DNA of 64,000 nucleotides from Variovorax sp. HW608 (lineage in GTDB: Bacteria; Pseudomonadota; Gammaproteobacteria; Burkholderiales; Burkholderiaceae_C). The stretch is taken from positions 1,798,001 through 1,862,000 of the forward strand of contig NZ_LT607803.1 in NCBI RefSeq assembly GCF_900090195.1. Reading direction: 5' to 3'. The notes under the pieces are model-generated. The model was not told where the DNA came from and made no database searches. It saw nothing but the letters and a program-made list of their open reading frames with translations. Shown here one piece after another: positions 1 to 64,000 of the stretch (positions are counted from its first letter, which is position 1; each line of letters opens with the position of its first letter). A program made the translations under genes and the position numbers.

Positions 1-10
1 GCGTGCTCAT
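1..10 (-). CDS. ABC transporter permease, first codons only (PhnE-like position)
   Basis: A minus-strand ATG at 8-10 overlaps the TGA of the upstream ATPase gene (ATGA overlap) and reads Met-Ser-Thr before leaving the window. In PhnCDE-type systems the permease follows the ATPase, so a permease is the expected product. That is inferred from position only, because three codons carry no family signal. Confidence 0.4.
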
Positions 11-846
11 CGGCATGCGCTCGGGCGGGCCCGGCGCGCGCCTGCCGCGCCGTCGATGTCATAGCTCGGCGCCTGCGTCGGCAGCAGGCTGCCTTCGTTC
101 GCATAGAGCTCCTGCAGCATCGCGCGGCTGACCTCGGCGGCCGGTGCGTCGAAGACCACCACGCCGGCGCGCAGGCCGACGATCCGGTCGAACCACTTCA
201 GCGCGAGGTCCACTGCGTGCAGCGAAGCCAGCAGCGTCGCGCCGCTGTTGCGGCTCTGCGCGACCAGTTCGCCCACCGCCATGTCGGCCAGCGTGGGATC
301 GAGCGCCGACACCGGCTCGTCGGCCAGGATCAGCTCCGGCGCCTGGTAGAGCACGCGCGCCATGCCGACGCGCTGCAGCTGGCCGCCCGAGAGGCTGTCG
401 CAGCGGTCGAAGAGGCGGTCGGCCATGTCCAGCCGCGCGAGCGCCGCCTCGGCGCCGGCGATGTCCGAAGGCAGCAGCAGCGAGCCCAGCGCGCGCCATG
501 CCGACCAGCGGCCCAGCCGCCCGGCCAGCACCGCCGTGACCACGCGCAGCCGCGGCGGGATCGGCGGCGCCTGGTGGATCAGCCCGACGCGCGAGCGCAG
601 CGCACGCAGCGCGCCGCTGTGCAACTGCCACGGGTGCTCGCCGAGCAGTTCGATGCGGCCGTCGCTTGCGCGCAAGGCGGTCGCGGCCACGCGCAGCAGG
701 CTGGTCTTGCCCGCGCCCGACGGGCCGACGACCGCGACCCGCGCACCCCGCGGCACCTGCAACGCGACGCCCTGCAGCGCGCGCTGGCCGTTGGGGTGGA
801 CGAGGCCGACATCGTGGAGCACCAGCGCGGCATCGGCGGCGTTCAA
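7..846 (-). CDS. ABC transporter ATP-binding protein, phosphonate (PhnC)-type
   Basis: This is the cytoplasmic ATPase of an ABC importer, 279 residues. Visible motifs are Walker A (GPSGAGKT), signature (LSGGQLQR) and Walker B followed by the catalytic glutamate (LILADEP). The overall sequence resembles PhnC. It starts 15 nt after the stop of the binding-protein gene and overlaps the next gene by ATGA, so binding protein, ATPase and presumed permease form one transcription unit. The unit lies directly downstream of senA, which suggests a selenium oxyanion as substrate rather than phosphonate; that is inference. The last 10 or so residues are Arg/Ala-rich and not part of the fold. Confidence 0.88.
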
Positions 847-861
847 CGGCGCGGCCTCCGG

Positions 862-1725
862 CTACTTGATGAGCCCGGCCGAACGCGCCGCCGACTCGAT
901 GCCGTCGTAGTTCGATGACTGGGTCGGGATGAACTTCGAGGCCCGCTGCAAGGCCAGGATCTCCTTGTGCGCCGGGTTGGCCGGGTCGAGCTGGAGGAAG
1001 GCGTCCTTGATCTTCTTCTGCAGCGCCGGATCGAGCCCGGGCCGCACGGTCCAGTTGTAGTCGTAGTAGGGCGCCGTGGTCGCGAGCACGCGCACCTTGG
1101 TGGCGTTCGGGTTCTTGGCTTCGACCAGCTTGTCCCACACCGAGGCGTTGAGCGCGCCGGCCTCGGCCCGGCCCGCGGCGACGAAGGCCACGGTGGCGTC
1201 GTGTGCGCCCGAGTAGGCGACGGTCTTGAAGTCCTTGTCCGGATCGATGCCGGCCTCCAGCAGGAAGTGGCGCGGCATCAGGCTGCCCGAGGTCGACGAG
1301 GGCGCGCCGAACGCGAAGGTGACGCCCCTGAGGTCCTGCAGCGTCTTCGCCTTGCTGTCGATCGGCACGATGAACTTGCTGGTGAAGGCCTCGTCCTCGG
1401 CGCGCTGCACCAGCGGCACCGCACCGCCCTGCGTGCGCAGCCTGGCCTGCACGTAGGTGAAGCCGCCGAGCCAGGCGAGATCGATCTTGCCGGTGGCGAG
1501 GCCTTCGACCACGGCTGCGTAGTCGGTCACCGGGGTGAACTGAACCTCCATGCCGGTCTGCTGCTTCAGGTAGTCGCCCAGCGGCTTGAACTTGCGCTGC
1601 AGCTCGGTCGGCGCCTCGTCGGGAATGGCCGAGACGCGGAGCAGGCCCGTCTGCGCATGCAGCGGCAGCCCGGCGCCGAGGCCCAGCAGACAGAACAGTG
1701 TGATCGGGATGAGCCGTCGTTTCAT
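862..1725 (-). CDS. Periplasmic binding protein of PhnD family, putative selenium oxyanion receptor
   Basis: This 287-residue protein begins with a signal peptide (Met-Lys-Arg-Arg, hydrophobic core, cleavage after LHAQ). The mature part has PhnD-family features: an N-terminal region ending in LGDYL, a DLAWLGGFTYV segment, and a later SGAHDATVAFVAAGRAEAGA-type segment. The start at 1725 was chosen because the signal peptide begins there; the longer open frame runs antisense into senA. PhnD-like receptors beside selD-type genes have been annotated elsewhere as putative selenate-binding proteins (recalled, not checked). Only 41 nt separate it from the stop of senA on the same strand, so co-transcription is likely. 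The ligand could still be phosphonate or phosphite. Confidence 0.85.
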   Translation of the reverse strand: MKRRLIPITLFCLLGLGAGLPLHAQTGLLRVSAIPDEAPTELQRKFKPLGDYLKQQTGMEVQFTPVTDYAAVVEGLATGKIDLAWLGGFTYVQARLRTQGGAVPLVQRAEDEAFTSKFIVPIDSKAKTLQDLRGVTFAFGAPSSTSGSLMPRHFLLEAGIDPDKDFKTVAYSGAHDATVAFVAAGRAEAGALNASVWDKLVEAKNPNATKVRVLATTAPYYDYNWTVRPGLDPALQKKIKDAFLQLDPANPAHKEILALQRASKFIPTQSSNYDGIESAARSAGLIK

Positions 1726-1766
1726 GGTGTTTTCGGCGATGCCGGTCGGTGTGTGGGACTCGGAGT

Positions 1767-2951
1767 TTAAGAAAGCGCGGCCGTCCTGAAGCCCGCGAAG
1801 ACATCGTGCCGGCCGGGCTGGAAGAAGTTGCGATAGCGCGCGTCGTGCAGCCGCGCATGGGTCGCGAAGGCGCCGCCGCGCAGCTCGCGGTGGTCGCCGA
1901 ACCAGGGCGCCGAATAGTCGCGGTACGGGCCGGGCGCGAAGCCGGGGTAGGGCGCGAAGGGATCGGCGGTCCATTCCCAGACACTGCCGCCCCAGGCGAA
2001 GCCGGGCTGCGCCACTGCAGCTTGCTCCCACTCGGCGGCAGAGGGCAGGCGCCGGCCGGCCCAGCGCGCGTAGGCTTCGGCCTCCCAGGCGCTCAGGTGG
2101 ATCGCGGGCTGTTGCGGATCGAGCGGCAGCCACTGGTCGTACCAGCGCGTTTCCCAGCCGCCGCCGGCCCGGCGCCAGCGCGCGGGATGGCTGCGCGGCT
2201 GCGCAGCGCGCCATGCGCCCGCTTCGCCGGGCCAGAGCGCCGGATCGTCATAGCCGCCCGCCTCGACGAAGCGCAGATAGCTTCCGGCGCGGACCGGCAT
2301 GGCGTCGATCTCGTAGGCCGGCAGATCCATCGCGTGCGCATCGACCTCGTTGTCGAAGGCAAAGCCGGGCCGTCCCCTGGGCCAGCCGATATCCACCCGC
2401 GCTGCCCGGACCGCGATCGGCGGTGCCTCGGCGAGGCGCGGCAGCGCGAGCCCGACCGGCGCGGGATAGCCGAGCGTCGCCCGCAGCCATGCGAAGGCTT
2501 CGCAGTGCATGTCCTCGTGGAACAGCGCCAGCCGATGGAAGTAGAGCGATGCATCGCTGCCGTCCGCAGCGGCCAGCGCCGCAAGGCAGGCATCGAGCTG
2601 TGCATCGAGCCGCTCGTCGAGTTCGGCGCGCGTCGGCAGCGGTGCCGACCAGCGCGCGATGTGGGACAGGCGGGCCGAATCGAACACCGCATCGGGCCCC
2701 GCGATGGCAGCCGGACGATCGGCCTGCACATAGCCCTGCCCATCGACCGTGTGCGGCCCGCGCAGCACCCAGAACTCGCCGAACCACGCGAGATGGGCGA
2801 GCTCCCAGGCCGGGAGATTCACGCCGGCCTGCCGCGGCACCTGCCATTGCGCGTCGCTCAGGTCGAAGGTCCAGGCGCGCGTGCGGGCACGGGCTTCGCG
2901 CAGGGCCGCGGCCAGCGCGTCGCCGGCGAGCGTGCGCGGATCAGCGGCCAT
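1767..2951 (-). CDS. senA: Selenoneine synthase SenA (EgtB-like nonheme iron enzyme)
   Basis: SenA joins a selenosugar to hercynine in the selenoneine pathway known from Variovorax. The 394-residue protein has an N-terminal DinB-like domain and a C-terminal FGE-sulfatase domain, the EgtB architecture. The iron-binding triad is visible as His53 (in HLAWFGEF) and His145/His149 (in HEDMH). The C-terminal domain shows GGSVWEWT, RELRGGAF and RYRNFF motifs. EgtB itself makes the sulfur analogue, so sequence alone does not separate them; the assignment rests on the divergent senB and senC. No EgtD (hercynine synthase) lies in the window. Start at 2951 is preferred; an ATG at 2990 would add 13 residues and overlap the senB start. 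No strong ribosome binding site precedes either. Confidence 0.9.
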   Translation of the reverse strand: MAADPRTLAGDALAAALREARARTRAWTFDLSDAQWQVPRQAGVNLPAWELAHLAWFGEFWVLRGPHTVDGQGYVQADRPAAIAGPDAVFDSARLSHIARWSAPLPTRAELDERLDAQLDACLAALAAADGSDASLYFHRLALFHEDMHCEAFAWLRATLGYPAPVGLALPRLAEAPPIAVRAARVDIGWPRGRPGFAFDNEVDAHAMDLPAYEIDAMPVRAGSYLRFVEAGGYDDPALWPGEAGAWRAAQPRSHPARWRRAGGGWETRWYDQWLPLDPQQPAIHLSAWEAEAYARWAGRRLPSAAEWEQAAVAQPGFAWGGSVWEWTADPFAPYPGFAPGPYRDYSAPWFGDHRELRGGAFATHARLHDARYRNFFQPGRHDVFAGFRTAALS

Positions 2952-2988
2952 GGCCTTGCGGGCCGGATCGGCCTGACAGAATGACGCC

Positions 2989-3948
2989 ATGGGCAATCCT
3001 CGCGTCCTCATCGTTTCGCCAGCACTGGCCGACGCCAACAACGGCAACTGGCGCACCGCCGCGCGCTGGGGCCGGTTCCTCGACGGCGTGGCCGATGTGC
3101 GGATCGCACGCAACTGGGAGGGCGAGGCGTGCGACGCCCTGATCGCGCTGCACGCACGCCGCTCGGCCGATTCGATCGCGCGGCTGCGCGCGGCGCGGGC
3201 GGACGGTCCGATCGGACTCGTCCTGACCGGGACCGACGTGTACCGGGATATCGACGTGGACAGATCTGCGCAACATTCGCTGCAGTGTGCCAGCCAACTG
3301 GTCGTGTTGCAGCCCGATGCGCTCGATCGCCTCGGGGCGGCCGAGCGTGCCAAGGCGCGCGTCATCGTCCAGTCGGCAACCGCATGGCGCCGTCGGCCCG
3401 TGGCGCGTGGCATCCAGCTCGTGGCGGTCGGCCATCTGCGCGAAGAGAAAGACCCGGCCACGCTCATGGCCGCCGCACGCCGCCTGCCCGCCGGCACGCC
3501 GATCCGCATCATCCACATCGGCGAAGCGCTGTCGGCCGAGCTCGGCGAAGCCGCGCGCCGGACCATGGCCGAGTGTCCGCACTACCGCTGGCTCGGCGGA
3601 TTGCCGCAGGGCACCGCGCGCCGCTGGATCGCGCGCGCCCATGCGCTCGTGCACATGAGCCGCATGGAAGGCGGCGCGCAGGTGGTGATCGAGGCGGTGC
3701 GCTCGGGCGTGCCGGTGCTGGCCAGCCGCATCGGCGGCAATCTCGGCCTGCTCGGAGAGGACTACGCTGGCTGCTTTCCCGTCGGCGACGATGCGGCGCT
3801 CGCGGCGCTGATGCAGCGCTTCGCGGCCGAGCCCGACTTCGCCGCCCGGCTGTCGGCGCAGTGCGCGCTGCGGGAGCCGGGCTTTCGCCCCGAACACGAA
3901 CGCAGGCTTGTGCGGCAACTGCTGCACGATCTGCTGGCGCCACCATAA
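2989..3948 (+). CDS. senB: Selenosugar synthase SenB (GT4-like glycosyltransferase)
   Basis: SenB uses selenophosphate and a UDP-sugar to make a 1-selenosugar, the Se donor for SenA. The 319-residue sequence has a GT-B fold look: an N-terminal Rossmann half starting VLIVSP, then a second half with VGHLREEKDP and the retaining-glycosyltransferase E-x7-E motif (EGGAQVVIE). There is no membrane segment, so it acts in the cytoplasm. It is followed 37 nt later by senC on the same strand and diverges from senA with at most 37 nt between start codons. Its closest generic label would be glycosyltransferase family 4; the specific role comes from the gene trio. Confidence 0.9.
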   Translation: MGNPRVLIVSPALADANNGNWRTAARWGRFLDGVADVRIARNWEGEACDALIALHARRSADSIARLRAARADGPIGLVLTGTDVYRDIDVDRSAQHSLQCASQLVVLQPDALDRLGAAERAKARVIVQSATAWRRRPVARGIQLVAVGHLREEKDPATLMAAARRLPAGTPIRIIHIGEALSAELGEAARRTMAECPHYRWLGGLPQGTARRWIARAHALVHMSRMEGGAQVVIEAVRSGVPVLASRIGGNLGLLGEDYAGCFPVGDDAALAALMQRFAAEPDFAARLSAQCALREPGFRPEHERRLVRQLLHDLLAPP

Positions 3949-3985
3949 TGCCCCGCGCAAACGCCAGAAAGCAGAAGGTTCCTCC

Positions 3986-5068
3986 ATGAACGACCAAAGC
4001 CCTTCCCCCTCGCCCCAAGTGGCCGATACGCCCGCGCTCCGGCTCACCAGCTTCTCCCATGGCGGCGGCTGCGGCTGCAAGATCGCGCCGGGCGTGCTCT
4101 CGGAAATCCTGCAGAAGAGCGGCAGCGGCCTGATCCCGCCCGAGCTGCTGGTCGGCATCGAGACCGCCGACGACGCCGCGGTCTACAAGCTCAACGACGA
4201 GCAGGCGCTGATCGCCACCACCGATTTCTTCATGCCGATCGTCGACGACCCCTTCGACTTCGGCCGCATCGCCGCGACCAACGCGATCAGCGACGTCTAC
4301 GCCATGGGTGGCACGCCGATCATGGCGCTCGCGCTGGTCGCGATGCCGGTCAACCAGCTGCCGCTCGAAGTCATCGGCGAAGTGGTGCGCGGCGGCCAGG
4401 CGGTGTGCCGCGAGGCCGGCATCCCGATCGCGGGCGGCCACACGATCGATTCGGTCGAGCCGATCTACGGCCTCGTCGTGATGGGGCTGGTGCATCCCGA
4501 GCGCCTCAAGCGCAATGCGGACGCGAAGGCGGGCGACGTGCTGATCCTCGGCAAGCCGCTCGGCGTGGGCGTGCTGTCGGCGGCGCTCAAGAAGCAGAAG
4601 CTCGATGCCGACGGCTATGCCCAGCTCATCGCCAACACCACGCGCCTGAACAAGCCGGGCACCGCGCTGGCCGCACTCGAAGGCGTGCATGCGCTGACCG
4701 ACGTGACCGGCTTCGGCCTCGCCGGCCACACGCTGGAGATGGCGCGCGGCGCGGGCCTGCGCGCGGTGATCGACTGGCCCCAGGTGCCGCTGCTGTCGAA
4801 CGTCGCCGCGATGGCCGCCGAGGGCTTCGTGACCGGCGCGTCCGGCCGCAACTGGGCCGGCTACGGCGCCGAGGTGCAGCTCGATGCCGCGCTGCCGCCG
4901 GTCGCGCGCGACCTGCTGACCGACCCGCAGACCTCGGGCGGACTGCTGGTGAGCTGTGCGCCCGGGAGCGTGCAGGAGGTGCTGGCGCTGTTCCGCGCGC
5001 AGGGCTTCGAGGGCGCGCGCGTGATCGGCCGCATGGAGGAAGGGCAGGGCCTGCGCGTCGACGCCTAG
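3986..5068 (+). CDS. senC: Selenophosphate synthase SenC (SelD family)
   Basis: This enzyme makes selenophosphate from selenide and ATP. It has 360 residues, near the usual SelD size. The N-terminal glycine-rich loop carries the active-site motif GGGCGCK, with Cys29 and Lys32 at the positions of catalytic Cys17 and Lys20 in E. coli SelD; the residue is cysteine, not selenocysteine, and there is no in-frame UGA. The downstream ATP-binding aspartates (DDAAVY, DVYAMGG) and the AIRS C-terminal domain (TDVTGFGLAGH) are present. A purine-rich site (agaagg) precedes the ATG at 3986. It lies in line with senB. It could also serve SelA/tRNA-Sec or SelU pathways; no selA, selB or selU is in the window. 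Confidence 0.93.
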   Translation: MNDQSPSPSPQVADTPALRLTSFSHGGGCGCKIAPGVLSEILQKSGSGLIPPELLVGIETADDAAVYKLNDEQALIATTDFFMPIVDDPFDFGRIAATNAISDVYAMGGTPIMALALVAMPVNQLPLEVIGEVVRGGQAVCREAGIPIAGGHTIDSVEPIYGLVVMGLVHPERLKRNADAKAGDVLILGKPLGVGVLSAALKKQKLDADGYAQLIANTTRLNKPGTALAALEGVHALTDVTGFGLAGHTLEMARGAGLRAVIDWPQVPLLSNVAAMAAEGFVTGASGRNWAGYGAEVQLDAALPPVARDLLTDPQTSGGLLVSCAPGSVQEVLALFRAQGFEGARVIGRMEEGQGLRVDA

Positions 5069-5111
5069 CGCCGGGTGATCGGTCTGCAGCTCGCGCGCTG
5101 AGCCCGGATGC

Positions 5112-5615
5112 TCAGCCGCGCGAGCGCGACAGCGGCCCGAAATCCACCGGCAGGTTGCCCTCGGACTTCACTTCGCGCAGCACGATCGCCGAGCGCACAT
5201 GCGTGACGCCGGCCTGCTCGAACAGCGTGGTGTGCAGGAATTTCTCGTAGTGCTTGATGTCCGGCACGTGCACCGTGAGGATGTAGTCGGCCGGGCCGGT
5301 GGCCGAGACGCAGCGCACGATCTCCGGGCTGGCCTCCACGGCTCTTTCGAAATCGCGCACCTTCGATTCGTTGTGCCGGTCCAGATTGACCTCGGTCACC
5401 GCCGCGAGGTTGAGGCCGACCTTCTCGCGGTCGATCACCACGGTGTAGCCGCGGATCACGCCGGCGGCTTCCATCTCCTTGATGCGGCGCCAGCAGGGCG
5501 TGGACGAAAGGCCGATCTTGTCGGCGATCTGTTGCACCGTCTGGCGGGCGTCGCGCTGCAGTTCGAGCAGGATCTGCATCGAATACTGGTCGAGAGGAAT
5601 GGAATCGTCGTTCAT
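5112..5615 (-). CDS. Lrp/AsnC family transcriptional regulator
   Basis: A 167-residue regulator with an N-terminal winged helix (Asp-Ala-Arg-Gln-Thr-Val-Gln-Gln-Ile-Ala, then the LSSTPCWRRIKEME recognition region) and a C-terminal RAM/AsnC ligand domain (VSATGPADYILTVHVPD). Start at 5615 gives the normal family length; upstream in-frame codons would run into the divergent promoter. It is transcribed away from the indolepyruvate oxidoreductase gene, with 91 nt between the start codons. That arrangement, and the palindromes between them, indicate that it controls the oxidoreductase, probably in response to an amino acid or its 2-oxoacid. Ligand not deducible. Confidence 0.92.
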   Translation of the reverse strand: MNDDSIPLDQYSMQILLELQRDARQTVQQIADKIGLSSTPCWRRIKEMEAAGVIRGYTVVIDREKVGLNLAAVTEVNLDRHNESKVRDFERAVEASPEIVRCVSATGPADYILTVHVPDIKHYEKFLHTTLFEQAGVTHVRSAIVLREVKSEGNLPVDFGPLSRSRG

Positions 5616-5625
5616 GGCGTCATTG

Positions 5626-5682
5626 GAGAATGAAATTCTCGTATCGAGGGTCTGTGCGGGTGCAATTGAGAGAATATTCCTC
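5626..5682. promoter_or_regulatory. Likely Lrp-type operator region between regulator and oxidoreductase
   Basis: The divergent spacer holds a perfect inverted repeat GAGAAT-GAA-ATTCTC at 5626-5640 and a related imperfect one, gagagaatattcctc, at 5668-5682, about 42 nt (four helical turns) apart. Both fit the length and AT-rich centre of Lrp/AsnC sites. The second lies 25 nt before the oxidoreductase start, where it could block or activate transcription. Confidence 0.6.
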
Positions 5683-5706
5683 CGCTGCGAGAAGAACAAT
5701 CCCCGG

Positions 5707-8700
5707 ATGAACTCGACAGCGAATCCCTCTGCGATCCAGCGCCCCGACTACCAGCTTTCCGACAGCCTCTGGGCGCGCTCGGGCGCGATCTACCTGACCG
5801 GCACGCAGGCGCTGGTGCGCGTGCTCCTGATGCAGCGCCAGCGCGATGCGGCCCGCGGCATCAACTCGCAGGGCTTCGTCAGTGGCTACCGCGGATCGCC
5901 GCTCGGCATGGTCGACCTGGCGATCTGGAAGGCCGGCCCGGGCTTCAAGGACGCGGGCATCCGCTTCGTGCCCGCGATCAACGAGGAACTGGCGGCCACG
6001 CAGGTGCTCGGCACGCAGCGCGTGGAATCCGACCCCGAGCGCACCGTCGACGGCGTGTTCGCGATGTGGTACGGCAAGGGCCCGGGCGTGGACCGCGCCG
6101 GCGATGCGCTCAAGCATGGCAACGCCTACGGCTCGTCGCCGCATGGCGGCGTGCTGGTGGTGGCGGGCGACGACCACGGCTGCGTGTCGTCTTCGATGCC
6201 GCACCAGAGCGACCACGCCCTTGCCGCGTGGAGCATCCCGATCGTGCAGCCGGCGAGCGTCGCCGAGTACCTGGAGTTCGGCCTCTACGGCTACGAGCTC
6301 TCGCGCTACTCCGGCGCGTGGGTCGGCATGGCGGCGCTGTCGGAAGTGGTCGAGAGCGCGGGCACCGTGGACCTCGACCTGATCGATTCGCGCATCGCCA
6401 CCTGGGCCGATGCCGACACGGTGCGTGCCGTCACCGGGCATCGCGCGCCGGCCGATGGCCTGCACTACCGCTGGCCCGACCTGCCGTCGCTGCGCATCGA
6501 ATCGCGGCTTGCGGACAAGCTCGAAGCCGTCGCCGCCTTCTCGCGCGTCAACAGCATCGACCGCCACGTGATCGAGAGTCCGCAGGCCAAGGTCGGCATC
6601 GTCACCTGCGGCAAGGCGCACTACGACCTGATGGAAGTGCTGCGCCGCCTCGAAGTCACGCCCGAGAGCCTGGCGCGCGTCGGTGTGCGGCTCTACAAGG
6701 TGGGGCTGAGCTTCCCGCTCGAGCCCACGCGCATGAAGGCCTTTGCCGAGGGGCTCCAGGAGATCCTGATCGTCGAAGAGAAGGGCGCGATCGTCGAGAC
6801 CCAGTTGCGCGACATGTTCTACAACGCGCCGCCCGGCGCGCGGCCGGCGCTGGTCGGCAAGCACGACCGCGAGGGCAAGCCGCTGGTGTCGGCGCTCGGC
6901 GAGCTCCGGCCTTCGCGCCTCATCGAGCTGGTGGCGCACTGGCTGTCGGAGCATTTCCCGGGCAACGCCGAGCTCGGCGACCATTTCCAGCATGTGCGCG
7001 ACTTCACCGTGCCCGAGCTGCTGAGCAACGACGGCGACAGCGTCAAGCGCCTGCCCTACTTCTGCGCCGGCTGCCCGCACAACACCAGCACCAGGGTGCC
7101 CGAAGGCTCGACCGCGCGCGCCGGCATCGGCTGCCACTTCATGGCCAACTGGATGGACCGCAGCACCGCCGGCCTGATCCAGATGGGCGGCGAGGGCGTG
7201 GACTGGGTCTCGCACTCGATGTTCACGCGCACGCCGCACGTCTTCCAGAACCTCGGCGACGGCACCTACTACCACTCGGGCTACCTCGCGATCCGGCAGG
7301 CGGTTGCGGCCAACGCGACGATCACCTACAAGATCCTCTTCAACGACGCGGTCGCGATGACCGGCGGGCAGCCGATCGATGGCGTGATCAGCGTCGACGC
7401 GATCGCGCGCCAGGTCGAGTCCGAAGGCGTGAAGCGGGTGGTGGTGGTCAGCGATGCGATCGGCAAGTACGACGCGATCAAATACCGCTTCCCGGCCGGC
7501 ACCGAGTTCCACGACCGCGCGGAGCTCGATGCGGTGCAGCGGCGGCTGCGCGAGATCCCCGGCGTGACCGTGCTGATCTACGAACAGACCTGCGCGGCCG
7601 AGAAGCGCCGCCGCCGCAAGAAGGGCGAGCTGGTCGACCCGGCCAAGCGGCTCTTCATCAACGAGGCGGTGTGCGAGGGCTGCGGCGACTGCAGCGTGCA
7701 GAGCAACTGCGTCGCGGTGCTGCCGCACGAAACCGATCTGGGCCGCAAGCGCAAGATCGACCAGACGAGTTGCAACAAGGACTATTCCTGTGCCAAGGGC
7801 TTCTGCCCGAGCTTCGTCGGCGTCACCGGCGGCGCGTTGCGCAAGAAGAGCGGCGCACTGGCGTCGGGCCGCGATGCCTTCCTCCAGCACGTGGCCGCGC
7901 TGCCGCACCCGGCGGCGCACATCTGGGATGCGCCCTACGACCTGCTGGTCACCGGCGTCGGCGGCACCGGCGTCGTGACCGTCGGCGCGGTGATCGCGAT
8001 GGCCGCGCACCTCGAAGGCAAGTCGGCCAGCGTGCTGGACTTCATGGGCTTCGCGCAGAAGGGCGGCGCGGTGCTGAGCTTCGTGCGGATCGCCGACACG
8101 CCCGCGCGGCTCAACCAGGTGCGCATCGACACGCAGCAGGCCGATGCGATCCTCGCCTGCGACTTCGTCGTCGGCGCGTCGGCCGATGCGCTGCAGACTG
8201 TGCGCCATGGCCGCACCCGCATCCTCGCGAACACGCACGAGATCCCGGTGGCCGAATCGCTGCGCAATCCGGATGCGGACCTCAAGGTCGAGCTGCTGCT
8301 CGAGAAGATGCGCTTCGTCGCCGGCCGCGAGCAGGTCGAGACCTTCGATGCGCAGACGATGGCGGAGGAATTCCTCGGCGACACGCTGGCCTCGAACATC
8401 CTGGCGACCGGCTATGCGTGGCAGCGCGGGCTGATCCCGCTCGGCCTGGAGGCGCTGACGCGCGCGATCGAGCTCAATGGCGTCGCGGTCAAGTCGAACC
8501 TCATGGCCTTCTCGCTCGGCCGGCTCGCCGCCGGTGCGCCGCAGGCGGTCGAAGGGCTGCGCGGCGCGAGCGCGAACGACGCCGCGGATGAATCGCTGGA
8601 TGCGCTGATCGCGCGTGCGCGCACGCATCTCGCCGGCTACCAGAACTCAGCGTGGGCGGAGCGCTTCGAGACGCGCATTCGCGGCATCCAGCAGCGCGAG

Positions 8701-9300
8701 GCGGCGCTCGCCGGTGGCGATCGCAGCTTGCCGGTCACGCGCAATGCCGCGCGCGGCCTGCTAAAGCTCATGAGCTACAAGGACGAGTACGAAGTCGCGC
8801 GCCTCTACAGCGACGGCAGCTTCCGCGAGAAGCTCGCGGAGCAGTTCGAAGGCGAGGTCAAGCTCGAGTTCTACATGGCGCCGCCGCTCGTCTCGCGCCC
8901 GAAGAACGGACAGGCGCCCGCCAAGATCCGTCTCGGCGCATGGATGCTGCCGGCGATGAAGTGGCTCGCCCATGGCAAGCGCCTGCGCGGCACGGCCTTC
9001 GATGTGTTCGGCCATACCGAGGAACGCCGGCTGGAGCGTTCGCTCATCGGCCAGTTCGAAGCGCGGCTCGACGAGCTGATGGCCGAGCTGTCGGCCGGCA
9101 ACCAGAGGCTCGCGGCGCAGATCGCGGCGGTGCCGATGACGATCCGCGGCTACGGTCACGTGAAGCTTGCCAACCTCGCGCTGGCGCGCGGCCGCGAGGC
9201 GGAGCTGATGCATCGCTACTCGCCGGGCCGCTATCCGAGGCCCGCGGCGGAAGCGAAGGCCGGACAGATCCGCGGCATCGCGGTCGTCGCGACGCACTAA
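5707..9300 (+). CDS. Fused indolepyruvate ferredoxin oxidoreductase (IorA-IorB type)
   Basis: This enzyme oxidatively decarboxylates aryl-pyruvates (from aromatic amino acids) to acyl-CoA with ferredoxin as acceptor. It is a single 1197-residue chain. The N-terminal half is the pyrimidine-binding domain (GYRGSPLG); next comes the thiamine diphosphate domain (LGDGTYYHSGY). Two cysteine clusters follow, around residues 656-668 (CEGCGDC...C) and 689-700 (C...C...C), consistent with 4Fe-4S binding, then a gamma-type domain from about residue 750 (GVGGTGVVTVGA). The long fusion is common in proteobacteria, whereas archaea have separate subunits. It is monocistronic and divergent from the Lrp regulator. 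ATG at 5707 is used; upstream in-frame ATGs lie inside the promoter. Confidence 0.92.
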   Translation: MNSTANPSAIQRPDYQLSDSLWARSGAIYLTGTQALVRVLLMQRQRDAARGINSQGFVSGYRGSPLGMVDLAIWKAGPGFKDAGIRFVPAINEELAATQVLGTQRVESDPERTVDGVFAMWYGKGPGVDRAGDALKHGNAYGSSPHGGVLVVAGDDHGCVSSSMPHQSDHALAAWSIPIVQPASVAEYLEFGLYGYELSRYSGAWVGMAALSEVVESAGTVDLDLIDSRIATWADADTVRAVTGHRAPADGLHYRWPDLPSLRIESRLADKLEAVAAFSRVNSIDRHVIESPQAKVGIVTCGKAHYDLMEVLRRLEVTPESLARVGVRLYKVGLSFPLEPTRMKAFAEGLQEILIVEEKGAIVETQLRDMFYNAPPGARPALVGKHDREGKPLVSALGELRPSRLIELVAHWLSEHFPGNAELGDHFQHVRDFTVPELLSNDGDSVKRLPYFCAGCPHNTSTRVPEGSTARAGIGCHFMANWMDRSTAGLIQMGGEGVDWVSHSMFTRTPHVFQNLGDGTYYHSGYLAIRQAVAANATITYKILFNDAVAMTGGQPIDGVISVDAIARQVESEGVKRVVVVSDAIGKYDAIKYRFPAGTEFHDRAELDAVQRRLREIPGVTVLIYEQTCAAEKRRRRKKGELVDPAKRLFINEAVCEGCGDCSVQSNCVAVLPHETDLGRKRKIDQTSCNKDYSCAKGFCPSFVGVTGGALRKKSGALASGRDAFLQHVAALPHPAAHIWDAPYDLLVTGVGGTGVVTVGAVIAMAAHLEGKSASVLDFMGFAQKGGAVLSFVRIADTPARLNQVRIDTQQADAILACDFVVGASADALQTVRHGRTRILANTHEIPVAESLRNPDADLKVELLLEKMRFVAGREQVETFDAQTMAEEFLGDTLASNILATGYAWQRGLIPLGLEALTRAIELNGVAVKSNLMAFSLGRLAAGAPQAVEGLRGASANDAADESLDALIARARTHLAGYQNSAWAERFETRIRGIQQREAALAGGDRSLPVTRNAARGLLKLMSYKDEYEVARLYSDGSFREKLAEQFEGEVKLEFYMAPPLVSRPKNGQAPAKIRLGAWMLPAMKWLAHGKRLRGTAFDVFGHTEERRLERSLIGQFEARLDELMAELSAGNQRLAAQIAAVPMTIRGYGHVKLANLALARGREAELMHRYSPGRYPRPAAEAKAGQIRGIAVVATH

Positions 9301-9319
9301 TCTCTCGGATTTCAGCAAG

Positions 9320-9387
9320 GACCCGCTCGGCATTCAGTATGCGGAGCGGGTCGCGCCGCGTCTCAAAGTGACGCGCCGCCGTTTTTT
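9320..9387 (+). terminator. Stem-loops after the oxidoreductase gene, possible terminator
   Basis: A strong hairpin pairs GACCCGCTC (9320-9328) with GAGCGGGTC (9344-9352), with an inner GCAT/ATGC stem. A second pairs CGCGTC (9357-9362) with GACGCG (9370-9375). A run of six T starts at 9382, about six bases after the second stem, so this is not a textbook intrinsic terminator, but it separates the oxidoreductase from the nad/pan operon. Confidence 0.4.
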
Positions 9388-9495
9388 CGGTTACGCTGCG
9401 CCGCCACAATTCCCGGTTTTGCCTTTTGTTTCGGCCGCCCTCGTGCGTGGAGCTGGCGCGATCCATCCAGATTCATCGTTTCCGTTCGTTCCCCG

Positions 9496-11088
9496 ATGGC
9501 TCACACCCCTTCGAATGCCTTCGACGTGCTCGTCGTCGGCAGCGGCCTGGCCGGCCTGACCGCGGCCCTCCATCTCGCGCCCACGCACCGCGTCGCGGTG
9601 CTGACCAAGCGGAGCGTTTCCGATGGCGCGAGCCAGTGGGCGCAAGGCGGCATCGCGGCGGTGCTCGATGCGAAGGACAGCATCGACCGGCACATCGACG
9701 ACACGCTGGTCGCCGGCGCCGGCCTGTGCGACCTGCCGGCCACGCGGCTGGTGGTCGAAGGTTCGCCCTCCTGCATCGCCTGGCTGCGCGAACTCGGCGT
9801 GCCCTTCACGCTCGAAGACGGCGAGCTGCACCTGACGCGCGAAGGCGGCCACAGCCATCGCCGCATCGTGCATGCGGCGGACGCGACCGGCGCGGCGGTT
9901 CAGCGCACGCTGATCGAGGTCGCGCGGCGCGAGCCCAACATCCGCTTCTTCGAGCATCACACGCTGGTCGACCTCATTCCCGCGCGCAGCATCGGTCATG
10001 GCGCGCCGGCCTGCGCGGGGCTCTATGCACTCGACGAGGCGAGCGGCGAGGTGGTGGCTTTCAGCGCGCCCGAGGTCATCCTCGCCACCGGTGGTGCAGG
10101 TCGTGTCTACCTGCACACCACGAACCCGGAGACCGCGACCGGCGACGGCATCGCCGCCGCATGGCGTGCGGGCTGCCGGGTGTCGAACATGGAGTTCATC
10201 CAGTTCCATCCGACCTCGCTCTTTCATCCCGAGGCGAACTCCTTCCTCATCAGCGAAGCGGTGCGCGGCGAGGGCGGCGTCCTCAAGCTTCCTGCATCGG
10301 CCGGCGGCCAGCGCTTCATGCCGGCGCACGACGAGCGGGCCGAACTCGCGCCGCGCGACGTGGTGGCGCGGGCCATCGATGCGGAGATGAAGAAGCACGG
10401 GCTGGCCTGCGTGCACCTCGACATCTCGCACCAGGGCGCGGAGTTCCTGCAGCATCACTTCCCGAACATCCTCGCGCGCTGCGCGCAGCACGGCATCGAC
10501 ATCACGCGCGAACCGATTCCGGTGGTGCCCGCGGCGCACTACACCTGCGGCGGCGTCGCGACCGACCTGCAGGGGCGCACCGACATCGCCGGCCTCTACG
10601 CCATCGGCGAGACTGCCTGCACGGGCCTGCACGGCGCCAACCGCCTGGCGAGCAACTCGCTGGTCGAGTGCATGGTGTTCGCGCGCGCCGCAGCCGAATG
10701 CATCGCGGAGCATCCCAATGGCGCGGCGGCCGATCCCCTGCCATGGAAGGCGGCTTCGGCCAACGCCGCCGATGCCGCCGCGATCGCGGACAAGCTGGGC
10801 GAGCTGCGCCACCTGATGTGGAACCTCGTCGGCATCGTGCGCTCGGGCGACCAGCTCCAGCAGGCCGCGAGCCGCATCGCTACGCTGCAACGCGATGTGG
10901 ACGCGCTCTACGCCAACTCGAAGATCACGCGCGATCTGCTCGAGCTGCGCAACCTCGTGCAGGTCGCAGAGCTCATCGTGCAGTCGGCGCAAGGCCGCCA
11001 CGAGAGCCGGGGACTGCACTTTCGCATCGACCATCCCTCGCTGGCGCCGAACGCGCAGCCGTCCCTTCTCGCGCCGGCGAGCGCCTGA
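9496..11088 (+). CDS. nadB: L-aspartate oxidase
   Basis: NadB oxidises L-aspartate to iminoaspartate, the first step of NAD synthesis, in the cytoplasm. The 530-residue protein has the FAD dinucleotide fold near the N terminus ([13 protein letters not shown]), the [11 protein letters not shown] segment, an active-site region [12 protein letters not shown], and the [16 protein letters not shown] motif, all typical of the family. Length fits. It opens a six-gene run with nadC and nadA at the far end and three pantothenate genes between. Iminoaspartate is unstable and passes to NadA, so co-expression with nadA fits. Confidence 0.95.
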
Positions 11089-11119
11089 CACCGTTTTCGA
11101 CTTCAAGGAGCGACCTCCC

Positions 11120-11521
11120 ATGTTCCGAACCCTGCTCAAGTCCAAGATCCATCGCGCCTCGGTGACCGATTGCGAGCTGCACTACGAAGGATCGTGCGCC
11201 ATCGACGAGGACCTGCTCGATGCCGCGGGCCTCGCCGACAACGAACAGATCCACATCTGGAACGTGAACAACGGCGAGCGCTTCGTCACCTACGCGATCC
11301 GCGCCGAGCGCGGCTCGGGGATCATCTCGGTCAACGGCTCGGCCGCGCGGCGCGCGTGCGTGGGTGACCTGCTGATCGTCGCGGCCTTCGGCCTCGTCGC
11401 CGAAGTGCAGGTCGCGGCCCACAAGCCGAAGCTGGTCTTCGTCGATGCTGCGAACCGCATCAAGGAAGTGCATTCGCAGGTCCCGGTGCAGACCGCCGAG
11501 ACCGAGGCGCTCCCGGCCTGA
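11120..11521 (+). CDS. panD: Aspartate 1-decarboxylase proenzyme
   Basis: PanD decarboxylates L-aspartate to beta-alanine for pantothenate. The 133-residue proenzyme has the self-cleavage site Gly24-Ser25 within HYEGSCAI; cleavage makes the pyruvoyl cofactor at Ser25. The double-psi barrel motifs [10 protein letters not shown] and NGSAAR are present. ATG at 11120 follows a purine-rich site (aaggag). It lies 31 nt after nadB and 8 nt before panB. Like NadB it consumes aspartate. Confidence 0.95.
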
Positions 11522-11529
11522 GCGCCATC

Positions 11530-13231
<1,702 letters not shown>

Positions 13232-13260
13232 GCCGCTCGCGGCCGCCCTCAACCCCCAAA

Positions 13261-14142
13261 ATGACCATCAGTTTTGATTTCTCACCGGCCAGCGTGGCCG
13301 AACTGGCCAGCGCCGATGCGCGCCGGGCCCTCCTCGAAGATGTAGGCCCTGGCGACCTGACCGCCACCCTGGTGCCCGAGGGCAAGCGCGCCGAGGCCCG
13401 CGTGATCACGCGCGAGAACGCCGTGTTGTGCGGCGCCCCCTGGGTCGAGGCCGTGATCCGGCAAATCGATCCGCAGACGCGCATCACCTGGCATCGCGCG
13501 GAAGGCCAGCACTGCGAACCCGGCCAGACCGTGCTCACCCTCGAAGGCGACGCCCGCTCCCTGCTGACTGCCGAGCGCACCGCACTCAACTTCCTGCAGC
13601 TGCTCAGCGCCGTGGCCACACGCACCGCGCAGTACGTACTGGCAGTGCAAGGCACGCGCGCCCGCATCGTCGACACGCGCAAGACGCTGCCGGGGCTTCG
13701 CCTGGCGCAGAAGTACGCGGTGGGCTTGGGCGGGGGCACCAACCACCGTATCGGCCTGTACGACGCCATCCTCATCAAGGAGAACCACATTGCCGCGGCC
13801 GGCGGCGTGGCGGCTGCGCTGAAGGCAGCGGCCCAGGCCGCGCCGGGCGCGAAGTTCATCCAGATCGAGGTCGAGACCCTGGAGCAGCTGGACGAAGCCC
13901 TGCGCCACGGTGCCCGCATGGTGCTGCTCGACAACATGGATCTGCCCACGCTGCGCGAGGCGGTCCGCCGCAACGAGGCCGCGGGCGATGCGCGCGCCGT
14001 GCTCGAGATTTCCGGCGGCGTCACGCTCGATAGCCTGCGCGCGCTGGCGGAGACCGGCGTGGATCGCATCTCGGTCGGCGCGCTCACCAAGGACGTGAAG
14101 GCCATCGATTTCTCGATGCGCTTCGCGCAGGAGCAGGCATGA
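13261..14142 (+). CDS. nadC: Quinolinate phosphoribosyltransferase (decarboxylating)
   Basis: NadC converts quinolinate and PRPP to nicotinate mononucleotide. The 293-residue sequence shows [10 protein letters not shown], the [14 protein letters not shown] segment, [10 protein letters not shown] and the phosphate-binding end [25 protein letters not shown], all characteristic. It follows panC by 29 nt and overlaps nadA by four bases (ATGA), so nadC and nadA are probably translationally coupled. Confidence 0.95.
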
Positions 14143-15245
14143 GCGCCGTCTTCGAGGTCGAGTTCGAGCAGCCCAAAGGCGAAGCATGCGATACGCGCCA
14201 TGCCTGGGCGCGCGTGCCGGCCGAGCCGTCGCAAGCGGAGCGTGGGGTGCTCAAGGACCGCATCCGGCGCCTCTTGGCGCAACGCAACGCCGTCATGGTG
14301 TCGCACTACTACGTGCACCCGGACCTGCAGGACCTGGCCGAGGAGACCGGCGGCCTGGTGGGCGATTCGCTCGAGATGGCGCGCTTCGGCCGCGACCACC
14401 CGGCGCGCACGCTGGTGGTGTCCGGCGTGCGCTTCATGGGCGAGACGGCCAAGATCCTGTCGCCCGACAAGCGCGTTCTGATGCCCGACCTGGGCGCGGA
14501 CTGCTCGCTCGACCTGGGCTGCCCGGCGGGCGAGTTCAGCGCCTTCTGCGATGCGCATCCCGACCGCACGGTGCTGGTCTACGCCAACACCAGCGCGGCC
14601 GTGAAGGCACGTGCCGACTGGGTGGTGACTTCGAGCTGCGCCCTGGACGTGGTGAGCGCGCTCAAGGCCGAGGGCCACAAGATCCTGTGGGCGCCCGACC
14701 GCCATCTGGGCGACTACATCCGGCGCGAGACCGGCGCCGACATGATCAGCTGGCAGGGCGCCTGCATCGTGCACGACGAGTTCAGGGCGCTGGAGCTCGC
14801 GCTGCTGAAGGAGCAGCACCCCGATGCCAAGGTGCTGGTGCATCCCGAATCGCCGGCCGACGTGATCGCATTGGCCGACGCGGTGGGCTCCACCTCCGCC
14901 ATCCTGCAGGCGGCGCAGCGCATGGATGCGCGCACCTTCATCGTGGCCACCGACAACGGCATGCTGCACAAGCTGCGCACGCTCAACCCCGGCAAGACCT
15001 TCATCGAGGCGCCGACGGCCGGCAATGGCGCCACTTGCAAGAGCTGCGCGCATTGCCCCTGGATGGCGATGAACGGCCTGGCCAACCTGGCCGATGCGCT
15101 GGAGACCGGTGCCGGCGAGATCCATGTGGAGCCGCAGCTGGGTCTGCGCGCCCGCGTGCCGATCGACCGCATGCTGGCCTTCACCGCAGCGCTGAAGAAG
15201 GGTCAGCCGACGGGAGCCCTCGTCGCCGGCATCGGCGCGGCCTGA
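14139..15245 (+). CDS. nadA: Quinolinate synthase A
   Basis: NadA condenses iminoaspartate (from NadB) with dihydroxyacetone phosphate to quinolinate, using a 4Fe-4S cluster. The 368-residue protein has the three-fold repeated quinolinate synthase architecture, with cysteines in [19 protein letters not shown] and the C-terminal [13 protein letters not shown] motif. HYYVHPDLQ near the N terminus matches the substrate region. It shares ATGA with nadC. It is the last enzyme gene of the NAD/pantothenate run. Confidence 0.95.
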
Positions 15246-15283
15246 TCGCAACACGCACGGCTGGCGCGGCTACCATCGCGCCC

Positions 15284-15760
15284 ATGCCGAACCTGCGTTG
15301 CGTGATCATCCTCAGTGCCTGTCTCGTGCTGGCCGCCTGCGCCGGTTCGCCGACCTCCACGATGCGCAGCGCCCGGCCGCCGATCCTTTCCGACGAGCAG
15401 TCGCGCGACGCGGCGATCCATGCGATGGGGCTGGTCGGCACGCCCTACCGGTACGGCGGCAACACGACCGCCGGTGGCTTCGACTGCAGCGGTTTGATCG
15501 CCTACGTCTACCGCGAAAGCGCGGGCCTGGCGACGCCGCGCACCGTGGCGCAGCTCGCCGGTTTCGGCGATACGGTCCCGCGCGACGAACTGCGCAGCGG
15601 CGACCTCGTGGTCTTCGGCGGTGCGCGGCCCACGCATGCCGGCATCTACGTCGGCGAGAACCGCTTCGTGCATGCGCCGTCCACCGGCGGCGAGGTGCGG
15701 CTCGACCGCCTCGATGGACCCTACTGGTCGCGGCAAAAGCTGGACGTGCGGCGGCCCTGA
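15284..15760 (+). CDS. NlpC/P60 family lipoprotein, cell-wall endopeptidase
   Basis: A 158-residue lipoprotein: the signal peptide ends in the lipobox LAAC, with lipidated Cys19. The catalytic domain has Cys68 in FDCSGL, His118 in THAGIY and His130 in FVHAPS, the full Cys-His-His set of NlpC/P60 peptidases that cut peptidoglycan stem peptides. It would act at the inner face of the outer membrane. It follows nadA by 38 nt but is functionally unrelated. Confidence 0.88.
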   Translation: MPNLRCVIILSACLVLAACAGSPTSTMRSARPPILSDEQSRDAAIHAMGLVGTPYRYGGNTTAGGFDCSGLIAYVYRESAGLATPRTVAQLAGFGDTVPRDELRSGDLVVFGGARPTHAGIYVGENRFVHAPSTGGEVRLDRLDGPYWSRQKLDVRRP

Positions 15761-15764
15761 AGCC

Positions 15765-16256
15765 ATGACCCCGCCCACCTTCCGATCCGCGACTGCGCCG
15801 GACACCGCACGCTGCTACGAGATCGAAATCTCGTCCTATGAAGGCGACGAGGCCGCGACGCGAGAGAAGATCGCCACCCGCATCGCGCAGTACCCCGAAG
15901 GCTTCCTCGTCATGGAGCTGGACGGAGAAATCATCGGCTTCATCAACGGCGGATGCGCCCACGAGGTCGTGCTGGCCGACGAATCGTTCAAGGAACTGGT
16001 CGGCCACGATCCGCAGGCGCCCAACGTGGTGATCATGTCGGTCGTCATCGACCGGGCGCATCAGGGCAAGGGCTACGCGAGCGGGATGATGCGAAGCTTC
16101 GTGGAACGCATGCGGGGGATGGGCAAGAAGACGATCCACCTCATGTGCAAGGACCGGCATGTCGCGCTTTACGAGCGGCTCGGCTACCGCTACGTCAGGC
16201 CATCCGCTTCCGACCACGGCGGCATGGCGTGGCACGAGATGGTGATGGATCTGTGA
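15765..16256 (+). CDS. GNAT family N-acetyltransferase
   Basis: A 163-residue acetyltransferase with the GNAT core: the beta4 strand VVIMSVVID followed by the acetyl-CoA loop (Arg-Ala-His-Gln-Gly-Lys-Gly-Tyr-Ala) and a C-terminal ALYERLGY. The sequence ISSYEGDEAATREKI and the KTIHLMCKDRHV segment resemble arylalkylamine/polyamine-type members. It starts 4 nt after the lipoprotein gene, so it is likely co-transcribed. Substrate cannot be told. Confidence 0.8.
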   Translation: MTPPTFRSATAPDTARCYEIEISSYEGDEAATREKIATRIAQYPEGFLVMELDGEIIGFINGGCAHEVVLADESFKELVGHDPQAPNVVIMSVVIDRAHQGKGYASGMMRSFVERMRGMGKKTIHLMCKDRHVALYERLGYRYVRPSASDHGGMAWHEMVMDL

Positions 16257-16271
16257 CCGGCTGATGCCGCT

Positions 16272-17033
16272 TCAGCGGCGCGCGCCGGCAAAGAGGTCCG
16301 CCAGATCGACCTCCCGCTCGGTGCCCGCGCCGGCAATGACGCGCTCTTCCAGCTCGTCGAGATGTTCCATCGCGATGTCGAGCGCGCGCGTGAGCGACGG
16401 ACCCATCAGCGCCTCGATGATCTCCTCGTGTTCCTTCGGCGCGCAGCTTGCGGCTTCCACGCTGTCGAACAGCGCCTTGTAGAGCTCGGTGTTCGACACC
16501 AGCCGCTCGATATAGGACTGCAGCTCCTCGCTGCCCGCCATCTGGGCGAGCAGCAGATGGAATTCGCCTGCGAGGCGGAACGCATCCTCGCGCCGCCCTT
16601 CCTTGAATGCCTTCTGCTCGGCTTGCACATGCCTGCGCAGCTGCGAGACCTGCTCGCGCGTGAGCGTTCCGAACAGCGTGGTGATCAGCCCGGCCTCGAC
16701 GATGCGGCGCGCGCGGTAGGTGTTGCGCATGTCCTCGACCGAAGGGTTCGGCACGAAGGCGCCGCGGTTGTATTCGAGCACCAGCCGCTTTTCCGCGCCG
16801 AGCCGCGCGAGCACCTTGCGGATCGCGCCGCGCGTGCACCCGAGCGCCTCGGCCAGCGTGCGCTCGCGCAGCGGCGTGCCGGGACGCAGCTTGCCGGAGA
16901 GCAGCGCCTTGGAGACCGCTTCGTAGACGCGCTCGTCGACATCGACGTCGCTGTCCGGCGTGGCGGTGGCCCCTTTGGCCCGGCGGGTTTTCGCGGAAGT
17001 GGTGTCAGGGCTGGCGAGCGCGGTTTTCGGCAT
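16272..17033 (-). CDS. GntR family transcriptional regulator (FCD domain)
   Basis: A 253-residue FadR-type regulator. A charged N-terminal tail of about 30 residues precedes the winged helix (LRERTLAEALGCTRGAIRKVLARL); the helical FCD ligand domain follows, with RRIVEAGL and the His-containing FHLLLAQMAG. It is divergent from the DUF3311/symporter/amidohydrolase genes, and palindromes of its expected type lie just before those genes. It most likely represses them until the transported heterocycle appears. Convergent with the acetyltransferase (15-nt gap). Confidence 0.9.
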   Translation of the reverse strand: MPKTALASPDTTSAKTRRAKGATATPDSDVDVDERVYEAVSKALLSGKLRPGTPLRERTLAEALGCTRGAIRKVLARLGAEKRLVLEYNRGAFVPNPSVEDMRNTYRARRIVEAGLITTLFGTLTREQVSQLRRHVQAEQKAFKEGRREDAFRLAGEFHLLLAQMAGSEELQSYIERLVSNTELYKALFDSVEAASCAPKEHEEIIEALMGPSLTRALDIAMEHLDELEERVIAGAGTEREVDLADLFAGARR

Positions 17034-17135
17034 GGAGAAACGGAAAGCAAGAAGCGCCGCACATGTTAGTGGCAGAGCCCCTGGGTGCGGGTTTCCACGG
17101 GTGGAGCGCGTTCGCGGTGCTTCTCTACAATCTGG

Positions 17136-17168
17136 TTTGGTTAACCAAATAGATATTGTTTAGTTGAC
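17136..17168. promoter_or_regulatory. Probable GntR operators upstream of the symporter genes
   Basis: The spacer has a perfect 14-base palindrome, TTTGGTTAACCAAA (17136-17149), and 23 nt further the half-matching TTAGTTGACCAT (17160-17171). Both have the GT-N2-AC core typical of FadR-subfamily GntR sites. The stretch is strikingly AT-rich for this genome and sits 40-70 nt before the DUF3311 start. Confidence 0.6.
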
Positions 17169-17205
17169 CATAAATAGTAACCAAACACAGATCGCGAGGC
17201 TCCGA

Positions 17206-17418
17206 GTGAAATCCGTCAAGTGGCTGGCAGCATTGCCGGTGATCGCCTTTTTCAGCGGCGGATGGCTTTCCGCCCACGCGCCGACCTTCGTGCTCGGCAT
17301 GCCTTTCCTCATGGTGTGGAACGTGAGCTGGCTGGTCCTGACCTCGCTGGTCATGCTGGTGATCGACCGGGCCGAGGGCGACCTCGACGCCCGCGATGCC
17401 TCGGGAGACGCACGATGA
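17206..17418 (+). CDS. DUF3311 small membrane protein, symporter partner
   Basis: A 70-residue protein with two predicted membrane helices (ALPVIAFFSGGWL and MVWNVSWLVLTSLVMLVI), matching DUF3311 proteins that commonly precede SSS symporters. The GTG at 17206, with gcgagg about 7 nt upstream, is preferred over a TTG at 17164, which would lie inside the operator region and add a polar tail. The stop overlaps the symporter ATG (ATGA). Likely an accessory subunit of the symporter. Confidence 0.78.
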   Translation: MKSVKWLAALPVIAFFSGGWLSAHAPTFVLGMPFLMVWNVSWLVLTSLVMLVIDRAEGDLDARDASGDAR

Positions 17419-18890
17419 GCGCCGCGCTGGTGGTGATCGCGCTCTTCGTGGTGGGTGCGCTGGCGCTCGCGGTGCTCGCGCGGCGCGGCCGCAAGATGAG
17501 CCTGGAGCAATGGGCGATCGGCGGCCGCGGGCTCGGCACGCTGATGGTCTTCCTCTTGATGGCGGGCGAGGCCTTCTCGACCTTCACCTTCCTCGGCGCG
17601 AGCGGCTGGTCCTACGGCAAGGGCGTGCCGGCCTTCTACATCCTGGCCTACGGCGGCCTCGCGCACCTGATGGCCTTCTGGATGCTGCCGGCCATCTGGC
17701 GCTACGCGTCGGCGCACAAGCTGGTGTCGTTCTCGGACTTCTTCGCGAGCAAGTACCAAAGCCGCGGGCTCGGCGTGCTGGTATCGATCGTCGCGCTGAT
17801 GGGCATGGTGGCGCTGCTCACCATCCAGCTGCGCGGGCTCGGCATCATCGTCTCGGAAGCGTCGTACGGCGCCATCGCGCCGCAGGTGTCGATCTGGATC
17901 GGCGTGGTCGTGATGGTCAGCTACATCCTCGTGTCGGGCATCCACGGCTCGGCCAGCATCGCGATCGTGAAGGACATCCTGATCCTCGCGATCGCGATCT
18001 TCCTCGGCGTGTACCTGCCGTGGCACTACTACGGCGGCGTGACGCCGATGTTCGAGGCGATCCACGCCGCGAAGCCGAGCTTCTTCGAGTTTCCCAAGGA
18101 AGGCCTGAACCTGAGCTGGTACAACTCGACCATCCTGCTCACGGCGCTGGGCTACTACCTGTACCCCTTCAACATGACCTCGGTCTACGCGGCCAGGAGC
18201 GCGGGCGCGGTGCGCCGCAACACGATGATGATGCCGCTCTACCAGATCGTCATCGCCTTCCTCTTCATGGTGGGTTTCGCGGCCATCCTCAAGGTGCCGG
18301 GGCTGCAGGGTTCGGAAGTGGATCTCGCGCTCTTCGGCCTCGCCAAGGCGAGCTTCGATCCGTGGTTCGTCGGCGTGATCGGCGGTACCGGCGTGCTCAC
18401 TGCGCTCGTGCCCGGCGCGATGATTTTGCTCACCGCCTCGACCGTGATCGGCAAGAACATCTACAAGGAAGGCTTCGCGCCGCAGGCCAACGACCGGCAG
18501 GTCGCGCTGGTCGCGCGCATCGCGCTGCCGCTCTTCGCGCTGATCGCGGTGTTCTTCGTGCTGCGCGGCGGCACCACCATCGTGGCGATCGCGATCTTCG
18601 CCTCCAGCCTGCTCACGCAACTGCTGCCCTCGCTGATCTTCAGCCTGCTGCCGCGGCCCTTCGGCACACGGCAGGCCGCCTTCGCCGGCATCCTGGCGGG
18701 CGGGGCGGTGCTGGCGTTCACCACGCTGTCGGGCATGGGGTTGCCGCAGCTGCTGCCGAACGCGCCGGTGGTGATCAAGTCGATCAATATCGGTCTCGTG
18801 GCGCTGGCGACCAATGCGCTGGTGTTCACCGCGGTCACGCTGCTCGGCCGGCGCGCCACGGCGCGCGGCGTGGCGGGTGTGCCGGCCTGA
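17415..18890 (+). CDS. Sodium:solute symporter (SSS family)
   Basis: A 491-residue inner-membrane protein with about 13 hydrophobic segments and SSS features: WAIGGRGLGTL near the N terminus, AFSTFTFLGASGWSYGKG, and PFNMTSVYAARS. It would import an organic solute with sodium. It is coupled by ATGA to the DUF3311 gene and followed 29 nt later by a deaminase-like amidohydrolase, so the substrate is plausibly a nitrogen heterocycle such as a pyrimidine or hydantoin-like compound; that is inference. Confidence 0.9.
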   Translation: MSAALVVIALFVVGALALAVLARRGRKMSLEQWAIGGRGLGTLMVFLLMAGEAFSTFTFLGASGWSYGKGVPAFYILAYGGLAHLMAFWMLPAIWRYASAHKLVSFSDFFASKYQSRGLGVLVSIVALMGMVALLTIQLRGLGIIVSEASYGAIAPQVSIWIGVVVMVSYILVSGIHGSASIAIVKDILILAIAIFLGVYLPWHYYGGVTPMFEAIHAAKPSFFEFPKEGLNLSWYNSTILLTALGYYLYPFNMTSVYAARSAGAVRRNTMMMPLYQIVIAFLFMVGFAAILKVPGLQGSEVDLALFGLAKASFDPWFVGVIGGTGVLTALVPGAMILLTASTVIGKNIYKEGFAPQANDRQVALVARIALPLFALIAVFFVLRGGTTIVAIAIFASSLLTQLLPSLIFSLLPRPFGTRQAAFAGILAGGAVLAFTTLSGMGLPQLLPNAPVVIKSINIGLVALATNALVFTAVTLLGRRATARGVAGVPA

Positions 18891-18919
18891 GTGTTCCTAT
18901 TGCTTTCCGAGAGTTCTTC

Positions 18920-20131
18920 ATGACGCAGCCTTCCTCGCTCCTCATTCGCAACGTCCGCCCGCTCGGCGCGGCATCCGTTGACATCCTCGTGCAGGGTGAC
19001 CGGATCGCCGCGATCGCTGCGGGTCTTGCCGCGCCGGCCGGCTGCGCGGTGGAGGAGGGCGGCGGCGCGCTGCTGCTGCCGGGGCTGGTCGAAGGCCACA
19101 CCCACCTCGACAAGACGATGTGGGGCATGGACTGGTATCGCAACGAAGTCGGCACGCGGCTCATCGACAAGATCGAGAACGAGCGCGCCTTCCGCCAGGC
19201 GAGCGGCCACGATGCCGCCACGCAATCGCTGCTGCTCGCGAAGGCCTTCCTCGCTGCCGGCACCACGCGGCTGCGCACGCATGTGGACGTCGACACGCAG
19301 GCCGGCCTTGGCCACCTGCAAGGCGTGATGCGCACGCGCGAGACGCTGCAGGCGCTGCAGCAGATCCAGATCGTCGCGTTCCCGCAGTCGGGGCTGCTGC
19401 AGCGGCCCGGCACCGCCGAACTGCTCGACGAGGCGATGGCCGCGGGTGCGGACGTGCTCGGCGGCCTCGACCCGTGCGCGATCGACGGTGACCCCGTGCG
19501 TTCGCTCGACGTCCTCTTCGGCATCGCCGAGCGGCACGGTCGTCCGCTCGACATCCACCTGCACGAGCCCGGTGCGATGGGCGCGTTCTCGCTCGAACTG
19601 ATCCTGGACCGGACCGCGGCGCATGGGCTCGAGGGCCGCGTCGCGATCAGCCACGGCTTCTGCCTCGGCGACCTGGCGGACGGCGAGCGCGGGGTGCTGC
19701 TCGATCGCATGGCGAAGCTCGGTGTGTGCCTCGTCACGAGCGCGCCGCCGTCGCGCACCGTGCCGCCGCTCATGGCGTGCCGGCAGGCCGGCGTGACCGT
19801 GCTCGGGGGCAATGACGGCATCCGCGACACCTGGTCGCCCTACGGCAATCCGGACATGCTGGAGCGCGCGATGTTCATCGGCATGCGCTACAACCTGCGC
19901 CGCGACGACGAGATCGAGATCGCGCTCGATACCGTCACGCATTCCGGTGCGGACGGCTGCGGCTTCGCTGATTACGGGCTGGTGCCGGGCAACCGCGCGG
20001 ATCTGGTGCTCGTCGATGCGCAGACCGTGGCACAGGCGGTGGTCTCGCGGCCGGTGCGGCGGCTGGTCGTCGCCGGCGGGCGCATCGTCGCGCGCGCCGG
20101 CGCGCTGCTGCCGGACGCGGTGCCGGCGTGA
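18920..20131 (+). CDS. Amidohydrolase, cytosine deaminase-like
   Basis: A 403-residue metal-dependent hydrolase of the cytosine deaminase/isocytosine group. Metal and catalytic motifs: GHTHLDK, the paired histidines in LDIHLHE, the ISHGF histidine and the aspartate in GNDGIRD. It lies between the symporter and the MFS gene, the next gene overlapping by GTGA. It likely deaminates or hydrolyses the compound brought in by the symporter. Cytosine itself is uncertain, since paralogues act on triazines and creatinine-like rings. Confidence 0.82.
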   Translation: MTQPSSLLIRNVRPLGAASVDILVQGDRIAAIAAGLAAPAGCAVEEGGGALLLPGLVEGHTHLDKTMWGMDWYRNEVGTRLIDKIENERAFRQASGHDAATQSLLLAKAFLAAGTTRLRTHVDVDTQAGLGHLQGVMRTRETLQALQQIQIVAFPQSGLLQRPGTAELLDEAMAAGADVLGGLDPCAIDGDPVRSLDVLFGIAERHGRPLDIHLHEPGAMGAFSLELILDRTAAHGLEGRVAISHGFCLGDLADGERGVLLDRMAKLGVCLVTSAPPSRTVPPLMACRQAGVTVLGGNDGIRDTWSPYGNPDMLERAMFIGMRYNLRRDDEIEIALDTVTHSGADGCGFADYGLVPGNRADLVLVDAQTVAQAVVSRPVRRLVVAGGRIVARAGALLPDAVPA

Positions 20132-21402
20132 CGGCGGCCATTGCGGGCAGGCCGCCCGCCAGGATGCAAGGGCTCGGCTTCGCGCTGCTGGTCGTGCTCA
20201 TCGCGATCAACCTGCGCGCCTTTCTCACGTCCACGAGCCCGCTGCTCGACGAGATCCGCGCCGAGACCGGGCTCGGCTTCCGTGGCGCGTCGATGCTGAC
20301 CATGCTGCCGATGCTTGCGATGGGGCTGATGTCGCTGATCGGCGTGTCGCTCGGTGGCCGCATCGGCGCCCGCGCCGGCGTGCTGTGCGGACTCGCGGCC
20401 ATCGCCGTGGCCTGCGGCGGGCGACTTTTCGCCGAGGACGCCGCGTGGCTGCTCGCCAGCGCCGCGCTGGCCGGCGTCGGCGTGGGGCTGGTGCAGGCGC
20501 TGATGCCCGGCGTGGTCAAGCGGGGCTATCCGGCGCATACGGGCATGGCGATGGGGCTCTATTCGGCCGCGCTCATGGGCGGCGGCGGGCTGGGCGCCAT
20601 CGGCGCGCCGTGGCTTGCGCATGCAAGTGGCGACTGGCATGCGGCACTGGCGATCTGGGCGCTGCCGGCCTTGCTCGCGGCGGTGATCTGGGCGTGCTCG
20701 CGATCCGATGCCGCCGCGACTGGCGCGGCCATGGATTCCGAAACACGAAACGGCTGGCGGCAATGCCTGCGCAACCCCCGCGCATGGTTGCTCGCCTGCT
20801 ACTTCGGGCTCGTCAACGGCGGCTACACCAGCCTCGTCGCGTGGCTGCCGCAGTTCTATGCCGCAAAAGGCCGGGACGCGGCGCACAGCGGCTCGATGCT
20901 CACCTGGATGACCGTCGCGCAGCTGGTCTCCGCGCTCCTCGTGCCGGTGCTCGCCCGACGCCACCGCGACCTGCGGCCATGGCTGGTCGCCATGCTGGTC
21001 CTGCAGATCTCGGGCTTCGCGGCGCTGGCGCTCGATGCGCCGATGGCCGTGTCCGCCGTCGGCGTGCTGGGGTTCGGCCTGGGCGGCGCGTTTGCGCTGT
21101 GCATGGCGCTGGCGCTCGATCATCTTCCGCATCCCGAGCAGGCCGGTGCGCTCGCGGCCTTCATGCAGGGCGTCGGTTTCATGGTCGCTGCGCTGGCGCC
21201 GCTGGCGACCGGGTGGATGCGCGAGCACGCGGGGGGCTTCGAAGCGTCGTGGACATACCTCGGGGTGGTCGCGATGCTTCTGCTGCCTGTGACATGGCGA
21301 CTCGATCCGCGCTCGTATGCGCGCGCAGTGGGCGGTCTTTTCACGAGCGCGGGCAAGCATGCATGGGCGGCAGGCAAAAATAGAATGTCGCTCGACCTAT
21401 GA
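20128..21402 (+). CDS. MFS transporter, CynX/NimT-like
   Basis: A 424-residue, 12-helix major facilitator. The first helix contains LIAINLRAFLTSTSPLL and later LGGRIGARAG, as in the cyanate transporter CynX/NimT group. It starts with GTG overlapping the amidohydrolase stop (GTGA), so it is in the same operon. It may export the deaminated product or import a related solute. Its own stop overlaps an ATG that opens a 14-codon frame leading to the next transporter. Confidence 0.85.
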   Translation: MTAAIAGRPPARMQGLGFALLVVLIAINLRAFLTSTSPLLDEIRAETGLGFRGASMLTMLPMLAMGLMSLIGVSLGGRIGARAGVLCGLAAIAVACGGRLFAEDAAWLLASAALAGVGVGLVQALMPGVVKRGYPAHTGMAMGLYSAALMGGGGLGAIGAPWLAHASGDWHAALAIWALPALLAAVIWACSRSDAAATGAAMDSETRNGWRQCLRNPRAWLLACYFGLVNGGYTSLVAWLPQFYAAKGRDAAHSGSMLTWMTVAQLVSALLVPVLARRHRDLRPWLVAMLVLQISGFAALALDAPMAVSAVGVLGFGLGGAFALCMALALDHLPHPEQAGALAAFMQGVGFMVAALAPLATGWMREHAGGFEASWTYLGVVAMLLLPVTWRLDPRSYARAVGGLFTSAGKHAWAAGKNRMSLDL

Positions 21403-21443
21403 AACACAAGAAGGGCATGGCCCTTTCGCATGCCCTGACGTGA
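21399..21443 (+). promoter_or_regulatory. 14-codon mini-ORF with hairpin bridging two transporter genes
   Basis: An ATG at 21399 overlaps the MFS stop (ATGA), reads 14 codons (starting Met-Lys-His-Lys-Lys) and stops at a TGA that overlaps the GTG of the next gene (GTGA). Within it, AGGGCATG (21412-21419) can pair with CATGCCCT (21429-21436), and AAGGGC (21411-21416) can alternatively pair with GCCCTT (21420-21425). The two pairings exclude each other. This looks like a translational coupling relay. Confidence 0.4.
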
Positions 21444-22360
21444 AGCCCCCCGACCGGCGCGCTCCCGCGAGCGGCAGCGGCGGCCTCTCGGCCCTGCTGC
21501 TGCTCGTCACGGCCCTCTGGGGCCTCAACATGACCGCGATGAAGACCATCGCGACCTACTTCGACCCGGCCGTGATGGCGACCTGGCGGGCCGCGATCGC
21601 CGCGACCTTGATGGGCGTGCTGCTCTGGCGGCAGCGCTCGACCCGGCAGCGCACGCGCATGAACCGGCGCCAGTTCGCCACCGCGGTGGGCTGCGCGGTG
21701 CTGATGGTCTATCTCAACCAGATCCTCGTCGCTGGGGGGCTTTCGAGGACCACGGCGACGAACGGGTCGGTGGCGATCGCCTTGAGCCCGCTGGTCTCTT
21801 CGCTCATGGCCGCGGCCATCCTGCGCGAGCGCATCGGCGTGATGCGGATCGTGGGTGTGCTGCTCGGTCTGGGCGGGGTGCTGATCGTGGTGCTGAAGTC
21901 GCCCGGCGCCCATGTCGCCGGCGCGGGCTGGGGCGATGCCATGGTGGTCGCCTCGGTCGTGACCTTCTCGATCGGCGGCGTGTTCATCCAGCGGCTCGCG
22001 CGCGAGACCGATGCGCTGCACGCCAGCGCGATGATCTACGCCTGCGGCACGCTGATGCTGGCGCTGCACGCGATCGCCGTCGGCGCGGCCGGCAGCATCA
22101 CGGGATGGCTGTCGGGCTTCTGGCCGGTGATGCTGGTGCTGTTCTCGGCGCTGATCGCCACCGCTTTCGGCAACCTCGCATGGAACCATGCGATCGTGAA
22201 GATCGGCGTTGCGCGCGTGTCGTTGTGGTTCTACTGGGTGCCGGTGTTCGGCGTGGGCTTTGCGGCGCTGCTGCTTGGCGAAACGCTGTCGCTGTGGCAT
22301 GTGGCGGGCCTCGTGGCCGTCGCAGCCGGGACGGCGCTGGGCACTTACAGCCGGGCCTGA
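21440..22360 (+). CDS. DMT family transporter (EamA type)
   Basis: A 306-residue protein with about ten membrane helices in two EamA halves (ALWGLNMTAMKTIATYF in the first; FWPVMLVLFSALIATAFGNLAWNHAI in the second), typical of drug/metabolite exporters. GTG at 21440 is chosen because it overlaps the mini-ORF stop and gives a standard length; an upstream frame would read through the previous gene. The ribosome binding site is weak, which fits translation coupled to the upstream reading frame. Substrate unknown. Confidence 0.82.
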   Translation: MKPPDRRAPASGSGGLSALLLLVTALWGLNMTAMKTIATYFDPAVMATWRAAIAATLMGVLLWRQRSTRQRTRMNRRQFATAVGCAVLMVYLNQILVAGGLSRTTATNGSVAIALSPLVSSLMAAAILRERIGVMRIVGVLLGLGGVLIVVLKSPGAHVAGAGWGDAMVVASVVTFSIGGVFIQRLARETDALHASAMIYACGTLMLALHAIAVGAAGSITGWLSGFWPVMLVLFSALIATAFGNLAWNHAIVKIGVARVSLWFYWVPVFGVGFAALLLGETLSLWHVAGLVAVAAGTALGTYSRA

Positions 22361-22511
22361 AGGGCGGGAGAGCGGGACCGCTTTGGTATCGTAGTGTGTC
22401 CAGGTCCGCAGGAACTACACAACGACAGCAAAGGACGCCAATCGTGGCGGCCGACCTCTCACAATGGTGCGGTGTTGCGTCCGGACCATCGCACACTGGA
22501 GAGAACCCTCG

Positions 22512-23816
22512 ATGCCGCTTCCCCGCACGCTTCTCGCGCGAATCACGCTGGTGGTGGTCGCCGGCATGGTGATCGCGCAGGCGCTGACCTTCATGGCGAT
22601 CCGCTACGAGCGCGGACAGGCGATGCAGACGCTGATGATCAGCGGCGTCGAGCGCGACATCGCCAGCTCGATCGCCGTGCTGGACCGCGTGCCCGCCTCC
22701 GAGCGGCCGGGGTGGCTGGACCGGCTGGAACGCCCCAACTTCCGCTTCGCGCTCACGGGCGACGTCGACACGCCCGCGCCCGCTTCCGGGCCGCTGCGCC
22801 AGTTCGTCGACGTGATCACGGCCGCGCTCAAGCCCTATCCCGTGCTCGCCGTGGGGCTGGTCCCGTCGATGCGGGAGGCGGTGCGCATGCAGGTGCGGCT
22901 CGGCGATGGCAGCAGCGTCTACCTGCTGGCACGGCGCGTTCCGATGCCGATGTCCGAATGGGTGATCTGGCTGCTGCTGGCGCAACTGGTGGTGCTGGGG
23001 CTTTGCGCATGGCAGGCCGCGCGATGGATGACCCGGCCGCTCAAGCGCCTGGGCGATGCCGCCGATGCGCTGGGCCCCGATCTGCGTCCGACGGTGGTCG
23101 ACGAGAACGGACCGGTCGAGGTGGCGCGCACTGCGCGCGCCTTCAACGCCATGCAGCGGCGGATCGCCGGCTATGTGCAGGAGCGGATCCAGATCCTCGC
23201 GGCCGTATCGCATGACCTGCAGACACCGATCACCCGCATGCGGCTTCGCGTCGACCTGATGGACGACGAACTGCCCGAGCGCGACAAGTTCCGGCAGGAC
23301 CTCGAGTCCATGCGCAGCCTCGTGCAGGAAGGCGTGAGCTACGCCCGCACGCTGCAGGGCAGCACCGAGGCCGAGCGGCGCGTGGATGTCGGGGCCTTGC
23401 TCCAGAGCATCGTCAACGACTACGCCGACACCGGCCAGCCGGTGACGCTGGCGGGCGATGCCGGCGAGCCGGTCGCGACGCGCCCCAATGCCTTGCGGCG
23501 CGTGGTCGGCAACCTGGTGGACAACGCGCTCAAGTTCGGCACCAAGGTGGAGGTGCGCCTGTCGCGCATCGAGGCAGCGGGCGGTGCGCAACTGCATATC
23601 GCGGTGCGGGACGACGGCCCGGGCATTCCACCCGACCAGCTCGAAGCCGTGCTGCAGCCGTTCTATCGCGTCGAAGGCTCGCGCAGCCGCGAGACCGGCG
23701 GCACCGGCCTGGGCCTCGCCATCGCGCACCAGCTCACGCTGGCGATGGGCGGCGAGCTCGTGCTGAGCAACCGCGCCGAAGGCGGGCTGGAAGCGCTGCT
23801 GCGCCTGCCCGTCTGA
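22512..23816 (+). CDS. Sensor histidine kinase (EnvZ-like layout)
   Basis: A 434-residue membrane kinase. A first membrane helix near residues 10-27, a periplasmic domain to about 155, a second helix (VIWLLLAQLVVLGLCAWQ), HAMP, then HisKA with the phospho-acceptor in AVSHDLQTPITRMRLR, N box (NLVDNALKFG), G1 (DDGPGIP) and G2 (GTGLGLAIAHQ). It signals to the response regulator encoded 22 nt downstream. The stimulus is unknown and no obvious target gene is adjacent. Confidence 0.92.
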   Translation: MPLPRTLLARITLVVVAGMVIAQALTFMAIRYERGQAMQTLMISGVERDIASSIAVLDRVPASERPGWLDRLERPNFRFALTGDVDTPAPASGPLRQFVDVITAALKPYPVLAVGLVPSMREAVRMQVRLGDGSSVYLLARRVPMPMSEWVIWLLLAQLVVLGLCAWQAARWMTRPLKRLGDAADALGPDLRPTVVDENGPVEVARTARAFNAMQRRIAGYVQERIQILAAVSHDLQTPITRMRLRVDLMDDELPERDKFRQDLESMRSLVQEGVSYARTLQGSTEAERRVDVGALLQSIVNDYADTGQPVTLAGDAGEPVATRPNALRRVVGNLVDNALKFGTKVEVRLSRIEAAGGAQLHIAVRDDGPGIPPDQLEAVLQPFYRVEGSRSRETGGTGLGLAIAHQLTLAMGGELVLSNRAEGGLEALLRLPV

Positions 23817-23838
23817 ACCCGATCTCTGGAGATTCCCC

Positions 23839-24591
23839 ATGACCGTCACCGCTCCCGCCGCCGACCACATCCTGGTGGTGGACGACGACCGCGAGATCCG
23901 CGAGCTGATCAGCGCCTACCTCGTCAAGAACGGCATGCGCGTGGAGGCCGTGCCCACCGGCCGCCACATGCGGCAGGCGCTCGACCAGTCCGGTCCGTTC
24001 GACCTCATCGTGCTGGACCTGATGCTGCCGGGCGAGGACGGCCTCCAGCTGTGCCGCGACCTGCGCGCCGGCAAGCACAAGGCGATCCCGATCCTGATGC
24101 TCACGGCGCGCGGCGACGAGGCCGACCGCATCCTGGGCCTGGAAATGGGCGCGGACGACTACCTCGCCAAGCCCTTTGCCGCGCGCGAGCTGCTGGCGCG
24201 CATCCGCTCGGTGCTGCGGCGCACGCGCATGCTGCCGCCCAACATGCGAAGCAGCGCGGAGGCGCGCTGGCTGGTCTTCGGTGACTGGCGGCTCGACACG
24301 GTCGAGCGCCATCTGCTCGACGCCGAGGGCGTGGTGGTGTCGCTGAGCGGGGCGGAATACCGGCTGCTGCGCATGTTCCTCGACCATCCGCAGAAGGTGC
24401 TCAACCGCGACCAGATCCTCAACATCACGCAGGGGCGCGACGCCGAGCTGTTCGAGCGCTCCATCGACCTGATGGTGAGCCGCCTGCGCAAGGCCCTGCG
24501 CGACGACGCGCGCGAGCCGCGCTACATCAAGACGGTGCGCAGCGAGGGGTATGTGTTCTCGGCTGAGGTGCGGGTGGGCGAGGAGGTCTGA
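23839..24591 (+). CDS. OmpR-family response regulator
   Basis: A 250-residue regulator: a receiver domain with the acidic pair DDDR near the N terminus, the phospho-acceptor aspartate in LIVLDLMLPGEDG and the switch lysine in YLAKPF, then a winged-helix DNA-binding domain (LSGAEYRLLRMFLDHPQKVLNRDQIL; RLRKALRDD). It pairs with the kinase just upstream; kinase-first order is less common than regulator-first. Targets not identifiable. Confidence 0.93.
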   Translation: MTVTAPAADHILVVDDDREIRELISAYLVKNGMRVEAVPTGRHMRQALDQSGPFDLIVLDLMLPGEDGLQLCRDLRAGKHKAIPILMLTARGDEADRILGLEMGADDYLAKPFAARELLARIRSVLRRTRMLPPNMRSSAEARWLVFGDWRLDTVERHLLDAEGVVVSLSGAEYRLLRMFLDHPQKVLNRDQILNITQGRDAELFERSIDLMVSRLRKALRDDAREPRYIKTVRSEGYVFSAEVRVGEEV

Positions 24592-24745
24592 TCCGATCGC
24601 GGACGAGCCGATTCACGGGGTTCGATGCGACCAATCTCGACAACTCTTGCGCCACAGATCCCGCAGCCCATTCGGGATAATTCTTTGCTTTGGAAGCCAT
24701 GAGTCAAAGCTCGGGATTGGTGAGTCAAATGCTGGAGACGGTTTG

Positions 24746-25354
24746 ATGAGCGCGCCGGTTGCGGCCGCGCCAGCGGTGGAGAGCATTTCTCTGAGCATCG
24801 CTTCGCTGCGAGGCCAGCGGGTGATTCTGGATGCCGACCTGGCCGCGCTCTATGAGGTGCCGACCAAGCGTTTCAATGAGGCGGTCAAGCGCAATGCAGC
24901 GCGGTTTCCGGCCGACTTCATGTTCCAGCTCTCGGCCGAGGAGTGGGAGGCTTTGAGGTCGCAATTTGCGACCTCAAACGCAGGCCGGGGCGGCCGGCGT
25001 TATCGGCCATTTGCGTTCACTGAGCACGGCGCGATCATGGCCGCAATGGTCTTGAACAGCTCGCGCGCGGTGGAGGTGTCAACCTACGTGGTGCGTGCTT
25101 TTGTGCGGCTGCGCGAGATGGCGCTCGATCATCGCGACTTGGCCAAGCGCCTTGATGCGCTGGAGGAGAAGACCGAACTGCTGGACATGCGCCACGACTC
25201 CTTCAGCCGCAACACGCGCAGTCAGCTCAAGCAGGTGTTCGAGGCCTTGCGTCAGCTGATGGTGCAGCCCGAACCATCGAAACGGCCCATCGGGTTCGTC
25301 ACGCCCGAGGAGAAGAAGGGCTCCAAGGATTCACGCGCCAGGAAGAGCTCTTAG
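24746..25354 (+). CDS. ORF6N-domain DNA-binding protein
   Basis: A 202-residue protein with an ORF6N (KilA-N-related) domain over about residues 15-105: RGQRVILDADLAALYEV, NEAVKRNAARFPADFMFQL, and FTEHGAIMAAMVLNS. A coiled-coil-like stretch (DLAKRLDALEEKTELLD) and a basic tail follow. Such domains occur in phage antirepressors and in stand-alone chromosomal genes. No other phage gene is nearby, so it is more likely a chromosomal orphan. ATG at 24746 gives the domain a normal N terminus. Confidence 0.8.
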   Translation: MSAPVAAAPAVESISLSIASLRGQRVILDADLAALYEVPTKRFNEAVKRNAARFPADFMFQLSAEEWEALRSQFATSNAGRGGRRYRPFAFTEHGAIMAAMVLNSSRAVEVSTYVVRAFVRLREMALDHRDLAKRLDALEEKTELLDMRHDSFSRNTRSQLKQVFEALRQLMVQPEPSKRPIGFVTPEEKKGSKDSRARKSS

Positions 25355-25611
25355 CAGCACGCCTCCTCACCGACAGCGAAATCGCCTGTAAACCCTTCTT
25401 GCGTGCGAGGCGCGACATCAACGCGCGGATTCACCGAGAGTCGATCCGGGAGCTTTGGCAGCCAGATGCCCGAGCCCAGTTCCGACTTTTGTACCGCTCT
25501 GTATCTGAACGCCGTCCGATACACGGCCATTCACTCCGGGTCGCTCGCGACACATGCCGCGTACATCCGGGCGGTCTACTGGCGTCACCCCCAGCAACGA
25601 GGACAGACGCC

Positions 25612-26646
25612 TTGAACACAACGAACGCTCCCACCGCCCGCCGCGGCTTTCTCGCCGGTGCCGCCGCCACGCTGGCCACCGTGCCCCTGAGCGGACTGCT
25701 CGCCTCCGCCGCCCAGGCTGCGGAGCCGGCGCGCGCCAGCGGGCAGACACGCTTCCAGACGCTCAGGCAGATCGATGCCGGCGATCTGAACGTCGGCTAT
25801 GCCGAGGCCGGTCCGGCCGATGGGGAGCCGGTGATCCTGCTCCATGGCTGGCCTTACGACATCCACACCTACGTGGACGTCGCGCCGATCCTGGCCGCGG
25901 CCGGGCATCGCGTCATCGTTCCGTACCTGCGGGGCTACGGCTCGACGCGCTTCCTGGCCGCCGGCACGCCGCGCAACGGCCAGCAGGCCGCGGTGGCACA
26001 GGACATCATCACGCTGATGGACGCGCTGAAGATCCAGCGCGCCACCGTCGCCGGCTGCGACTGGGGCGCGCGCACTGCCTGCATCCTGGCGGCGCTGTGG
26101 CCCGAGCGCTTCAATGCGCTGGTGTCGGTCAGCGGCTACCTGATCGGCAACCCCAAGGTCAACGCGATGCCGCAGTCGCCGGCGGCCGAGTTCGCGTGGT
26201 GGTACCAGTCGTACTTCGCGACCGACCGCGGCAGCGAAGGCTACGAGAAGGACCGCGCCGCCTTCGCGCGCTTCATCTGGCGCCAGGCTTCGCCGCAATG
26301 GCAGTTCGACGATGCGACCTTCGCGCGCTCGGCGGCGGCATTCGACAACCCTGATCACGTCGCGGTCGTCGTCCACAACTATCGTTGGCGCATCGGGCTG
26401 GTGCAGGGCGAGGCGCGCTTCGATGCGCTCGAAGCCCGCCTGGCCGAGGCGCCGCGCATCGCGCTGCCGACGATCACGCTCGAAGGCGATGCCAACGGTG
26501 CGCCGCATCCCGATCCGGCGGCCTACGCGGCGAAGTTCTCGGGGCCCCACCAGCACCGGCAGCTGCGCGGCGGCGTCGGCCACAACCTGCCGCAAGAGGC
26601 GCCGGCGGATTTCGCGCGTGCGGTGCTCGACGTGGCGCGGCTCTGA
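25612..26646 (+). CDS. Tat-exported alpha/beta hydrolase, epoxide hydrolase-like
   Basis: A 344-residue protein with a twin-arginine signal (TARRGFLAGAAA, cleavage near AQAAEPA) and an alpha/beta hydrolase fold. It has the oxyanion HGWP motif, an acidic nucleophile Asp150 in GCDWGA, and the catalytic histidine in GVGHNLPQEAP. An aspartate nucleophile indicates an epoxide hydrolase or dehalogenase, not an esterase. TTG at 25612, with gagga nine nt upstream, is chosen because it gives a proper Tat signal; longer frames add an unrelated tail. It acts in the periplasm. Confidence 0.8.
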   Translation: MNTTNAPTARRGFLAGAAATLATVPLSGLLASAAQAAEPARASGQTRFQTLRQIDAGDLNVGYAEAGPADGEPVILLHGWPYDIHTYVDVAPILAAAGHRVIVPYLRGYGSTRFLAAGTPRNGQQAAVAQDIITLMDALKIQRATVAGCDWGARTACILAALWPERFNALVSVSGYLIGNPKVNAMPQSPAAEFAWWYQSYFATDRGSEGYEKDRAAFARFIWRQASPQWQFDDATFARSAAAFDNPDHVAVVVHNYRWRIGLVQGEARFDALEARLAEAPRIALPTITLEGDANGAPHPDPAAYAAKFSGPHQHRQLRGGVGHNLPQEAPADFARAVLDVARL

Positions 26647-26680
26647 TTCACGTCAAGCCGGACTGTCCAAGGAGATCGTC

Positions 26681-28438
26681 ATGAATGCCTCCCTCTACCT
26701 CGCGGCCTTCTCGGGCGGTGCGCTGACTCTGCTGAGCCCGTGCATCCTGCCGGTGCTGCCCTTCGTCCTCGCCCGCACGGGGCGGCCGTTTCGGCAGGGC
26801 ACGCTGCCGTTGCTGCTCGGCATGGCGCTGACCTTCGCGGCCGTGGCTTCGCTGGGCGCGGTGGCGGGCGGCTGGGCGGTGCGCTTCAACCAGTTCGGCC
26901 GTGCTGCGGCGCTCGTCGTGCTGGCGGTCAGTGCGCTGGCGCTGCTTTCGCCGCGGCTGGCGGACTGGATATCGCGCCCGGTGGTGCGGCTGGGCGATCG
27001 GCTGTCGAATCGCGTCGGTCGCGATACGGGCTGGCCCGGCTCGGTGCTGCTCGGCGTCGCGACGGGCTTCGTCTGGTCGCCGTGCGCGGGGCCGATCCTC
27101 GGCCTGATCCTCACCGGCGCGGCGCTGGCCGGCCCCGGCGTGCAGACCTCCTTGCTGCTGCTGGCCTATGCGGCCGGCGCGGCGCTCGCGCTCGGCGTGG
27201 CCCTGCGGGTGGGAGAAGAGCGGTTCGCCGGCTTGAACGCACGCCTGCGCACCAGCGTCTGGCCGCGCCGTGTGCTGGGCTCGGCCATGCTGGCGGGCGT
27301 GGCGGCGGTGGCGGCCGGCGTGGACACCGGCGCGCTGGCGCGCCTGTCGCTGGACTGGAGCAATGGCCTGGAGCAGCGCCTGCTGCAGGCGCTCCCCATG
27401 GGCGCCGCGGCGGCCGACACCTTGCCCGGCGCCGCGAAAGCTTCCGAGGCCCCGCGCGGCACACCGTCGGGTTTGCCGGTCGAATCGATCCGGCCGGATC
27501 TGTCGGGCGCGGTGAACTGGCTCAACGGCGAGCCGCTGAACCTCCAGCAGCTGCGCGGCAAGGTCGTGCTGGTCAACTTCTGGACCTACTCGTGCATCAA
27601 CTGCCTGCGCACCCTGCCGCACGTGCGCGCCTGGGCCCAGAAGTACGCCGACCGGGGCCTAGTGGTGATCGGGGTGCACACGCCCGAGTTCGCGTTCGAG
27701 AAGGAAACCGGCAACGTGCAGAAGGCGCTCAAGCGCCTGGACATCACCTATCCGGTGGCGCAGGACAACGACTTCGCCATCTGGCGCGCATTCCAGAACC
27801 AGTACTGGCCGGCGCTCTACTTCATCGACGCGGAGGGCCGCGTGCGGCACCACCAGTTCGGTGAGGGCGGCGAGGCGCGCTCCGAACAGGTGATCCGGGC
27901 CCTGCTGCGCGAGGCCGGCGCCGATGTCGCGGCCGCGAACGTCGTCGTGCCCGACACGCGCGGCCCGGGCCTGCCGGCCGATCTGCGCAACGTGCGTTCG
28001 CCCGAGACCTACCTCGGCTACCGCCAGGCCAGCGGCTTCGCGTCGCCGTCGGGCGTCGCCGGCGACCGCAGCAAGGCCTACACGCTGGGCCGCCTCGGGC
28101 TCAACGACTGGGGCCTGAAGGGCGCGTGGACCGTGGGCCCCGAGATCGTGCAACTCGACGAGGCCGGCGGCGCGGTCGCGATGCGCTTCCATGCGCGCGA
28201 TGCGCACCTGGTGCTGGGTCTCGCGGCGGGCCGTGGGCCGATCCCGTTCCAGCTCACGCTCGACGGGCGCGCGCCCGGCGCGGACCATGGCGACGACGTG
28301 GATGCGCAAGGGCGCGGCGTGGTCGACGCGACCCGCCTCTATCAGCTGGTGCGCCAGCGCGGATCGGTCGACGACCGCGTGGTGGAGATCCGCTTCCTCG
28401 ATCCGGGTGCGCGGGCCTTCGCGTTCACCTTTGGCTGA
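26681..28438 (+). CDS. DipZ-type protein: CcdA membrane domain fused to thioredoxin-like domain
   Basis: A 585-residue fusion that carries reducing power across the inner membrane. Residues 1-230 form the CcdA-like domain with paired cysteines in LLSPCILP and WSPCAGP. A TlpA/thioredoxin-like domain follows with the redox motif YSCINC, and the last 160 residues form a DipZ-type C-terminal beta domain. It follows the Tat hydrolase by 34 nt and may be co-transcribed. It is best read as a periplasmic disulfide reductase. Confidence 0.87.
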   Translation: MNASLYLAAFSGGALTLLSPCILPVLPFVLARTGRPFRQGTLPLLLGMALTFAAVASLGAVAGGWAVRFNQFGRAAALVVLAVSALALLSPRLADWISRPVVRLGDRLSNRVGRDTGWPGSVLLGVATGFVWSPCAGPILGLILTGAALAGPGVQTSLLLLAYAAGAALALGVALRVGEERFAGLNARLRTSVWPRRVLGSAMLAGVAAVAAGVDTGALARLSLDWSNGLEQRLLQALPMGAAAADTLPGAAKASEAPRGTPSGLPVESIRPDLSGAVNWLNGEPLNLQQLRGKVVLVNFWTYSCINCLRTLPHVRAWAQKYADRGLVVIGVHTPEFAFEKETGNVQKALKRLDITYPVAQDNDFAIWRAFQNQYWPALYFIDAEGRVRHHQFGEGGEARSEQVIRALLREAGADVAAANVVVPDTRGPGLPADLRNVRSPETYLGYRQASGFASPSGVAGDRSKAYTLGRLGLNDWGLKGAWTVGPEIVQLDEAGGAVAMRFHARDAHLVLGLAAGRGPIPFQLTLDGRAPGADHGDDVDAQGRGVVDATRLYQLVRQRGSVDDRVVEIRFLDPGARAFAFTFG

Positions 28439-28440
28439 AC

Positions 28441-29001
28441 TCAGGCCTCGGGCAGCAGGTTCAGGCTCAGCATCGTGACGATCGCCTCGCCCGGCTGCCG
28501 CGACTGCCTGAAGCCGAAGCGGCGACCGAGCGAGCGCATCGCCGTGTTCTCCGACAGCGTGCTGCCGAACAGGCGCCGCACGCCGGACTGCCTCGCAAGC
28601 TCGATCAGGGCCGAGAGCAGCCGCGCACCGAGCCCCTGGCCTTGCCAGGCGTCGCCGATGACGATCGCGAACTCGGCCTCGCCGTGCGCGCCTTCCATGA
28701 CGTAGCGGGCCACGCCCACCTGCCGCTCGCGGCCGTCGATGACGACGGTCGCGACCACCGCGCCTTCGCGCGAGCGGTCGATGTGCGTCCAGCGAAAGAG
28801 CTCGTCGGTGGTCGGCTTGCGCACGGACATCAGGCGCTGGTAGGAGGTGCGCGGCGAAAGGCCCTCGACGAATTCGCGCTCGCGCTCGAAGTCGTCGGGT
28901 TCGATCGGGCGCAGATGGATCGGGCTGCCGTCGTCGCCTGCGAAGGCAAGGCCCCGATCGTCGAAACGGGTGCCGGACTCGACATGAAGGCTGGGGGACA
29001 T
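28441..29001 (-). CDS. GNAT family N-acetyltransferase
   Basis: A 186-residue acetyltransferase. The PIEPDDFERER start and LSPRTSYQRLM resemble the GNAT domain attached to protein-lysine acetyltransferases of the Pat/AcuA type, here stand-alone. The acetyl-CoA loop is Gln-Gly-Gln-Gly-Leu-Gly-Ala-Arg. It lies tail-to-tail with dipZ (2-nt gap). Substrate unknown; a protein or small amine is possible. Confidence 0.8.
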   Translation of the reverse strand: MSPSLHVESGTRFDDRGLAFAGDDGSPIHLRPIEPDDFEREREFVEGLSPRTSYQRLMSVRKPTTDELFRWTHIDRSREGAVVATVVIDGRERQVGVARYVMEGAHGEAEFAIVIGDAWQGQGLGARLLSALIELARQSGVRRLFGSTLSENTAMRSLGRRFGFRQSRQPGEAIVTMLSLNLLPEA

Positions 29002-29184
29002 GGTGGCGACCTCCGAGGGGATGGCGTGCCGTCAATCTAGTCCTTGCCATCCCGCTGAAAAAGGCGGCCCCGGTCAATGCGGTATTGCACTGGCCGAAAC
29101 AATCGGCTGCGTCCTGTGACCGATGGCCGACGTCTTTCCGAAGCAGAATGCGATGCGTCAACCCGCACCAGGACAGGAGGAAAG

Positions 29185-29412
29185 ATGGAAATGGAAGATG
29201 TCAACGCAAGGCTGCGCGCGCTCGAGTTGCGGGCGGTGGCCCAGACCGCGGCCATCGCGGTGCTGCTGCAGGAGGCCCCGAACGCGAGCGCCAAGCTGCA
29301 TCTGGTGGCCGAGCATCTCGTCGACGCGCCGCCGCTGCCGCTGTCGGACGAGGACCTCGTGAAGGTCGCGGCCTACATCCAGGCGATGCTCGGCGGGCCG
29401 TGGATCGACTGA
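29185..29412 (+). CDS. Small hypothetical protein, predicted cytoplasmic
   Basis: A 75-residue protein preceded by a perfect ribosome binding site (aggagg, 6 nt before ATG). It is alpha-helical in appearance (NARLRALELRAVAQTAAIAVLL), has no membrane segment and ends LGGPWID. I do not recognise the family. The strong initiation site makes it a real gene. Confidence 0.65.
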   Translation: MEMEDVNARLRALELRAVAQTAAIAVLLQEAPNASAKLHLVAEHLVDAPPLPLSDEDLVKVAAYIQAMLGGPWID

Positions 29413-29456
29413 CTGTCACACTACGGGGCGAATCCACTTTTTCCGAAGCTTCATCG

Positions 29457-29705
29457 ATGTCCGAATCCGCACAGACTCCGCCGCTGCCCGACCATCTTTC
29501 GGTCGACCCGCGCAGCCCGCACCACGTTCCCGCCGTCTTCGAGCACGACATCGGCGTCCGCTTCAACGGCAAGGACCGCAGCGACGTCGAGGAATACTGC
29601 ATCAGCGAGGGCTGGATCAAGGTGCCGGCAAGCCGGGCGCTCGACCGCAAGGGTCAGCCCCTGCTGATCAAGCTCAAGGGCCAGGTGGAAGTCTTCTACA
29701 AGTAA
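29457..29705 (+). CDS. DUF3297 family protein
   Basis: An 82-residue protein that matches DUF3297 across its length: PPLPDHLSVDPRSPHH, FEHDIGVRFNG, VEEYCISEGWIKVP and LKGQVEVFYK. The function of the family is not known. ATG at 29457 gives the family's usual N terminus. It may be co-transcribed with the small gene upstream (44-nt gap). Confidence 0.88.
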   Translation: MSESAQTPPLPDHLSVDPRSPHHVPAVFEHDIGVRFNGKDRSDVEEYCISEGWIKVPASRALDRKGQPLLIKLKGQVEVFYK

Positions 29706-29742
29706 GAGCGGCCATGCAGCAGGACAACGCCGCCGCGCTGCC

Positions 29743-30342
29743 TCAGCCCGAATCGAACTGATCGGCGTTGCGCCCGCGGAACGGCGCGTAGAAGGCCCGG
29801 ATGCGGGCGATGTCGGCCTCGACATCGTCGCTCGGGTCGACCAGCGGGCCGAGGCCGCAGGTCCGCGTACCCCAGTCGAGGTAGGACTGCAGGATCGGCA
29901 GCCCGGCGCCGCGCGCGATGTGATGGAAGCCGGCCTTCCATTGGCGGGTGCGGCGGCGGGTGCCTTCGGGCGCCACCACCAGTTGCAGCGGGCCGGGTGC
30001 GGACTTCAGCGCCTCGATCGAGGCCGCGATCAGGTTGTTGGACCGGTCGCGATGCACCGGAATGCCGCCGAGCCAGCGCATCAGCCAGCCGAAGGGCGGG
30101 CGAAAGAGCGAGGCCTTGCCCATCCAGCGGATGCGCATGCCCAGCGCGAAGGCCGCCAGGAGCGTGAAAGGGAAGTCCCAGTTGCTCGTGTGCGGCGCCG
30201 CGATGACGACGCAGCGCACCGCGCGCGCCGACAGCTCGCCCTGCACCTGCCAGCCGAGCAGGCGCAGCACGCGGCGCGAAGTGGACCGCAGCATCGGCTC
30301 CAGCAAGGGCGTGTCGAAGATGGTCCGGGGCATGGGCCGCAA
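29743..30342 (-). CDS. 1-acyl-glycerol-3-phosphate acyltransferase-like (PlsC superfamily)
   Basis: A 199-residue acyltransferase with the catalytic H-x4-D motif (APHTSNWDFPF) and the second motif APEGTRR that binds phosphate. The small size and the WMGKASLFRPPFGWLMRWLGGIPVHR-type region match short PlsC-like proteins of uncertain acceptor. It lies tail-to-tail with the DUF3297 gene and diverges from the MFS gene with 35 nt between starts. An alternative ATG at 30333 would remove three residues. Confidence 0.83.
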   Translation of the reverse strand: MRPMPRTIFDTPLLEPMLRSTSRRVLRLLGWQVQGELSARAVRCVVIAAPHTSNWDFPFTLLAAFALGMRIRWMGKASLFRPPFGWLMRWLGGIPVHRDRSNNLIAASIEALKSAPGPLQLVVAPEGTRRRTRQWKAGFHHIARGAGLPILQSYLDWGTRTCGLGPLVDPSDDVEADIARIRAFYAPFRGRNADQFDSG

Positions 30343-30377
30343 GCATAGGACACCAAGCCGGCCCTACACTGCGCCCC

Positions 30378-31613
30378 ATGCCCGAGCCCGCGGAACCGAA
30401 GATCGACGCCGGATTGCCGCCGGCGGCGGGCCCGCTGCACGCCGCGCCGGTCGACCATGCAGCGCGCCGGATGGTGGCGCTGCTCGGCGCCGCGATCGCG
30501 GCGGGCTTCGAGGCCGGTGCGATCAGCTACGTGCTGCCGGCGATGCGCGCCGCAACCGGCGCCTCGGCGCAGCTGGCCTCGTGGCTGTTGTCGGTGTTCG
30601 TCGCCGCGACGCTCGTCGCGGTGCCGCTGGCCGCCTTGGCCGTTCGCCGCATCGGCGCGACGCGGCTGTTGCGCGGCTGCCTGGTGCTTGCCGTCGTCGC
30701 GGGCGGCCTGGCCAGCGTGTTGCCCAGCCCCGACGGCGTGCTGGTCGCGCGGGCGCTGCAGGGGCTGGCCCATGGTCCCTTGCTGCCGCTGGTGGCGGCC
30801 GTCATCGTGACGCACTGGCCGCCGCCGCAGCATGGCCGGCTGCTCGGACAGGTGTCGATGGCCTATGGCCTGACCTACGTGGTGGCCACCATCGGCACGC
30901 CGTGGCTGCTGCAGTTCGGCTGGCGCAGTGCGTTCTCGTTCGGCGCCTGCCTCGCGCTGCTGTCGCTGGCATGGCCGCTGCCGGCCTCGGCCGCATCGCA
31001 TGACGGCGAGCGGCCCGCGCCGTGGTGGCTGGCCTTCAGCCGGCCGATGCTTCCCGCCATCCTGCTCGCGCTGGGCACGGGCGCCGGTCAGTCCGCGCTG
31101 GTGTGGATGCCGACGGTCGCGGCCACGCGGCTCGGCCTGGGCATGACCGCCACCGCGCCGCTGATGGTGCCGCTGCTGCTCGGCGGCCTCATCGCCACTG
31201 CCTGCGTGATCCGCTGGCTGGACCGCCTGGGCTCGCGCCCGCTGGTCATCGCCGGCCTCGCGAGCGCGGTCGCGGGCGTGCTGCTGGTCGTGGCCGCGCC
31301 CGCGGGGCCGGGTTTCTTCATGGCCGGCGGCGCGGCGCTGGGCTTCGGCATCGGCATGCTCTCGGGCGGGCCCTTGCGCTACGCCGCGGCGCGTGCGCTG
31401 CCGCGCGATGCGCAAGGGCTGGCACAAGGCGCGGTGGCGTGGCTCACCGACGTCGGACTGCTCGCGGGCAGCGTGGTGGTGGGCCACATTGCCGGGCGGG
31501 GCACCGATGCGCGCAGCGCGCTCGAAGCGGCCCTGTCCGTGGTCGGCGTGCTGATGCTGCTTTGCGCGCCGGCCATCTTCCGGTTGCCGCGGCAGCACGG
31601 GGCGGCCCCGTGA
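30378..31613 (+). CDS. MFS transporter
   Basis: A 411-residue, 12-helix major facilitator. Visible features: GAAIAAGFEAGAISYVLPAMRAATG in helix 1 and a motif A-like loop (ALAVRRIGATRLLRG). No substrate-specific motif is recognised; it resembles arabinose-efflux-type exporters. The stop overlaps the GTG of the next gene, so it is probably co-translated with the cyclic-nucleotide-binding/CPBP protein, an unusual pairing. Confidence 0.85.
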   Translation: MPEPAEPKIDAGLPPAAGPLHAAPVDHAARRMVALLGAAIAAGFEAGAISYVLPAMRAATGASAQLASWLLSVFVAATLVAVPLAALAVRRIGATRLLRGCLVLAVVAGGLASVLPSPDGVLVARALQGLAHGPLLPLVAAVIVTHWPPPQHGRLLGQVSMAYGLTYVVATIGTPWLLQFGWRSAFSFGACLALLSLAWPLPASAASHDGERPAPWWLAFSRPMLPAILLALGTGAGQSALVWMPTVAATRLGLGMTATAPLMVPLLLGGLIATACVIRWLDRLGSRPLVIAGLASAVAGVLLVVAAPAGPGFFMAGGAALGFGIGMLSGGPLRYAAARALPRDAQGLAQGAVAWLTDVGLLAGSVVVGHIAGRGTDARSALEAALSVVGVLMLLCAPAIFRLPRQHGAAP

Positions 31614-32803
31614 CGATCACCCGCCCCGCCGACACTGCGCCCCCCGTCGGGCTCGAAGACGGCGCCCGGGCGCTGCTCGGCCGCTGCGCGATCTTCCGCC
31701 GATGCAGCGCGGCCGATCTCGCGGCGCTGGCCGGCAGCACGCGCTGGATCGACTACGAAGGCGGCGCCGACCTCGTGCGCGAAGGCGACATGCCGGAGGA
31801 ACTGCTCATCATCGAGCACGGCGAGGCGCAGGTGCTCAAGCGCGGCGCGAACGGCGCCGAGCACCTGATCAACCGCGTCGGGCCCGGCGACTCGATCGGC
31901 GAGATGGCGCTGTTCGACCTCGTGCCGCGCTCTGCCACCGTGCGCGCCGAGGGACCGGTGCGCGGTCTCTCGCTGCCCCTCGCCGACATCGTGCACCTGG
32001 CCGAATCGCGGCCCTCGCTGGTGCCGGTGCTGATGGACATCGGCGCGCTCGTGGCCGAACGCCTGCGCGTGACCAGCGCCAACGCCGCCGCCGCGGCCGA
32101 TCGCATCCTGGCGCAGGAGCGCACGCGCGCAGTGATGGGTCGCTTCACGCTGCTCTTGATGCTCGCCTACACGCTCTACACCTGGGTGCTCGGCACTGCG
32201 ATGCGCGTCAAGGAGACCTTCGGCCACAGCGAGTTCATCACCGTGCCGGCGATCGTCGTGTGCTGCGCGATCCTGTTCGCCTTCGTGCGGGTGTCGCGCT
32301 ATCCGGCGCGCTTCTTCGGGCTCACGACCGAGAACGCCGGCCCGCATGCGCGCGAGGCAGTGCTCTTCACCCTGCCGCTGATGGCGGCCACGGTGCTGCT
32401 CAAGCTCGCCCTGGTGACCTGGGTGCCGGCGATGCACGGGCAACCGCTCTTTCGGATGTTCTCGCCGTTGCCGTCCGGAAACGGCTTCAATCCATGGCTG
32501 GCCGCGGCGTACGTGGTCTTCGCGCCGTTCCAGGAGCTGATCTATCGCGGCGGCGTGCAGGGGCCGTTGTCGCACTTCCTCACCGGGCGCTGGAGCACCT
32601 GGCTCGCCATCGTCGGCGCGAACGTCATCTTTTCGGCGGCGCACCTGTATGTGTCGCCGGGGCTGGCGGTGGTCGCCTTCGTCGCGGGGCTGTTCTGGGG
32701 CTGGCTCTATGCGCGGCAGGGCGGGCTCGTCGGCGTGTCGGTGTCCCACGTGCTGCTGGGGTTCTGGGCCTTCGAGGTGGTGGACCTCGGCGTGCTGGAG
32801 TAG
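31610..32803 (+). CDS. Cyclic nucleotide-binding domain fused to CPBP (Abi/Rce1-like) membrane domain
   Basis: A 397-residue fusion. Residues 20-150 are a cyclic nucleotide-binding domain with the phosphate-binding cassette intact (GEMALFDLVPRSATVRA). Residues 178-395 form a multi-pass CPBP domain with motif 1 as Gln308-Glu309-x3-Arg313, motif 2 as Phe341-x3-His345 and motif 3 at His380. Active Rce1-like proteases have EE-x3-R, so the first, catalytic glutamate is replaced by Gln. It may be an inactive scaffold or use different chemistry. GTG at 31610 overlaps the MFS stop. A nucleotidyl cyclase is encoded at 58.7-60.4 kb. Confidence 0.82.
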   Translation: MTITRPADTAPPVGLEDGARALLGRCAIFRRCSAADLAALAGSTRWIDYEGGADLVREGDMPEELLIIEHGEAQVLKRGANGAEHLINRVGPGDSIGEMALFDLVPRSATVRAEGPVRGLSLPLADIVHLAESRPSLVPVLMDIGALVAERLRVTSANAAAAADRILAQERTRAVMGRFTLLLMLAYTLYTWVLGTAMRVKETFGHSEFITVPAIVVCCAILFAFVRVSRYPARFFGLTTENAGPHAREAVLFTLPLMAATVLLKLALVTWVPAMHGQPLFRMFSPLPSGNGFNPWLAAAYVVFAPFQELIYRGGVQGPLSHFLTGRWSTWLAIVGANVIFSAAHLYVSPGLAVVAFVAGLFWGWLYARQGGLVGVSVSHVLLGFWAFEVVDLGVLE

Positions 32804-32821
32804 CGCGCCGGGCAGGCCGCC

Positions 32822-33304
32822 TCAGGCAGCGCGGCAGTTCGCGACCTTGTGCAGCAGCTCGATCAGGATCATCCGCTCGCCCTGGGTGAGTGATGCCAGC
32901 GTTTCTTCCTCGCCCTTGAGCACCGACTGCGTGGCCTTTACCACCAGCGTCGCGCCCGCCGGCGTGGTGCGCAGGTGCTGCGCGCGCCGATCGGTCGCGT
33001 GCGGAATGCGGCGGATCAGCCCGCGCTTCTCGAGGCGGTCGATCCACGCCGCGATGTTGGGCGCGGTCACCGCGAGCGCCTTCGCGAGCCGGGTCGCCGA
33101 TACATCGGGGTTCTCGTGGATCAGCGCGAGCACGGTGTATTCCACCGGCCGCAACTCGTGGGGACCGCCCACCTGCTCGGCGAAGACCGCATCCGTGACG
33201 ATGGTCGCCTGCGCGAGCTGGTAGCCGAACACCCGGTGCAGCGAGGCTTCGACCAACCGGCCCGCGGGCGTGGCATCGGCGGGAGCGCTTTTGTTCCTGG
33301 ACAT
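32822..33304 (-). CDS. MarR family transcriptional regulator
   Basis: A 160-residue winged-helix regulator: dimerisation helices at both ends, recognition region VSATRLAKALAVTAPNIAAWIDRLEKRGLI, and wing HATDRRAQHLRTTPAG. It diverges from the tannase-family gene, and palindromes stand in the spacer. A phenolic ligand would fit a MarR protein controlling an esterase of phenolic esters; that is inference. Convergent with the CPBP fusion gene (18-nt gap). Confidence 0.9.
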   Translation of the reverse strand: MSRNKSAPADATPAGRLVEASLHRVFGYQLAQATIVTDAVFAEQVGGPHELRPVEYTVLALIHENPDVSATRLAKALAVTAPNIAAWIDRLEKRGLIRRIPHATDRRAQHLRTTPAGATLVVKATQSVLKGEEETLASLTQGERMILIELLHKVANCRAA

Positions 33305-33332
33305 CGGCCGTATTGTGGCGTTGCGCCTCTTT

Positions 33333-33435
33333 GTTCAATCGATGAACGTTAGTTGTTGGGGCTCATCGTCTTATGAGGCTTGGGGCTAGTGAAAACCATG
33401 TATTGGTTACACGTGATAGTTAATTAGATTAACTA
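33333..33435. promoter_or_regulatory. Probable MarR operators in the MarR/tannase spacer
   Basis: TAGTTAAT-tag-ATTAACTA (33417-33435) is a perfect 19-base inverted repeat of MarR operator size, 35 nt before the esterase start. GTTCA-atcga-TGAAC (33333-33347) lies 29 nt before the regulator's own start and could mediate autoregulation. The spacer is AT-rich compared with its surroundings. Confidence 0.6.
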
Positions 33436-33469
33436 GTTGACGCCCATGCATGCGTCGGAGGAGACATAC

Positions 33470-35251
33470 TTGAGGACAACAGCAGCAGCATCCCTGGCCC
33501 TCGTCGCCACCTTGCTTGCCGCCTGCGGTGGCGGCGGTGACAGCGGTTTCATTCCAACCCAATCGACTGCCGCCTCGAGCAGCGGCAACACGACCACAAC
33601 CACGCCGGACTCGGGCGGCACCACGACCACGACACCGGCCGAGACCTTGCCGGTGCTCGGCGTCGCGGTCGGCGCGACGCTCAAGGACTGCGCCTCGCTC
33701 GCCGGCTTCAGCTTCGCGAACACCACGGTCAGCGTGGCCAACTCGATCACGGCCGGCACGCTGACCGTGGCGGGCAAGCCGGTCGGCGCGCATTGCCAGG
33801 TGAAGGGCTCGATGTACTCGCGCACCAGCACGGTGGATGGACAGAGCTATGCCGTCGGCTTCGAGATGCGTCTGCCCGCGAACTGGAATGGCCGCTTCTT
33901 CTACCAGGCCAACGGCGGCATCGACGGCAACGTCGCCACCGCGACCGGTGGCATCGGCGGCGGCGGCGTGCTGGACAACGCGCTGGACATGGGCTTCGCC
34001 GTGATCAGCTCCGACGCCGGGCACCAGGCGCCGACGCCGTTCTTCGGCATCGATCCGCAGGCGCGCCTCGACTACGGCTACCAGGCGGTCGCCAAGCTCA
34101 CGCCGATGGCGAAGGCGCTGATCGCGTCGGCCTACGGCAAGGGTCCGGACCGCTCGTACTTTGGCGGCTGTTCCAACGGCGGCCGCCACACCATGGTCGC
34201 GATGTCGCGCTACCCGGACGATTACGACGGCTTCCTCGTCGGCGACCCGGGCTTCCGTCTGCCGCTCGCGGCCGCGGCCAACATCGTCGGCGCACAGAAC
34301 TACAACGCGCTCGCCACCACCGCGGGCAGCCCGGGCACCGGTTTCACGCAGGCCGAGCGGACGCTGGTGTCGCAGGCCGTGCTCGCCAAGTGCGATGCGC
34401 TCGACGGCGCGACCGACGGTCTGGTTCAGGACACGGGCGCTTGCCAGGCAGCGTTCAACCTCGACCGCGACGTGCCGACCTGCAGCGGCTCGCGCGATGG
34501 CACCTGCCTCACTGCGGACCAGAAGCAGCGCATCGGCCAGCTCTTCGCCGGCGCGCTCGACGGCAACGGGCAGAAGTTCTATTCGAGCTTCCCGTTCGAT
34601 GCCGGGCTCGGCACCAACGGCTGGGCGACCTGGAAGTTCTCCAACTCGCTCAACCTCGACTCGGGCGCGGTCGCCTTCATCTGGCAGGTGCCGCCGGAGA
34701 GCCAGACAGGCTTCGTTGGCGCCACCTTCACGCTGACGGCGAACATCGACACGATCCTGGCGAAGATCACGTCCACCGATTCGCTCTACACCGAGAACTC
34801 GCTGTCCTTCATGACGCCGCCGAACCCGACGGACCTCAGCAGGCTGAAGAAGCGCGGCGCGAAGGCGATGGTCTATCACGGCACGAGCGATCCGATCTTC
34901 TCGAGCGACGACACGCAGCACTGGTACGACCAGCTCATGGCAGCCAACGGCGGCGATGCCTCGAACTTCGCGCGCTTCTATCGCGTGCCGGGCATGAACC
35001 ACTGCAGCGGCGGCCCGACGACGGACCAGTTCGACATGCTCACGCCGCTCGTGAACTGGGTGGAGAAGGGCGAGGCCGTCGATTCGGTCGTGGCCTCCGC
35101 GCGCGGCACCGGCAATGCCGGCGGCGTGAACGCCGACGTGCCCGCGACCTGGGCGCCCGACCGGACCCGTCCGCTGTGCGCCTATCCGAAGGTGGCGCGC
35201 TACAAGGGCAGTGGCGACATCGAGAAGGCCGAGAACTTCGTCTGCCAGTAG
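33470..35251 (+). CDS. Tannase/feruloyl esterase family lipoprotein
   Basis: A 593-residue exported hydrolase. The signal peptide ends in LLAAC followed by GGGGDSG, a lipobox with a flexible linker rich in Thr and Ser, so the enzyme is probably surface- or periplasm-anchored. The catalytic serine is Ser235 in GGCSNGGRH; the family CS-D-HC arrangement is completed by NHCSGG near the C terminus and an aspartate in HGTSDPIF. It would cleave phenolic esters. TTG at 33470 has ggaggag 6 nt upstream; an upstream TTG at 33437 would extend into the operator region. Confidence 0.87.
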   Translation: MRTTAAASLALVATLLAACGGGGDSGFIPTQSTAASSSGNTTTTTPDSGGTTTTTPAETLPVLGVAVGATLKDCASLAGFSFANTTVSVANSITAGTLTVAGKPVGAHCQVKGSMYSRTSTVDGQSYAVGFEMRLPANWNGRFFYQANGGIDGNVATATGGIGGGGVLDNALDMGFAVISSDAGHQAPTPFFGIDPQARLDYGYQAVAKLTPMAKALIASAYGKGPDRSYFGGCSNGGRHTMVAMSRYPDDYDGFLVGDPGFRLPLAAAANIVGAQNYNALATTAGSPGTGFTQAERTLVSQAVLAKCDALDGATDGLVQDTGACQAAFNLDRDVPTCSGSRDGTCLTADQKQRIGQLFAGALDGNGQKFYSSFPFDAGLGTNGWATWKFSNSLNLDSGAVAFIWQVPPESQTGFVGATFTLTANIDTILAKITSTDSLYTENSLSFMTPPNPTDLSRLKKRGAKAMVYHGTSDPIFSSDDTQHWYDQLMAANGGDASNFARFYRVPGMNHCSGGPTTDQFDMLTPLVNWVEKGEAVDSVVASARGTGNAGGVNADVPATWAPDRTRPLCAYPKVARYKGSGDIEKAENFVCQ

Positions 35252-35401
35252 CAGGCGGCGCAGAGGGCAGTCGTTGGGGGGCTCGCTGGTCGCCGCATGG
35301 CGCTCCAGCGGCAAGTCGAGCAGCTGCCCCCCGCCTGCACAATGGCGATCCTGATCACGTCGCAAGAGGAACAGATGACCGCGCTCCAGCACACCCTCTC
35401 A

Positions 35402-36530
35402 TACCAATTTGCGTTCAATAGATTAGATATCATGTCTGTCCACGTACTTCAAGGAGTCGTGGATGAAGAGTCTGATCGTTGGGGATAAGGCGACCGTGAT
35501 GCGCTTGGCAGAACGGCTCAAGCAAGCCGACAGCCATGCGCAGTACCAGCGCATCCAGTGCGTGCTGATCAGGGCCACGCTGGGCAGCTCGGCCGCGCAG
35601 ATTGCACAGTTGCTGGGTTGGTCAACCACCACCGTGCATGTGATGCACTCTCGATGGGCCAAGGAAGGTGATGCCATCTTCGATCTTCGAGGCCGCGGTG
35701 GCAGACACCACCAGCATTTGAGCGCCGAACAGGAGCAGGAGTTGCTGGCACCCTTCGTCGAACGCGCACAGGCAGGCGGGATGTTGACGGTAGCTGAGAT
35801 CCAGCAGGCCTACCAGAAGCAACTCGGCAAGGCGGTGGCGCCCTCGACGATCTATCGGCTGCTCGACCGTCACGGCTGGCGCAAGGTCGTGCCCCGGCCC
35901 CGGCATCCCAAGGCGGACGTCGCGGCACAGGCCGCCTTTAAAAAAACTCCGCCGCCAGGTACGCCAAGAGGTCGTGCGCCAGGCTGAACAAGGTCGCGCG
36001 GTGCGGCTGATGTTCCAGGACGAGGGGCGATTCGGATTGCTGGGCACGCCGCGTCGCTGCTGGGCGCCACACCGCATTCGACCTGTCGTCGGCGCTCGCC
36101 TGGAGCGCAAGTACATCTATGCCTTCAGTGCCGTCAGCCCACACGACGGCGTGATGGACAGCCTCGTGCTGCCCTGGGTGAACGCCGAGACCATGTCGCT
36201 ATTCCTGGCCGAGGTCGCCCAGCGCCATGTCGAGGAATTCATCGTGATGGTCATGGACCAGGCGGGCTGGCATCTGGCAGGTCAACTCGCGGTCCCGGAT
36301 CACATGCGACTGATCTACCTGCCTCCGTACAGCCCCGAACTCAACCCGGCCGAGCATCTGTGGGAGGCGATTCGCGAGGACTGCTTTGCCAACCATGTCT
36401 TCGCCAACCTCGACGCCGTCGAACGCGCCCTCACGACAGGGCTGGTGGCGCTCGAATCAGATCACGAGAGAACCCGATCGATGACCGGTTTCGATTGGAT
36501 AACTTCTATATCTTTGAACGCAACTTAGTA
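35402..36530 (+). mobile_element. IS630-family insertion sequence with TA target duplication
   Basis: The element spans 35404-36528 (1125 bp) and is flanked by TA at 35402-35403 and 36529-36530, the dinucleotide target of IS630/Tc1-mariner elements. Terminal inverted repeats: left CCAATTTGCGTTCAA and, read inward on the other strand, right CTAAGTTGCGTTCAA, 13 of 15 matching. Both ends and the full DDE set are intact, so it may be active. It abuts a 5'-truncated PPOX gene on the right. Confidence 0.9.
35463..36528 (+). CDS. IS630-family transposase, two frames joined by frameshift
   Basis: The first frame (35463-35987) encodes the helix-turn-helix region (AAQIAQLLGWSTTTVHVMHSRW). The second (stop at 36526-36528) carries the catalytic core with Asp in FQDEGRFG, Asp in VMDQAGWH and Glu in NPAEHLWE. 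They join at TTT followed by seven A (35937-35946): dropping one A or a +1 shift continues Lys-Lys into LRRQV without a gap in homology. Such slippery-run frameshifting is common in this family, so I read it as programmed rather than broken. The stop codon lies inside the right terminal repeat. Confidence 0.85.
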
Positions 36531-36532
36531 TC

Positions 36533-37156
36533 ACTTCCCGGATCGTCGAGACCGAGGCGCAGCTGCGCGCGCTCATTGGCGAGCCCGCCGAGCTGACCTG
36601 CGCCAAGATCAGCGATCGCCTCAACGCGATGACTCGCTTGTTCGTCGAGCGTTCACCCCTCGTCTGCGTTGCCACCAGTGATGCTGCAGGCAACTGCGAC
36701 CTCAGTCCGCGCGGCGATCCCGCGGGCTTCGTGCGCATCCTTGACGATCGCACCTTGCTCATTCCGGAGCGCCCCGGCAACCGCCTTGCGGATTCGCTGC
36801 GCAACATTCTGGCGAACCCACGCATCGGCCTGCTCTTCATCGTGCCTGGCGTCACCGACACGTTTCGTGTGAATGGCCGCGCCGCGATCACTGTCGACGC
36901 CGATCTGCTCGCGCCATGCGCGGCCTGCGGCAAGGCGCCCTTGCTCGGCGTTCTGGTCGACATCGAAGAGGCCTACACGCAGTGTTCGAAAGCGTTTCTG
37001 CGCTCGCACCTGTGGGACCCGCAGCGCTTTGTAGACCCGGCCACCATGCCCACCGGTGGTCAGGTCCACCGCGCCATCCAGGGTGAGCAGTTCGACGCGG
37101 AACAGTACGACAGGGAACGCGCGGAGCGCTACCGCCGCCGGGTCGGCTTCTACTAG
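36533..37156 (+). pseudogene. PPOX-class flavin-binding oxidase, 5' end lost at IS630 junction
   Basis: The reading frame has the MSMEG_1061-like pyridoxamine 5'-phosphate oxidase pattern: ETEAQLRALIGEP, then RSPLVCVATSDAAGNCDLSPRGDPAGF, and CGKAPLLGV...CSKAFLRSHLW. About 15 N-terminal residues are missing. No start codon occurs in frame between the IS end and an internal ATG at 36629, which would delete the first helix. Joining the flanks across one TA does not bring the ATG at 35375 (with a good gaggaa site) into this frame; it is off by one base. So the gene is probably inactive, by the insertion plus an indel. Confidence 0.7.
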
Positions 37157-37193
37157 CGCGGACCGACCCTGGCGGGCCTGCGCTTGCCGCGGA

Positions 37194-38000
37194 TCACCAT
37201 GCGTCCGTGGCGGCGTCGAACGCTTGCTGGATGCGCTCCCGCAAGCCGAGCAGCTTCGGAGCGAGCTTGCCGACGGTCTGCTGAAATTCCTGCGCCGTCG
37301 ACACGCTCACGTTCAAGGCGTACGGCGCACCCTTGAACAGCAGCGGGGTCGCCACGGCGACGACTTCGTGCTGCCAGGCGGCCGCACAGAAGCCCATTTC
37401 CTCGACGTCGCGAATCGCGCCCATGAGCGCTGGTTCGAGCTGTGGCCATTGCGCACGCCGCATCCGGCGAAAGTGGGCGAGGAGTGCCTTGCGTTGGCTT
37501 GGCGGTGCTATCGCGAGATACGCACGCCCGAGCGAAGTCAGCTCCATCGGAACGCGCTGACCTGACACGACCCGGCGCAGCGAGGGCCTGCGGTTGTACC
37601 GGATCGATTCCAGATAGACCATCTCGTCGCGATCAGGAGCGGCCAGGCCTACGTTGATCTGTTCCGCTCGTGCAGCGTCGAGCATGTGGGGGGCCGCCAG
37701 GGCCAGTGCGGTGGAGCCCGTGCGCATCGCATGCGCCAGGCTGAGGACCGGAGGCGCCAGGCGATAGGCCCGGGTGCGCAGTTCGACCTCGAGATAGCCG
37801 GACCCCACCAAGGTCTGCGTGAGGCGGCTCACGGTCGATCGCGATAGCCCCGTCCTCTCGGCAATCTCTGCGTTGCCCAGCAGTTCAGATCCCGGGCGGA
37901 ACGATCGCAGGATCTCGATACCCCGCTCCAGCGACCGGTTGGCGGGGGAGATACCGGGCTTTTCGGCGCCAAGGGACCGTGATCGTGTCGAGGGACTCAT
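37194..38000 (-). CDS. IclR family transcriptional regulator
   Basis: A 268-residue regulator with the winged helix (NAEIAERTGLSRSTVSRLTQTLVGSGYL) and the IclR effector domain (INVGLAAPDRDEMVYLESI; TSLGRAYLA; CAAAWQHEVVAVATPL). Start at 38000 is chosen because longer frames only add low-complexity residues. It diverges from a Bug receptor/CoA-activation operon and very likely regulates it in response to the transported organic acid. Convergent with the PPOX remnant. Confidence 0.9.
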   Translation of the reverse strand: MSPSTRSRSLGAEKPGISPANRSLERGIEILRSFRPGSELLGNAEIAERTGLSRSTVSRLTQTLVGSGYLEVELRTRAYRLAPPVLSLAHAMRTGSTALALAAPHMLDAARAEQINVGLAAPDRDEMVYLESIRYNRRPSLRRVVSGQRVPMELTSLGRAYLAIAPPSQRKALLAHFRRMRRAQWPQLEPALMGAIRDVEEMGFCAAAWQHEVVAVATPLLFKGAPYALNVSVSTAQEFQQTVGKLAPKLLGLRERIQQAFDAATDAW

Positions 38001-38036
38001 GGATGCAGCTGTTCGGCCCGGAAGAGGCAGGCGGGC

Positions 38037-38065
38037 GATTCCGATCGATTCCACTCCTTGGAATC
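38037..38065. promoter_or_regulatory. Candidate IclR operator
   Basis: GATTCC occurs at 38037-38042 and 38047-38052, and its inverse GGAATC at 38060-38065, giving a 6-7-6 inverted repeat plus a direct copy. It lies between the regulator start (38000) and the receptor start (38164). IclR proteins often bind repeated half-sites like this. Confidence 0.45.
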
Positions 38066-38163
38066 AGGGGGATGCTAAACGATGACGGTCTTCCTAAGCT
38101 ACTTCCCATGGCGAACCCACGGAAGGCGCCAACCCCGGAGCCCACGTACCAGGAGACAAATCC

Positions 38164-39141
38164 ATGAAACCATCCCTTCGTTCCTGCTTGTGCCGCCTGG
38201 CCATGAGCGTGGCCGCGGCAGTCCTCGCAACGCCCGCGGCCCTGGCCGCATTTCCGGACAAACCCGTCAAGCTGGTGGTGCCGTTTTCCCCGGGCGGCGG
38301 TACGGACGCGATTGCACGCGCGTTGGGTGTCGGCATGTCCCAGGTGCTCGGCCAGCCGGTCATCATCGACAACAAGCCAGGCGCAGGCACGATCATCGGC
38401 AGCGACGCGGTTGCCAAGAGCGCTCCGGATGGCTACACGGTGCTGGTATCGACCTTCGCCCATGCGGTCAACCCCAGCCTGATGGCGAAGCTGCCATACG
38501 ACACGCAGAAGGCGTTCGCACCGGTCGCTCTCCTGGCGCGCGGGCCGAACGTGCTCGTCGTGCGCGTCGACAGTCCCTACAAGTCGGTGGCCGACGTGGT
38601 GGCGGCCGCGCGCGCCAACCCCGGAAAACTCACCTATGCCTCGCAGGGCAACGGCACTTCGGCGCATCTCGCAGGCGAGATGTTCACCAACCTGGCCCGG
38701 GTGCAGATGACGCACATCCCCTACAAGGGCGCCGGACCGGCCCTGACCGATCTGCTGGGCGGCCAGGTGGACATGATGTTCGCCACTGCTGCAGCAGCCT
38801 CGCCGCAAGTCGCCGGCGGCAAGCTGCGCGCCATCGGCGTCACGACGCCGCGTCGTGCGCCGGCCCTGAAGGACGTGCCGGCGATCGCGGAAACCGTTCC
38901 CGGCTACGCGGTCGAGAGCTGGTACGGCCTGTTCGTCCCCGCGGGAACCCCGGCGGAAGTGATCGGCAAGCTCAATGCGGCCGCGAAGAAGGCGACCGAG
39001 AACGCCGAGTTCCGCAGGATGCTCGAGCCGGAAGGCCTCTCGGTCAGCGCTGGCGCACCGGCCGAACTGGGGGAATTCGTCGGCACCGAGACCGCTCGCT
39101 GGTCGCGGATCGTCAAGGAAAACAACGTCAAGGCCGATTGA
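38164..39141 (+). CDS. Bug family (TctC) periplasmic receptor
   Basis: A 325-residue tripartite-tricarboxylate-type binding protein: signal peptide ending ALAA, then FPDKPVKLVVPFSPGGGTDAIAR, the DNKPGAG loop and HIPYKGAGPALTDLLGGQVDMMF, the family hallmarks. It captures an organic acid in the periplasm. The TctA/TctB membrane partners are not adjacent, as is usual for the many orphan Bug proteins in this bacterial group. It heads an operon with CoA-linked enzymes. Confidence 0.93.
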   Translation: MKPSLRSCLCRLAMSVAAAVLATPAALAAFPDKPVKLVVPFSPGGGTDAIARALGVGMSQVLGQPVIIDNKPGAGTIIGSDAVAKSAPDGYTVLVSTFAHAVNPSLMAKLPYDTQKAFAPVALLARGPNVLVVRVDSPYKSVADVVAAARANPGKLTYASQGNGTSAHLAGEMFTNLARVQMTHIPYKGAGPALTDLLGGQVDMMFATAAAASPQVAGGKLRAIGVTTPRRAPALKDVPAIAETVPGYAVESWYGLFVPAGTPAEVIGKLNAAAKKATENAEFRRMLEPEGLSVSAGAPAELGEFVGTETARWSRIVKENNVKAD

Positions 39142-39162
39142 GGCCGAGGAAGGACTGTTCCC

Positions 39163-39963
39163 ATGAACTACGCATTGATCCAGCTGCAGGTCGAGCTTGG
39201 CATCGCCACGATCACTTTCAATCGACCCGACAAGCGCAACGCGATGAGTGACGAACTGCGCACCGAGTTCATCGACGCGCTCGAGCGGGTTGCTGCCGAC
39301 AAGGCCATCCGCGCCCTGGTGCTCACGGGAGCCGGCAAGGGCTTCTGTGCCGGCGGCGACATTGCCGGCATGGAGCGTCGCATGAATGCGCCGGCCGGGG
39401 AGGTCGCATTCAACGGCTGGCATCGGCAGCAACGCGTGCACCACGCGCAGGCGCTGTTGCATACGATGCCCAAGCCGGTGATTGCTGCGGTCAACGGCGC
39501 GGCCTCGGGCCTTGGTGCGGACACGGCGCTTGCATGTGACTTCGTCATCGCGAGCGAGTGGGCCAGCTTCAGCTGGTCCTACATCCATCGCGGCATCATC
39601 CCCGACGGCGGTGGCATGTACTTCCTCCCGCGTCGCGTCGGCCTGCCCAAGGCGAAGGAATTGATCTTCACGGGGCGCAAGCTGGACGTTGACCAAGCCC
39701 TTGCCCTGGGCATCGTGGATCGCAAGACCACGGCCGAGCGGCTCGTGGCCGATGCCCAGGCCTGGGCCCTCGAGCTGAGCAAAGGCTCTGCCACAGCGCT
39801 TGCGCTCTCCAAGACGATCCTCAACCAGACTTTCGAGCTGCCGGCCCAGCAGGTCTTCGCGCAGGGCAGCCAGGCGCAAGGCATCTGCTATACGAGCACC
39901 GAGCACCGCGAGTCGGTCCAGGCCTTCCTTGCCGCCAGCAGTGCCAAGGCCGCCAAGGAGTAA
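39163..39963 (+). CDS. Enoyl-CoA hydratase/isomerase family protein
   Basis: A 266-residue crotonase-fold protein: FNRPDKRNAM near the N terminus, oxyanion-hole segments GAGKGFCAGGDIAGM and NGAASGLGADTALACDFV. The catalytic glutamates of classical hydratases are not clear, so hydratase, isomerase or hydrolase activity remains open. It lies 21 nt after the Bug receptor and 5 nt before the acyl-CoA synthetase gene, so the three form one operon for degrading a carboxylic acid. Confidence 0.88.
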   Translation: MNYALIQLQVELGIATITFNRPDKRNAMSDELRTEFIDALERVAADKAIRALVLTGAGKGFCAGGDIAGMERRMNAPAGEVAFNGWHRQQRVHHAQALLHTMPKPVIAAVNGAASGLGADTALACDFVIASEWASFSWSYIHRGIIPDGGGMYFLPRRVGLPKAKELIFTGRKLDVDQALALGIVDRKTTAERLVADAQAWALELSKGSATALALSKTILNQTFELPAQQVFAQGSQAQGICYTSTEHRESVQAFLAASSAKAAKE

Positions 39964-39968
39964 CGGAC

Positions 39969-42059
39969 ATGCAAGCCCTCTCCCGATTGCTCCAGCCCCG
40001 AAGCGTCGCCGTGATCGGCGCCTCGGGCGACCCGGCCAAGACCGCCGGCCGTCCCGTGTCCTACCTGCTCAAGCATGGTTTCGCGGGCGCGATCTATCCC
40101 GTCAACCCGAAGCTCGATCGCATCGGCGAGCTGCGCTGCTACAGCAACGTGGCCGCGCTCCCGGAGGTGCCGGACGTGGGCATCGTCCTGTTGGGAGCCG
40201 AGCGGGCCCATATCGCCGTTCGCGAACTCGCCGACCGTGGCGCGGCAGCGGCCATCGTGCTGGCGAGCGGCTACACCGAAACCGGCGACGAAGGCGCGCT
40301 GCGCCAGCAGCAATTGCTCGAAGCCGCTGGGAACATGCGCATCCTCGGCCCGAACACGATCGGCCTCGTGAACCTGACCGACGACATCGTGCTCTCCGCC
40401 AGCGGTGCGCTCGAGATCGATCATTTCCGTGCCGGCGCCATTGGCGTGGTCTCGCAGAGCGGCGGCATCCTCGGCGCGCTTCTGTCGCGCGCTTCGGCCC
40501 GAGGCATCGGGCTGTCGAAACTGGTGTCGACCAGCAACGAAGTGGACCTCGAGCTCGCCGACTTCGTCGACGCGCTGGTCGACGATCCGGCGACGCGGGT
40601 CATCGCGCTGTACATCGAAGCGATCCGCCATCCCGAAAAATTCCGGGCGGCTGCACTCAGGGCCGCGCGCGCGGGGAAACCCGTCGTCGCCTTCAAGATC
40701 GGGCGCTCCGAGGCGGGCGCCAAGGCTGCGGTATCGCACACCGGCGCGATGGCCGGCGCCGACCGCATGTACGACGCCTTGTTCAGGCAGACCGGCGTGA
40801 TCCGCGCGCAGACCTTCGGCGATCTGCTCGACATCCCGGCCGCGTTCGCGACCGGGCGCGTCCTGCGCGGCAGGCGTGTCGCAGTCCTGACGTCTACCGG
40901 CGGTGCCGGCACGCTCGTATCCGACAGCCTGGGTGTTTCCGGATTCGAGACGCCTGTGCCGGACGAGCAAACGGCGGGCGCGTTGCGCGCGCTGCAGAGC
41001 GGCGACCATGCGGCGCTGGATCGCAATCCGATCGACGTCACCTTGGCCGGACTGCAGCCGGAGCTGTTGCGCGGCGCGATCAGGACACTCCTGGCAAGTC
41101 CCACGTATGACGCACTGGTCGTCATCGTCGGTTCGTCGGGTGTCGGCCGGCCCGAGCTCATGGCCGGTGCGATCAAGGAGTGCCTGCCTCTGTCCGACAA
41201 GCCAGTCCTGGCCTATGTCAGCCCGCATGCGCCCGAGGCCGCCAGCCTGCTCACGCAACATGGCGTGCCCGCGTTCGTCGCCGCCGAAAGCTGCACGGCG
41301 GCGCTGGCGGGCATGCTGCAGGCAAGCCAATGGCAAGCGCCGGCGGCAGAACCGGAAGGCGTCGCTCCGGTGGCCACGCACGACCTCCCTGCAGGGTCGC
41401 TCGACGAGGCGCAGGCCAAGCAATTGTTCTCGCGATTCGGCATCGCTTGCACACGCGAGTCGATCGTTCAGAGCGGGGCCGAGGCGGAGCGCGCCGCTCG
41501 CAAGTTCGGCGACCGCGTCGTGCTGAAGATCCTTTCGAGCGAGATCACGCACAAGAGCGATGTCGGCGGTGTGGCCGTGAACGTCTCTTCCGAGCAGATT
41601 GCGGCGCGCCTCGATGCGATGGCCAGCGAGGTCGAACGAAATGCCGGCGTGCGTCCCGCGCGCTTTCTGGTGCAGGAGATGGTGAGCGGCGGGACCGAGC
41701 TGATCCTCGGGATGCACCGCGATGCGCTCGGCACGGCCATCCTGCTCGGGATGGGGGGCGTGACCGCTGAACTCTTCAAGGACACGACGATGCGCCTGCT
41801 GCCTGCGGAAGGCGGCCTCACGAGAAGCGAAGCCCTGGCCATGGCGCGCGAGCTCAAGACCTGGCCGTTGCTCGATGGGTTTCGTGGACGCCCCAAGGCC
41901 GACGTGCAAGCCTTGGTCGACGTCATCGTTGCCTTCTCTCGCATGGCGGATCAGCTAGGCGATCGCCTGATCGAGGCGGAGATCAATCCGGTCTTCGTAC
42001 TTCAGGAGGGTCGTGGTGTCCGTGCCGCGGATGGCTATGCGCGAATGGGATTAGGGTGA
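39969..42059 (+). CDS. ADP-forming acyl-CoA synthetase (fused alpha/beta)
   Basis: A 696-residue acid:CoA ligase that makes acyl-CoA with ADP formation. The N-terminal CoA-binding domain (VAVIGASGDPAKTAGRPV) is followed by two succinyl-CoA-ligase-like domains (VSQSGGILGALL; the phospho-histidine region VSHTGAMAGAD) and a C-terminal ATP-grasp domain (DRVVLKILSSEITHKSDVGGV; LIEAEINPVFV). Domain order and length match fused acetate/feruloyl-type ligases. It activates the acid brought by the Bug system; the acid is not identifiable. Confidence 0.9.
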   Translation: MQALSRLLQPRSVAVIGASGDPAKTAGRPVSYLLKHGFAGAIYPVNPKLDRIGELRCYSNVAALPEVPDVGIVLLGAERAHIAVRELADRGAAAAIVLASGYTETGDEGALRQQQLLEAAGNMRILGPNTIGLVNLTDDIVLSASGALEIDHFRAGAIGVVSQSGGILGALLSRASARGIGLSKLVSTSNEVDLELADFVDALVDDPATRVIALYIEAIRHPEKFRAAALRAARAGKPVVAFKIGRSEAGAKAAVSHTGAMAGADRMYDALFRQTGVIRAQTFGDLLDIPAAFATGRVLRGRRVAVLTSTGGAGTLVSDSLGVSGFETPVPDEQTAGALRALQSGDHAALDRNPIDVTLAGLQPELLRGAIRTLLASPTYDALVVIVGSSGVGRPELMAGAIKECLPLSDKPVLAYVSPHAPEAASLLTQHGVPAFVAAESCTAALAGMLQASQWQAPAAEPEGVAPVATHDLPAGSLDEAQAKQLFSRFGIACTRESIVQSGAEAERAARKFGDRVVLKILSSEITHKSDVGGVAVNVSSEQIAARLDAMASEVERNAGVRPARFLVQEMVSGGTELILGMHRDALGTAILLGMGGVTAELFKDTTMRLLPAEGGLTRSEALAMARELKTWPLLDGFRGRPKADVQALVDVIVAFSRMADQLGDRLIEAEINPVFVLQEGRGVRAADGYARMGLG

Positions 42060-42360
42060 CCGCGAGTAACTTTCGGGACGACTGGTGCGACCCCTTTCGG
42101 ATCGCTTGAGCGGGCGAACGACCGCATCTGCCGGGCGCTGGTTTTCGCTCTGGGCGCGCTCACTCGGGTATGGCACCGGTTCGCGTCGCCGAGGCCTCGG
42201 CGGATGCGCTCTGTGAGTCCTTTCGTAGTCTTTTCTTGATTTGACGCAGCACGGCGCCGGTACTAACGTTCCTCGCGCTCAAAGCAGCTTTTGTCAACCT
42301 TTGCGAGGAAAGACTATTGCCGAGCCGCGCGTCTGCAGCGCTTTCAGAAACTCGACGGTC
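42060..42360. other. Non-coding gap before the alpha-CTD-like gene
   Basis: About 300 bases without a convincing gene. The final part becomes less GC-rich (around 42210-42330) and contains TTGACG at 42240, a possible minus-35 element. An in-frame TTG there could extend the next gene by 40 residues, but the added residues do not look like a conserved domain. Confidence 0.4.
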
Positions 42361-43185
42361 ATGTTGCATCGAACACTACAAACGGTGAACGATCTGGCGC
42401 AGCTGCCTGATGACGAACTGCAAGCCTGTCTGGCGGCCCTCCGTGCTGCGATCGGAGAAGCGAAACGCAGCCATGCACTTGCTGTGCGCGAAGGAATGGT
42501 TGCCAGGGAAACACCTTTTGTTTTCTCCACGTTCAGCTGGCGACCCAAGAGAGCCCAGCGGCTCGATGGGCTCTCACGGCTGACTCCGGAGACTCTGATC
42601 GATGAGCTCCCGCTGCGGCCGATCGTTCGTCACGCGTTGAAAGAGCTCAAGATCTTCTGCATCGAGGATCTGTCGGCGATCAGCGAAGGCGAGCTCTTGA
42701 ACGAGCAAGCCATTGGACGGAGCACCATCAATCGTCTGCAGGACGTCCTCGCGCGTGTCGGTCTCGAGTTCTCGCCAAATCCGGATTCCAGACAACGTGC
42801 GCTCGAGGAAAGCAAGGCCGTGCTCGCGCTTTCTCCGGAAGCGCGGACGTCGGCGCTCAGGCGCGTGAAGGATTCGGCGACGCCGTCGTCCCTGGGGCTC
42901 AAGCCATCGACGCTCACCTGCGCTCTGGACCAGGGCTATCAGACAGTGGGCACTCTACGAAAACTCTCGCTGGCCAAGCTCTGCGAAGTCTTCGGAAGAC
43001 GAGAGGCACGCGAAATCTATCAGGCATTGATGCTGACGGATCGTCCATTTGCCGCGTCGGCCCCAGCGCTCGAACTCTGGCGCCATGGGCTGGTTGAAGG
43101 CAATGGGTTGGTGGAACATACCGCTTCTCATGCGCCGTTCGAAGAGTTGCCACCCTGGCTGCGTGCTCGTCGGTGGATTCGTTGA
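42361..43185 (+). CDS. Protein with tandem RNA polymerase alpha-CTD-like (helix-hairpin-helix) domains
   Basis: A 274-residue soluble protein of unrecognised family. Residues 80-137 align well with the RNA polymerase alpha C-terminal domain: IDELPL, LKELKIFCIEDL, EGELL, AIGRST, RLQDVLARVGL. A weaker repeat lies at about 176-225 (LGLKPSTLTCALDQGYQTVGTLRKLSLAKLCEVFGRREA region). The DNA-contact residues of the E. coli domain (Arg265, Asn268, Lys298) are not kept at the aligned positions. The N-terminal 75 residues are helical with no known domain. It may bind DNA or RNA polymerase. The start is uncertain: ATG at 42361 lacks a clear ribosome binding site. Confidence 0.7.
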   Translation: MLHRTLQTVNDLAQLPDDELQACLAALRAAIGEAKRSHALAVREGMVARETPFVFSTFSWRPKRAQRLDGLSRLTPETLIDELPLRPIVRHALKELKIFCIEDLSAISEGELLNEQAIGRSTINRLQDVLARVGLEFSPNPDSRQRALEESKAVLALSPEARTSALRRVKDSATPSSLGLKPSTLTCALDQGYQTVGTLRKLSLAKLCEVFGRREAREIYQALMLTDRPFAASAPALELWRHGLVEGNGLVEHTASHAPFEELPPWLRARRWIR

Positions 43186-43202
43186 CCGAGGCAGGCGCAG
43201 AC

Positions 43203-43439
43203 ATGTTGGGCTCCCTTCGCAGCTTCATTGCGGGCGAGCGTCCAAGCTCCTTTCGCGGAGTTGCCAGGCGCGCCAGTGCGTGGTCTTGTCTTGCCTTGCT
43301 TGCAAGCGCGGCGCTCGACCGCGTCGCGCCCGCGCAAGCGCAAAACGCGACACACGTGGTGAAGCCTGCTGGCTTGGAGTTTGGGCCGTGGGGCCGTGCC
43401 GACCTTCGTCGGCAGTTCGCTGGCCCGATCGTGAAATAG
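43203..43439 (+). CDS. Short hypothetical exported protein, doubtful
   Basis: A 78-codon frame with an Arg-rich start, a hydrophobic stretch (SAWSCLALLASAALD) and AxA-like sites (APAQAQNA) that resemble a signal peptide, then about 30 residues ending GPIVK. Nothing familiar. It could be a small secreted protein or the remains of a Bug-type signal peptide. It follows the alpha-CTD-like gene by 17 nt. Confidence 0.25.
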   Translation: MLGSLRSFIAGERPSSFRGVARRASAWSCLALLASAALDRVAPAQAQNATHVVKPAGLEFGPWGRADLRRQFAGPIVK

Positions 43440-43559
43440 TTCCGATTCGAGCCGGGTTGTCGAGACCTGGGCGGGCAGGGTTGTTGTATGGCGCTGGCAA
43501 CGCGCTCATGATGAAGCCACTGGCGAGATCCTTTCTCCAAGGTCGACCACCGACCTCTT

Positions 43560-43587
43560 GCCCCGACCGGCAACGGCCGGGGCTTTT
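43560..43587 (+). terminator. Rho-independent terminator
   Basis: GCCCCGACCG (43560-43569), loop GCAA, then CGGCCGGGGC (43574-43583) pair with one mismatch and a GNRA-type tetraloop, followed directly by TTTT. It ends transcription of the preceding plus-strand genes and insulates the branched-chain dehydrogenase operon 90 nt downstream. No matching T-run exists for the minus strand. Confidence 0.85.
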
Positions 43588-43644
43588 CATTGCAGTGACG
43601 TGGATCAAGCGTTCCTCAGCGGCGATTTGGAGCGCATACTTTGA

Positions 43645-44937
<1,293 letters not shown>

Positions 44938-44938
44938 C

Positions 44939-45952
44939 ATGGCCCGCATGACGATGGTCCAGGCCCTGCGCTCGGCGATGGACGTGATGCTCGAGCGCGA
45001 TCCGAACGTCGTGATCTACGGACAGGACGTCGGCTACTTCGGCGGCGTGTTCCGCTGTACCGAAGGGCTGCAGGCGAGATACGGCCGCTCGCGCGTCTTC
45101 GATGCGCCGATTTCCGAGGGCGGCATCGTCGGTTCGGCGATCGGCATGGCCGCCTATGGACTGCGTCCGGTGGTCGAGGTGCAGTTCGCGGACTACTTCT
45201 ACCCGGCCTCGGACCAGATCGTCTCGGAGGCGGCGCGGCTGCGCTATCGGTCGGCCGGCGACTTCAGCGCGCCGATCACGATCCGCATGCCCTGCGGCGG
45301 CGGCATCTACGGCGGGCAGACGCACAGCCAGAGTCCGGAGGCGTTGTTCACGCATGTCTGCGGCCTGCGCACGGTGATGCCGAGCAATCCATACGATGCC
45401 AAGGGCCTGCTGATCGCTTCGATCGAGAACGACGATCCGGTGATCTTTCTCGAACCCAAGCGGCTGTACAACGGCCCGTTCGACGGCCACCACGACCGGC
45501 CGCTGGTGCCTTGGTCACAGCACGCATCGGGCGAGGTGCCCGAAGGACACTACACGGTGCCGCTCGACACGGCCAAGGTGTTCCGCACCGGCGCCGATCT
45601 GACGGTGCTGACCTACGGGACGATGGTGTTTGTCTCCGAAGCGGCGGCGGCCGAGAGCGGCGTCGATGCCGAGATCATCGACCTGCGCAGCATCTGGCCG
45701 CTGGACCTGCCGGCGATCGTTGCCTCGGTCAGGAAGACGGGCCGTTGCGTCGTTGTGCATGAAGCCACGCGCACCAGCGGCTTCGGTGCAGAACTCGTGG
45801 CGCTCGTGCAAGAGCACTGCTTCTATCACATGGAGGCGCCCGTCGAACGCGTGACCGGCTGGGACACGCCGTATCCGCATGCGCTGGAATGGGCCTACTT
45901 TCCCGGCCCGGCGCGCGTGGCTGCAGCGTTCAGGCGAGCGATGGAGACGTGA
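44939..45952 (+). CDS. bkdA2: 2-oxoisovalerate dehydrogenase E1 component beta subunit
   Basis: A 337-residue partner of the E1 alpha subunit. It has the transketolase pyrimidine domain (VIYGQDVGYFGGVFRCTEGL; FDAPISEGGIVGSAIGMA) and the C-terminal domain (DLRSIWPLDLPAIVASVRKTGR). The alpha2beta2 E1 forms with the upstream gene product. Start 44939 lies one base after the alpha stop, and the E2 gene begins one base after its own stop, so translation is coupled. Confidence 0.94.
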   Translation: MARMTMVQALRSAMDVMLERDPNVVIYGQDVGYFGGVFRCTEGLQARYGRSRVFDAPISEGGIVGSAIGMAAYGLRPVVEVQFADYFYPASDQIVSEAARLRYRSAGDFSAPITIRMPCGGGIYGGQTHSQSPEALFTHVCGLRTVMPSNPYDAKGLLIASIENDDPVIFLEPKRLYNGPFDGHHDRPLVPWSQHASGEVPEGHYTVPLDTAKVFRTGADLTVLTYGTMVFVSEAAAAESGVDAEIIDLRSIWPLDLPAIVASVRKTGRCVVVHEATRTSGFGAELVALVQEHCFYHMEAPVERVTGWDTPYPHALEWAYFPGPARVAAAFRRAMET

Positions 45953-45953
45953 C

Positions 45954-47216
45954 ATGTCCGGCAGCAGCATCCATGTGATCAAGGTGCCCGACGTGGGCGA
46001 AGGCATCGCAGAGGTCGAGCTCGTGGCCTGGCACGTCAAGCCCGGCGACGCGGTCGTCGAGGATCAGGGGCTGGCCGACGTGATGACCGACAAGGCCAAC
46101 GTCGAGATCCCTTCGCCGGTCGCCGGCCGCGTGCTGGCGCTCGGCGGAGAAGTCGGACAGATCCTGGCTGTCGGCTCCGAACTGATCCGCATCGAGCGGT
46201 CGGGCGACGAGGCGCCGGCGGCCACGCCTGAGCGCGCCGCCTTGCCACCTTCGTCCGCAGTGGAGCTCGTTGCAACGCCGAAGGCGCCGGAGACGGCGCC
46301 GGCACGGCCGGCGTCCTTGTCCACGCGGGCCGCGGAGGATCGTCCGATCGCCTCGCCGGCGGTGCGCCGGCGTGCCTGGGAACTGGGCGTCGATCTGAAG
46401 GACGTTGCGCCCAGCGGAACCGCCGGTCGCATCGTGCACGCCGATCTCGACGCGCACGTCGCCGCGCATGGCGCCCGCCCGGCGGACCGTGCGCCCGGCG
46501 CGGCGAACGCCGAACGCAACGACGAGCAGGCCGTGCCCGTCATCGGCCTGCGTCGCCGCATCGCATTGCAGATGCAGGAATCAAAGCGGCGCATCCCGCA
46601 TTTCAGCTACGTCGAGGAGGTCGATGTCACCGAGCTCGAGGCCCTGCGATCGGCGCTCAACGCGAAATGGAGCACCGAGCGCGGGCACCTGACCTTGCTG
46701 CCTCTCTTGATGCGGGCGATGGTGCTGGCGGTGCGCGAGTTCCCGCAGATCAACGCCCGCTTCGACGACGAGGCGGGCATCGTCACACGTCACGGCGCGG
46801 TACACATCGGCGTCGCGACGCAGACACCCCACGGCCTGGTCGTGCCGGTGGTCCGGCACGCCGAGGCGCACGACCTGTGGGCCACGGCGGCCGAAATGGC
46901 GCGCCTGGTCGAAGCCGCGAGGGCAGGCCGGGCGACGCGCGCGGAACTGAGCGGCTCGACGATCACCATCAGCAGCCTCGGCGCGCTCGGCGGCATCGTG
47001 TCGACGCCGGTGATCAACCGGCCCGAGGTTGCAATCGTCGCGGTCAACCGGATCGTGGAACGTCCGGTGTTGCGGGGCGGCGCCGTCGTGTCGCGCCGGA
47101 TGATGAACCTGTCTTCCTCGTTCGACCACCGGGTCGTCGACGGCATGGACGCGGCCCGGTTCGTGCAGGCGATGCGCACGATGATCGAAGATCCGGCGCT
47201 GCTGTTCGTCGAGTAG
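45954..47216 (+). CDS. bkdB: Dihydrolipoamide branched-chain acyltransferase E2
   Basis: The 420-residue core of the complex. The N-terminal lipoyl domain carries the lipoylated lysine Lys47 in MTDKANVEI. An Ala/Pro-rich linker, a peripheral subunit-binding domain (SPAVRRRAWELGVDLKDVAPSG region, about 134-163) and the catalytic domain with His392 in DHRVVDG follow. Only one lipoyl domain is present, as in BkdB. The E3 subunit (lipoamide dehydrogenase) is not encoded here and must come from elsewhere. Confidence 0.94.
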   Translation: MSGSSIHVIKVPDVGEGIAEVELVAWHVKPGDAVVEDQGLADVMTDKANVEIPSPVAGRVLALGGEVGQILAVGSELIRIERSGDEAPAATPERAALPPSSAVELVATPKAPETAPARPASLSTRAAEDRPIASPAVRRRAWELGVDLKDVAPSGTAGRIVHADLDAHVAAHGARPADRAPGAANAERNDEQAVPVIGLRRRIALQMQESKRRIPHFSYVEEVDVTELEALRSALNAKWSTERGHLTLLPLLMRAMVLAVREFPQINARFDDEAGIVTRHGAVHIGVATQTPHGLVVPVVRHAEAHDLWATAAEMARLVEAARAGRATRAELSGSTITISSLGALGGIVSTPVINRPEVAIVAVNRIVERPVLRGGAVVSRRMMNLSSSFDHRVVDGMDAARFVQAMRTMIEDPALLFVE

Positions 47217-47268
47217 CTTCAAGGCAGGCCGTGCTCCAGCCCCTCGCGCGCGGTACGTTGGCGTCGGC

Positions 47269-48228
47269 TCAGGACCCTCGGCTCTTCCCCGTTGTCGATC
47301 TGGGTGACTTCTTCGCAAACAATCCCTCGCACACGCCTCGAAGCCAGCGATTGGCCGGATCCTGGTGGTAGCGAGCGTGCCAGTGCTGCTTGACGGTGAA
47401 CGGCGGAATCGGCACCGGGCAATCGAATACCTTCAGCTCGCGGCTGCGTGCCAAGGTCTCGCCGATGTGGCGCGGCACCGTGGCGATCAGGTCCGTGCTC
47501 GACACGATCGCGGCCAATCCCAGGAAGCCCGGCATCTCCAGCAGGATGCGGCGCTCCACGCGATGCCGCTGCAGCGCTGCCTCGAGCAGTTGAACCCCCG
47601 TGCCGCCGGCAATGGCGACATGCGCCTCGGCCTTGTAGTCCCGCAAGCCGAAGTTCCTGCCGACGCGCGGATGGCTCGCGTTGACAAGGCAGACCCAGTC
47701 CTGCGGATAGAGGACCTGCTGATAGAAGCCTGACTCCAGCCACGGCACCAGTCCGATGGCCAGATCCGCCTGACCGGACTGGAGTGCTTGTGCGGTCTGC
47801 TCGTCGATGCGCGCGGCTTCCAGGCTCACATGCGGGGCCAGGGCTCGCACGTGTGCGAGCAACTGCGGCAAGAGCGTCACATGACTGGCATCTGTCATGC
47901 AGATGCGAAATCGCCGTGTAGCGCTCGACGGATCGAACTCGAGCGCAGGTGCGGCGAGCCGCTGCAAGGAGGCCAGCGCTTCGCGCGCCGGCACGATCAG
48001 TTCATCCGCGCGTGGCGTGGGCCGCATGCCGTCGGCGGTACGAACGAACAACTCGTCCCCCAACTGCTCACGAAGCCGCCGGAGCCAATTGCTCACCGTT
48101 GGCTGGCCCTGACCCATCTGCTCGGCCGTACGCGTGACGCTGTTCGTGCTGTAGAGCAGGTCGAAGAGGCGCAGCAGCTTGATGCTGAGCAAGTCAGTGC
48201 TGCCTTCGGTGTCGTCGTCGTGGTCCAT
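47269..48228 (-). CDS. LysR family transcriptional regulator
   Basis: A 319-residue LysR-type regulator with the N-terminal helix-turn-helix (LRLFDLLYSTNSVTRTAEQMGQGQPTVSNWLRRL region) and a periplasmic-binding-protein-like effector domain of the NodD/SyrM-like type (RICMTDASHVTLLPQL). ATG at 48228 is preferred over 48264 because it keeps the start close to the helix-turn-helix. It diverges from the ketopantoate-reductase-like gene with 87 nt between starts, and probably controls that seven-gene catabolic set. Confidence 0.9.
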   Translation of the reverse strand: MDHDDDTEGSTDLLSIKLLRLFDLLYSTNSVTRTAEQMGQGQPTVSNWLRRLREQLGDELFVRTADGMRPTPRADELIVPAREALASLQRLAAPALEFDPSSATRRFRICMTDASHVTLLPQLLAHVRALAPHVSLEAARIDEQTAQALQSGQADLAIGLVPWLESGFYQQVLYPQDWVCLVNASHPRVGRNFGLRDYKAEAHVAIAGGTGVQLLEAALQRHRVERRILLEMPGFLGLAAIVSSTDLIATVPRHIGETLARSRELKVFDCPVPIPPFTVKQHWHARYHQDPANRWLRGVCEGLFAKKSPRSTTGKSRGS

Positions 48229-48315
48229 CTCAAAACGGAATGTAGACCATTTCAACCATGTCATGGCGGAAATGAAGGGGGAAACCTATCGTTGAGGCAT
48301 TCAACGGAGACACGC

Positions 48316-49245
48316 ATGAAGATCTACTTTCTGGGCGCAGGTGCATTGGGCTGTGCCATCGGCGGCACCCTCGCCGCAGCGGGGTCCGAAGTCACGCTGA
48401 TCGACCCATTCGAGGCGCATGTCGAAGCCATCAATCGCGATGGCCTGCGGCTGAAGGGCGGCGACACCGAGCGCGTCGTCAAGGTTCGCGCGGCGCTGGA
48501 CAGTCATGGCTTGGAGCCCGCCGATCTGGTGATCGTTCTGGTCAAGTCATTCCACACCAGAGCGGCCATCGAAGGCGCAAAAGGGATCATCGGGCCCGAA
48601 ACGGCGGTCATGTCCTTGCAGAACGGCATGGGCCACGAGGAGATTCTCTCCGAGGTCGTGGGCCGCGAGCACGTCCTCGCCGGCAAGACCTATGTGGGCG
48701 GCGTGCTGCTCGGACCGGGCCACGTCATCGCGGGAACCCGCGGCAAGCGCACCGTGATCGGCGAGTTCGATGGCTCGATGACACCACGCGCCCAGGCAAT
48801 TGCCGCGGAGTTCGAGCGTGCCGACCTGCCCTGCGAGGTCAGCGACAACATCATGGGCGTGATGTGGGACAAGCTCCTGATCAACGTTTCCACAGGCGCC
48901 TTGAGCGGCATCACGGGGCAGGTCTATGGCAGCCTCTATGCGGTGCCGGAGATCGAGGCCACGGCGATCGCGGCAGTCGCCGAGGCCATGGCGGTGGCCA
49001 AGGCAAGCGGCGTCACCTTGTCGATCAAGGAGCCGCGTGACGCTTGGGTGATGGCGGCGGAAGGCCTGCCCTACGAGTTCAAGACTTCGATGCTGCAGAG
49101 CCTGGAGAAAGGCTCGATCACCGAGATCGACTTCATCAATGGATCCGTCGTGCGCGGTGGCCGGAAGTTCAACGTGCCAACGCCGGTCAACCAGACCCTG
49201 GTCGCCGCCATCAAGGGCATCGAGCGTCGCCTGGAGGCCAAATGA
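48316..49245 (+). CDS. Ketopantoate reductase family (ApbA/PanE-like) dehydrogenase
   Basis: A 309-residue NAD(P)H-dependent 2-oxoacid reductase: the nucleotide-binding GAGALGCAIGGTLAAAG at the N terminus, VKSFHT and QNGMGHEE, and the catalytic-lysine segment VMWDKLLINVSTGALSGITG. It could be PanE, which the pan operon at 11-13 kb lacks. However, its position as the first gene of a LysR-controlled catabolic cluster suggests a different 2-hydroxy/2-oxoacid. It overlaps the VOC gene by ATGA. Confidence 0.85.
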   Translation: MKIYFLGAGALGCAIGGTLAAAGSEVTLIDPFEAHVEAINRDGLRLKGGDTERVVKVRAALDSHGLEPADLVIVLVKSFHTRAAIEGAKGIIGPETAVMSLQNGMGHEEILSEVVGREHVLAGKTYVGGVLLGPGHVIAGTRGKRTVIGEFDGSMTPRAQAIAAEFERADLPCEVSDNIMGVMWDKLLINVSTGALSGITGQVYGSLYAVPEIEATAIAAVAEAMAVAKASGVTLSIKEPRDAWVMAAEGLPYEFKTSMLQSLEKGSITEIDFINGSVVRGGRKFNVPTPVNQTLVAAIKGIERRLEAK

Positions 49246-49628
49246 GCGCCGCGACCAGAGCCTATGTCGAGCACGTTGCCATCTGGGTCAGTGACATCCA
49301 CTGGCACATCCGGTTTTTTCAGGAGGTGTGCGGCATGACGATGCGCGAGGTGCAGGGCACGGCCGAGGAGCCGGTGCAGTACTGGACGCTGGGCGGCATG
49401 CAGTTCATGGCCAAGCCCGACTTCGCCGGGCCTGAGGGCCGGCTGGGCCACATCGGCGTGATGTGCGAGGACCTCGAGGCCGCTCTCGCCGCCGCGCAAG
49501 CCTTCGCAGTCGCCGAGATGCCGCAGGGCCGCAACTGGCTGCGCCTGCCCGACGGTCTGGCCGTCGAATTCATCCAGGCGAGCACCGGTGCCGTGGCGCA
49601 GGCGCTGGCCATCGACCCTCGCGCATGA
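49242..49628 (+). CDS. VOC (glyoxalase/bleomycin resistance) family protein
   Basis: A 128-residue single-domain VOC protein: YVEHVAIWVSDIHWHIRFFQEVCGM at the start, GHIGVMCEDLEAAL, and GLAVEFIQ with a metal-ligand-like glutamate near the end. Such folds include dioxygenases, epimerases and isomerases. ATG at 49242 overlaps the previous stop. Co-expression with MaoC-like and CoA-transferase genes points to an isomerase or epimerase step, which is inferred only from context. Confidence 0.8.
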   Translation: MSAATRAYVEHVAIWVSDIHWHIRFFQEVCGMTMREVQGTAEEPVQYWTLGGMQFMAKPDFAGPEGRLGHIGVMCEDLEAALAAAQAFAVAEMPQGRNWLRLPDGLAVEFIQASTGAVAQALAIDPRA

Positions 49629-49651
49629 ACCTCATCCATCAGAGACACACC

Positions 49652-50107
49652 ATGACCACCATCGAAGACAAATACTGGGACGACGCCGTCGTCGGCGAGG
49701 AGTGCATCAGCCCTCCGTACGAAGTCACTGAGGCACGTGTGATGGCCTACGCCGATCTCACGGGCGACCACACACCGGTGCACACGGACGAGGCCTATGC
49801 CCGGACCACGCCCTTCGGAACGCGCGTGGCGCACGGTCTGTTCGGCCTGTCGATCGCGGACGGACTCAAGACGAAGAGCGACATGCGCTTCATGCCCGGC
49901 ATGTCGCTCGGGTGGGAATGGAGCTTCATCGGCCCCATCAAGCTCGGTGACGCGGTGCGCGTGAAGTTCCACGTCGGCAGCAAGCGTGAATCCAAGAGCC
50001 GTCCCGGCTGGGGCATCCTGGTGCTCCCGTCCGAACTCATCAATCAACGCGACGAAGTGGTCCAGAAGGGCGAGCACCGCGTGATGGTTCCCAGGAGGCC
50101 CGCATGA
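49652..50107 (+). CDS. MaoC-like hotdog-fold dehydratase
   Basis: A 151-residue MaoC/(R)-specific enoyl-CoA hydratase-like protein with the hydratase motif: LTGDHTPVHTDEAYARTTPFGTRVAHG, containing the catalytic Asp and His. ATG at 49652 is preferred for its purine-rich leader (agagacac); an ATG at 49625 would overlap the VOC stop (ATGA) and add nine residues. Stop overlaps the CoA-transferase start. Likely acts on a CoA thioester. Confidence 0.85.
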   Translation: MTTIEDKYWDDAVVGEECISPPYEVTEARVMAYADLTGDHTPVHTDEAYARTTPFGTRVAHGLFGLSIADGLKTKSDMRFMPGMSLGWEWSFIGPIKLGDAVRVKFHVGSKRESKSRPGWGILVLPSELINQRDEVVQKGEHRVMVPRRPA

Positions 50108-51327
50108 GCACGCGACAGGCACTCCCGCTGGCGGGCATTCGCGTCATCGACTACAGCCACTTTCTGGCAGGCCCGTACGTCGGCCGCTGCCTGGCAGCGC
50201 TGGGTGCGGAGGTCATCAAGGTCGAGCGCCCGGGCACCGGCGACGCGGGGCGCCAGCACGCCTGGTTCGTCGGCGACCATAGCGGCTACTTCTTGCAGCA
50301 GAACATGGGCAAGAAGGGGCTGTGCGTCAACACCAAGGATCCGCGCGGCAATGAATTGATGCGGAAACTGGTGGATAGCGCCGATGTGTTCATCGAAAAC
50401 TATCGTCCGGGCGCACTGAAGAAGCTGGGCCTGGGGTACGAGGAACTGGCGGCACGCAATCCGCGTCTCGTCTATTGCTCGATCTCCGCCTACGGCCACA
50501 CCGGGCCGGATTCGCACCGGGCAGGTTTCGGCCTGATCGCCGAAGCCAAGAGCGGCATCATGCAGATGGTCGGCAATCCGGGCGAAGCGCCGCCGCTGCT
50601 TCGCATCTCGCTCGGCGACATGTACACCGGCATCCACGCGGTCGCCGCTATCAATGCTGCACTGCTTGGCCGCGAGAAATCGGGCAGGGGCCAGCACATC
50701 GACATGGCGCTGTACGACACGCTGGTCTCGATGCACGAGTACGCAGTCCAGTGCTACACGCTGTCTGGTGGCAGGGAGGTGCCGGTGCAGACGGGACACG
50801 ACATGCCGAACTCCACGCTCTATGGCGTGTTCCGCGCGCAGGATGGCGACCTTGTGATCGCCGCACAGGTGGACGACGCATGGAAGCGATTCGCCGCGCT
50901 CGTGGCCGAGAACGGTGGCCCGCGAGGTTTCGGCGACGACACGCGCTATCACACCGCGGCCGGGCGAAATGAGAACCGGCTCGAGATCCTGAATGTCGTG
51001 CGCCCATGGGTCGAAGCGAGGCCGGTTGCGGAAGTACTCAGGCTGCTCGACGCAATCGATGTGCCGTGCGCCAAGGTGCAACGCATCGACGAGGTGCTTG
51101 CCGATCCGCAGATCCAGGCCCGCGGCATGGTGATCGAACAGCAGCACCCGGCGCTCGGTGCGATTCGGCTCCCCAATCTGCCGTTCCGGTTCTCGGACTG
51201 CGACACCACGCAGACGCGGGTGGCACCTGATCTGGGCGAGCACAACGCCGAGATCGCCTCCGGCCTCGGCTTCAGCGATACACAGATCGCCGCCATGCGG
51301 GCCGATGGCGTGCTCTACAGCAAGTGA
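50104..51327 (+). CDS. CaiB/BaiF family III CoA-transferase
   Basis: A 407-residue formyl-CoA-transferase-like protein: GIRVIDYSHFLAGPYVGRCLAALGAEVIKVERPG at the N terminus, with the catalytic Asp in the conserved SLGDMYTG-type region, then AINAALLGREKSGRGQHID and YDTLVSMHEY. It moves CoA between carboxylic acids without ATP. It overlaps the MaoC-like gene (ATGA) and is followed 14 nt later by the aroE-like gene. Confidence 0.92.
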   Translation: MSTRQALPLAGIRVIDYSHFLAGPYVGRCLAALGAEVIKVERPGTGDAGRQHAWFVGDHSGYFLQQNMGKKGLCVNTKDPRGNELMRKLVDSADVFIENYRPGALKKLGLGYEELAARNPRLVYCSISAYGHTGPDSHRAGFGLIAEAKSGIMQMVGNPGEAPPLLRISLGDMYTGIHAVAAINAALLGREKSGRGQHIDMALYDTLVSMHEYAVQCYTLSGGREVPVQTGHDMPNSTLYGVFRAQDGDLVIAAQVDDAWKRFAALVAENGGPRGFGDDTRYHTAAGRNENRLEILNVVRPWVEARPVAEVLRLLDAIDVPCAKVQRIDEVLADPQIQARGMVIEQQHPALGAIRLPNLPFRFSDCDTTQTRVAPDLGEHNAEIASGLGFSDTQIAAMRADGVLYSK

Positions 51328-51341
51328 GAAGGACGCACATC

Positions 51342-52163
51342 ATGACCGACCGCTACGCCGTCATCGGCAATCCCATCGGACACACGAAGTCTCCCATGAT
51401 CCACGGCAGCTTCGCGCAGTCGACCGGGCAGGACATCGAGTACACCGCGATCGAAGGTCCCCTCGACGGCTTCGCCGGCGCCGTGCATGCGTTTCGCGAT
51501 GCAGGTGGACGCGGCATGAACGTCACCGCGCCGTTCAAGCTTCAGGCGTTCGAGCTTGCGACGGATCGCCTTGAGCGAGCCGAGTTGGCCGGCGCCACCA
51601 ATGCGCTGAAGTTCGAAGGCGACCGGATCTACGCGGACAACTTCGATGGTGTGGGGCTGGTAGCCGACATCACGCGCAACCTGGGGGTCGAGATCAAGGG
51701 CGCGTGCGTCCTGTTGCTCGGCGCCGGCGGCGCTGCGCGTGGAGCGCTGCAGCCGTTCCTCGCACAACGGCCGTCGGTCCTGGTGCTGGCGAATCGCACG
51801 CTCGAAACCGCGGTGGCGCTGGCGGACAGGTTCGCGCCGTACGGAGAGGTGATCGCGTCGGGCTACGGCGACCTGTCCGGCCAGCACTTCGACATCGTCG
51901 TCAACGCGACTTCCGCAAGCCTGAAGGGCGAACTGCCGCCCCTGCCCGCCGAAGTCCTGAAAGGCACAAAGCTGGCCTACGAGCTCGTTTATGGAAAGGG
52001 TCTCACCCCGTTCCTGCGCCTGGCGCAGAACGCAGGCGCCGCGCAGCTGGCCGACGGCGTGGGCATGCTGGTCGAGCAGGCCGCCGAGGCCTTCGCGTGG
52101 TGGCGCGGCGTCCGTCCCGATACGCGAGGCCTCATCGATCGCATGAAGATCCCGCTGGTCTGA
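51342..52163 (+). CDS. Shikimate/quinate dehydrogenase (AroE family)
   Basis: A 273-residue dehydrogenase interconverting shikimate (or quinate) and the dehydro-acid. Substrate-binding residues are visible: TKSP, the catalytic lysine in NVTAPFK and the aspartate in NFDG (usually NTDG). The NAD(P) site is GAGGAARG, with VLANRT favouring NADP. A purine-rich site (gagaagga) precedes ATG at 51342. Position in a catabolic operon with type II AroQ suggests it feeds shikimate or quinate into degradation rather than aromatic amino acid synthesis; that is inference. Confidence 0.87.
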   Translation: MTDRYAVIGNPIGHTKSPMIHGSFAQSTGQDIEYTAIEGPLDGFAGAVHAFRDAGGRGMNVTAPFKLQAFELATDRLERAELAGATNALKFEGDRIYADNFDGVGLVADITRNLGVEIKGACVLLLGAGGAARGALQPFLAQRPSVLVLANRTLETAVALADRFAPYGEVIASGYGDLSGQHFDIVVNATSASLKGELPPLPAEVLKGTKLAYELVYGKGLTPFLRLAQNAGAAQLADGVGMLVEQAAEAFAWWRGVRPDTRGLIDRMKIPLV

Positions 52164-52176
52164 AAAAGGAGATGCA

Positions 52177-52623
52177 ATGAGAGTCCTGATGCTGCACGGT
52201 ATCAACCACAACATGTTCGGCAAGCGCGATCCGATTCAGTACGGCACCGTGACACTGGCCGAGATCGATGGGCAACTCCAATCCCTCGGCCGAGAGCTTG
52301 GCGCGGAAGTCGAAAGCTTCCAGACGAATAGCGAATCTGCCATGTGCGAGCGCATCCATCAGGGCTTCGCGGACGGCGTGGACGCAGTGCTGATCAATGC
52401 CGGCGCGTGGACCCACTACAGCTACGGTATTCGCGACGCGCTCGCGATCCTGACGGTTCCGATCGTCGAGCTGCATATGTCGAACATTCATGCCCGTGAG
52501 AGCTTTCGTCACCACTCGGTGTTTGCCGAGATTGCAAAAGGGCAGATATGCGGCTTTGGGCTTGATAGCTACCTGCTTGGATTGCGGGCAGCCGTGTCGG
52601 CGGCCTCGCAAGCAGCTCGATAG
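52177..52623 (+). CDS. aroQ: Type II 3-dehydroquinate dehydratase
   Basis: A 148-residue dehydratase converting 3-dehydroquinate to 3-dehydroshikimate. Active-site motifs: the N-terminal GINHNMFGKRDP with Arg, then the catalytic Tyr in IQYG, NAGAWTHYSYGIRDAL, the histidine in ELHMSNIHARE and the FRHHS arginine. The first motif departs from the usual GPNLNLLG, so this may be a catabolic (QuiB-like) specialised form. A ribosome binding site (aaaggag) is present. It follows the AroE-like gene by 13 nt. Confidence 0.9.
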   Translation: MRVLMLHGINHNMFGKRDPIQYGTVTLAEIDGQLQSLGRELGAEVESFQTNSESAMCERIHQGFADGVDAVLINAGAWTHYSYGIRDALAILTVPIVELHMSNIHARESFRHHSVFAEIAKGQICGFGLDSYLLGLRAAVSAASQAAR

Positions 52624-52677
52624 TGCCTTGCATCCGCCTTCCCCAATAGGTCACAGATGACCGTCGAAGGAGACAAA

Positions 52678-52815
52678 GTGAAAAGAGAAGTTCTTCAAGC
52701 AGGTGGCGCGCCCTGCATCACCGGCGAGTCCCCTGGCAAGCCTCGACCCGCGACGGCTGCGTTGGCACGGCGCATCTGCCGTCCTCTGCACATCTCGTCG
52801 GAGCAATTGCAGTGA
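52678..52815 (+). CDS. 45-codon frame, possible RidA remnant
   Basis: A GTG with a strong site (gaaggag, 5 nt upstream) opens 45 codons starting Lys-Arg-Glu-Val-Leu-Gln; the stop overlaps the permease GTG (GTGA). The first ten residues resemble RidA/YjgF N termini, but the RidA core is absent. It may be a deletion remnant whose initiation still drives the next frame. Confidence 0.35.
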   Translation: MKREVLQAGGAPCITGESPGKPRPATAALARRICRPLHISSEQLQ

Positions 52816-53414
52816 ATCACCAATTCGACTTCGGCCCCGTCGTCGCAGGCTTCTCGGACCTCCTCAAGGGCTGTGCCGGGACATTGGGGTTGGCGTTCGC
52901 CGGAATGGTGTTGGCAACCATCATCGGCATCGGCGGCGTGATGCTGAGAGATTCAAGGCACTCGTTCTTGCGCTGGCTCGTGATCAGCTTCGTCGAGGTG
53001 GTTCGAAACACCCCCTTCCTCGTGCAGATCTATTTCGTCTTCTTCGCGCTGCCGCTGGCCGGAATCCGCATCGATCCGACGCCGACTGCAATCATCGCTC
53101 TGGGCGTCAACGGGGGCGCATACGCCATCGAGATCATCCGCGGCGGCGTGCAATCCATCGGCAAAGGTCGGATCGAGGCGGGGCTCGCATTGGGACTACA
53201 CAAACTCGCGATCTTCCGCAAGATCGTGCTGGTTCCGGCGCTGCGCGCAGTGTTCCCGTCGCTCGCCAGCCAGTTCATCCTGTTGACGCTCACGACGAGT
53301 ATCGCGTCAGCCATCTCGGCCTATGAATTGACCTCCGTGGCGCAGCGCATCGAATCGGATTCGTTCCGCAGCTTCGAGGTCTACGGAGTTGACGTCGTCC
53401 AGGGACCGGATTGA
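52812..53414 (+). pseudogene. Amino-acid ABC transporter permease, C-terminally truncated
   Basis: The frame encodes a HisM/GlnP-type permease: GFSDLLKGCAGTLGLAFAGM, then EVVRNTPFLVQIYFVFFALP, the EAA loop (EAGLALGLHKLAIFRKIVLVPALRAVFPSLASQF region) and TTSIASAISAYELT. It then runs SFRSFEVYG and leaves homology: the last membrane helix is replaced by about eight unrelated residues. The partner binding protein and ATPase genes are absent, so a deletion has probably fused this to the 3' flank of the PQQ gene. Confidence 0.75.
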
Positions 53415-53486
53415 TGGCCAGGATCTTGATCGGCCATTCCACTCTCTACCCACCAGCCGGATTTGCCGCTCCCGAACGCAACGCCC

Positions 53487-55598
53487 TCAGGCGCGGCGCC
53501 TGCGTCGCCGGCGCCAGCGCCGCAGCAGAGCAACAAGAGCGACGACGCCCAGGGCGATGGCGCCGATCCGCAGCGCCGCCCGGCCGCCGGGCTGATCGAT
53601 CGTCCGGTCCCACACGGTCCGCGTTGATTCTCCCGGCACGGGCAACGCAAAGGCGACCACGGCATCGCTGGTTTCTGTTCCGACCTCACCGTGGCCGCCG
53701 GCGGCGACGACCACGTACTGGCGTCCGTGCCAGACGTAAGTCATCGGCGTGGCCATCGCCGATGCGGGAAGTCGGCCACGCCACAACTCGGCGCCGTTCG
53801 CCGAATCGAACGCGCGCAGGTAACGGTCCATGGTTGCGCCGATGAACACCAGGCCACTGGCCGTCGCGACGGGTCCTCCGAAGTTCGGCGTGCCGGTCGC
53901 CTGTGCAATGCCGAGCGGGAAGATGTCTTCGGTCGTCCCGAGCGGTACCTCCCAAAGGATCTTGCGCTGATTCAGGTCGAGTGCAGCGATCGTTCCCCAA
54001 GGCGGCGGGTTGCAGGGCGCGCCGATCGGCGAAAGCAGCGTCTCCCGGATCATCGCGAACGGCGCTCCGGACTGCGGGCTCACTTCCTTGCGCGGGTTCG
54101 CCGCTTTGGTCGCCGCGAAGTCGGCGCGCGGGATGAGACGCACGACGTGAGCGGCTCGGGTCGTGTTGACGAAGACGACGCCGCGCGGATCGACCGCCAC
54201 GCCGCCCCAGTTGACGCCGCCGCCGGTCATCGGAAAGAGGATCGTTCCTTGCACGCTCGGCGGTGTGTAGAGGCCTTCGCCGCGCAACGCAGCGATGCGA
54301 TCGCGGCAGGCACCGCGGTCCCACCAGGTGTAGCCGTACGCGTCGTCCGCGCGAAGCGTCGACGGCACCAGCGCCGGCATGTCGGAAGGAAAGGTCTGCG
54401 TCGGCGAGAGCATCTCGCGGGGCGCGCCGCCTTGCGGCACGGCACGCTCCTCCACCGGGAAGACCGGCGCGCCGGTGTCGCGGTCGAGAACGAAGACAAA
54501 GCCTTGCTTGGTCGCCTGGATCACGACGTCGCGCGGGCGGCCGGCGATGGCCAGCGTGGCCAGCGTCGGCTGCGCCGGGACGTCGTAGTCCCAGACGTCG
54601 TGCTTGACGATCTGGAAGGCCCAGGCGAGGCTGCCATCGGACGCATGCAGCGCGACCACCGAATCCGCGTGTTCGTTCGCGCCCGGGCGCAGGCCGCCGT
54701 AGAAATCCGGGCTGGGACTCGAGGTCGGGAGGAAGACCAGGCCGCGCTGCGCGTCGACCGACATCGGCGCCCAGACGTTTGCCGCGCCCGTCTTCGTGCC
54801 GGCTTGCGGCACGAGTGGCTCCCAGCTCCAGCGCGGCGCGCCGCTGCGTGCGTCGAACGCGCGCACGCGCCCAGAGGGCGCCGAGACGCGGGCGTTGTCG
54901 TCGATCGACGAACCGACGATCACGACGTCGCCGGCCACGACCGGCGCCGACGACACCTGGAATTCGCCTGGCCGCAGAAGCTCGCCGGTGTCGATCTCGA
55001 TCTGGCCTGCCTTGCCGAAGCCGGCGCAGGCCAGGCCGGTGCGCGCATCGAGTGCGATCAGGCGCGCGTCGGTCGTCGCGCTCAGAACGCGCAGCGCGCA
55101 GGGCGCGTCGGCCGGCGCCGCGGGATCGCGCCACTGCGCGACGCCGCGGCAGTTGTAGCGATTCGCAGGCCGCCGATCGGTCGCGACTTTCGGGTCGTAA
55201 CGCCAGGCCTCGACACCCGTCGCCGGGTCGAGGGCGATGACTTCGTTGAACGACGAGCACAGCACGAGCTTGTCGGCGACGAGGATGGGTGTCGTCTCGA
55301 ACTTCACACGACGCATCAGCGCTGCAGCGCGGCTCGACGCGTCGCCGGTGCGATAGAGCCATTGTTGGCGCAACCCGTCGACGTTGGCGGGCGTGATGAG
55401 CGCCGCGTCGCTGTAGCGTCGCCCGCCGGCGTCGCCGCCATACTCCGGCCAGCCACTGTCGGCCGACGGCGCTGCCGGCGCGGCGACAGGGCACGACAAC
55501 GCGGCCGTCACGCCGAGCGTGAAGGGGGCGAGGGCACGCCGTACGGCCTTCGTCGCCGCAGCCGCGTGCCGGTCTTTCACTTTGCGCTTGTGTCGCAA
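53487..55598 (-). CDS. PQQ-dependent dehydrogenase, glucose/quinate/shikimate type
   Basis: A 703-residue quinoprotein: signal peptide (to about residue 43, ending APAAP), then an eight-bladed propeller with repeats such as WPEYGGDAGGRRYS, VIALDPATGVEAWRYDPK, GFVFVLDRDTGAPVFPVEE, and TGTPNFGGPVATASGLVFIGATMDRYLRAFD at the end, very like membrane glucose/quinate dehydrogenases. It lacks their five N-terminal membrane helices. Instead a single C-terminal helix (IGAIALGVVALVALL) and an Arg-rich tail anchor it, with the propeller in the periplasm. It would reduce quinone. The neighbouring AroQ/AroE genes make quinate or shikimate a plausible substrate. Confidence 0.85.
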   Translation of the reverse strand: MRHKRKVKDRHAAAATKAVRRALAPFTLGVTAALSCPVAAPAAPSADSGWPEYGGDAGGRRYSDAALITPANVDGLRQQWLYRTGDASSRAAALMRRVKFETTPILVADKLVLCSSFNEVIALDPATGVEAWRYDPKVATDRRPANRYNCRGVAQWRDPAAPADAPCALRVLSATTDARLIALDARTGLACAGFGKAGQIEIDTGELLRPGEFQVSSAPVVAGDVVIVGSSIDDNARVSAPSGRVRAFDARSGAPRWSWEPLVPQAGTKTGAANVWAPMSVDAQRGLVFLPTSSPSPDFYGGLRPGANEHADSVVALHASDGSLAWAFQIVKHDVWDYDVPAQPTLATLAIAGRPRDVVIQATKQGFVFVLDRDTGAPVFPVEERAVPQGGAPREMLSPTQTFPSDMPALVPSTLRADDAYGYTWWDRGACRDRIAALRGEGLYTPPSVQGTILFPMTGGGVNWGGVAVDPRGVVFVNTTRAAHVVRLIPRADFAATKAANPRKEVSPQSGAPFAMIRETLLSPIGAPCNPPPWGTIAALDLNQRKILWEVPLGTTEDIFPLGIAQATGTPNFGGPVATASGLVFIGATMDRYLRAFDSANGAELWRGRLPASAMATPMTYVWHGRQYVVVAAGGHGEVGTETSDAVVAFALPVPGESTRTVWDRTIDQPGGRAALRIGAIALGVVALVALLRRWRRRRRRRA

Positions 55599-55736
55599 GG
55601 AAGTGTTCCCGGTCGATCCCCTCCTTGTCGGGGATGTTATTGGCGCAGGAATTGAACCTCGTAGGGCCGTTTCGGAATTTACCGCGTGTCCCCGCGACGC
55701 GGGGATGGTTCGTGGTCCAACAACGGAGTAAACACG

Positions 55737-56822
55737 ATGAACTCATCCATCCTGATGCGCACCCGAAGGGGTGCTGGGCGCGTCGGCCCCCTGGCGACCC
55801 TCGTTGCAGCCGTGACTCTTGGGTGCCTGGCGGGCACGAGCGCGGGCGGCCCGTTCAATACGCCGGGGAACATCCTGATCACGGATCAGTTCAACAACCG
55901 AGTGATCGAGATCGACCCGAGCGGGACGATCGTCTGGAGCTTCGGCAGCGGCCACGGAAACACGTCGGCAGGCGCGATCGTCGGCACCAACGACGCCGAA
56001 CGCGTCGGGGTGAACACCTTGATGTCGGGCACGGGCATCCCGGCCGGTGCCACCAAGAACTGCAAGAAGTCAGGCTGTGCCGACAACCGCGTGATCCTGG
56101 TCGATCCCAACGGAAACATCATCTGGCAGTATGGGCAATTCAACGTGACCGGCTTCGGGCCCAACCAGCTCAATACACCGGTGCAGAACACCTTCCTGCC
56201 GGACGGACACATCCTGATCACCGACCAGGGCAACCAGCGCATCATCGAAGTGCGCCCGGCGGACAACGCCATCGTGTGGCAATACGGGCAGAACGGCGTT
56301 GCCGGCTCCGGCCCGAATCAGCTCAGCAATCCCAACGCCGCCGAGCTGCTCGCCAACGGCAACATCCTGATCTCCGACGAGAACAACAACCGCGCGATCG
56401 AAGTCACGCACACGATGCCCAGCCAGATCGTCGCGACGTTCACCGCGCAGGGGAGCGTCAGCGGTGTCGCGTTCGCAAGCCGGCTGGCGTCGGGCAATAC
56501 GCTGATCACCGATTCCAACAACGCCCGCATCGTGGAAGTCAACAGTCAGGACGTGCCCGTCTGGCAGTACGTGACCAACACCCGGCCGGGCAGCAACCCG
56601 GCGCCGCTGCCGACCCGCGCGGTACGGCTGGCGACCGGCAACACCCTGATCAGCGATCAATTCAACGACCAGGTGATCGAGGTCAACCCTTCGATGCAGA
56701 TCGTTGCCACCTATGGAACGATCAACGATCCCGGCTTCAGCCCGAGCACCGCAGTCCAGATGAATGCGCCCTACAGTGCCTACGTGATCGGCGACTACAC
56801 CGGCATCACCTCCCCGTTCTGA
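55737..56822 (+). CDS. Exported beta-propeller protein (NHL-like repeats)
   Basis: A 361-residue secreted protein. After a signal peptide (to about residue 36) come six or so repeats of the form N-I-L-I-T-D-x-x-N-N-R-V-I-E-V/I-D and W-Q-Y-G-Q, which is the NHL/arylsulfotransferase-like propeller. Two cysteines (NCKKSGC) sit in an inserted loop. No catalytic motif is recognised. A ribosome binding site (cggagt) precedes ATG at 55737. Divergent from the PQQ dehydrogenase (138-nt spacer). Confidence 0.75.
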   Translation: MNSSILMRTRRGAGRVGPLATLVAAVTLGCLAGTSAGGPFNTPGNILITDQFNNRVIEIDPSGTIVWSFGSGHGNTSAGAIVGTNDAERVGVNTLMSGTGIPAGATKNCKKSGCADNRVILVDPNGNIIWQYGQFNVTGFGPNQLNTPVQNTFLPDGHILITDQGNQRIIEVRPADNAIVWQYGQNGVAGSGPNQLSNPNAAELLANGNILISDENNNRAIEVTHTMPSQIVATFTAQGSVSGVAFASRLASGNTLITDSNNARIVEVNSQDVPVWQYVTNTRPGSNPAPLPTRAVRLATGNTLISDQFNDQVIEVNPSMQIVATYGTINDPGFSPSTAVQMNAPYSAYVIGDYTGITSPF

Positions 56823-56860
56823 GCGCACCTTGCCTGCTGAGCTAGAATCGCGCCCTCAGT

Positions 56861-57000
56861 CATTGGGGAGTAGCTGACCTGCGCAACGCGGGGGCTCGCG
56901 TCAACACACTTGGCCCATAGGCCATGGCGCGAGCAGCTTCACGGCCTGGCAAGACCTTTGACCACACCGCCTCCGGATTGGGCCGGGGATGCGGGGTGGT
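56861..57000 (+). ncRNA. yybP-ykoY manganese riboswitch with terminator-like platform
   Basis: The conserved elements are present in order: GGGGAGTAGC (56865-56874), TCAACACACTTGG (56901-56913), and the closing GCAAGACCTTTGACC (56949-56963). ACCACACCGC (56961-56970) can pair with GCGGGGTGGT (56991-57000), overlapping the end of the aptamer and followed by CTTTGCGTTT. That is a ligand-controlled terminator arrangement. It precedes an UPF0016 exporter gene, the classic target of this Mn2+-sensing class, which is switched on by binding. Confidence 0.87.
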
Positions 57001-57032
57001 CTTTGCGTTTCCGGCCCCTGGATTTCTCTTTC

Positions 57033-57605
57033 ATGGAAGCATTTCTCGTGTCCACCGGCGTTGTCGCGCTCGGTGAGATGGGCGACAAGACCCAGTTGCT
57101 CGCGATCGTTCTCGCCGCCACGTTCCGACGGCCCTGGCCGATCATTGCGGGCATCTTCGTCGCCACGATCGTGAACCACGCGGCCGCAGGCGCGCTGGGC
57201 GGTTGGGTCGCCCACATGCTCGGGCCGGATCTCTTGCGCTGGGTCATCGGCATCTCGTTCCTGGCGATGGCCGGCTGGATGCTGATCCCCGACAAGCTCG
57301 ATGAGGAAACCGCTGGCAGCGGCAGCCGTTTCGGGGTCTTCGGCACGACAGTCGTCGGCTTCTTCCTCGCGGAGATGGGTGACAAGACCCAGATCGCAAC
57401 CGTGGCTCTGGCTGCTCGCTATACCGACGTGGTGCAGGTCGTGCTGGGCACGACCGTCGGGATGATGCTGGCGAACGTTCCAGCAGTCTTCCTTGGTGAC
57501 AGGATCGCCCAGAAGGTATCGATGCGCCTCGTCCATGGCGTGGCTGCCGCCATCTTCGGCATGCTGGGCTTGCTGACGCTGTTCAATGTCGGCAAGCTGT
57601 TCTAA
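57033..57605 (+). CDS. UPF0016/TMEM165-GDT1 family manganese exporter
   Basis: A 190-residue inner-membrane protein with about six helices and the two family signatures, GEMGDKTQL near residue 14 and AEMGDKTQI in the second half, whose acidic residues bind cations. Bacterial members export Mn2+. The upstream yybP-ykoY riboswitch supports this role strongly. ATG at 57033 is used; the ribosome binding site is weak (ggat), which may suit riboswitch control. Confidence 0.92.
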   Translation: MEAFLVSTGVVALGEMGDKTQLLAIVLAATFRRPWPIIAGIFVATIVNHAAAGALGGWVAHMLGPDLLRWVIGISFLAMAGWMLIPDKLDEETAGSGSRFGVFGTTVVGFFLAEMGDKTQIATVALAARYTDVVQVVLGTTVGMMLANVPAVFLGDRIAQKVSMRLVHGVAAAIFGMLGLLTLFNVGKLF

Positions 57606-57625
57606 TCGTCGTTCTGTGGTGGGTT

Positions 57626-58129
57626 ATGGAAGAAGCTGGAGACGTGGAATCTGAACCGCAAGTGCCGCTCGCGAGGATGAGGGTCGGGGCATGGCTCTTT
57701 GCCATTGCGGCCCTGCTGGTGGTCGCCGGCCTCGTCTGGGCGAGCGACTGGATCACATTGCAGAACGAGCGAACCATCTACACGGTCGACTGCACGGGCG
57801 GCGGATGGCAGGGCCGGCGTTGCAGCGGAAGACTGAAGGCGAGCGACCGATATCGATTCCGCGCGCTGCGGGCACGCGGCGAAGTGCTGTTCTGGGTCGT
57901 GGGTAGCGGCGAGCCGTCGGGCAAGCTGGCACCCTGCGCAATCGCCAGCGGCCGGAACTGGACCTGCAAGGCGGGCCCGGATTCCGCGCACTCGATCACG
58001 CTACAGATGTCCAAGGGCCGGGCGGTCGCCAGCCGCAACGGCACTACCCGGTCGTTTCATGCCATTCCCAAGTGGCGCTGGTACCTGCTTCGCTGGGGCA
58101 TCGCGCTGGGCCACGATGCGGCGAATTGA
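57626..58129 (+). CDS. Hypothetical single-pass membrane protein
   Basis: A 167-residue protein with one N-terminal membrane helix (AWLFAIAALLVVAGLVWA) and a soluble, probably periplasmic part with four cysteines (VDCTGGGWQGRRCSG; LAPCAIASGRNWTC) that could form two disulfides. Family not recognised. It begins 20 nt after the manganese exporter gene, so it is likely under the same riboswitch. Confidence 0.65.
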   Translation: MEEAGDVESEPQVPLARMRVGAWLFAIAALLVVAGLVWASDWITLQNERTIYTVDCTGGGWQGRRCSGRLKASDRYRFRALRARGEVLFWVVGSGEPSGKLAPCAIASGRNWTCKAGPDSAHSITLQMSKGRAVASRNGTTRSFHAIPKWRWYLLRWGIALGHDAAN

Positions 58130-58153
58130 GATGGCGAACCGGCGGGAGCCTGG

Positions 58154-58603
<450 letters not shown>

Positions 58604-58729
58604 TCGAGCTCCTGGGTTTCGAAAAGAGAAGACCCCAGCGGGGCCTCCTTATCCAACGGGCAGCGTCCGGCGCTGGCCGACGCCTGATGCAATTCGTCGC
58701 AATTTGACCGGGGCAGCTGGCCGGAACGC

Positions 58730-60433
58730 TCATGCGTCCAAGCGAGGCATCTGCCGCGCGTCGGGCAGAACGCGGACAGCGACCGCCTCGTCACGGCCGC
58801 GCAGGCGTGCATCGAGCGGCGCCAGCAGGCCGGCCGGGATTCCGGCATGGCGGAACACCGCGTCCGAGACGATGGCCTCGCAGCCGACCTCGCGGGTCAA
58901 CTGCTGAAGCCTGGAGGCCACGTTCAACGCATCGCCCAACGCGGTGAATGTCACGTGCTCGCGAAAGCCGATCTCGCCCATGACCGAGCGGCCACAGTGC
59001 ACGCCGATGCCGAAGCGGATGGGCTGTCGCAACTGCGGTCCCATCGCCTCGTTCAGTGCCGCGATGTTCATGGCGATCCGCGGCACCGCGGCGAGCGCCT
59101 GGCGGCATGCGGTGGCGGGGTCGGTCGCCAGGCCGAATATGGCGAGGACGCCGTCGCCCAGGAACTGGTTCGGCAAGCCGCTTTCCTGCACGATCGCGGC
59201 GCAGGTCGCAGCCAGGAAGCGACTGACGAGGAACAGGCTGTCGAACGGCAATTGCTCCGCGGCGAGCCGCGTGGAGTCGCGCATGTCCACGAACATGAAT
59301 GCACCGAATCGCTCCTTCGGCATGGCGCCCCATCGCCGGCCCGGCTCGAAGGCCTTGGAGCTCGCCGGCGGCACCAGGGGCCACACGGCAAGATCGGCCT
59401 TCGGACGCAGCTGACATGCGAGGCGCACGAAGCGCGGGTCGGCGTCCAGGCGTGCCAGCACGCGTCGTTCCGCCTCCCGCGGCGCCGGCAGCCTGGCGTC
59501 GCCGACGACACGCACCCGGCACAACGAGCACCGGGCACGGCCTCCGCAGGCGCTTGCGTGGGGGATGCCCCCGATCCTGCTTGCCTCCAGCACCGAGAAT
59601 CCGAGCGGCACGTGGACCTGCCGCCCGTCCGGATAGCGCACGCAGACCCGGCCTCTGCTGCGCTCCCACAGCGAGCGTGCCCCGCGCGCCGAAAGCACCA
59701 GCAACAGTGCGCCACCGGCGAAGAGAAGAAAGTCATTGCGCAGGTCGACGAGCCAGCGGTCTTGCGCTGGCGTCCCGACGACGGTCTGGGCGAGCGCCTG
59801 GGCACGCCAGCCCGGGTTCTGCGCCAGCGCCACCACCTCGCGGCCGCCCTGCAGATAGCCCAGCAAGGCGAGCACCGGCAAGAGCACCGCGAGGCTCGTG
59901 AGCACACTGCGCCACGCGCCGAACCACGGCTTCAGTCGCAACCAGAACCAGATGCCGAAGCACCCATGCACCCAGGCCACCACGAGCAGCGCCAACTGCA
60001 CCCGGCCGAACGACGGCTGGGCGATCCAGAGCGAATACAGCAACTGGGCATAGCCCTTGTCGAGGCCGAACGCGGCAAAGGCGATTCGCGTGTTGACGAG
60101 ATGGTTGGCCAGGAGCGGCGGTATGCACAGGCCCAGCGTGAGCTGCGCGACCTCCTTCGGCGTCCAGTGCAGCGCACGCCGCTCGTAGAGCGCCCACAGG
60201 CCGAGGCAGAAATGGATCGCCAGTGCGCCGTACAGCAGGATCGTGCCGGGCCACGCCTGCCAGATGAACTTCTGCACCAGCAGGCCTCGCTCGAGCCATG
60301 CCAGAGAGGCATTGCCGAGCGAATGGTTCAGCAGGTGCGTCCCGACATAGACGAACAGCACGAGCCCGCTCGCCAGCCGGACCGAACGCGCTCCGGCTGG
60401 ACGCAGGATGCGAAGACGTCTGGAACCTGGCAT
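58730..60433 (-). CDS. Membrane redox-type class III nucleotidyl cyclase with 2Fe-2S domain
   Basis: A 567-residue fusion. Residues 15-250 hold about six membrane helices with histidines suited to heme b (His33/His37, His74, His111, His156). Residues 262-355 are a plant-type 2Fe-2S ferredoxin domain with Cys296, Cys302, Cys305 and Cys340. Residues 375-557 form a class III adenylate/guanylate cyclase with metal-binding Asp383 (FVDMRDST) and Asp427 (LGDGVLAIF), GDALNVASRL and Arg508. The usual adenine-specifying lysine is Gln423, so the product nucleotide is uncertain. It probably couples membrane redox state to cyclic nucleotide synthesis. Confidence 0.85.
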   Translation of the reverse strand: MPGSRRLRILRPAGARSVRLASGLVLFVYVGTHLLNHSLGNASLAWLERGLLVQKFIWQAWPGTILLYGALAIHFCLGLWALYERRALHWTPKEVAQLTLGLCIPPLLANHLVNTRIAFAAFGLDKGYAQLLYSLWIAQPSFGRVQLALLVVAWVHGCFGIWFWLRLKPWFGAWRSVLTSLAVLLPVLALLGYLQGGREVVALAQNPGWRAQALAQTVVGTPAQDRWLVDLRNDFLLFAGGALLLVLSARGARSLWERSRGRVCVRYPDGRQVHVPLGFSVLEASRIGGIPHASACGGRARCSLCRVRVVGDARLPAPREAERRVLARLDADPRFVRLACQLRPKADLAVWPLVPPASSKAFEPGRRWGAMPKERFGAFMFVDMRDSTRLAAEQLPFDSLFLVSRFLAATCAAIVQESGLPNQFLGDGVLAIFGLATDPATACRQALAAVPRIAMNIAALNEAMGPQLRQPIRFGIGVHCGRSVMGEIGFREHVTFTALGDALNVASRLQQLTREVGCEAIVSDAVFRHAGIPAGLLAPLDARLRGRDEAVAVRVLPDARQMPRLDA

Positions 60434-60452
60434 GCCAGCCCGCGCAGACGCT

Positions 60453-60983
60453 TCACTGCGCGGCAGCGCTGCCCGAAACCGTGGCTGCCTCGGCGGCCAT
60501 CGTCGCCCGCGGCCTGGCGTAGCGCTGCGGGTGTTCCTCGTTGAGCCTCAGGCCGCTTTCGTCGCTCGCGAGCATGTCGCCCGTCCGGATCGCTTCGGCC
60601 AGTTCGGCCTGGACCTGCGCGCGTGTCTTGCCCGCCGCGACGACGTGCGACGGGTAGCGCTGCGGATGCTCCTCGTTGGCCTTCAGCCCGCTTTCGTCGT
60701 TGGCCATGATGTCGCCCGTCCGGATGGCGTCGGCGAGTTCCGCCTTGACCTGTGTGCGCGTCTTGCCCTCTGCCATGACCGGCGCGGGGTAGCGCTGCGG
60801 GTTCAGCTCCCGCAGCGTCAGGCCGCTTTCGCCCGCGGCGAGCATGTTGCCGCTTCGAATCGCCTCGGCCAGATCGGCCTTGACCTGCGCGCGTGTCATG
60901 CCGCCCTCGGCATGGGCGGCTGCACCGAGTGCGGCGAGAAGGAAGAGGGTGCCAGTGGCGCGGGCGAGTTTGGATGTACGCAT
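60453..60983 (-). CDS. Exported DUF4148 protein with three tandem repeats
   Basis: A 176-residue secreted protein: signal peptide to about residue 25 (AAHA), then three copies of a roughly 38-residue unit, TRAQVKAELAEAIRTGDM-LASDESGL-...-HPQRYP, the DUF4148 repeat common in Burkholderiales. Function unknown. The ribosome binding site (aggag) before ATG at 60983 is strong. It lies 19 nt upstream of the cyclase gene on the same strand, so the two may be co-transcribed. Confidence 0.85.
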   Translation of the reverse strand: MRTSKLARATGTLFLLAALGAAAHAEGGMTRAQVKADLAEAIRSGNMLAAGESGLTLRELNPQRYPAPVMAEGKTRTQVKAELADAIRTGDIMANDESGLKANEEHPQRYPSHVVAAGKTRAQVQAELAEAIRTGDMLASDESGLRLNEEHPQRYARPRATMAAEAATVSGSAAAQ

Positions 60984-61131
60984 GATGATCTCCTGGGTTG
61001 AGCGGCACCACCTGTGCCGTGGTCGAGGCCTCTCAGCCTCGTCGTGCAGTACGGTGGCGACGCTCGGAATATTCGTGACCTCGCATGCAGGGACTCCCAA
61101 AGCGTGAACAAGTGCCGAAAGCGGCTTGGGG

Positions 61132-61866
61132 TCAGGGCGCTGCCGCGTCACGCGACCCGGCATCGCGCCATCGGCCGGCAACGAACGAGCCGACGATCAG
61201 CGACAGGTAAGCGCCCAGCAGCACGTGGCGCCATGAAGCGAGCGGCGCCGCACGGGGCCGCGCCTCGGCCGCATGGGCCACGAGCAGGGCTTCGTGAGGC
61301 TCGATGGTGCGGGCCATTCGCAGGAACCCCGCCGCCGAGAGCAGCGGCACCGCGACAAACAGCGTGGCCAATGCGAGCCGGATGCGGCGCGACTGGACAT
61401 GGCGACGCAGCGTGATCCACAGGCCCATGCAACCGTGCACCCAGCCGGGCGCGAGCAAGGCGATCTGCCAGCCCTGCGAGCCGCCGGAGATCAGTCCGGC
61501 AATGATCTTCTCGTAGCTCGGATGGAAACCGTAGAACGAGGTCGCGACCCGCGTGTTCACCGCGTGGCCGATCAGCAGCAAGGGCAGGCTGAAGCCCGAC
61601 CACAGGCGCAGCCACTCCCTGGCCGGCAGCTGCCAGTGGCGGCGCTGGTGGATCGTGTGCAAGGCCAGCGCAAAGTGCAGCGCGAACGCACCGTACAGGA
61701 GCACCGTGCCCGGCGGGCTCTGCCAGAGCCGGATCGCCAGGCGCAACCCGGCCTCCGCGAGCGACAGCGACACTATGCCCAGCATGTGATTGATGAGGTG
61801 CAGCGAGATGTAGCTCATCAGGACCAGGCCCGAGCCCAGGCGCAGGTGATGGGTGGTCAAGGGCAT
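61132..61866 (-). CDS. Stand-alone membrane protein, paralogue of the cyclase's membrane domain
   Basis: A 244-residue protein of about six helices that matches residues 15-200 of the nearby cyclase: RLGSGLVLMSYISLHLINHMLG, WQSPPGTVLLYGAFALHFALAL, GHAVNTR and PGWVHGCMGLWI against the equivalents RLASGLVLFVYVGTHLLNHSLG and so on. All candidate heme histidines are shared. The fold recalls succinate dehydrogenase cytochrome b. Start 61866 has agga upstream; a start at 61899 would add 11 residues. It may interact with the cyclase or serve as an independent cytochrome. Confidence 0.75.
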   Translation of the reverse strand: MPLTTHHLRLGSGLVLMSYISLHLINHMLGIVSLSLAEAGLRLAIRLWQSPPGTVLLYGAFALHFALALHTIHQRRHWQLPAREWLRLWSGFSLPLLLIGHAVNTRVATSFYGFHPSYEKIIAGLISGGSQGWQIALLAPGWVHGCMGLWITLRRHVQSRRIRLALATLFVAVPLLSAAGFLRMARTIEPHEALLVAHAAEARPRAAPLASWRHVLLGAYLSLIVGSFVAGRWRDAGSRDAAAP

Positions 61867-61920
61867 CTGGAAGTCCTGTCGCCGGTACACACGAAGCATT
61901 GACTGCGCGTGGATGGAATC

Positions 61921-61957
61921 TATTCCGCGGGAATAAATCCCGGCCCGCCTGCGTATA
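61921..61957 (+). promoter_or_regulatory. Possible ECF-sigma promoter and inverted repeat
   Basis: GGAATA (61930-61935), 16 nt, then CGTATA (61952-61957) has ECF-type spacing and an ECF-like minus-35. The minus-35 forms the right arm of a perfect inverted repeat TATTCC-gcg-GGAATA (61921-61935), so a regulator could also bind. It lies 43 nt before the metallophosphoesterase start. Confidence 0.45.
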
Positions 61958-61999
61958 GCAGCTTGCAACGACCTTCAACCCGTGAAAAGGAGCAAGCAG

Positions 62000-62944
62000 A
62001 TGAACACGCACAGTCCCGGCCGTCGTGAGGCCCTCAGGTGTCTGTCCGCATGGAGCGGCGCGGCAGTTGTCTGGACCGTGAGCGGCGGCATACCGCGCGC
62101 CCTCGGCGCCACCGGTGCCGGCGCGCCGCCGCCGGCGGCGGCAGGCAATACGCTGACCTTCGTCCAGATCAGCGACACCCACATCGGCTTTCGCAAGGAA
62201 GCCAACCCCGATGTCGTCGGCAGCCTGCGCCACGCCATCGCCGACATCAATGCCCTGCCGCAGGCGCCGGCATTCGTCGTGCACACGGGGGATGTCAGCC
62301 ACCTGTCGAAACCCGAGGAATTCGGCAACGCCAAGGAGATCCTCAAGGAGCTCCACGTCGACCGCGTCCATACCGTGCCGGGCGAGCACGACACGATCGA
62401 CGATGGGGTCAACGGCTATCTGAAGTTCTTCGACCACGACGGCAAGGGCCGCGCCTGGTACAGCTTCGACCAGGGCGGCGTCCACTTCATCGGGCTGACC
62501 AATACGCTCAATTTCAAGGCCGGCATGCTGGCCGGGCTGGGCGACGAGCAACTGGCCTGGGTCAAGAGCGATCTCGCCGGTGTCTCGCGCTCGACGCCGA
62601 TCGTGGTGATGGCGCACATCCCGCTCTGGACGGTCTGGGAGCCCTGGGGCTGGGGCACCGCCGATTCCGCCCAGCTGATCGCGATGCTGCGCCCCTACGG
62701 ATCGGTCACGGTCCTCAACGGGCACATCCACCAGGTGCTGCAGAAGGTCGAAGGCAGCGTTGCGATGCACACGGCGATGTCGCTGGCCTATCCCCTGCCC
62801 ACACCGGGCCAGGAAGGGATCGGCGAACCCGGCCCGGTCAAGGTCCCGGCCGGCGAACTCGGAAAGCTGCTCGGCACGCGGCAGATCAGCGTGGTGCGCG
62901 GCAAGCGCGAGCTGGCCATGGTCGACCGGCCGCTCGAAGGCTGA
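62000..62944 (+). CDS. Tat-exported metallophosphoesterase
   Basis: A 314-residue calcineurin-like phosphoesterase with a twin-arginine signal (GRREALR, hydrophobic core, cleavage near ALGATG). Metal ligands: Asp59 and His61 (SDTHIG), Asp98 (TGDVS), then PGEHD at 127-131 where most relatives have GNHD, the AHIP histidine and the GHIH pair. Asn-to-Glu129 alters a bridging metal ligand. The fold is that of CpdA-type phosphodiesterases, but it acts in the periplasm. Ribosome binding site aaggag. It forms a two-gene unit with the cupredoxin. Confidence 0.85.
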   Translation: MNTHSPGRREALRCLSAWSGAAVVWTVSGGIPRALGATGAGAPPPAAAGNTLTFVQISDTHIGFRKEANPDVVGSLRHAIADINALPQAPAFVVHTGDVSHLSKPEEFGNAKEILKELHVDRVHTVPGEHDTIDDGVNGYLKFFDHDGKGRAWYSFDQGGVHFIGLTNTLNFKAGMLAGLGDEQLAWVKSDLAGVSRSTPIVVMAHIPLWTVWEPWGWGTADSAQLIAMLRPYGSVTVLNGHIHQVLQKVEGSVAMHTAMSLAYPLPTPGQEGIGEPGPVKVPAGELGKLLGTRQISVVRGKRELAMVDRPLEG

Positions 62945-62958
62945 AGAGGAGCTGCGCC

Positions 62959-63312
62959 ATGTTCCATCGAGGCCACCTGAAACTCTGGGGTGCGGGGATC
63001 GTGCTGGTCGCAGGCGTCGCGGCGGGGCTGTCGGCCAGCGTTGCCGCCGACGCCGTGACGACCGTCGACGTCAGCAAGTTCAGCTTCGGACCCAAGGAGA
63101 TCACGATCGCGCCCGGATCCAGGGTGCGCTGGATCAATCACGACGAGGTGCCGCACACGGTTTCCAGCGCACAGGGGCAGGAAAAGGTCATCGCCTCGAA
63201 GGCGATGGATACCGACGATCAGTACGAGGTCGCGTTTCCGAAGGCAGGCGACTACGCCTACTACTGCACCGTGCACCCGTTCATGACCGGCGTCGTGCAC
63301 GTGCACAAGTAA
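62959..63312 (+). CDS. Cupredoxin, amicyanin-like blue copper protein
   Basis: A 117-residue exported electron carrier. Signal peptide to about residue 30; the mature domain has the type 1 copper ligands His66 (EVPHTV), Cys103, His106 and Met109 (YCTVHPFM). It would sit in the periplasm and pass single electrons. It follows the metallophosphoesterase gene by 14 nt. The pairing of the two suggests a shared periplasmic job not obvious from either. Confidence 0.9.
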   Translation: MFHRGHLKLWGAGIVLVAGVAAGLSASVAADAVTTVDVSKFSFGPKEITIAPGSRVRWINHDEVPHTVSSAQGQEKVIASKAMDTDDQYEVAFPKAGDYAYYCTVHPFMTGVVHVHK

Positions 63313-63357
63313 GTGGTACCCCCGAGGATGCCGGTTGGCTCACTTGGGAGCACGGGG

Positions 63358-63870
63358 TCAGACGTTGGGAGGAGGACTTGCGCGGGCCTGGGCGTTGTCG
63401 ACGATTCGCTCGAGCAACCCGCGCAGCTCGCCGATCTCCGCCTCTTCGAAACCAAGAAGGAGCTCGGCCTGGATTTGCCGCAGTTCGGGCGCGAGTCGCT
63501 CGGCGGCCTCCCTTCCGCGCTCCGTGAGCATGACATTGACCACCCTGCGGTCAGCCGGTGCACGGAGTCGTCGGCACAGGCCCTGGCGCTCCAGGCGATC
63601 GATCAGGCGAGTCATGCCGGGAGGGTCGATCTCGCAGAATCTGGCCAATTCCGCCACCTGCAGCGGCCCCCGCAGGTGGAGATAGTGCAGCAGACGCCAC
63701 TGCGTGCCCGTCGGGCCGCCTGATGCTCGCAAGCGAGCGTCGAGTCCGGTACGTGTCAGCATGAGAATCCGCCGGATCAGGTAGGCGACGCTTTCCTCGA
63801 TCCGATAGTCTGATGCGTGCCCGAGCGAAGCGGAAGAGCGATCCAAGATGTGAGCCTTCATGTGTCTCAT
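63358..63870 (-). CDS. MarR family transcriptional regulator
   Basis: A 170-residue winged-helix regulator: LQVAELARFCEIDPPGMTRLIDRLERQGLC for the recognition region and APADRRVVNVMLTERGRE for the wing. Start 63870 or 63861 (nine bases apart) cannot be separated. It converges on the cupredoxin gene and is transcribed away from whatever it shares a promoter with; its target is not clear. Confidence 0.9.
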   Translation of the reverse strand: MRHMKAHILDRSSASLGHASDYRIEESVAYLIRRILMLTRTGLDARLRASGGPTGTQWRLLHYLHLRGPLQVAELARFCEIDPPGMTRLIDRLERQGLCRRLRAPADRRVVNVMLTERGREAAERLAPELRQIQAELLLGFEEAEIGELRGLLERIVDNAQARASPPPNV

Positions 63871-63930
63871 CGCGCGGCATGCGCTGGATTGCGATTTTGC
63901 CGCGTCGCAGCCGGGGCGTGCGCTTCCTCC

Positions 63931-64000
63931 CTAGACGTCGAACTTGACGCCCTGCGCCAGCGGCAGCTCTCGCGAGTAGTTGACCGTGTTGGTGGCTCGC
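63931..64000 (-). CDS. C-terminal end of an unidentified protein
   Basis: A minus-strand frame enters from the right edge and reads ATNTVNYSRELPLAQGVKFDV before a TAG at 63931-63933. The sequence is clearly coding in style, but too short for me to name the family. It lies 60 nt upstream of the MarR gene on the same strand. Confidence 0.45.
   Translation of the reverse strand, partial: RATNTVNYSRELPLAQGVKFDV

Follow-up and report, generated by a model that had tools for sequence, protein, structure and literature searches.

The window is a stretch of 64,000 nucleotides, bases 1798001-1862000 of one 7.73 Mb contig of Variovorax sp. HW608, and its left end holds the selenoneine genes senA, senB and selD (senC) beside genes of an ABC importer (Table 1). 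The importer is composed of a receptor, an ATPase and two permeases encoded together, in an operon that crosses the window edge. NCBIfam scores above cut-off uphold the senABC trio of the original prediction, which was made from the letters alone, and its finer details are also in place: the GCGCK motif of SelD begins at residue 28, and SenA, counted from a start at 2951, has its histidines at residues 53, 145 and 149. Here the agreement concerns the residues only, the binding of iron by this triad being what the prediction read from their positions. The 41 nt that it counted from the senA stop to the receptor ATG at 1725, followed by the ATPase and a permease, were found likewise. Judged by family scores, the homologies of the genes at this locus are far beyond chance. 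The two permeases are at the margin of the PhnE family TIGR01097, with 205.1 and 218.4 bits for a cut-off of 216.7.

Table 1. Genes and intergenic features of the locus. Positions are those of the window, or of locus L009 where so marked.
Feature	Position	Strand	Remarks
Permease 1 (PhnE-like), first bases	1..16	-	PF00528; continues left of the window, L009:9180-10016(-)
Permease 2 (PhnE-like)	L009:8312-9118	-	Outside the window, after permease 1
ABC ATPase, PhnC-like	7..846	-	TIGR02315 206.3 bits, under the 266.1 cut-off
Periplasmic receptor, TIGR04553 family	862..1725	-	370.9 bits, cut-off 250
senA-receptor gap, 41 nt	1726..1766	-	No promoter or terminator match
senA, selenoneine synthase	1767..2951	-	NF041186 480.8 bits, cut-off 420; His53/145/149
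Divergent senA/senB gap, 37 nt	2952..2988	.	Contains ATTCTGNCAG, an element common to Variovorax-like loci
senB, selenosugar synthase	2989..3948	+	TIGR04348 408.9 bits, cut-off 300
selD/senC, selenophosphate synthetase	3986..5068	+	TIGR00476 435.6 bits, cut-off 125

Scanning the whole 5.2 kb gave no promoter-like site (0.2 expected) and a single terminator-like site at 3455-3472, inside senB (1.4 expected). Since no promoter-like site turned up anywhere in the 5.2 kb, the scan is uninformative, and the empty gap between senA and the receptor is weak evidence. The element ATTCTGNCAG has 12 matches in 1.39 Mb, where 10.6 are expected with even base use, and 11 of the 12 sit at the senA/senB junction, in the window and in 10 Variovorax-like loci. 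Its conservation there may be coding constraint.

The receptor passes the TIGR04553 cut-off (Table 1) and scores 178.6 bits with the PhnD family TIGR03431, whose cut-off is 261.1. Its closest named relative, among the best 80 of 438, is the receptor of Variovorax sp. YR216 at 95%. Score, together with ranking by fold and by sequence, rules out a phosphonate receptor (PhnD) as the identity of this protein. The pocket consists of D36, Y69, T90, S143-S144-T145-S146, H175, N193, D222 and Y223, and every pocket residue of the picocyanobacterial PhnD1 (D11, Y44, T65, STS, H156, N174, D203, Y204) is identical in it. Two crystallised marine picocyanobacterial PhnD1 proteins score over the TIGR04553 cut-off themselves and fall inside the family. 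The acceptor aspartate, PhnD1 Asp203, is present in 33 of 39 family rows and replaced by Asn in the other 6, three of which come from the SelD-bearing genomes G334, G399 and G435; the capping Tyr is present in 37 of 39. A sister family just under the cut-off (10 rows) has F88/D203/Y204 in common in 8 rows, and the SelD list of the 274-genome class sample described below includes none of its genomes. Residues alone therefore prove nothing, and we rejected the pocket as proof of selenium, because most of it recurs in this family, whose genomes are SelD-negative.

The distribution of the receptor was taken from two samples with five receptor carriers in common, an even class sample of 274 genomes and a phylum sample of 299. 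In the class sample, 13 genomes carry it at 347-398 bits, the next best score being 240, and all 13 have SelD, as compared with 62/274 overall (Fisher 1.4e-9). In the phylum sample, SelD is found in 22 of 24 carriers and 84/299 overall (Fisher 1.4e-11); these tests ignore shared ancestry, and eight of the phylum carriers come from family f160 and three from f180. The union, with the genome of the window included, gives SelD in 30 of 32 carriers. One exception, G523, is a genome 78% complete. The other, G404, is complete, and neither Asp203 nor the cap Tyr remains in its receptor; a copy diverged in this way also occurs in G531, a member of that genus, together with a canonical copy. Receptor and SelD lie within 15 kb of each other in 14 of the 30 genomes having both (0.24 expected), and within 2 kb in 8.

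SenA passes its cut-off in 18 of the 274 class genomes; the receptor accompanies it in 8 (Fisher 6.7e-8) and is missing from 10. In seven of those eight genomes the two are separated by no more than about 15 kb, and in G137 by 112 kb; in G266 and G126 they are on the same strand about 150-160 bases apart, counted between matched stretches. Neither SelU nor SelA was found in four genomes having SenA and the receptor (G266, G126, G154 and G247), which leaves selenoneine as the one known selenium outlet seen in them. The five class-sample carriers without SenA have SelA and/or SelU. The importer thus goes with the use of selenium at large and is not confined to selenoneine. The original prediction had joined the importer to senABC as one selenoneine locus; the likely selenium importer survives, with TIGR04553 passed and the gene tracking SelD, but the selenoneine-specific link does not, given the 10 of 18 SenA genomes without a receptor and the loci that pair the receptor with SelU or SelA. 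Occurrence of senABC with no such transporter nearby, which it had named as a refutation, is real and applies in part. Where the receptor is lacking, 20 of 38 listed ORFs neighbouring the sen genes were scanned for a different importer in its place, and the outcome was mixed: TauE, SBF, rhodaneses and regulators, and several without any family match.

Named loci give a closer view of gene order, in a set biased to kin of the window receptor, because the best 80 of 438 relatives were picked by similarity to it. Within 10 kb, 52 of these 80 have SelD, SenA, SenB, SelU or SelA; 39 have sen genes, and 77 have the ATPase and permease A. A flank is below 8 kb on a side in 31 of the 80; the other 49 extend 8 kb or more in both directions, and 28 of these have a selenium gene. 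Of the best 80, 28 have no local selenium gene, and 27 of those are in SelD-bearing genomes; in the carrier genome L188, a MAG, no SelD was found. SenA is directly upstream of the importer on the same strand in 25 of the best 80. As a control, 1 of 20 PhnD-like receptors under the cut-off (L231) is near selenium genes, some of these controls being cut by contig ends. Plasmids carry the importer as well: the order is mnmH-ATPase-permease-receptor-selD on a Sphaerotilus plasmid, and on a Paracoccus plasmid the importer is beside fdh-selA-selB, while in 3 of 5 plasmid loci the gene tables, which are incomplete, show no selenium gene within 9 kb.

For the remaining steps of selenium use we turn to the rest of the genome. 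At E ≤ 1e-50, the SelD of the senABC locus is the single match. SelU has one match, at 6711936-6712850 (about 6.712 Mb), and SelA has none. EgtD, which the original prediction proposed to look for elsewhere in the genome, is there, its only match being at 5195376-5196275 (5.195 Mb), beside an EgtB-like gene. Hence, the description of the locus as self-contained has to be given up, because egtD is 3.4 Mb away and the distant selU also needs the single selD, which must serve 2-selenouridine as well.

The gene block points to a dedicated bacterial selenium importer. We think it probable, with room for doubt, that the locus is a unit for acquiring and using selenium, in which a hydrogenselenite importer feeds SelD, SenB and SenA. 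In the periplasm the TIGR04553 receptor would capture selenium as an inorganic oxyanion, of which hydrogenselenite (HSeO3-) is the most likely, and deliver it to the two PhnE-like permeases, with the PhnC-like ATPase powering transport. Enzymes encoded outside the locus would reduce it to selenide in the cytosol, SelD would form selenophosphate, SenB would form the selenosugar, and SenA would couple this to hercynine from the EgtD encoded elsewhere, with the distant SelU being served by the same SelD. Starting from the observed gene identities, gene order, genomic co-occurrence, pocket conservation and tree position, we infer that the cargo is selenium, that its form is selenite, and that the importer is co-transcribed with senA.

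The choice of hydrogenselenite and not selenate as the proposed ligand comes from phosphite, which resembles selenite in shape. PhnD1 has the same pocket as the family (Tyr, STS, His, acceptor Asp and capping Tyr), and its ligand has been inferred to need three oxygens arranged trigonally. Prochlorococcus MIT9301 PhnD1 binds phosphite at 50-120 nM versus phosphate at 55-200 µM, and for four Synechococcus PhnD1 proteins the figures are 0.67-4.3 µM versus 7.4-88 µM. Import of selenate (SeO4 2-) with reduction later is what the NCBIfam name and the genome annotations say, and all of the selenium co-occurrence evidence fits it equally. We nevertheless consider it unlikely: selenate is a dianion at neutral pH, whereas the acceptor aspartate suggests, in Prochlorococcus PhnD1, a mono-anionic, protonated ligand, and the measured family members favour phosphite over phosphate by at least an order of magnitude. 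An organic or mixed selenium species such as methylseleninate could be the cargo instead, as PhnD1 accepts methylphosphonate and a methyl group can therefore be fitted. The capping Tyr disfavours an R group, however, and methylphosphonate is weaker than phosphite by about 100-fold in Trichodesmium PtxB and 2000-fold in Prochlorococcus PhnD1, so that we give this version very little credence.

Another objection is that the only TIGR04553 members with measured ligands, the PhnD1 proteins, bind phosphorus oxyanions. The importer would then carry phosphite or phosphate, as has been proposed for PhnD1, and would be near selenium genes only as a fellow accessory gene, or as a supplier of phosphorus. 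PhnD1 binds phosphite, phosphate and methylphosphonate from inside the family, its ligand residues are all kept in the window receptor, and most of the pocket extends to SelD-negative genomes. In the thermal-shift screen reported in PMC10284923, broad cocktails stabilised PhnD1 only when they contained phosphorus sources. The available part of that account also places the picocyanobacterial phnDCE genes beside tesA in almost all genomes, with no named selenium gene, and gives one study in which PhnD1CE was induced by low phosphorus in WH8102. Against this, the same part has other studies in which phnD1C1E1 was not significantly upregulated in phosphorus-depleted cells, and has Synechococcus WH8102 and MITS9220 unable to grow on phosphite or methylphosphonate. 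Nor would a need for phosphorus lead one to expect SelD in 30 of 32 carriers, or within 15 kb in 14 of 30. We therefore hold a phosphorus importer to be improbable here. As to the earlier question of whether the receptor is a phosphonate binder, PhnD is rejected, yet the receptor groups with phosphite/phosphate binders that have been crystallised, and has the same ligand residues; that clustering loses force because PhnD1 is inside a selenium-linked family and its physiological role is disputed.

Returning to hydrogenselenite as the preferred cargo, the reading can be widened to the whole of TIGR04553 as dedicated hydrogenselenite importers, with picocyanobacterial PhnDCE as an oceanic branch in which phosphite fits as a selenite mimic. 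This we offer tentatively, as a possibility that we would sooner bet against. In our tree, PhnD1 is sister (100/99) to the receptors of G266, G126, G218, G334, G399 and G435, and in each of these six genomes a SelD that is long and probably a fusion is encoded within 4 kb of it. A domain search of the fused SelD in G266 and G126 finds Pyr_redox_2 and AIRS domains, with TIGR03169 and selD; for the other four we infer the fusion from open frames of 764-771 codons. NCBIfam also has TIGR04369 for SelD-like fusions described as 'not SelD', on which G266 and G126 score 461 and 485, under the cut-off of 700. PMC1273633 describes in Prochlorococcus marinus and Synechococcus a SelD homologue that is extended at its N-terminus by an NADH-dehydrogenase-like part, resembling the fused SelD of G266 and G126, and reports that cyanobacteria also carry ybbB. 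For cyanobacteria, co-occurrence of SelD and PhnD1 rests on such published accounts, the genomes surveyed here being others. Counting against the wider reading are the tesA neighbour, the existence of the TIGR04369 model and the three Prochlorococcus genomes given in PMC5029168 as having orphan SelD only. A search for spread on plasmids has no cyanobacterial record among 60 of 939 records listed. According to the available text of PMC10284923, all 97 Cyanorak picocyanobacteria have PhnD1, and since the majority of strains are without known use of phosphite or C-P lyase, its role is described there as a paradox. A selenite role would, if true, resolve the paradox, and a protein conserved in picocyanobacteria would have been assigned to the wrong element, a point for which the published purified proteins and crystals permit a quick test.

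What is missing in bacterial selenium use is its first step, uptake. A May 2026 review (PMC13188914) states, in its available part, that a specific, high-affinity transport system for selenium has yet to be identified in prokaryotes, and a 2024 paper (PMC11097638) says the same of any specific selenium transporter, to its authors' knowledge. The wider reading of TIGR04553 as a family of hydrogenselenite importers would, if true, fill the transport gap stated in the review. The operon is a clean genetic handle, as importer, SelD and product are testable together, selenoneine being the only known selenium outlet found in four sampled genomes. A literature search by title and start of abstract, with subscription journals mostly outside it, found no paper joining sen genes to this importer or PhnD1 to selenium, and none pairing selenite with phosphite, PhnD and binding protein. 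No word beginning with 'selen' is in the main text of PMC10284923, PMC8786288 or PMC10119275.

In comparison with known systems, the three enzymes of the window are those of the Variovorax paradoxus senABC, of which PMC9814287, a secondary account, names only the three enzymes; most of the named Variovorax loci examined show the layout of the window. The ABC-transporter ATPase flagged near an orphan selD in 2016 (ISME J, PMC5029168) differs in that no receptor, ligand or selenoneine link is given in the available text. A gene with the TIGR04553 name is found in PMC13077682, where the authors guess at selenite transport out of the cell. PtxB phosphite receptors are alike in fold, STS motif, His and capping Tyr, but form a separate clade with Tyr and Gln where TIGR04553 mostly has Phe88 and Asp203, as the window receptor does. 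Picocyanobacterial PhnD1/PhnDCE (PDB 7S6G, 5LQ5, 5LQ8) has been described in publications as a phosphate importer, probably constitutive, that binds phosphite. SenA, SenB, SelD and the receptor family are already named by NCBI, and homologues of the window receptor in Variovorax already bear the TIGR04553 name, the reading as a putative selenium receptor being an existing NCBI annotation. TIGR04553 is of the hypoth_equivalog type, that is, a hypothesis, and we propose in addition that the ligand is selenite in place of selenate, and that the importer is tied to sen operons.

The receptor of the proposed selenium importer belongs to TIGR04553 and has a sister family (L024-L032, L034) whose core pocket is mostly the same, and no SelD match, as a marker of selenium use, is found in the genomes carrying that family. 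Its loci taken with wider flanks (L216-L223, L225) contain no ATPase or permease match above 60 bits. Within the window's own genome, the 2 other PhnD-type receptors listed below score under the PhnD cut-off and have SVS in place of the STS pocket motif.

TIGR04553 receptor copies occur in tandem in genome G531 (L258, L260), where one retains the canonical Asp and capping Tyr and the other lacks both. Genome G404 carries only the diverged type (L259), and no SelD match was found there.

Immediately ahead of selD-selU in genome G179, a PtxB-type importer (L231) is encoded in the order ATPase-receptor-permease. Its receptor falls outside TIGR04553, and it is possibly an independent recruitment to selenium. 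Sen loci that lack the TIGR04553 importer (L117, L116, L120, L121) are adjoined by genes for a TauE-like exporter and an SBF transporter, as well as for a lactamase-rhodanese and a rhodanese.

At the senA/senB junction, the element ATTCTGNCAG is present in the window (2952-2988) and in 10 Variovorax-like loci; 1.39 Mb holds 12 matches, 11 of them at this junction. The element is a candidate operator or may reflect coding constraint.

Additional features in the genome of Variovorax sp. HW608
Feature	Locus	Position	Score to SenA
Two PhnD-type receptors in tandem	L002, L003	G000:C1:7348609-7350382	
Third SenA/EgtB-like gene	L208	G000:C1:4787324-4788529	366.7 bits

Compared with SenA, the third SenA/EgtB-like gene scores below the cut-off of 420 bits, and it is additional to SenA itself and to the EgtB-like gene adjoining EgtD.
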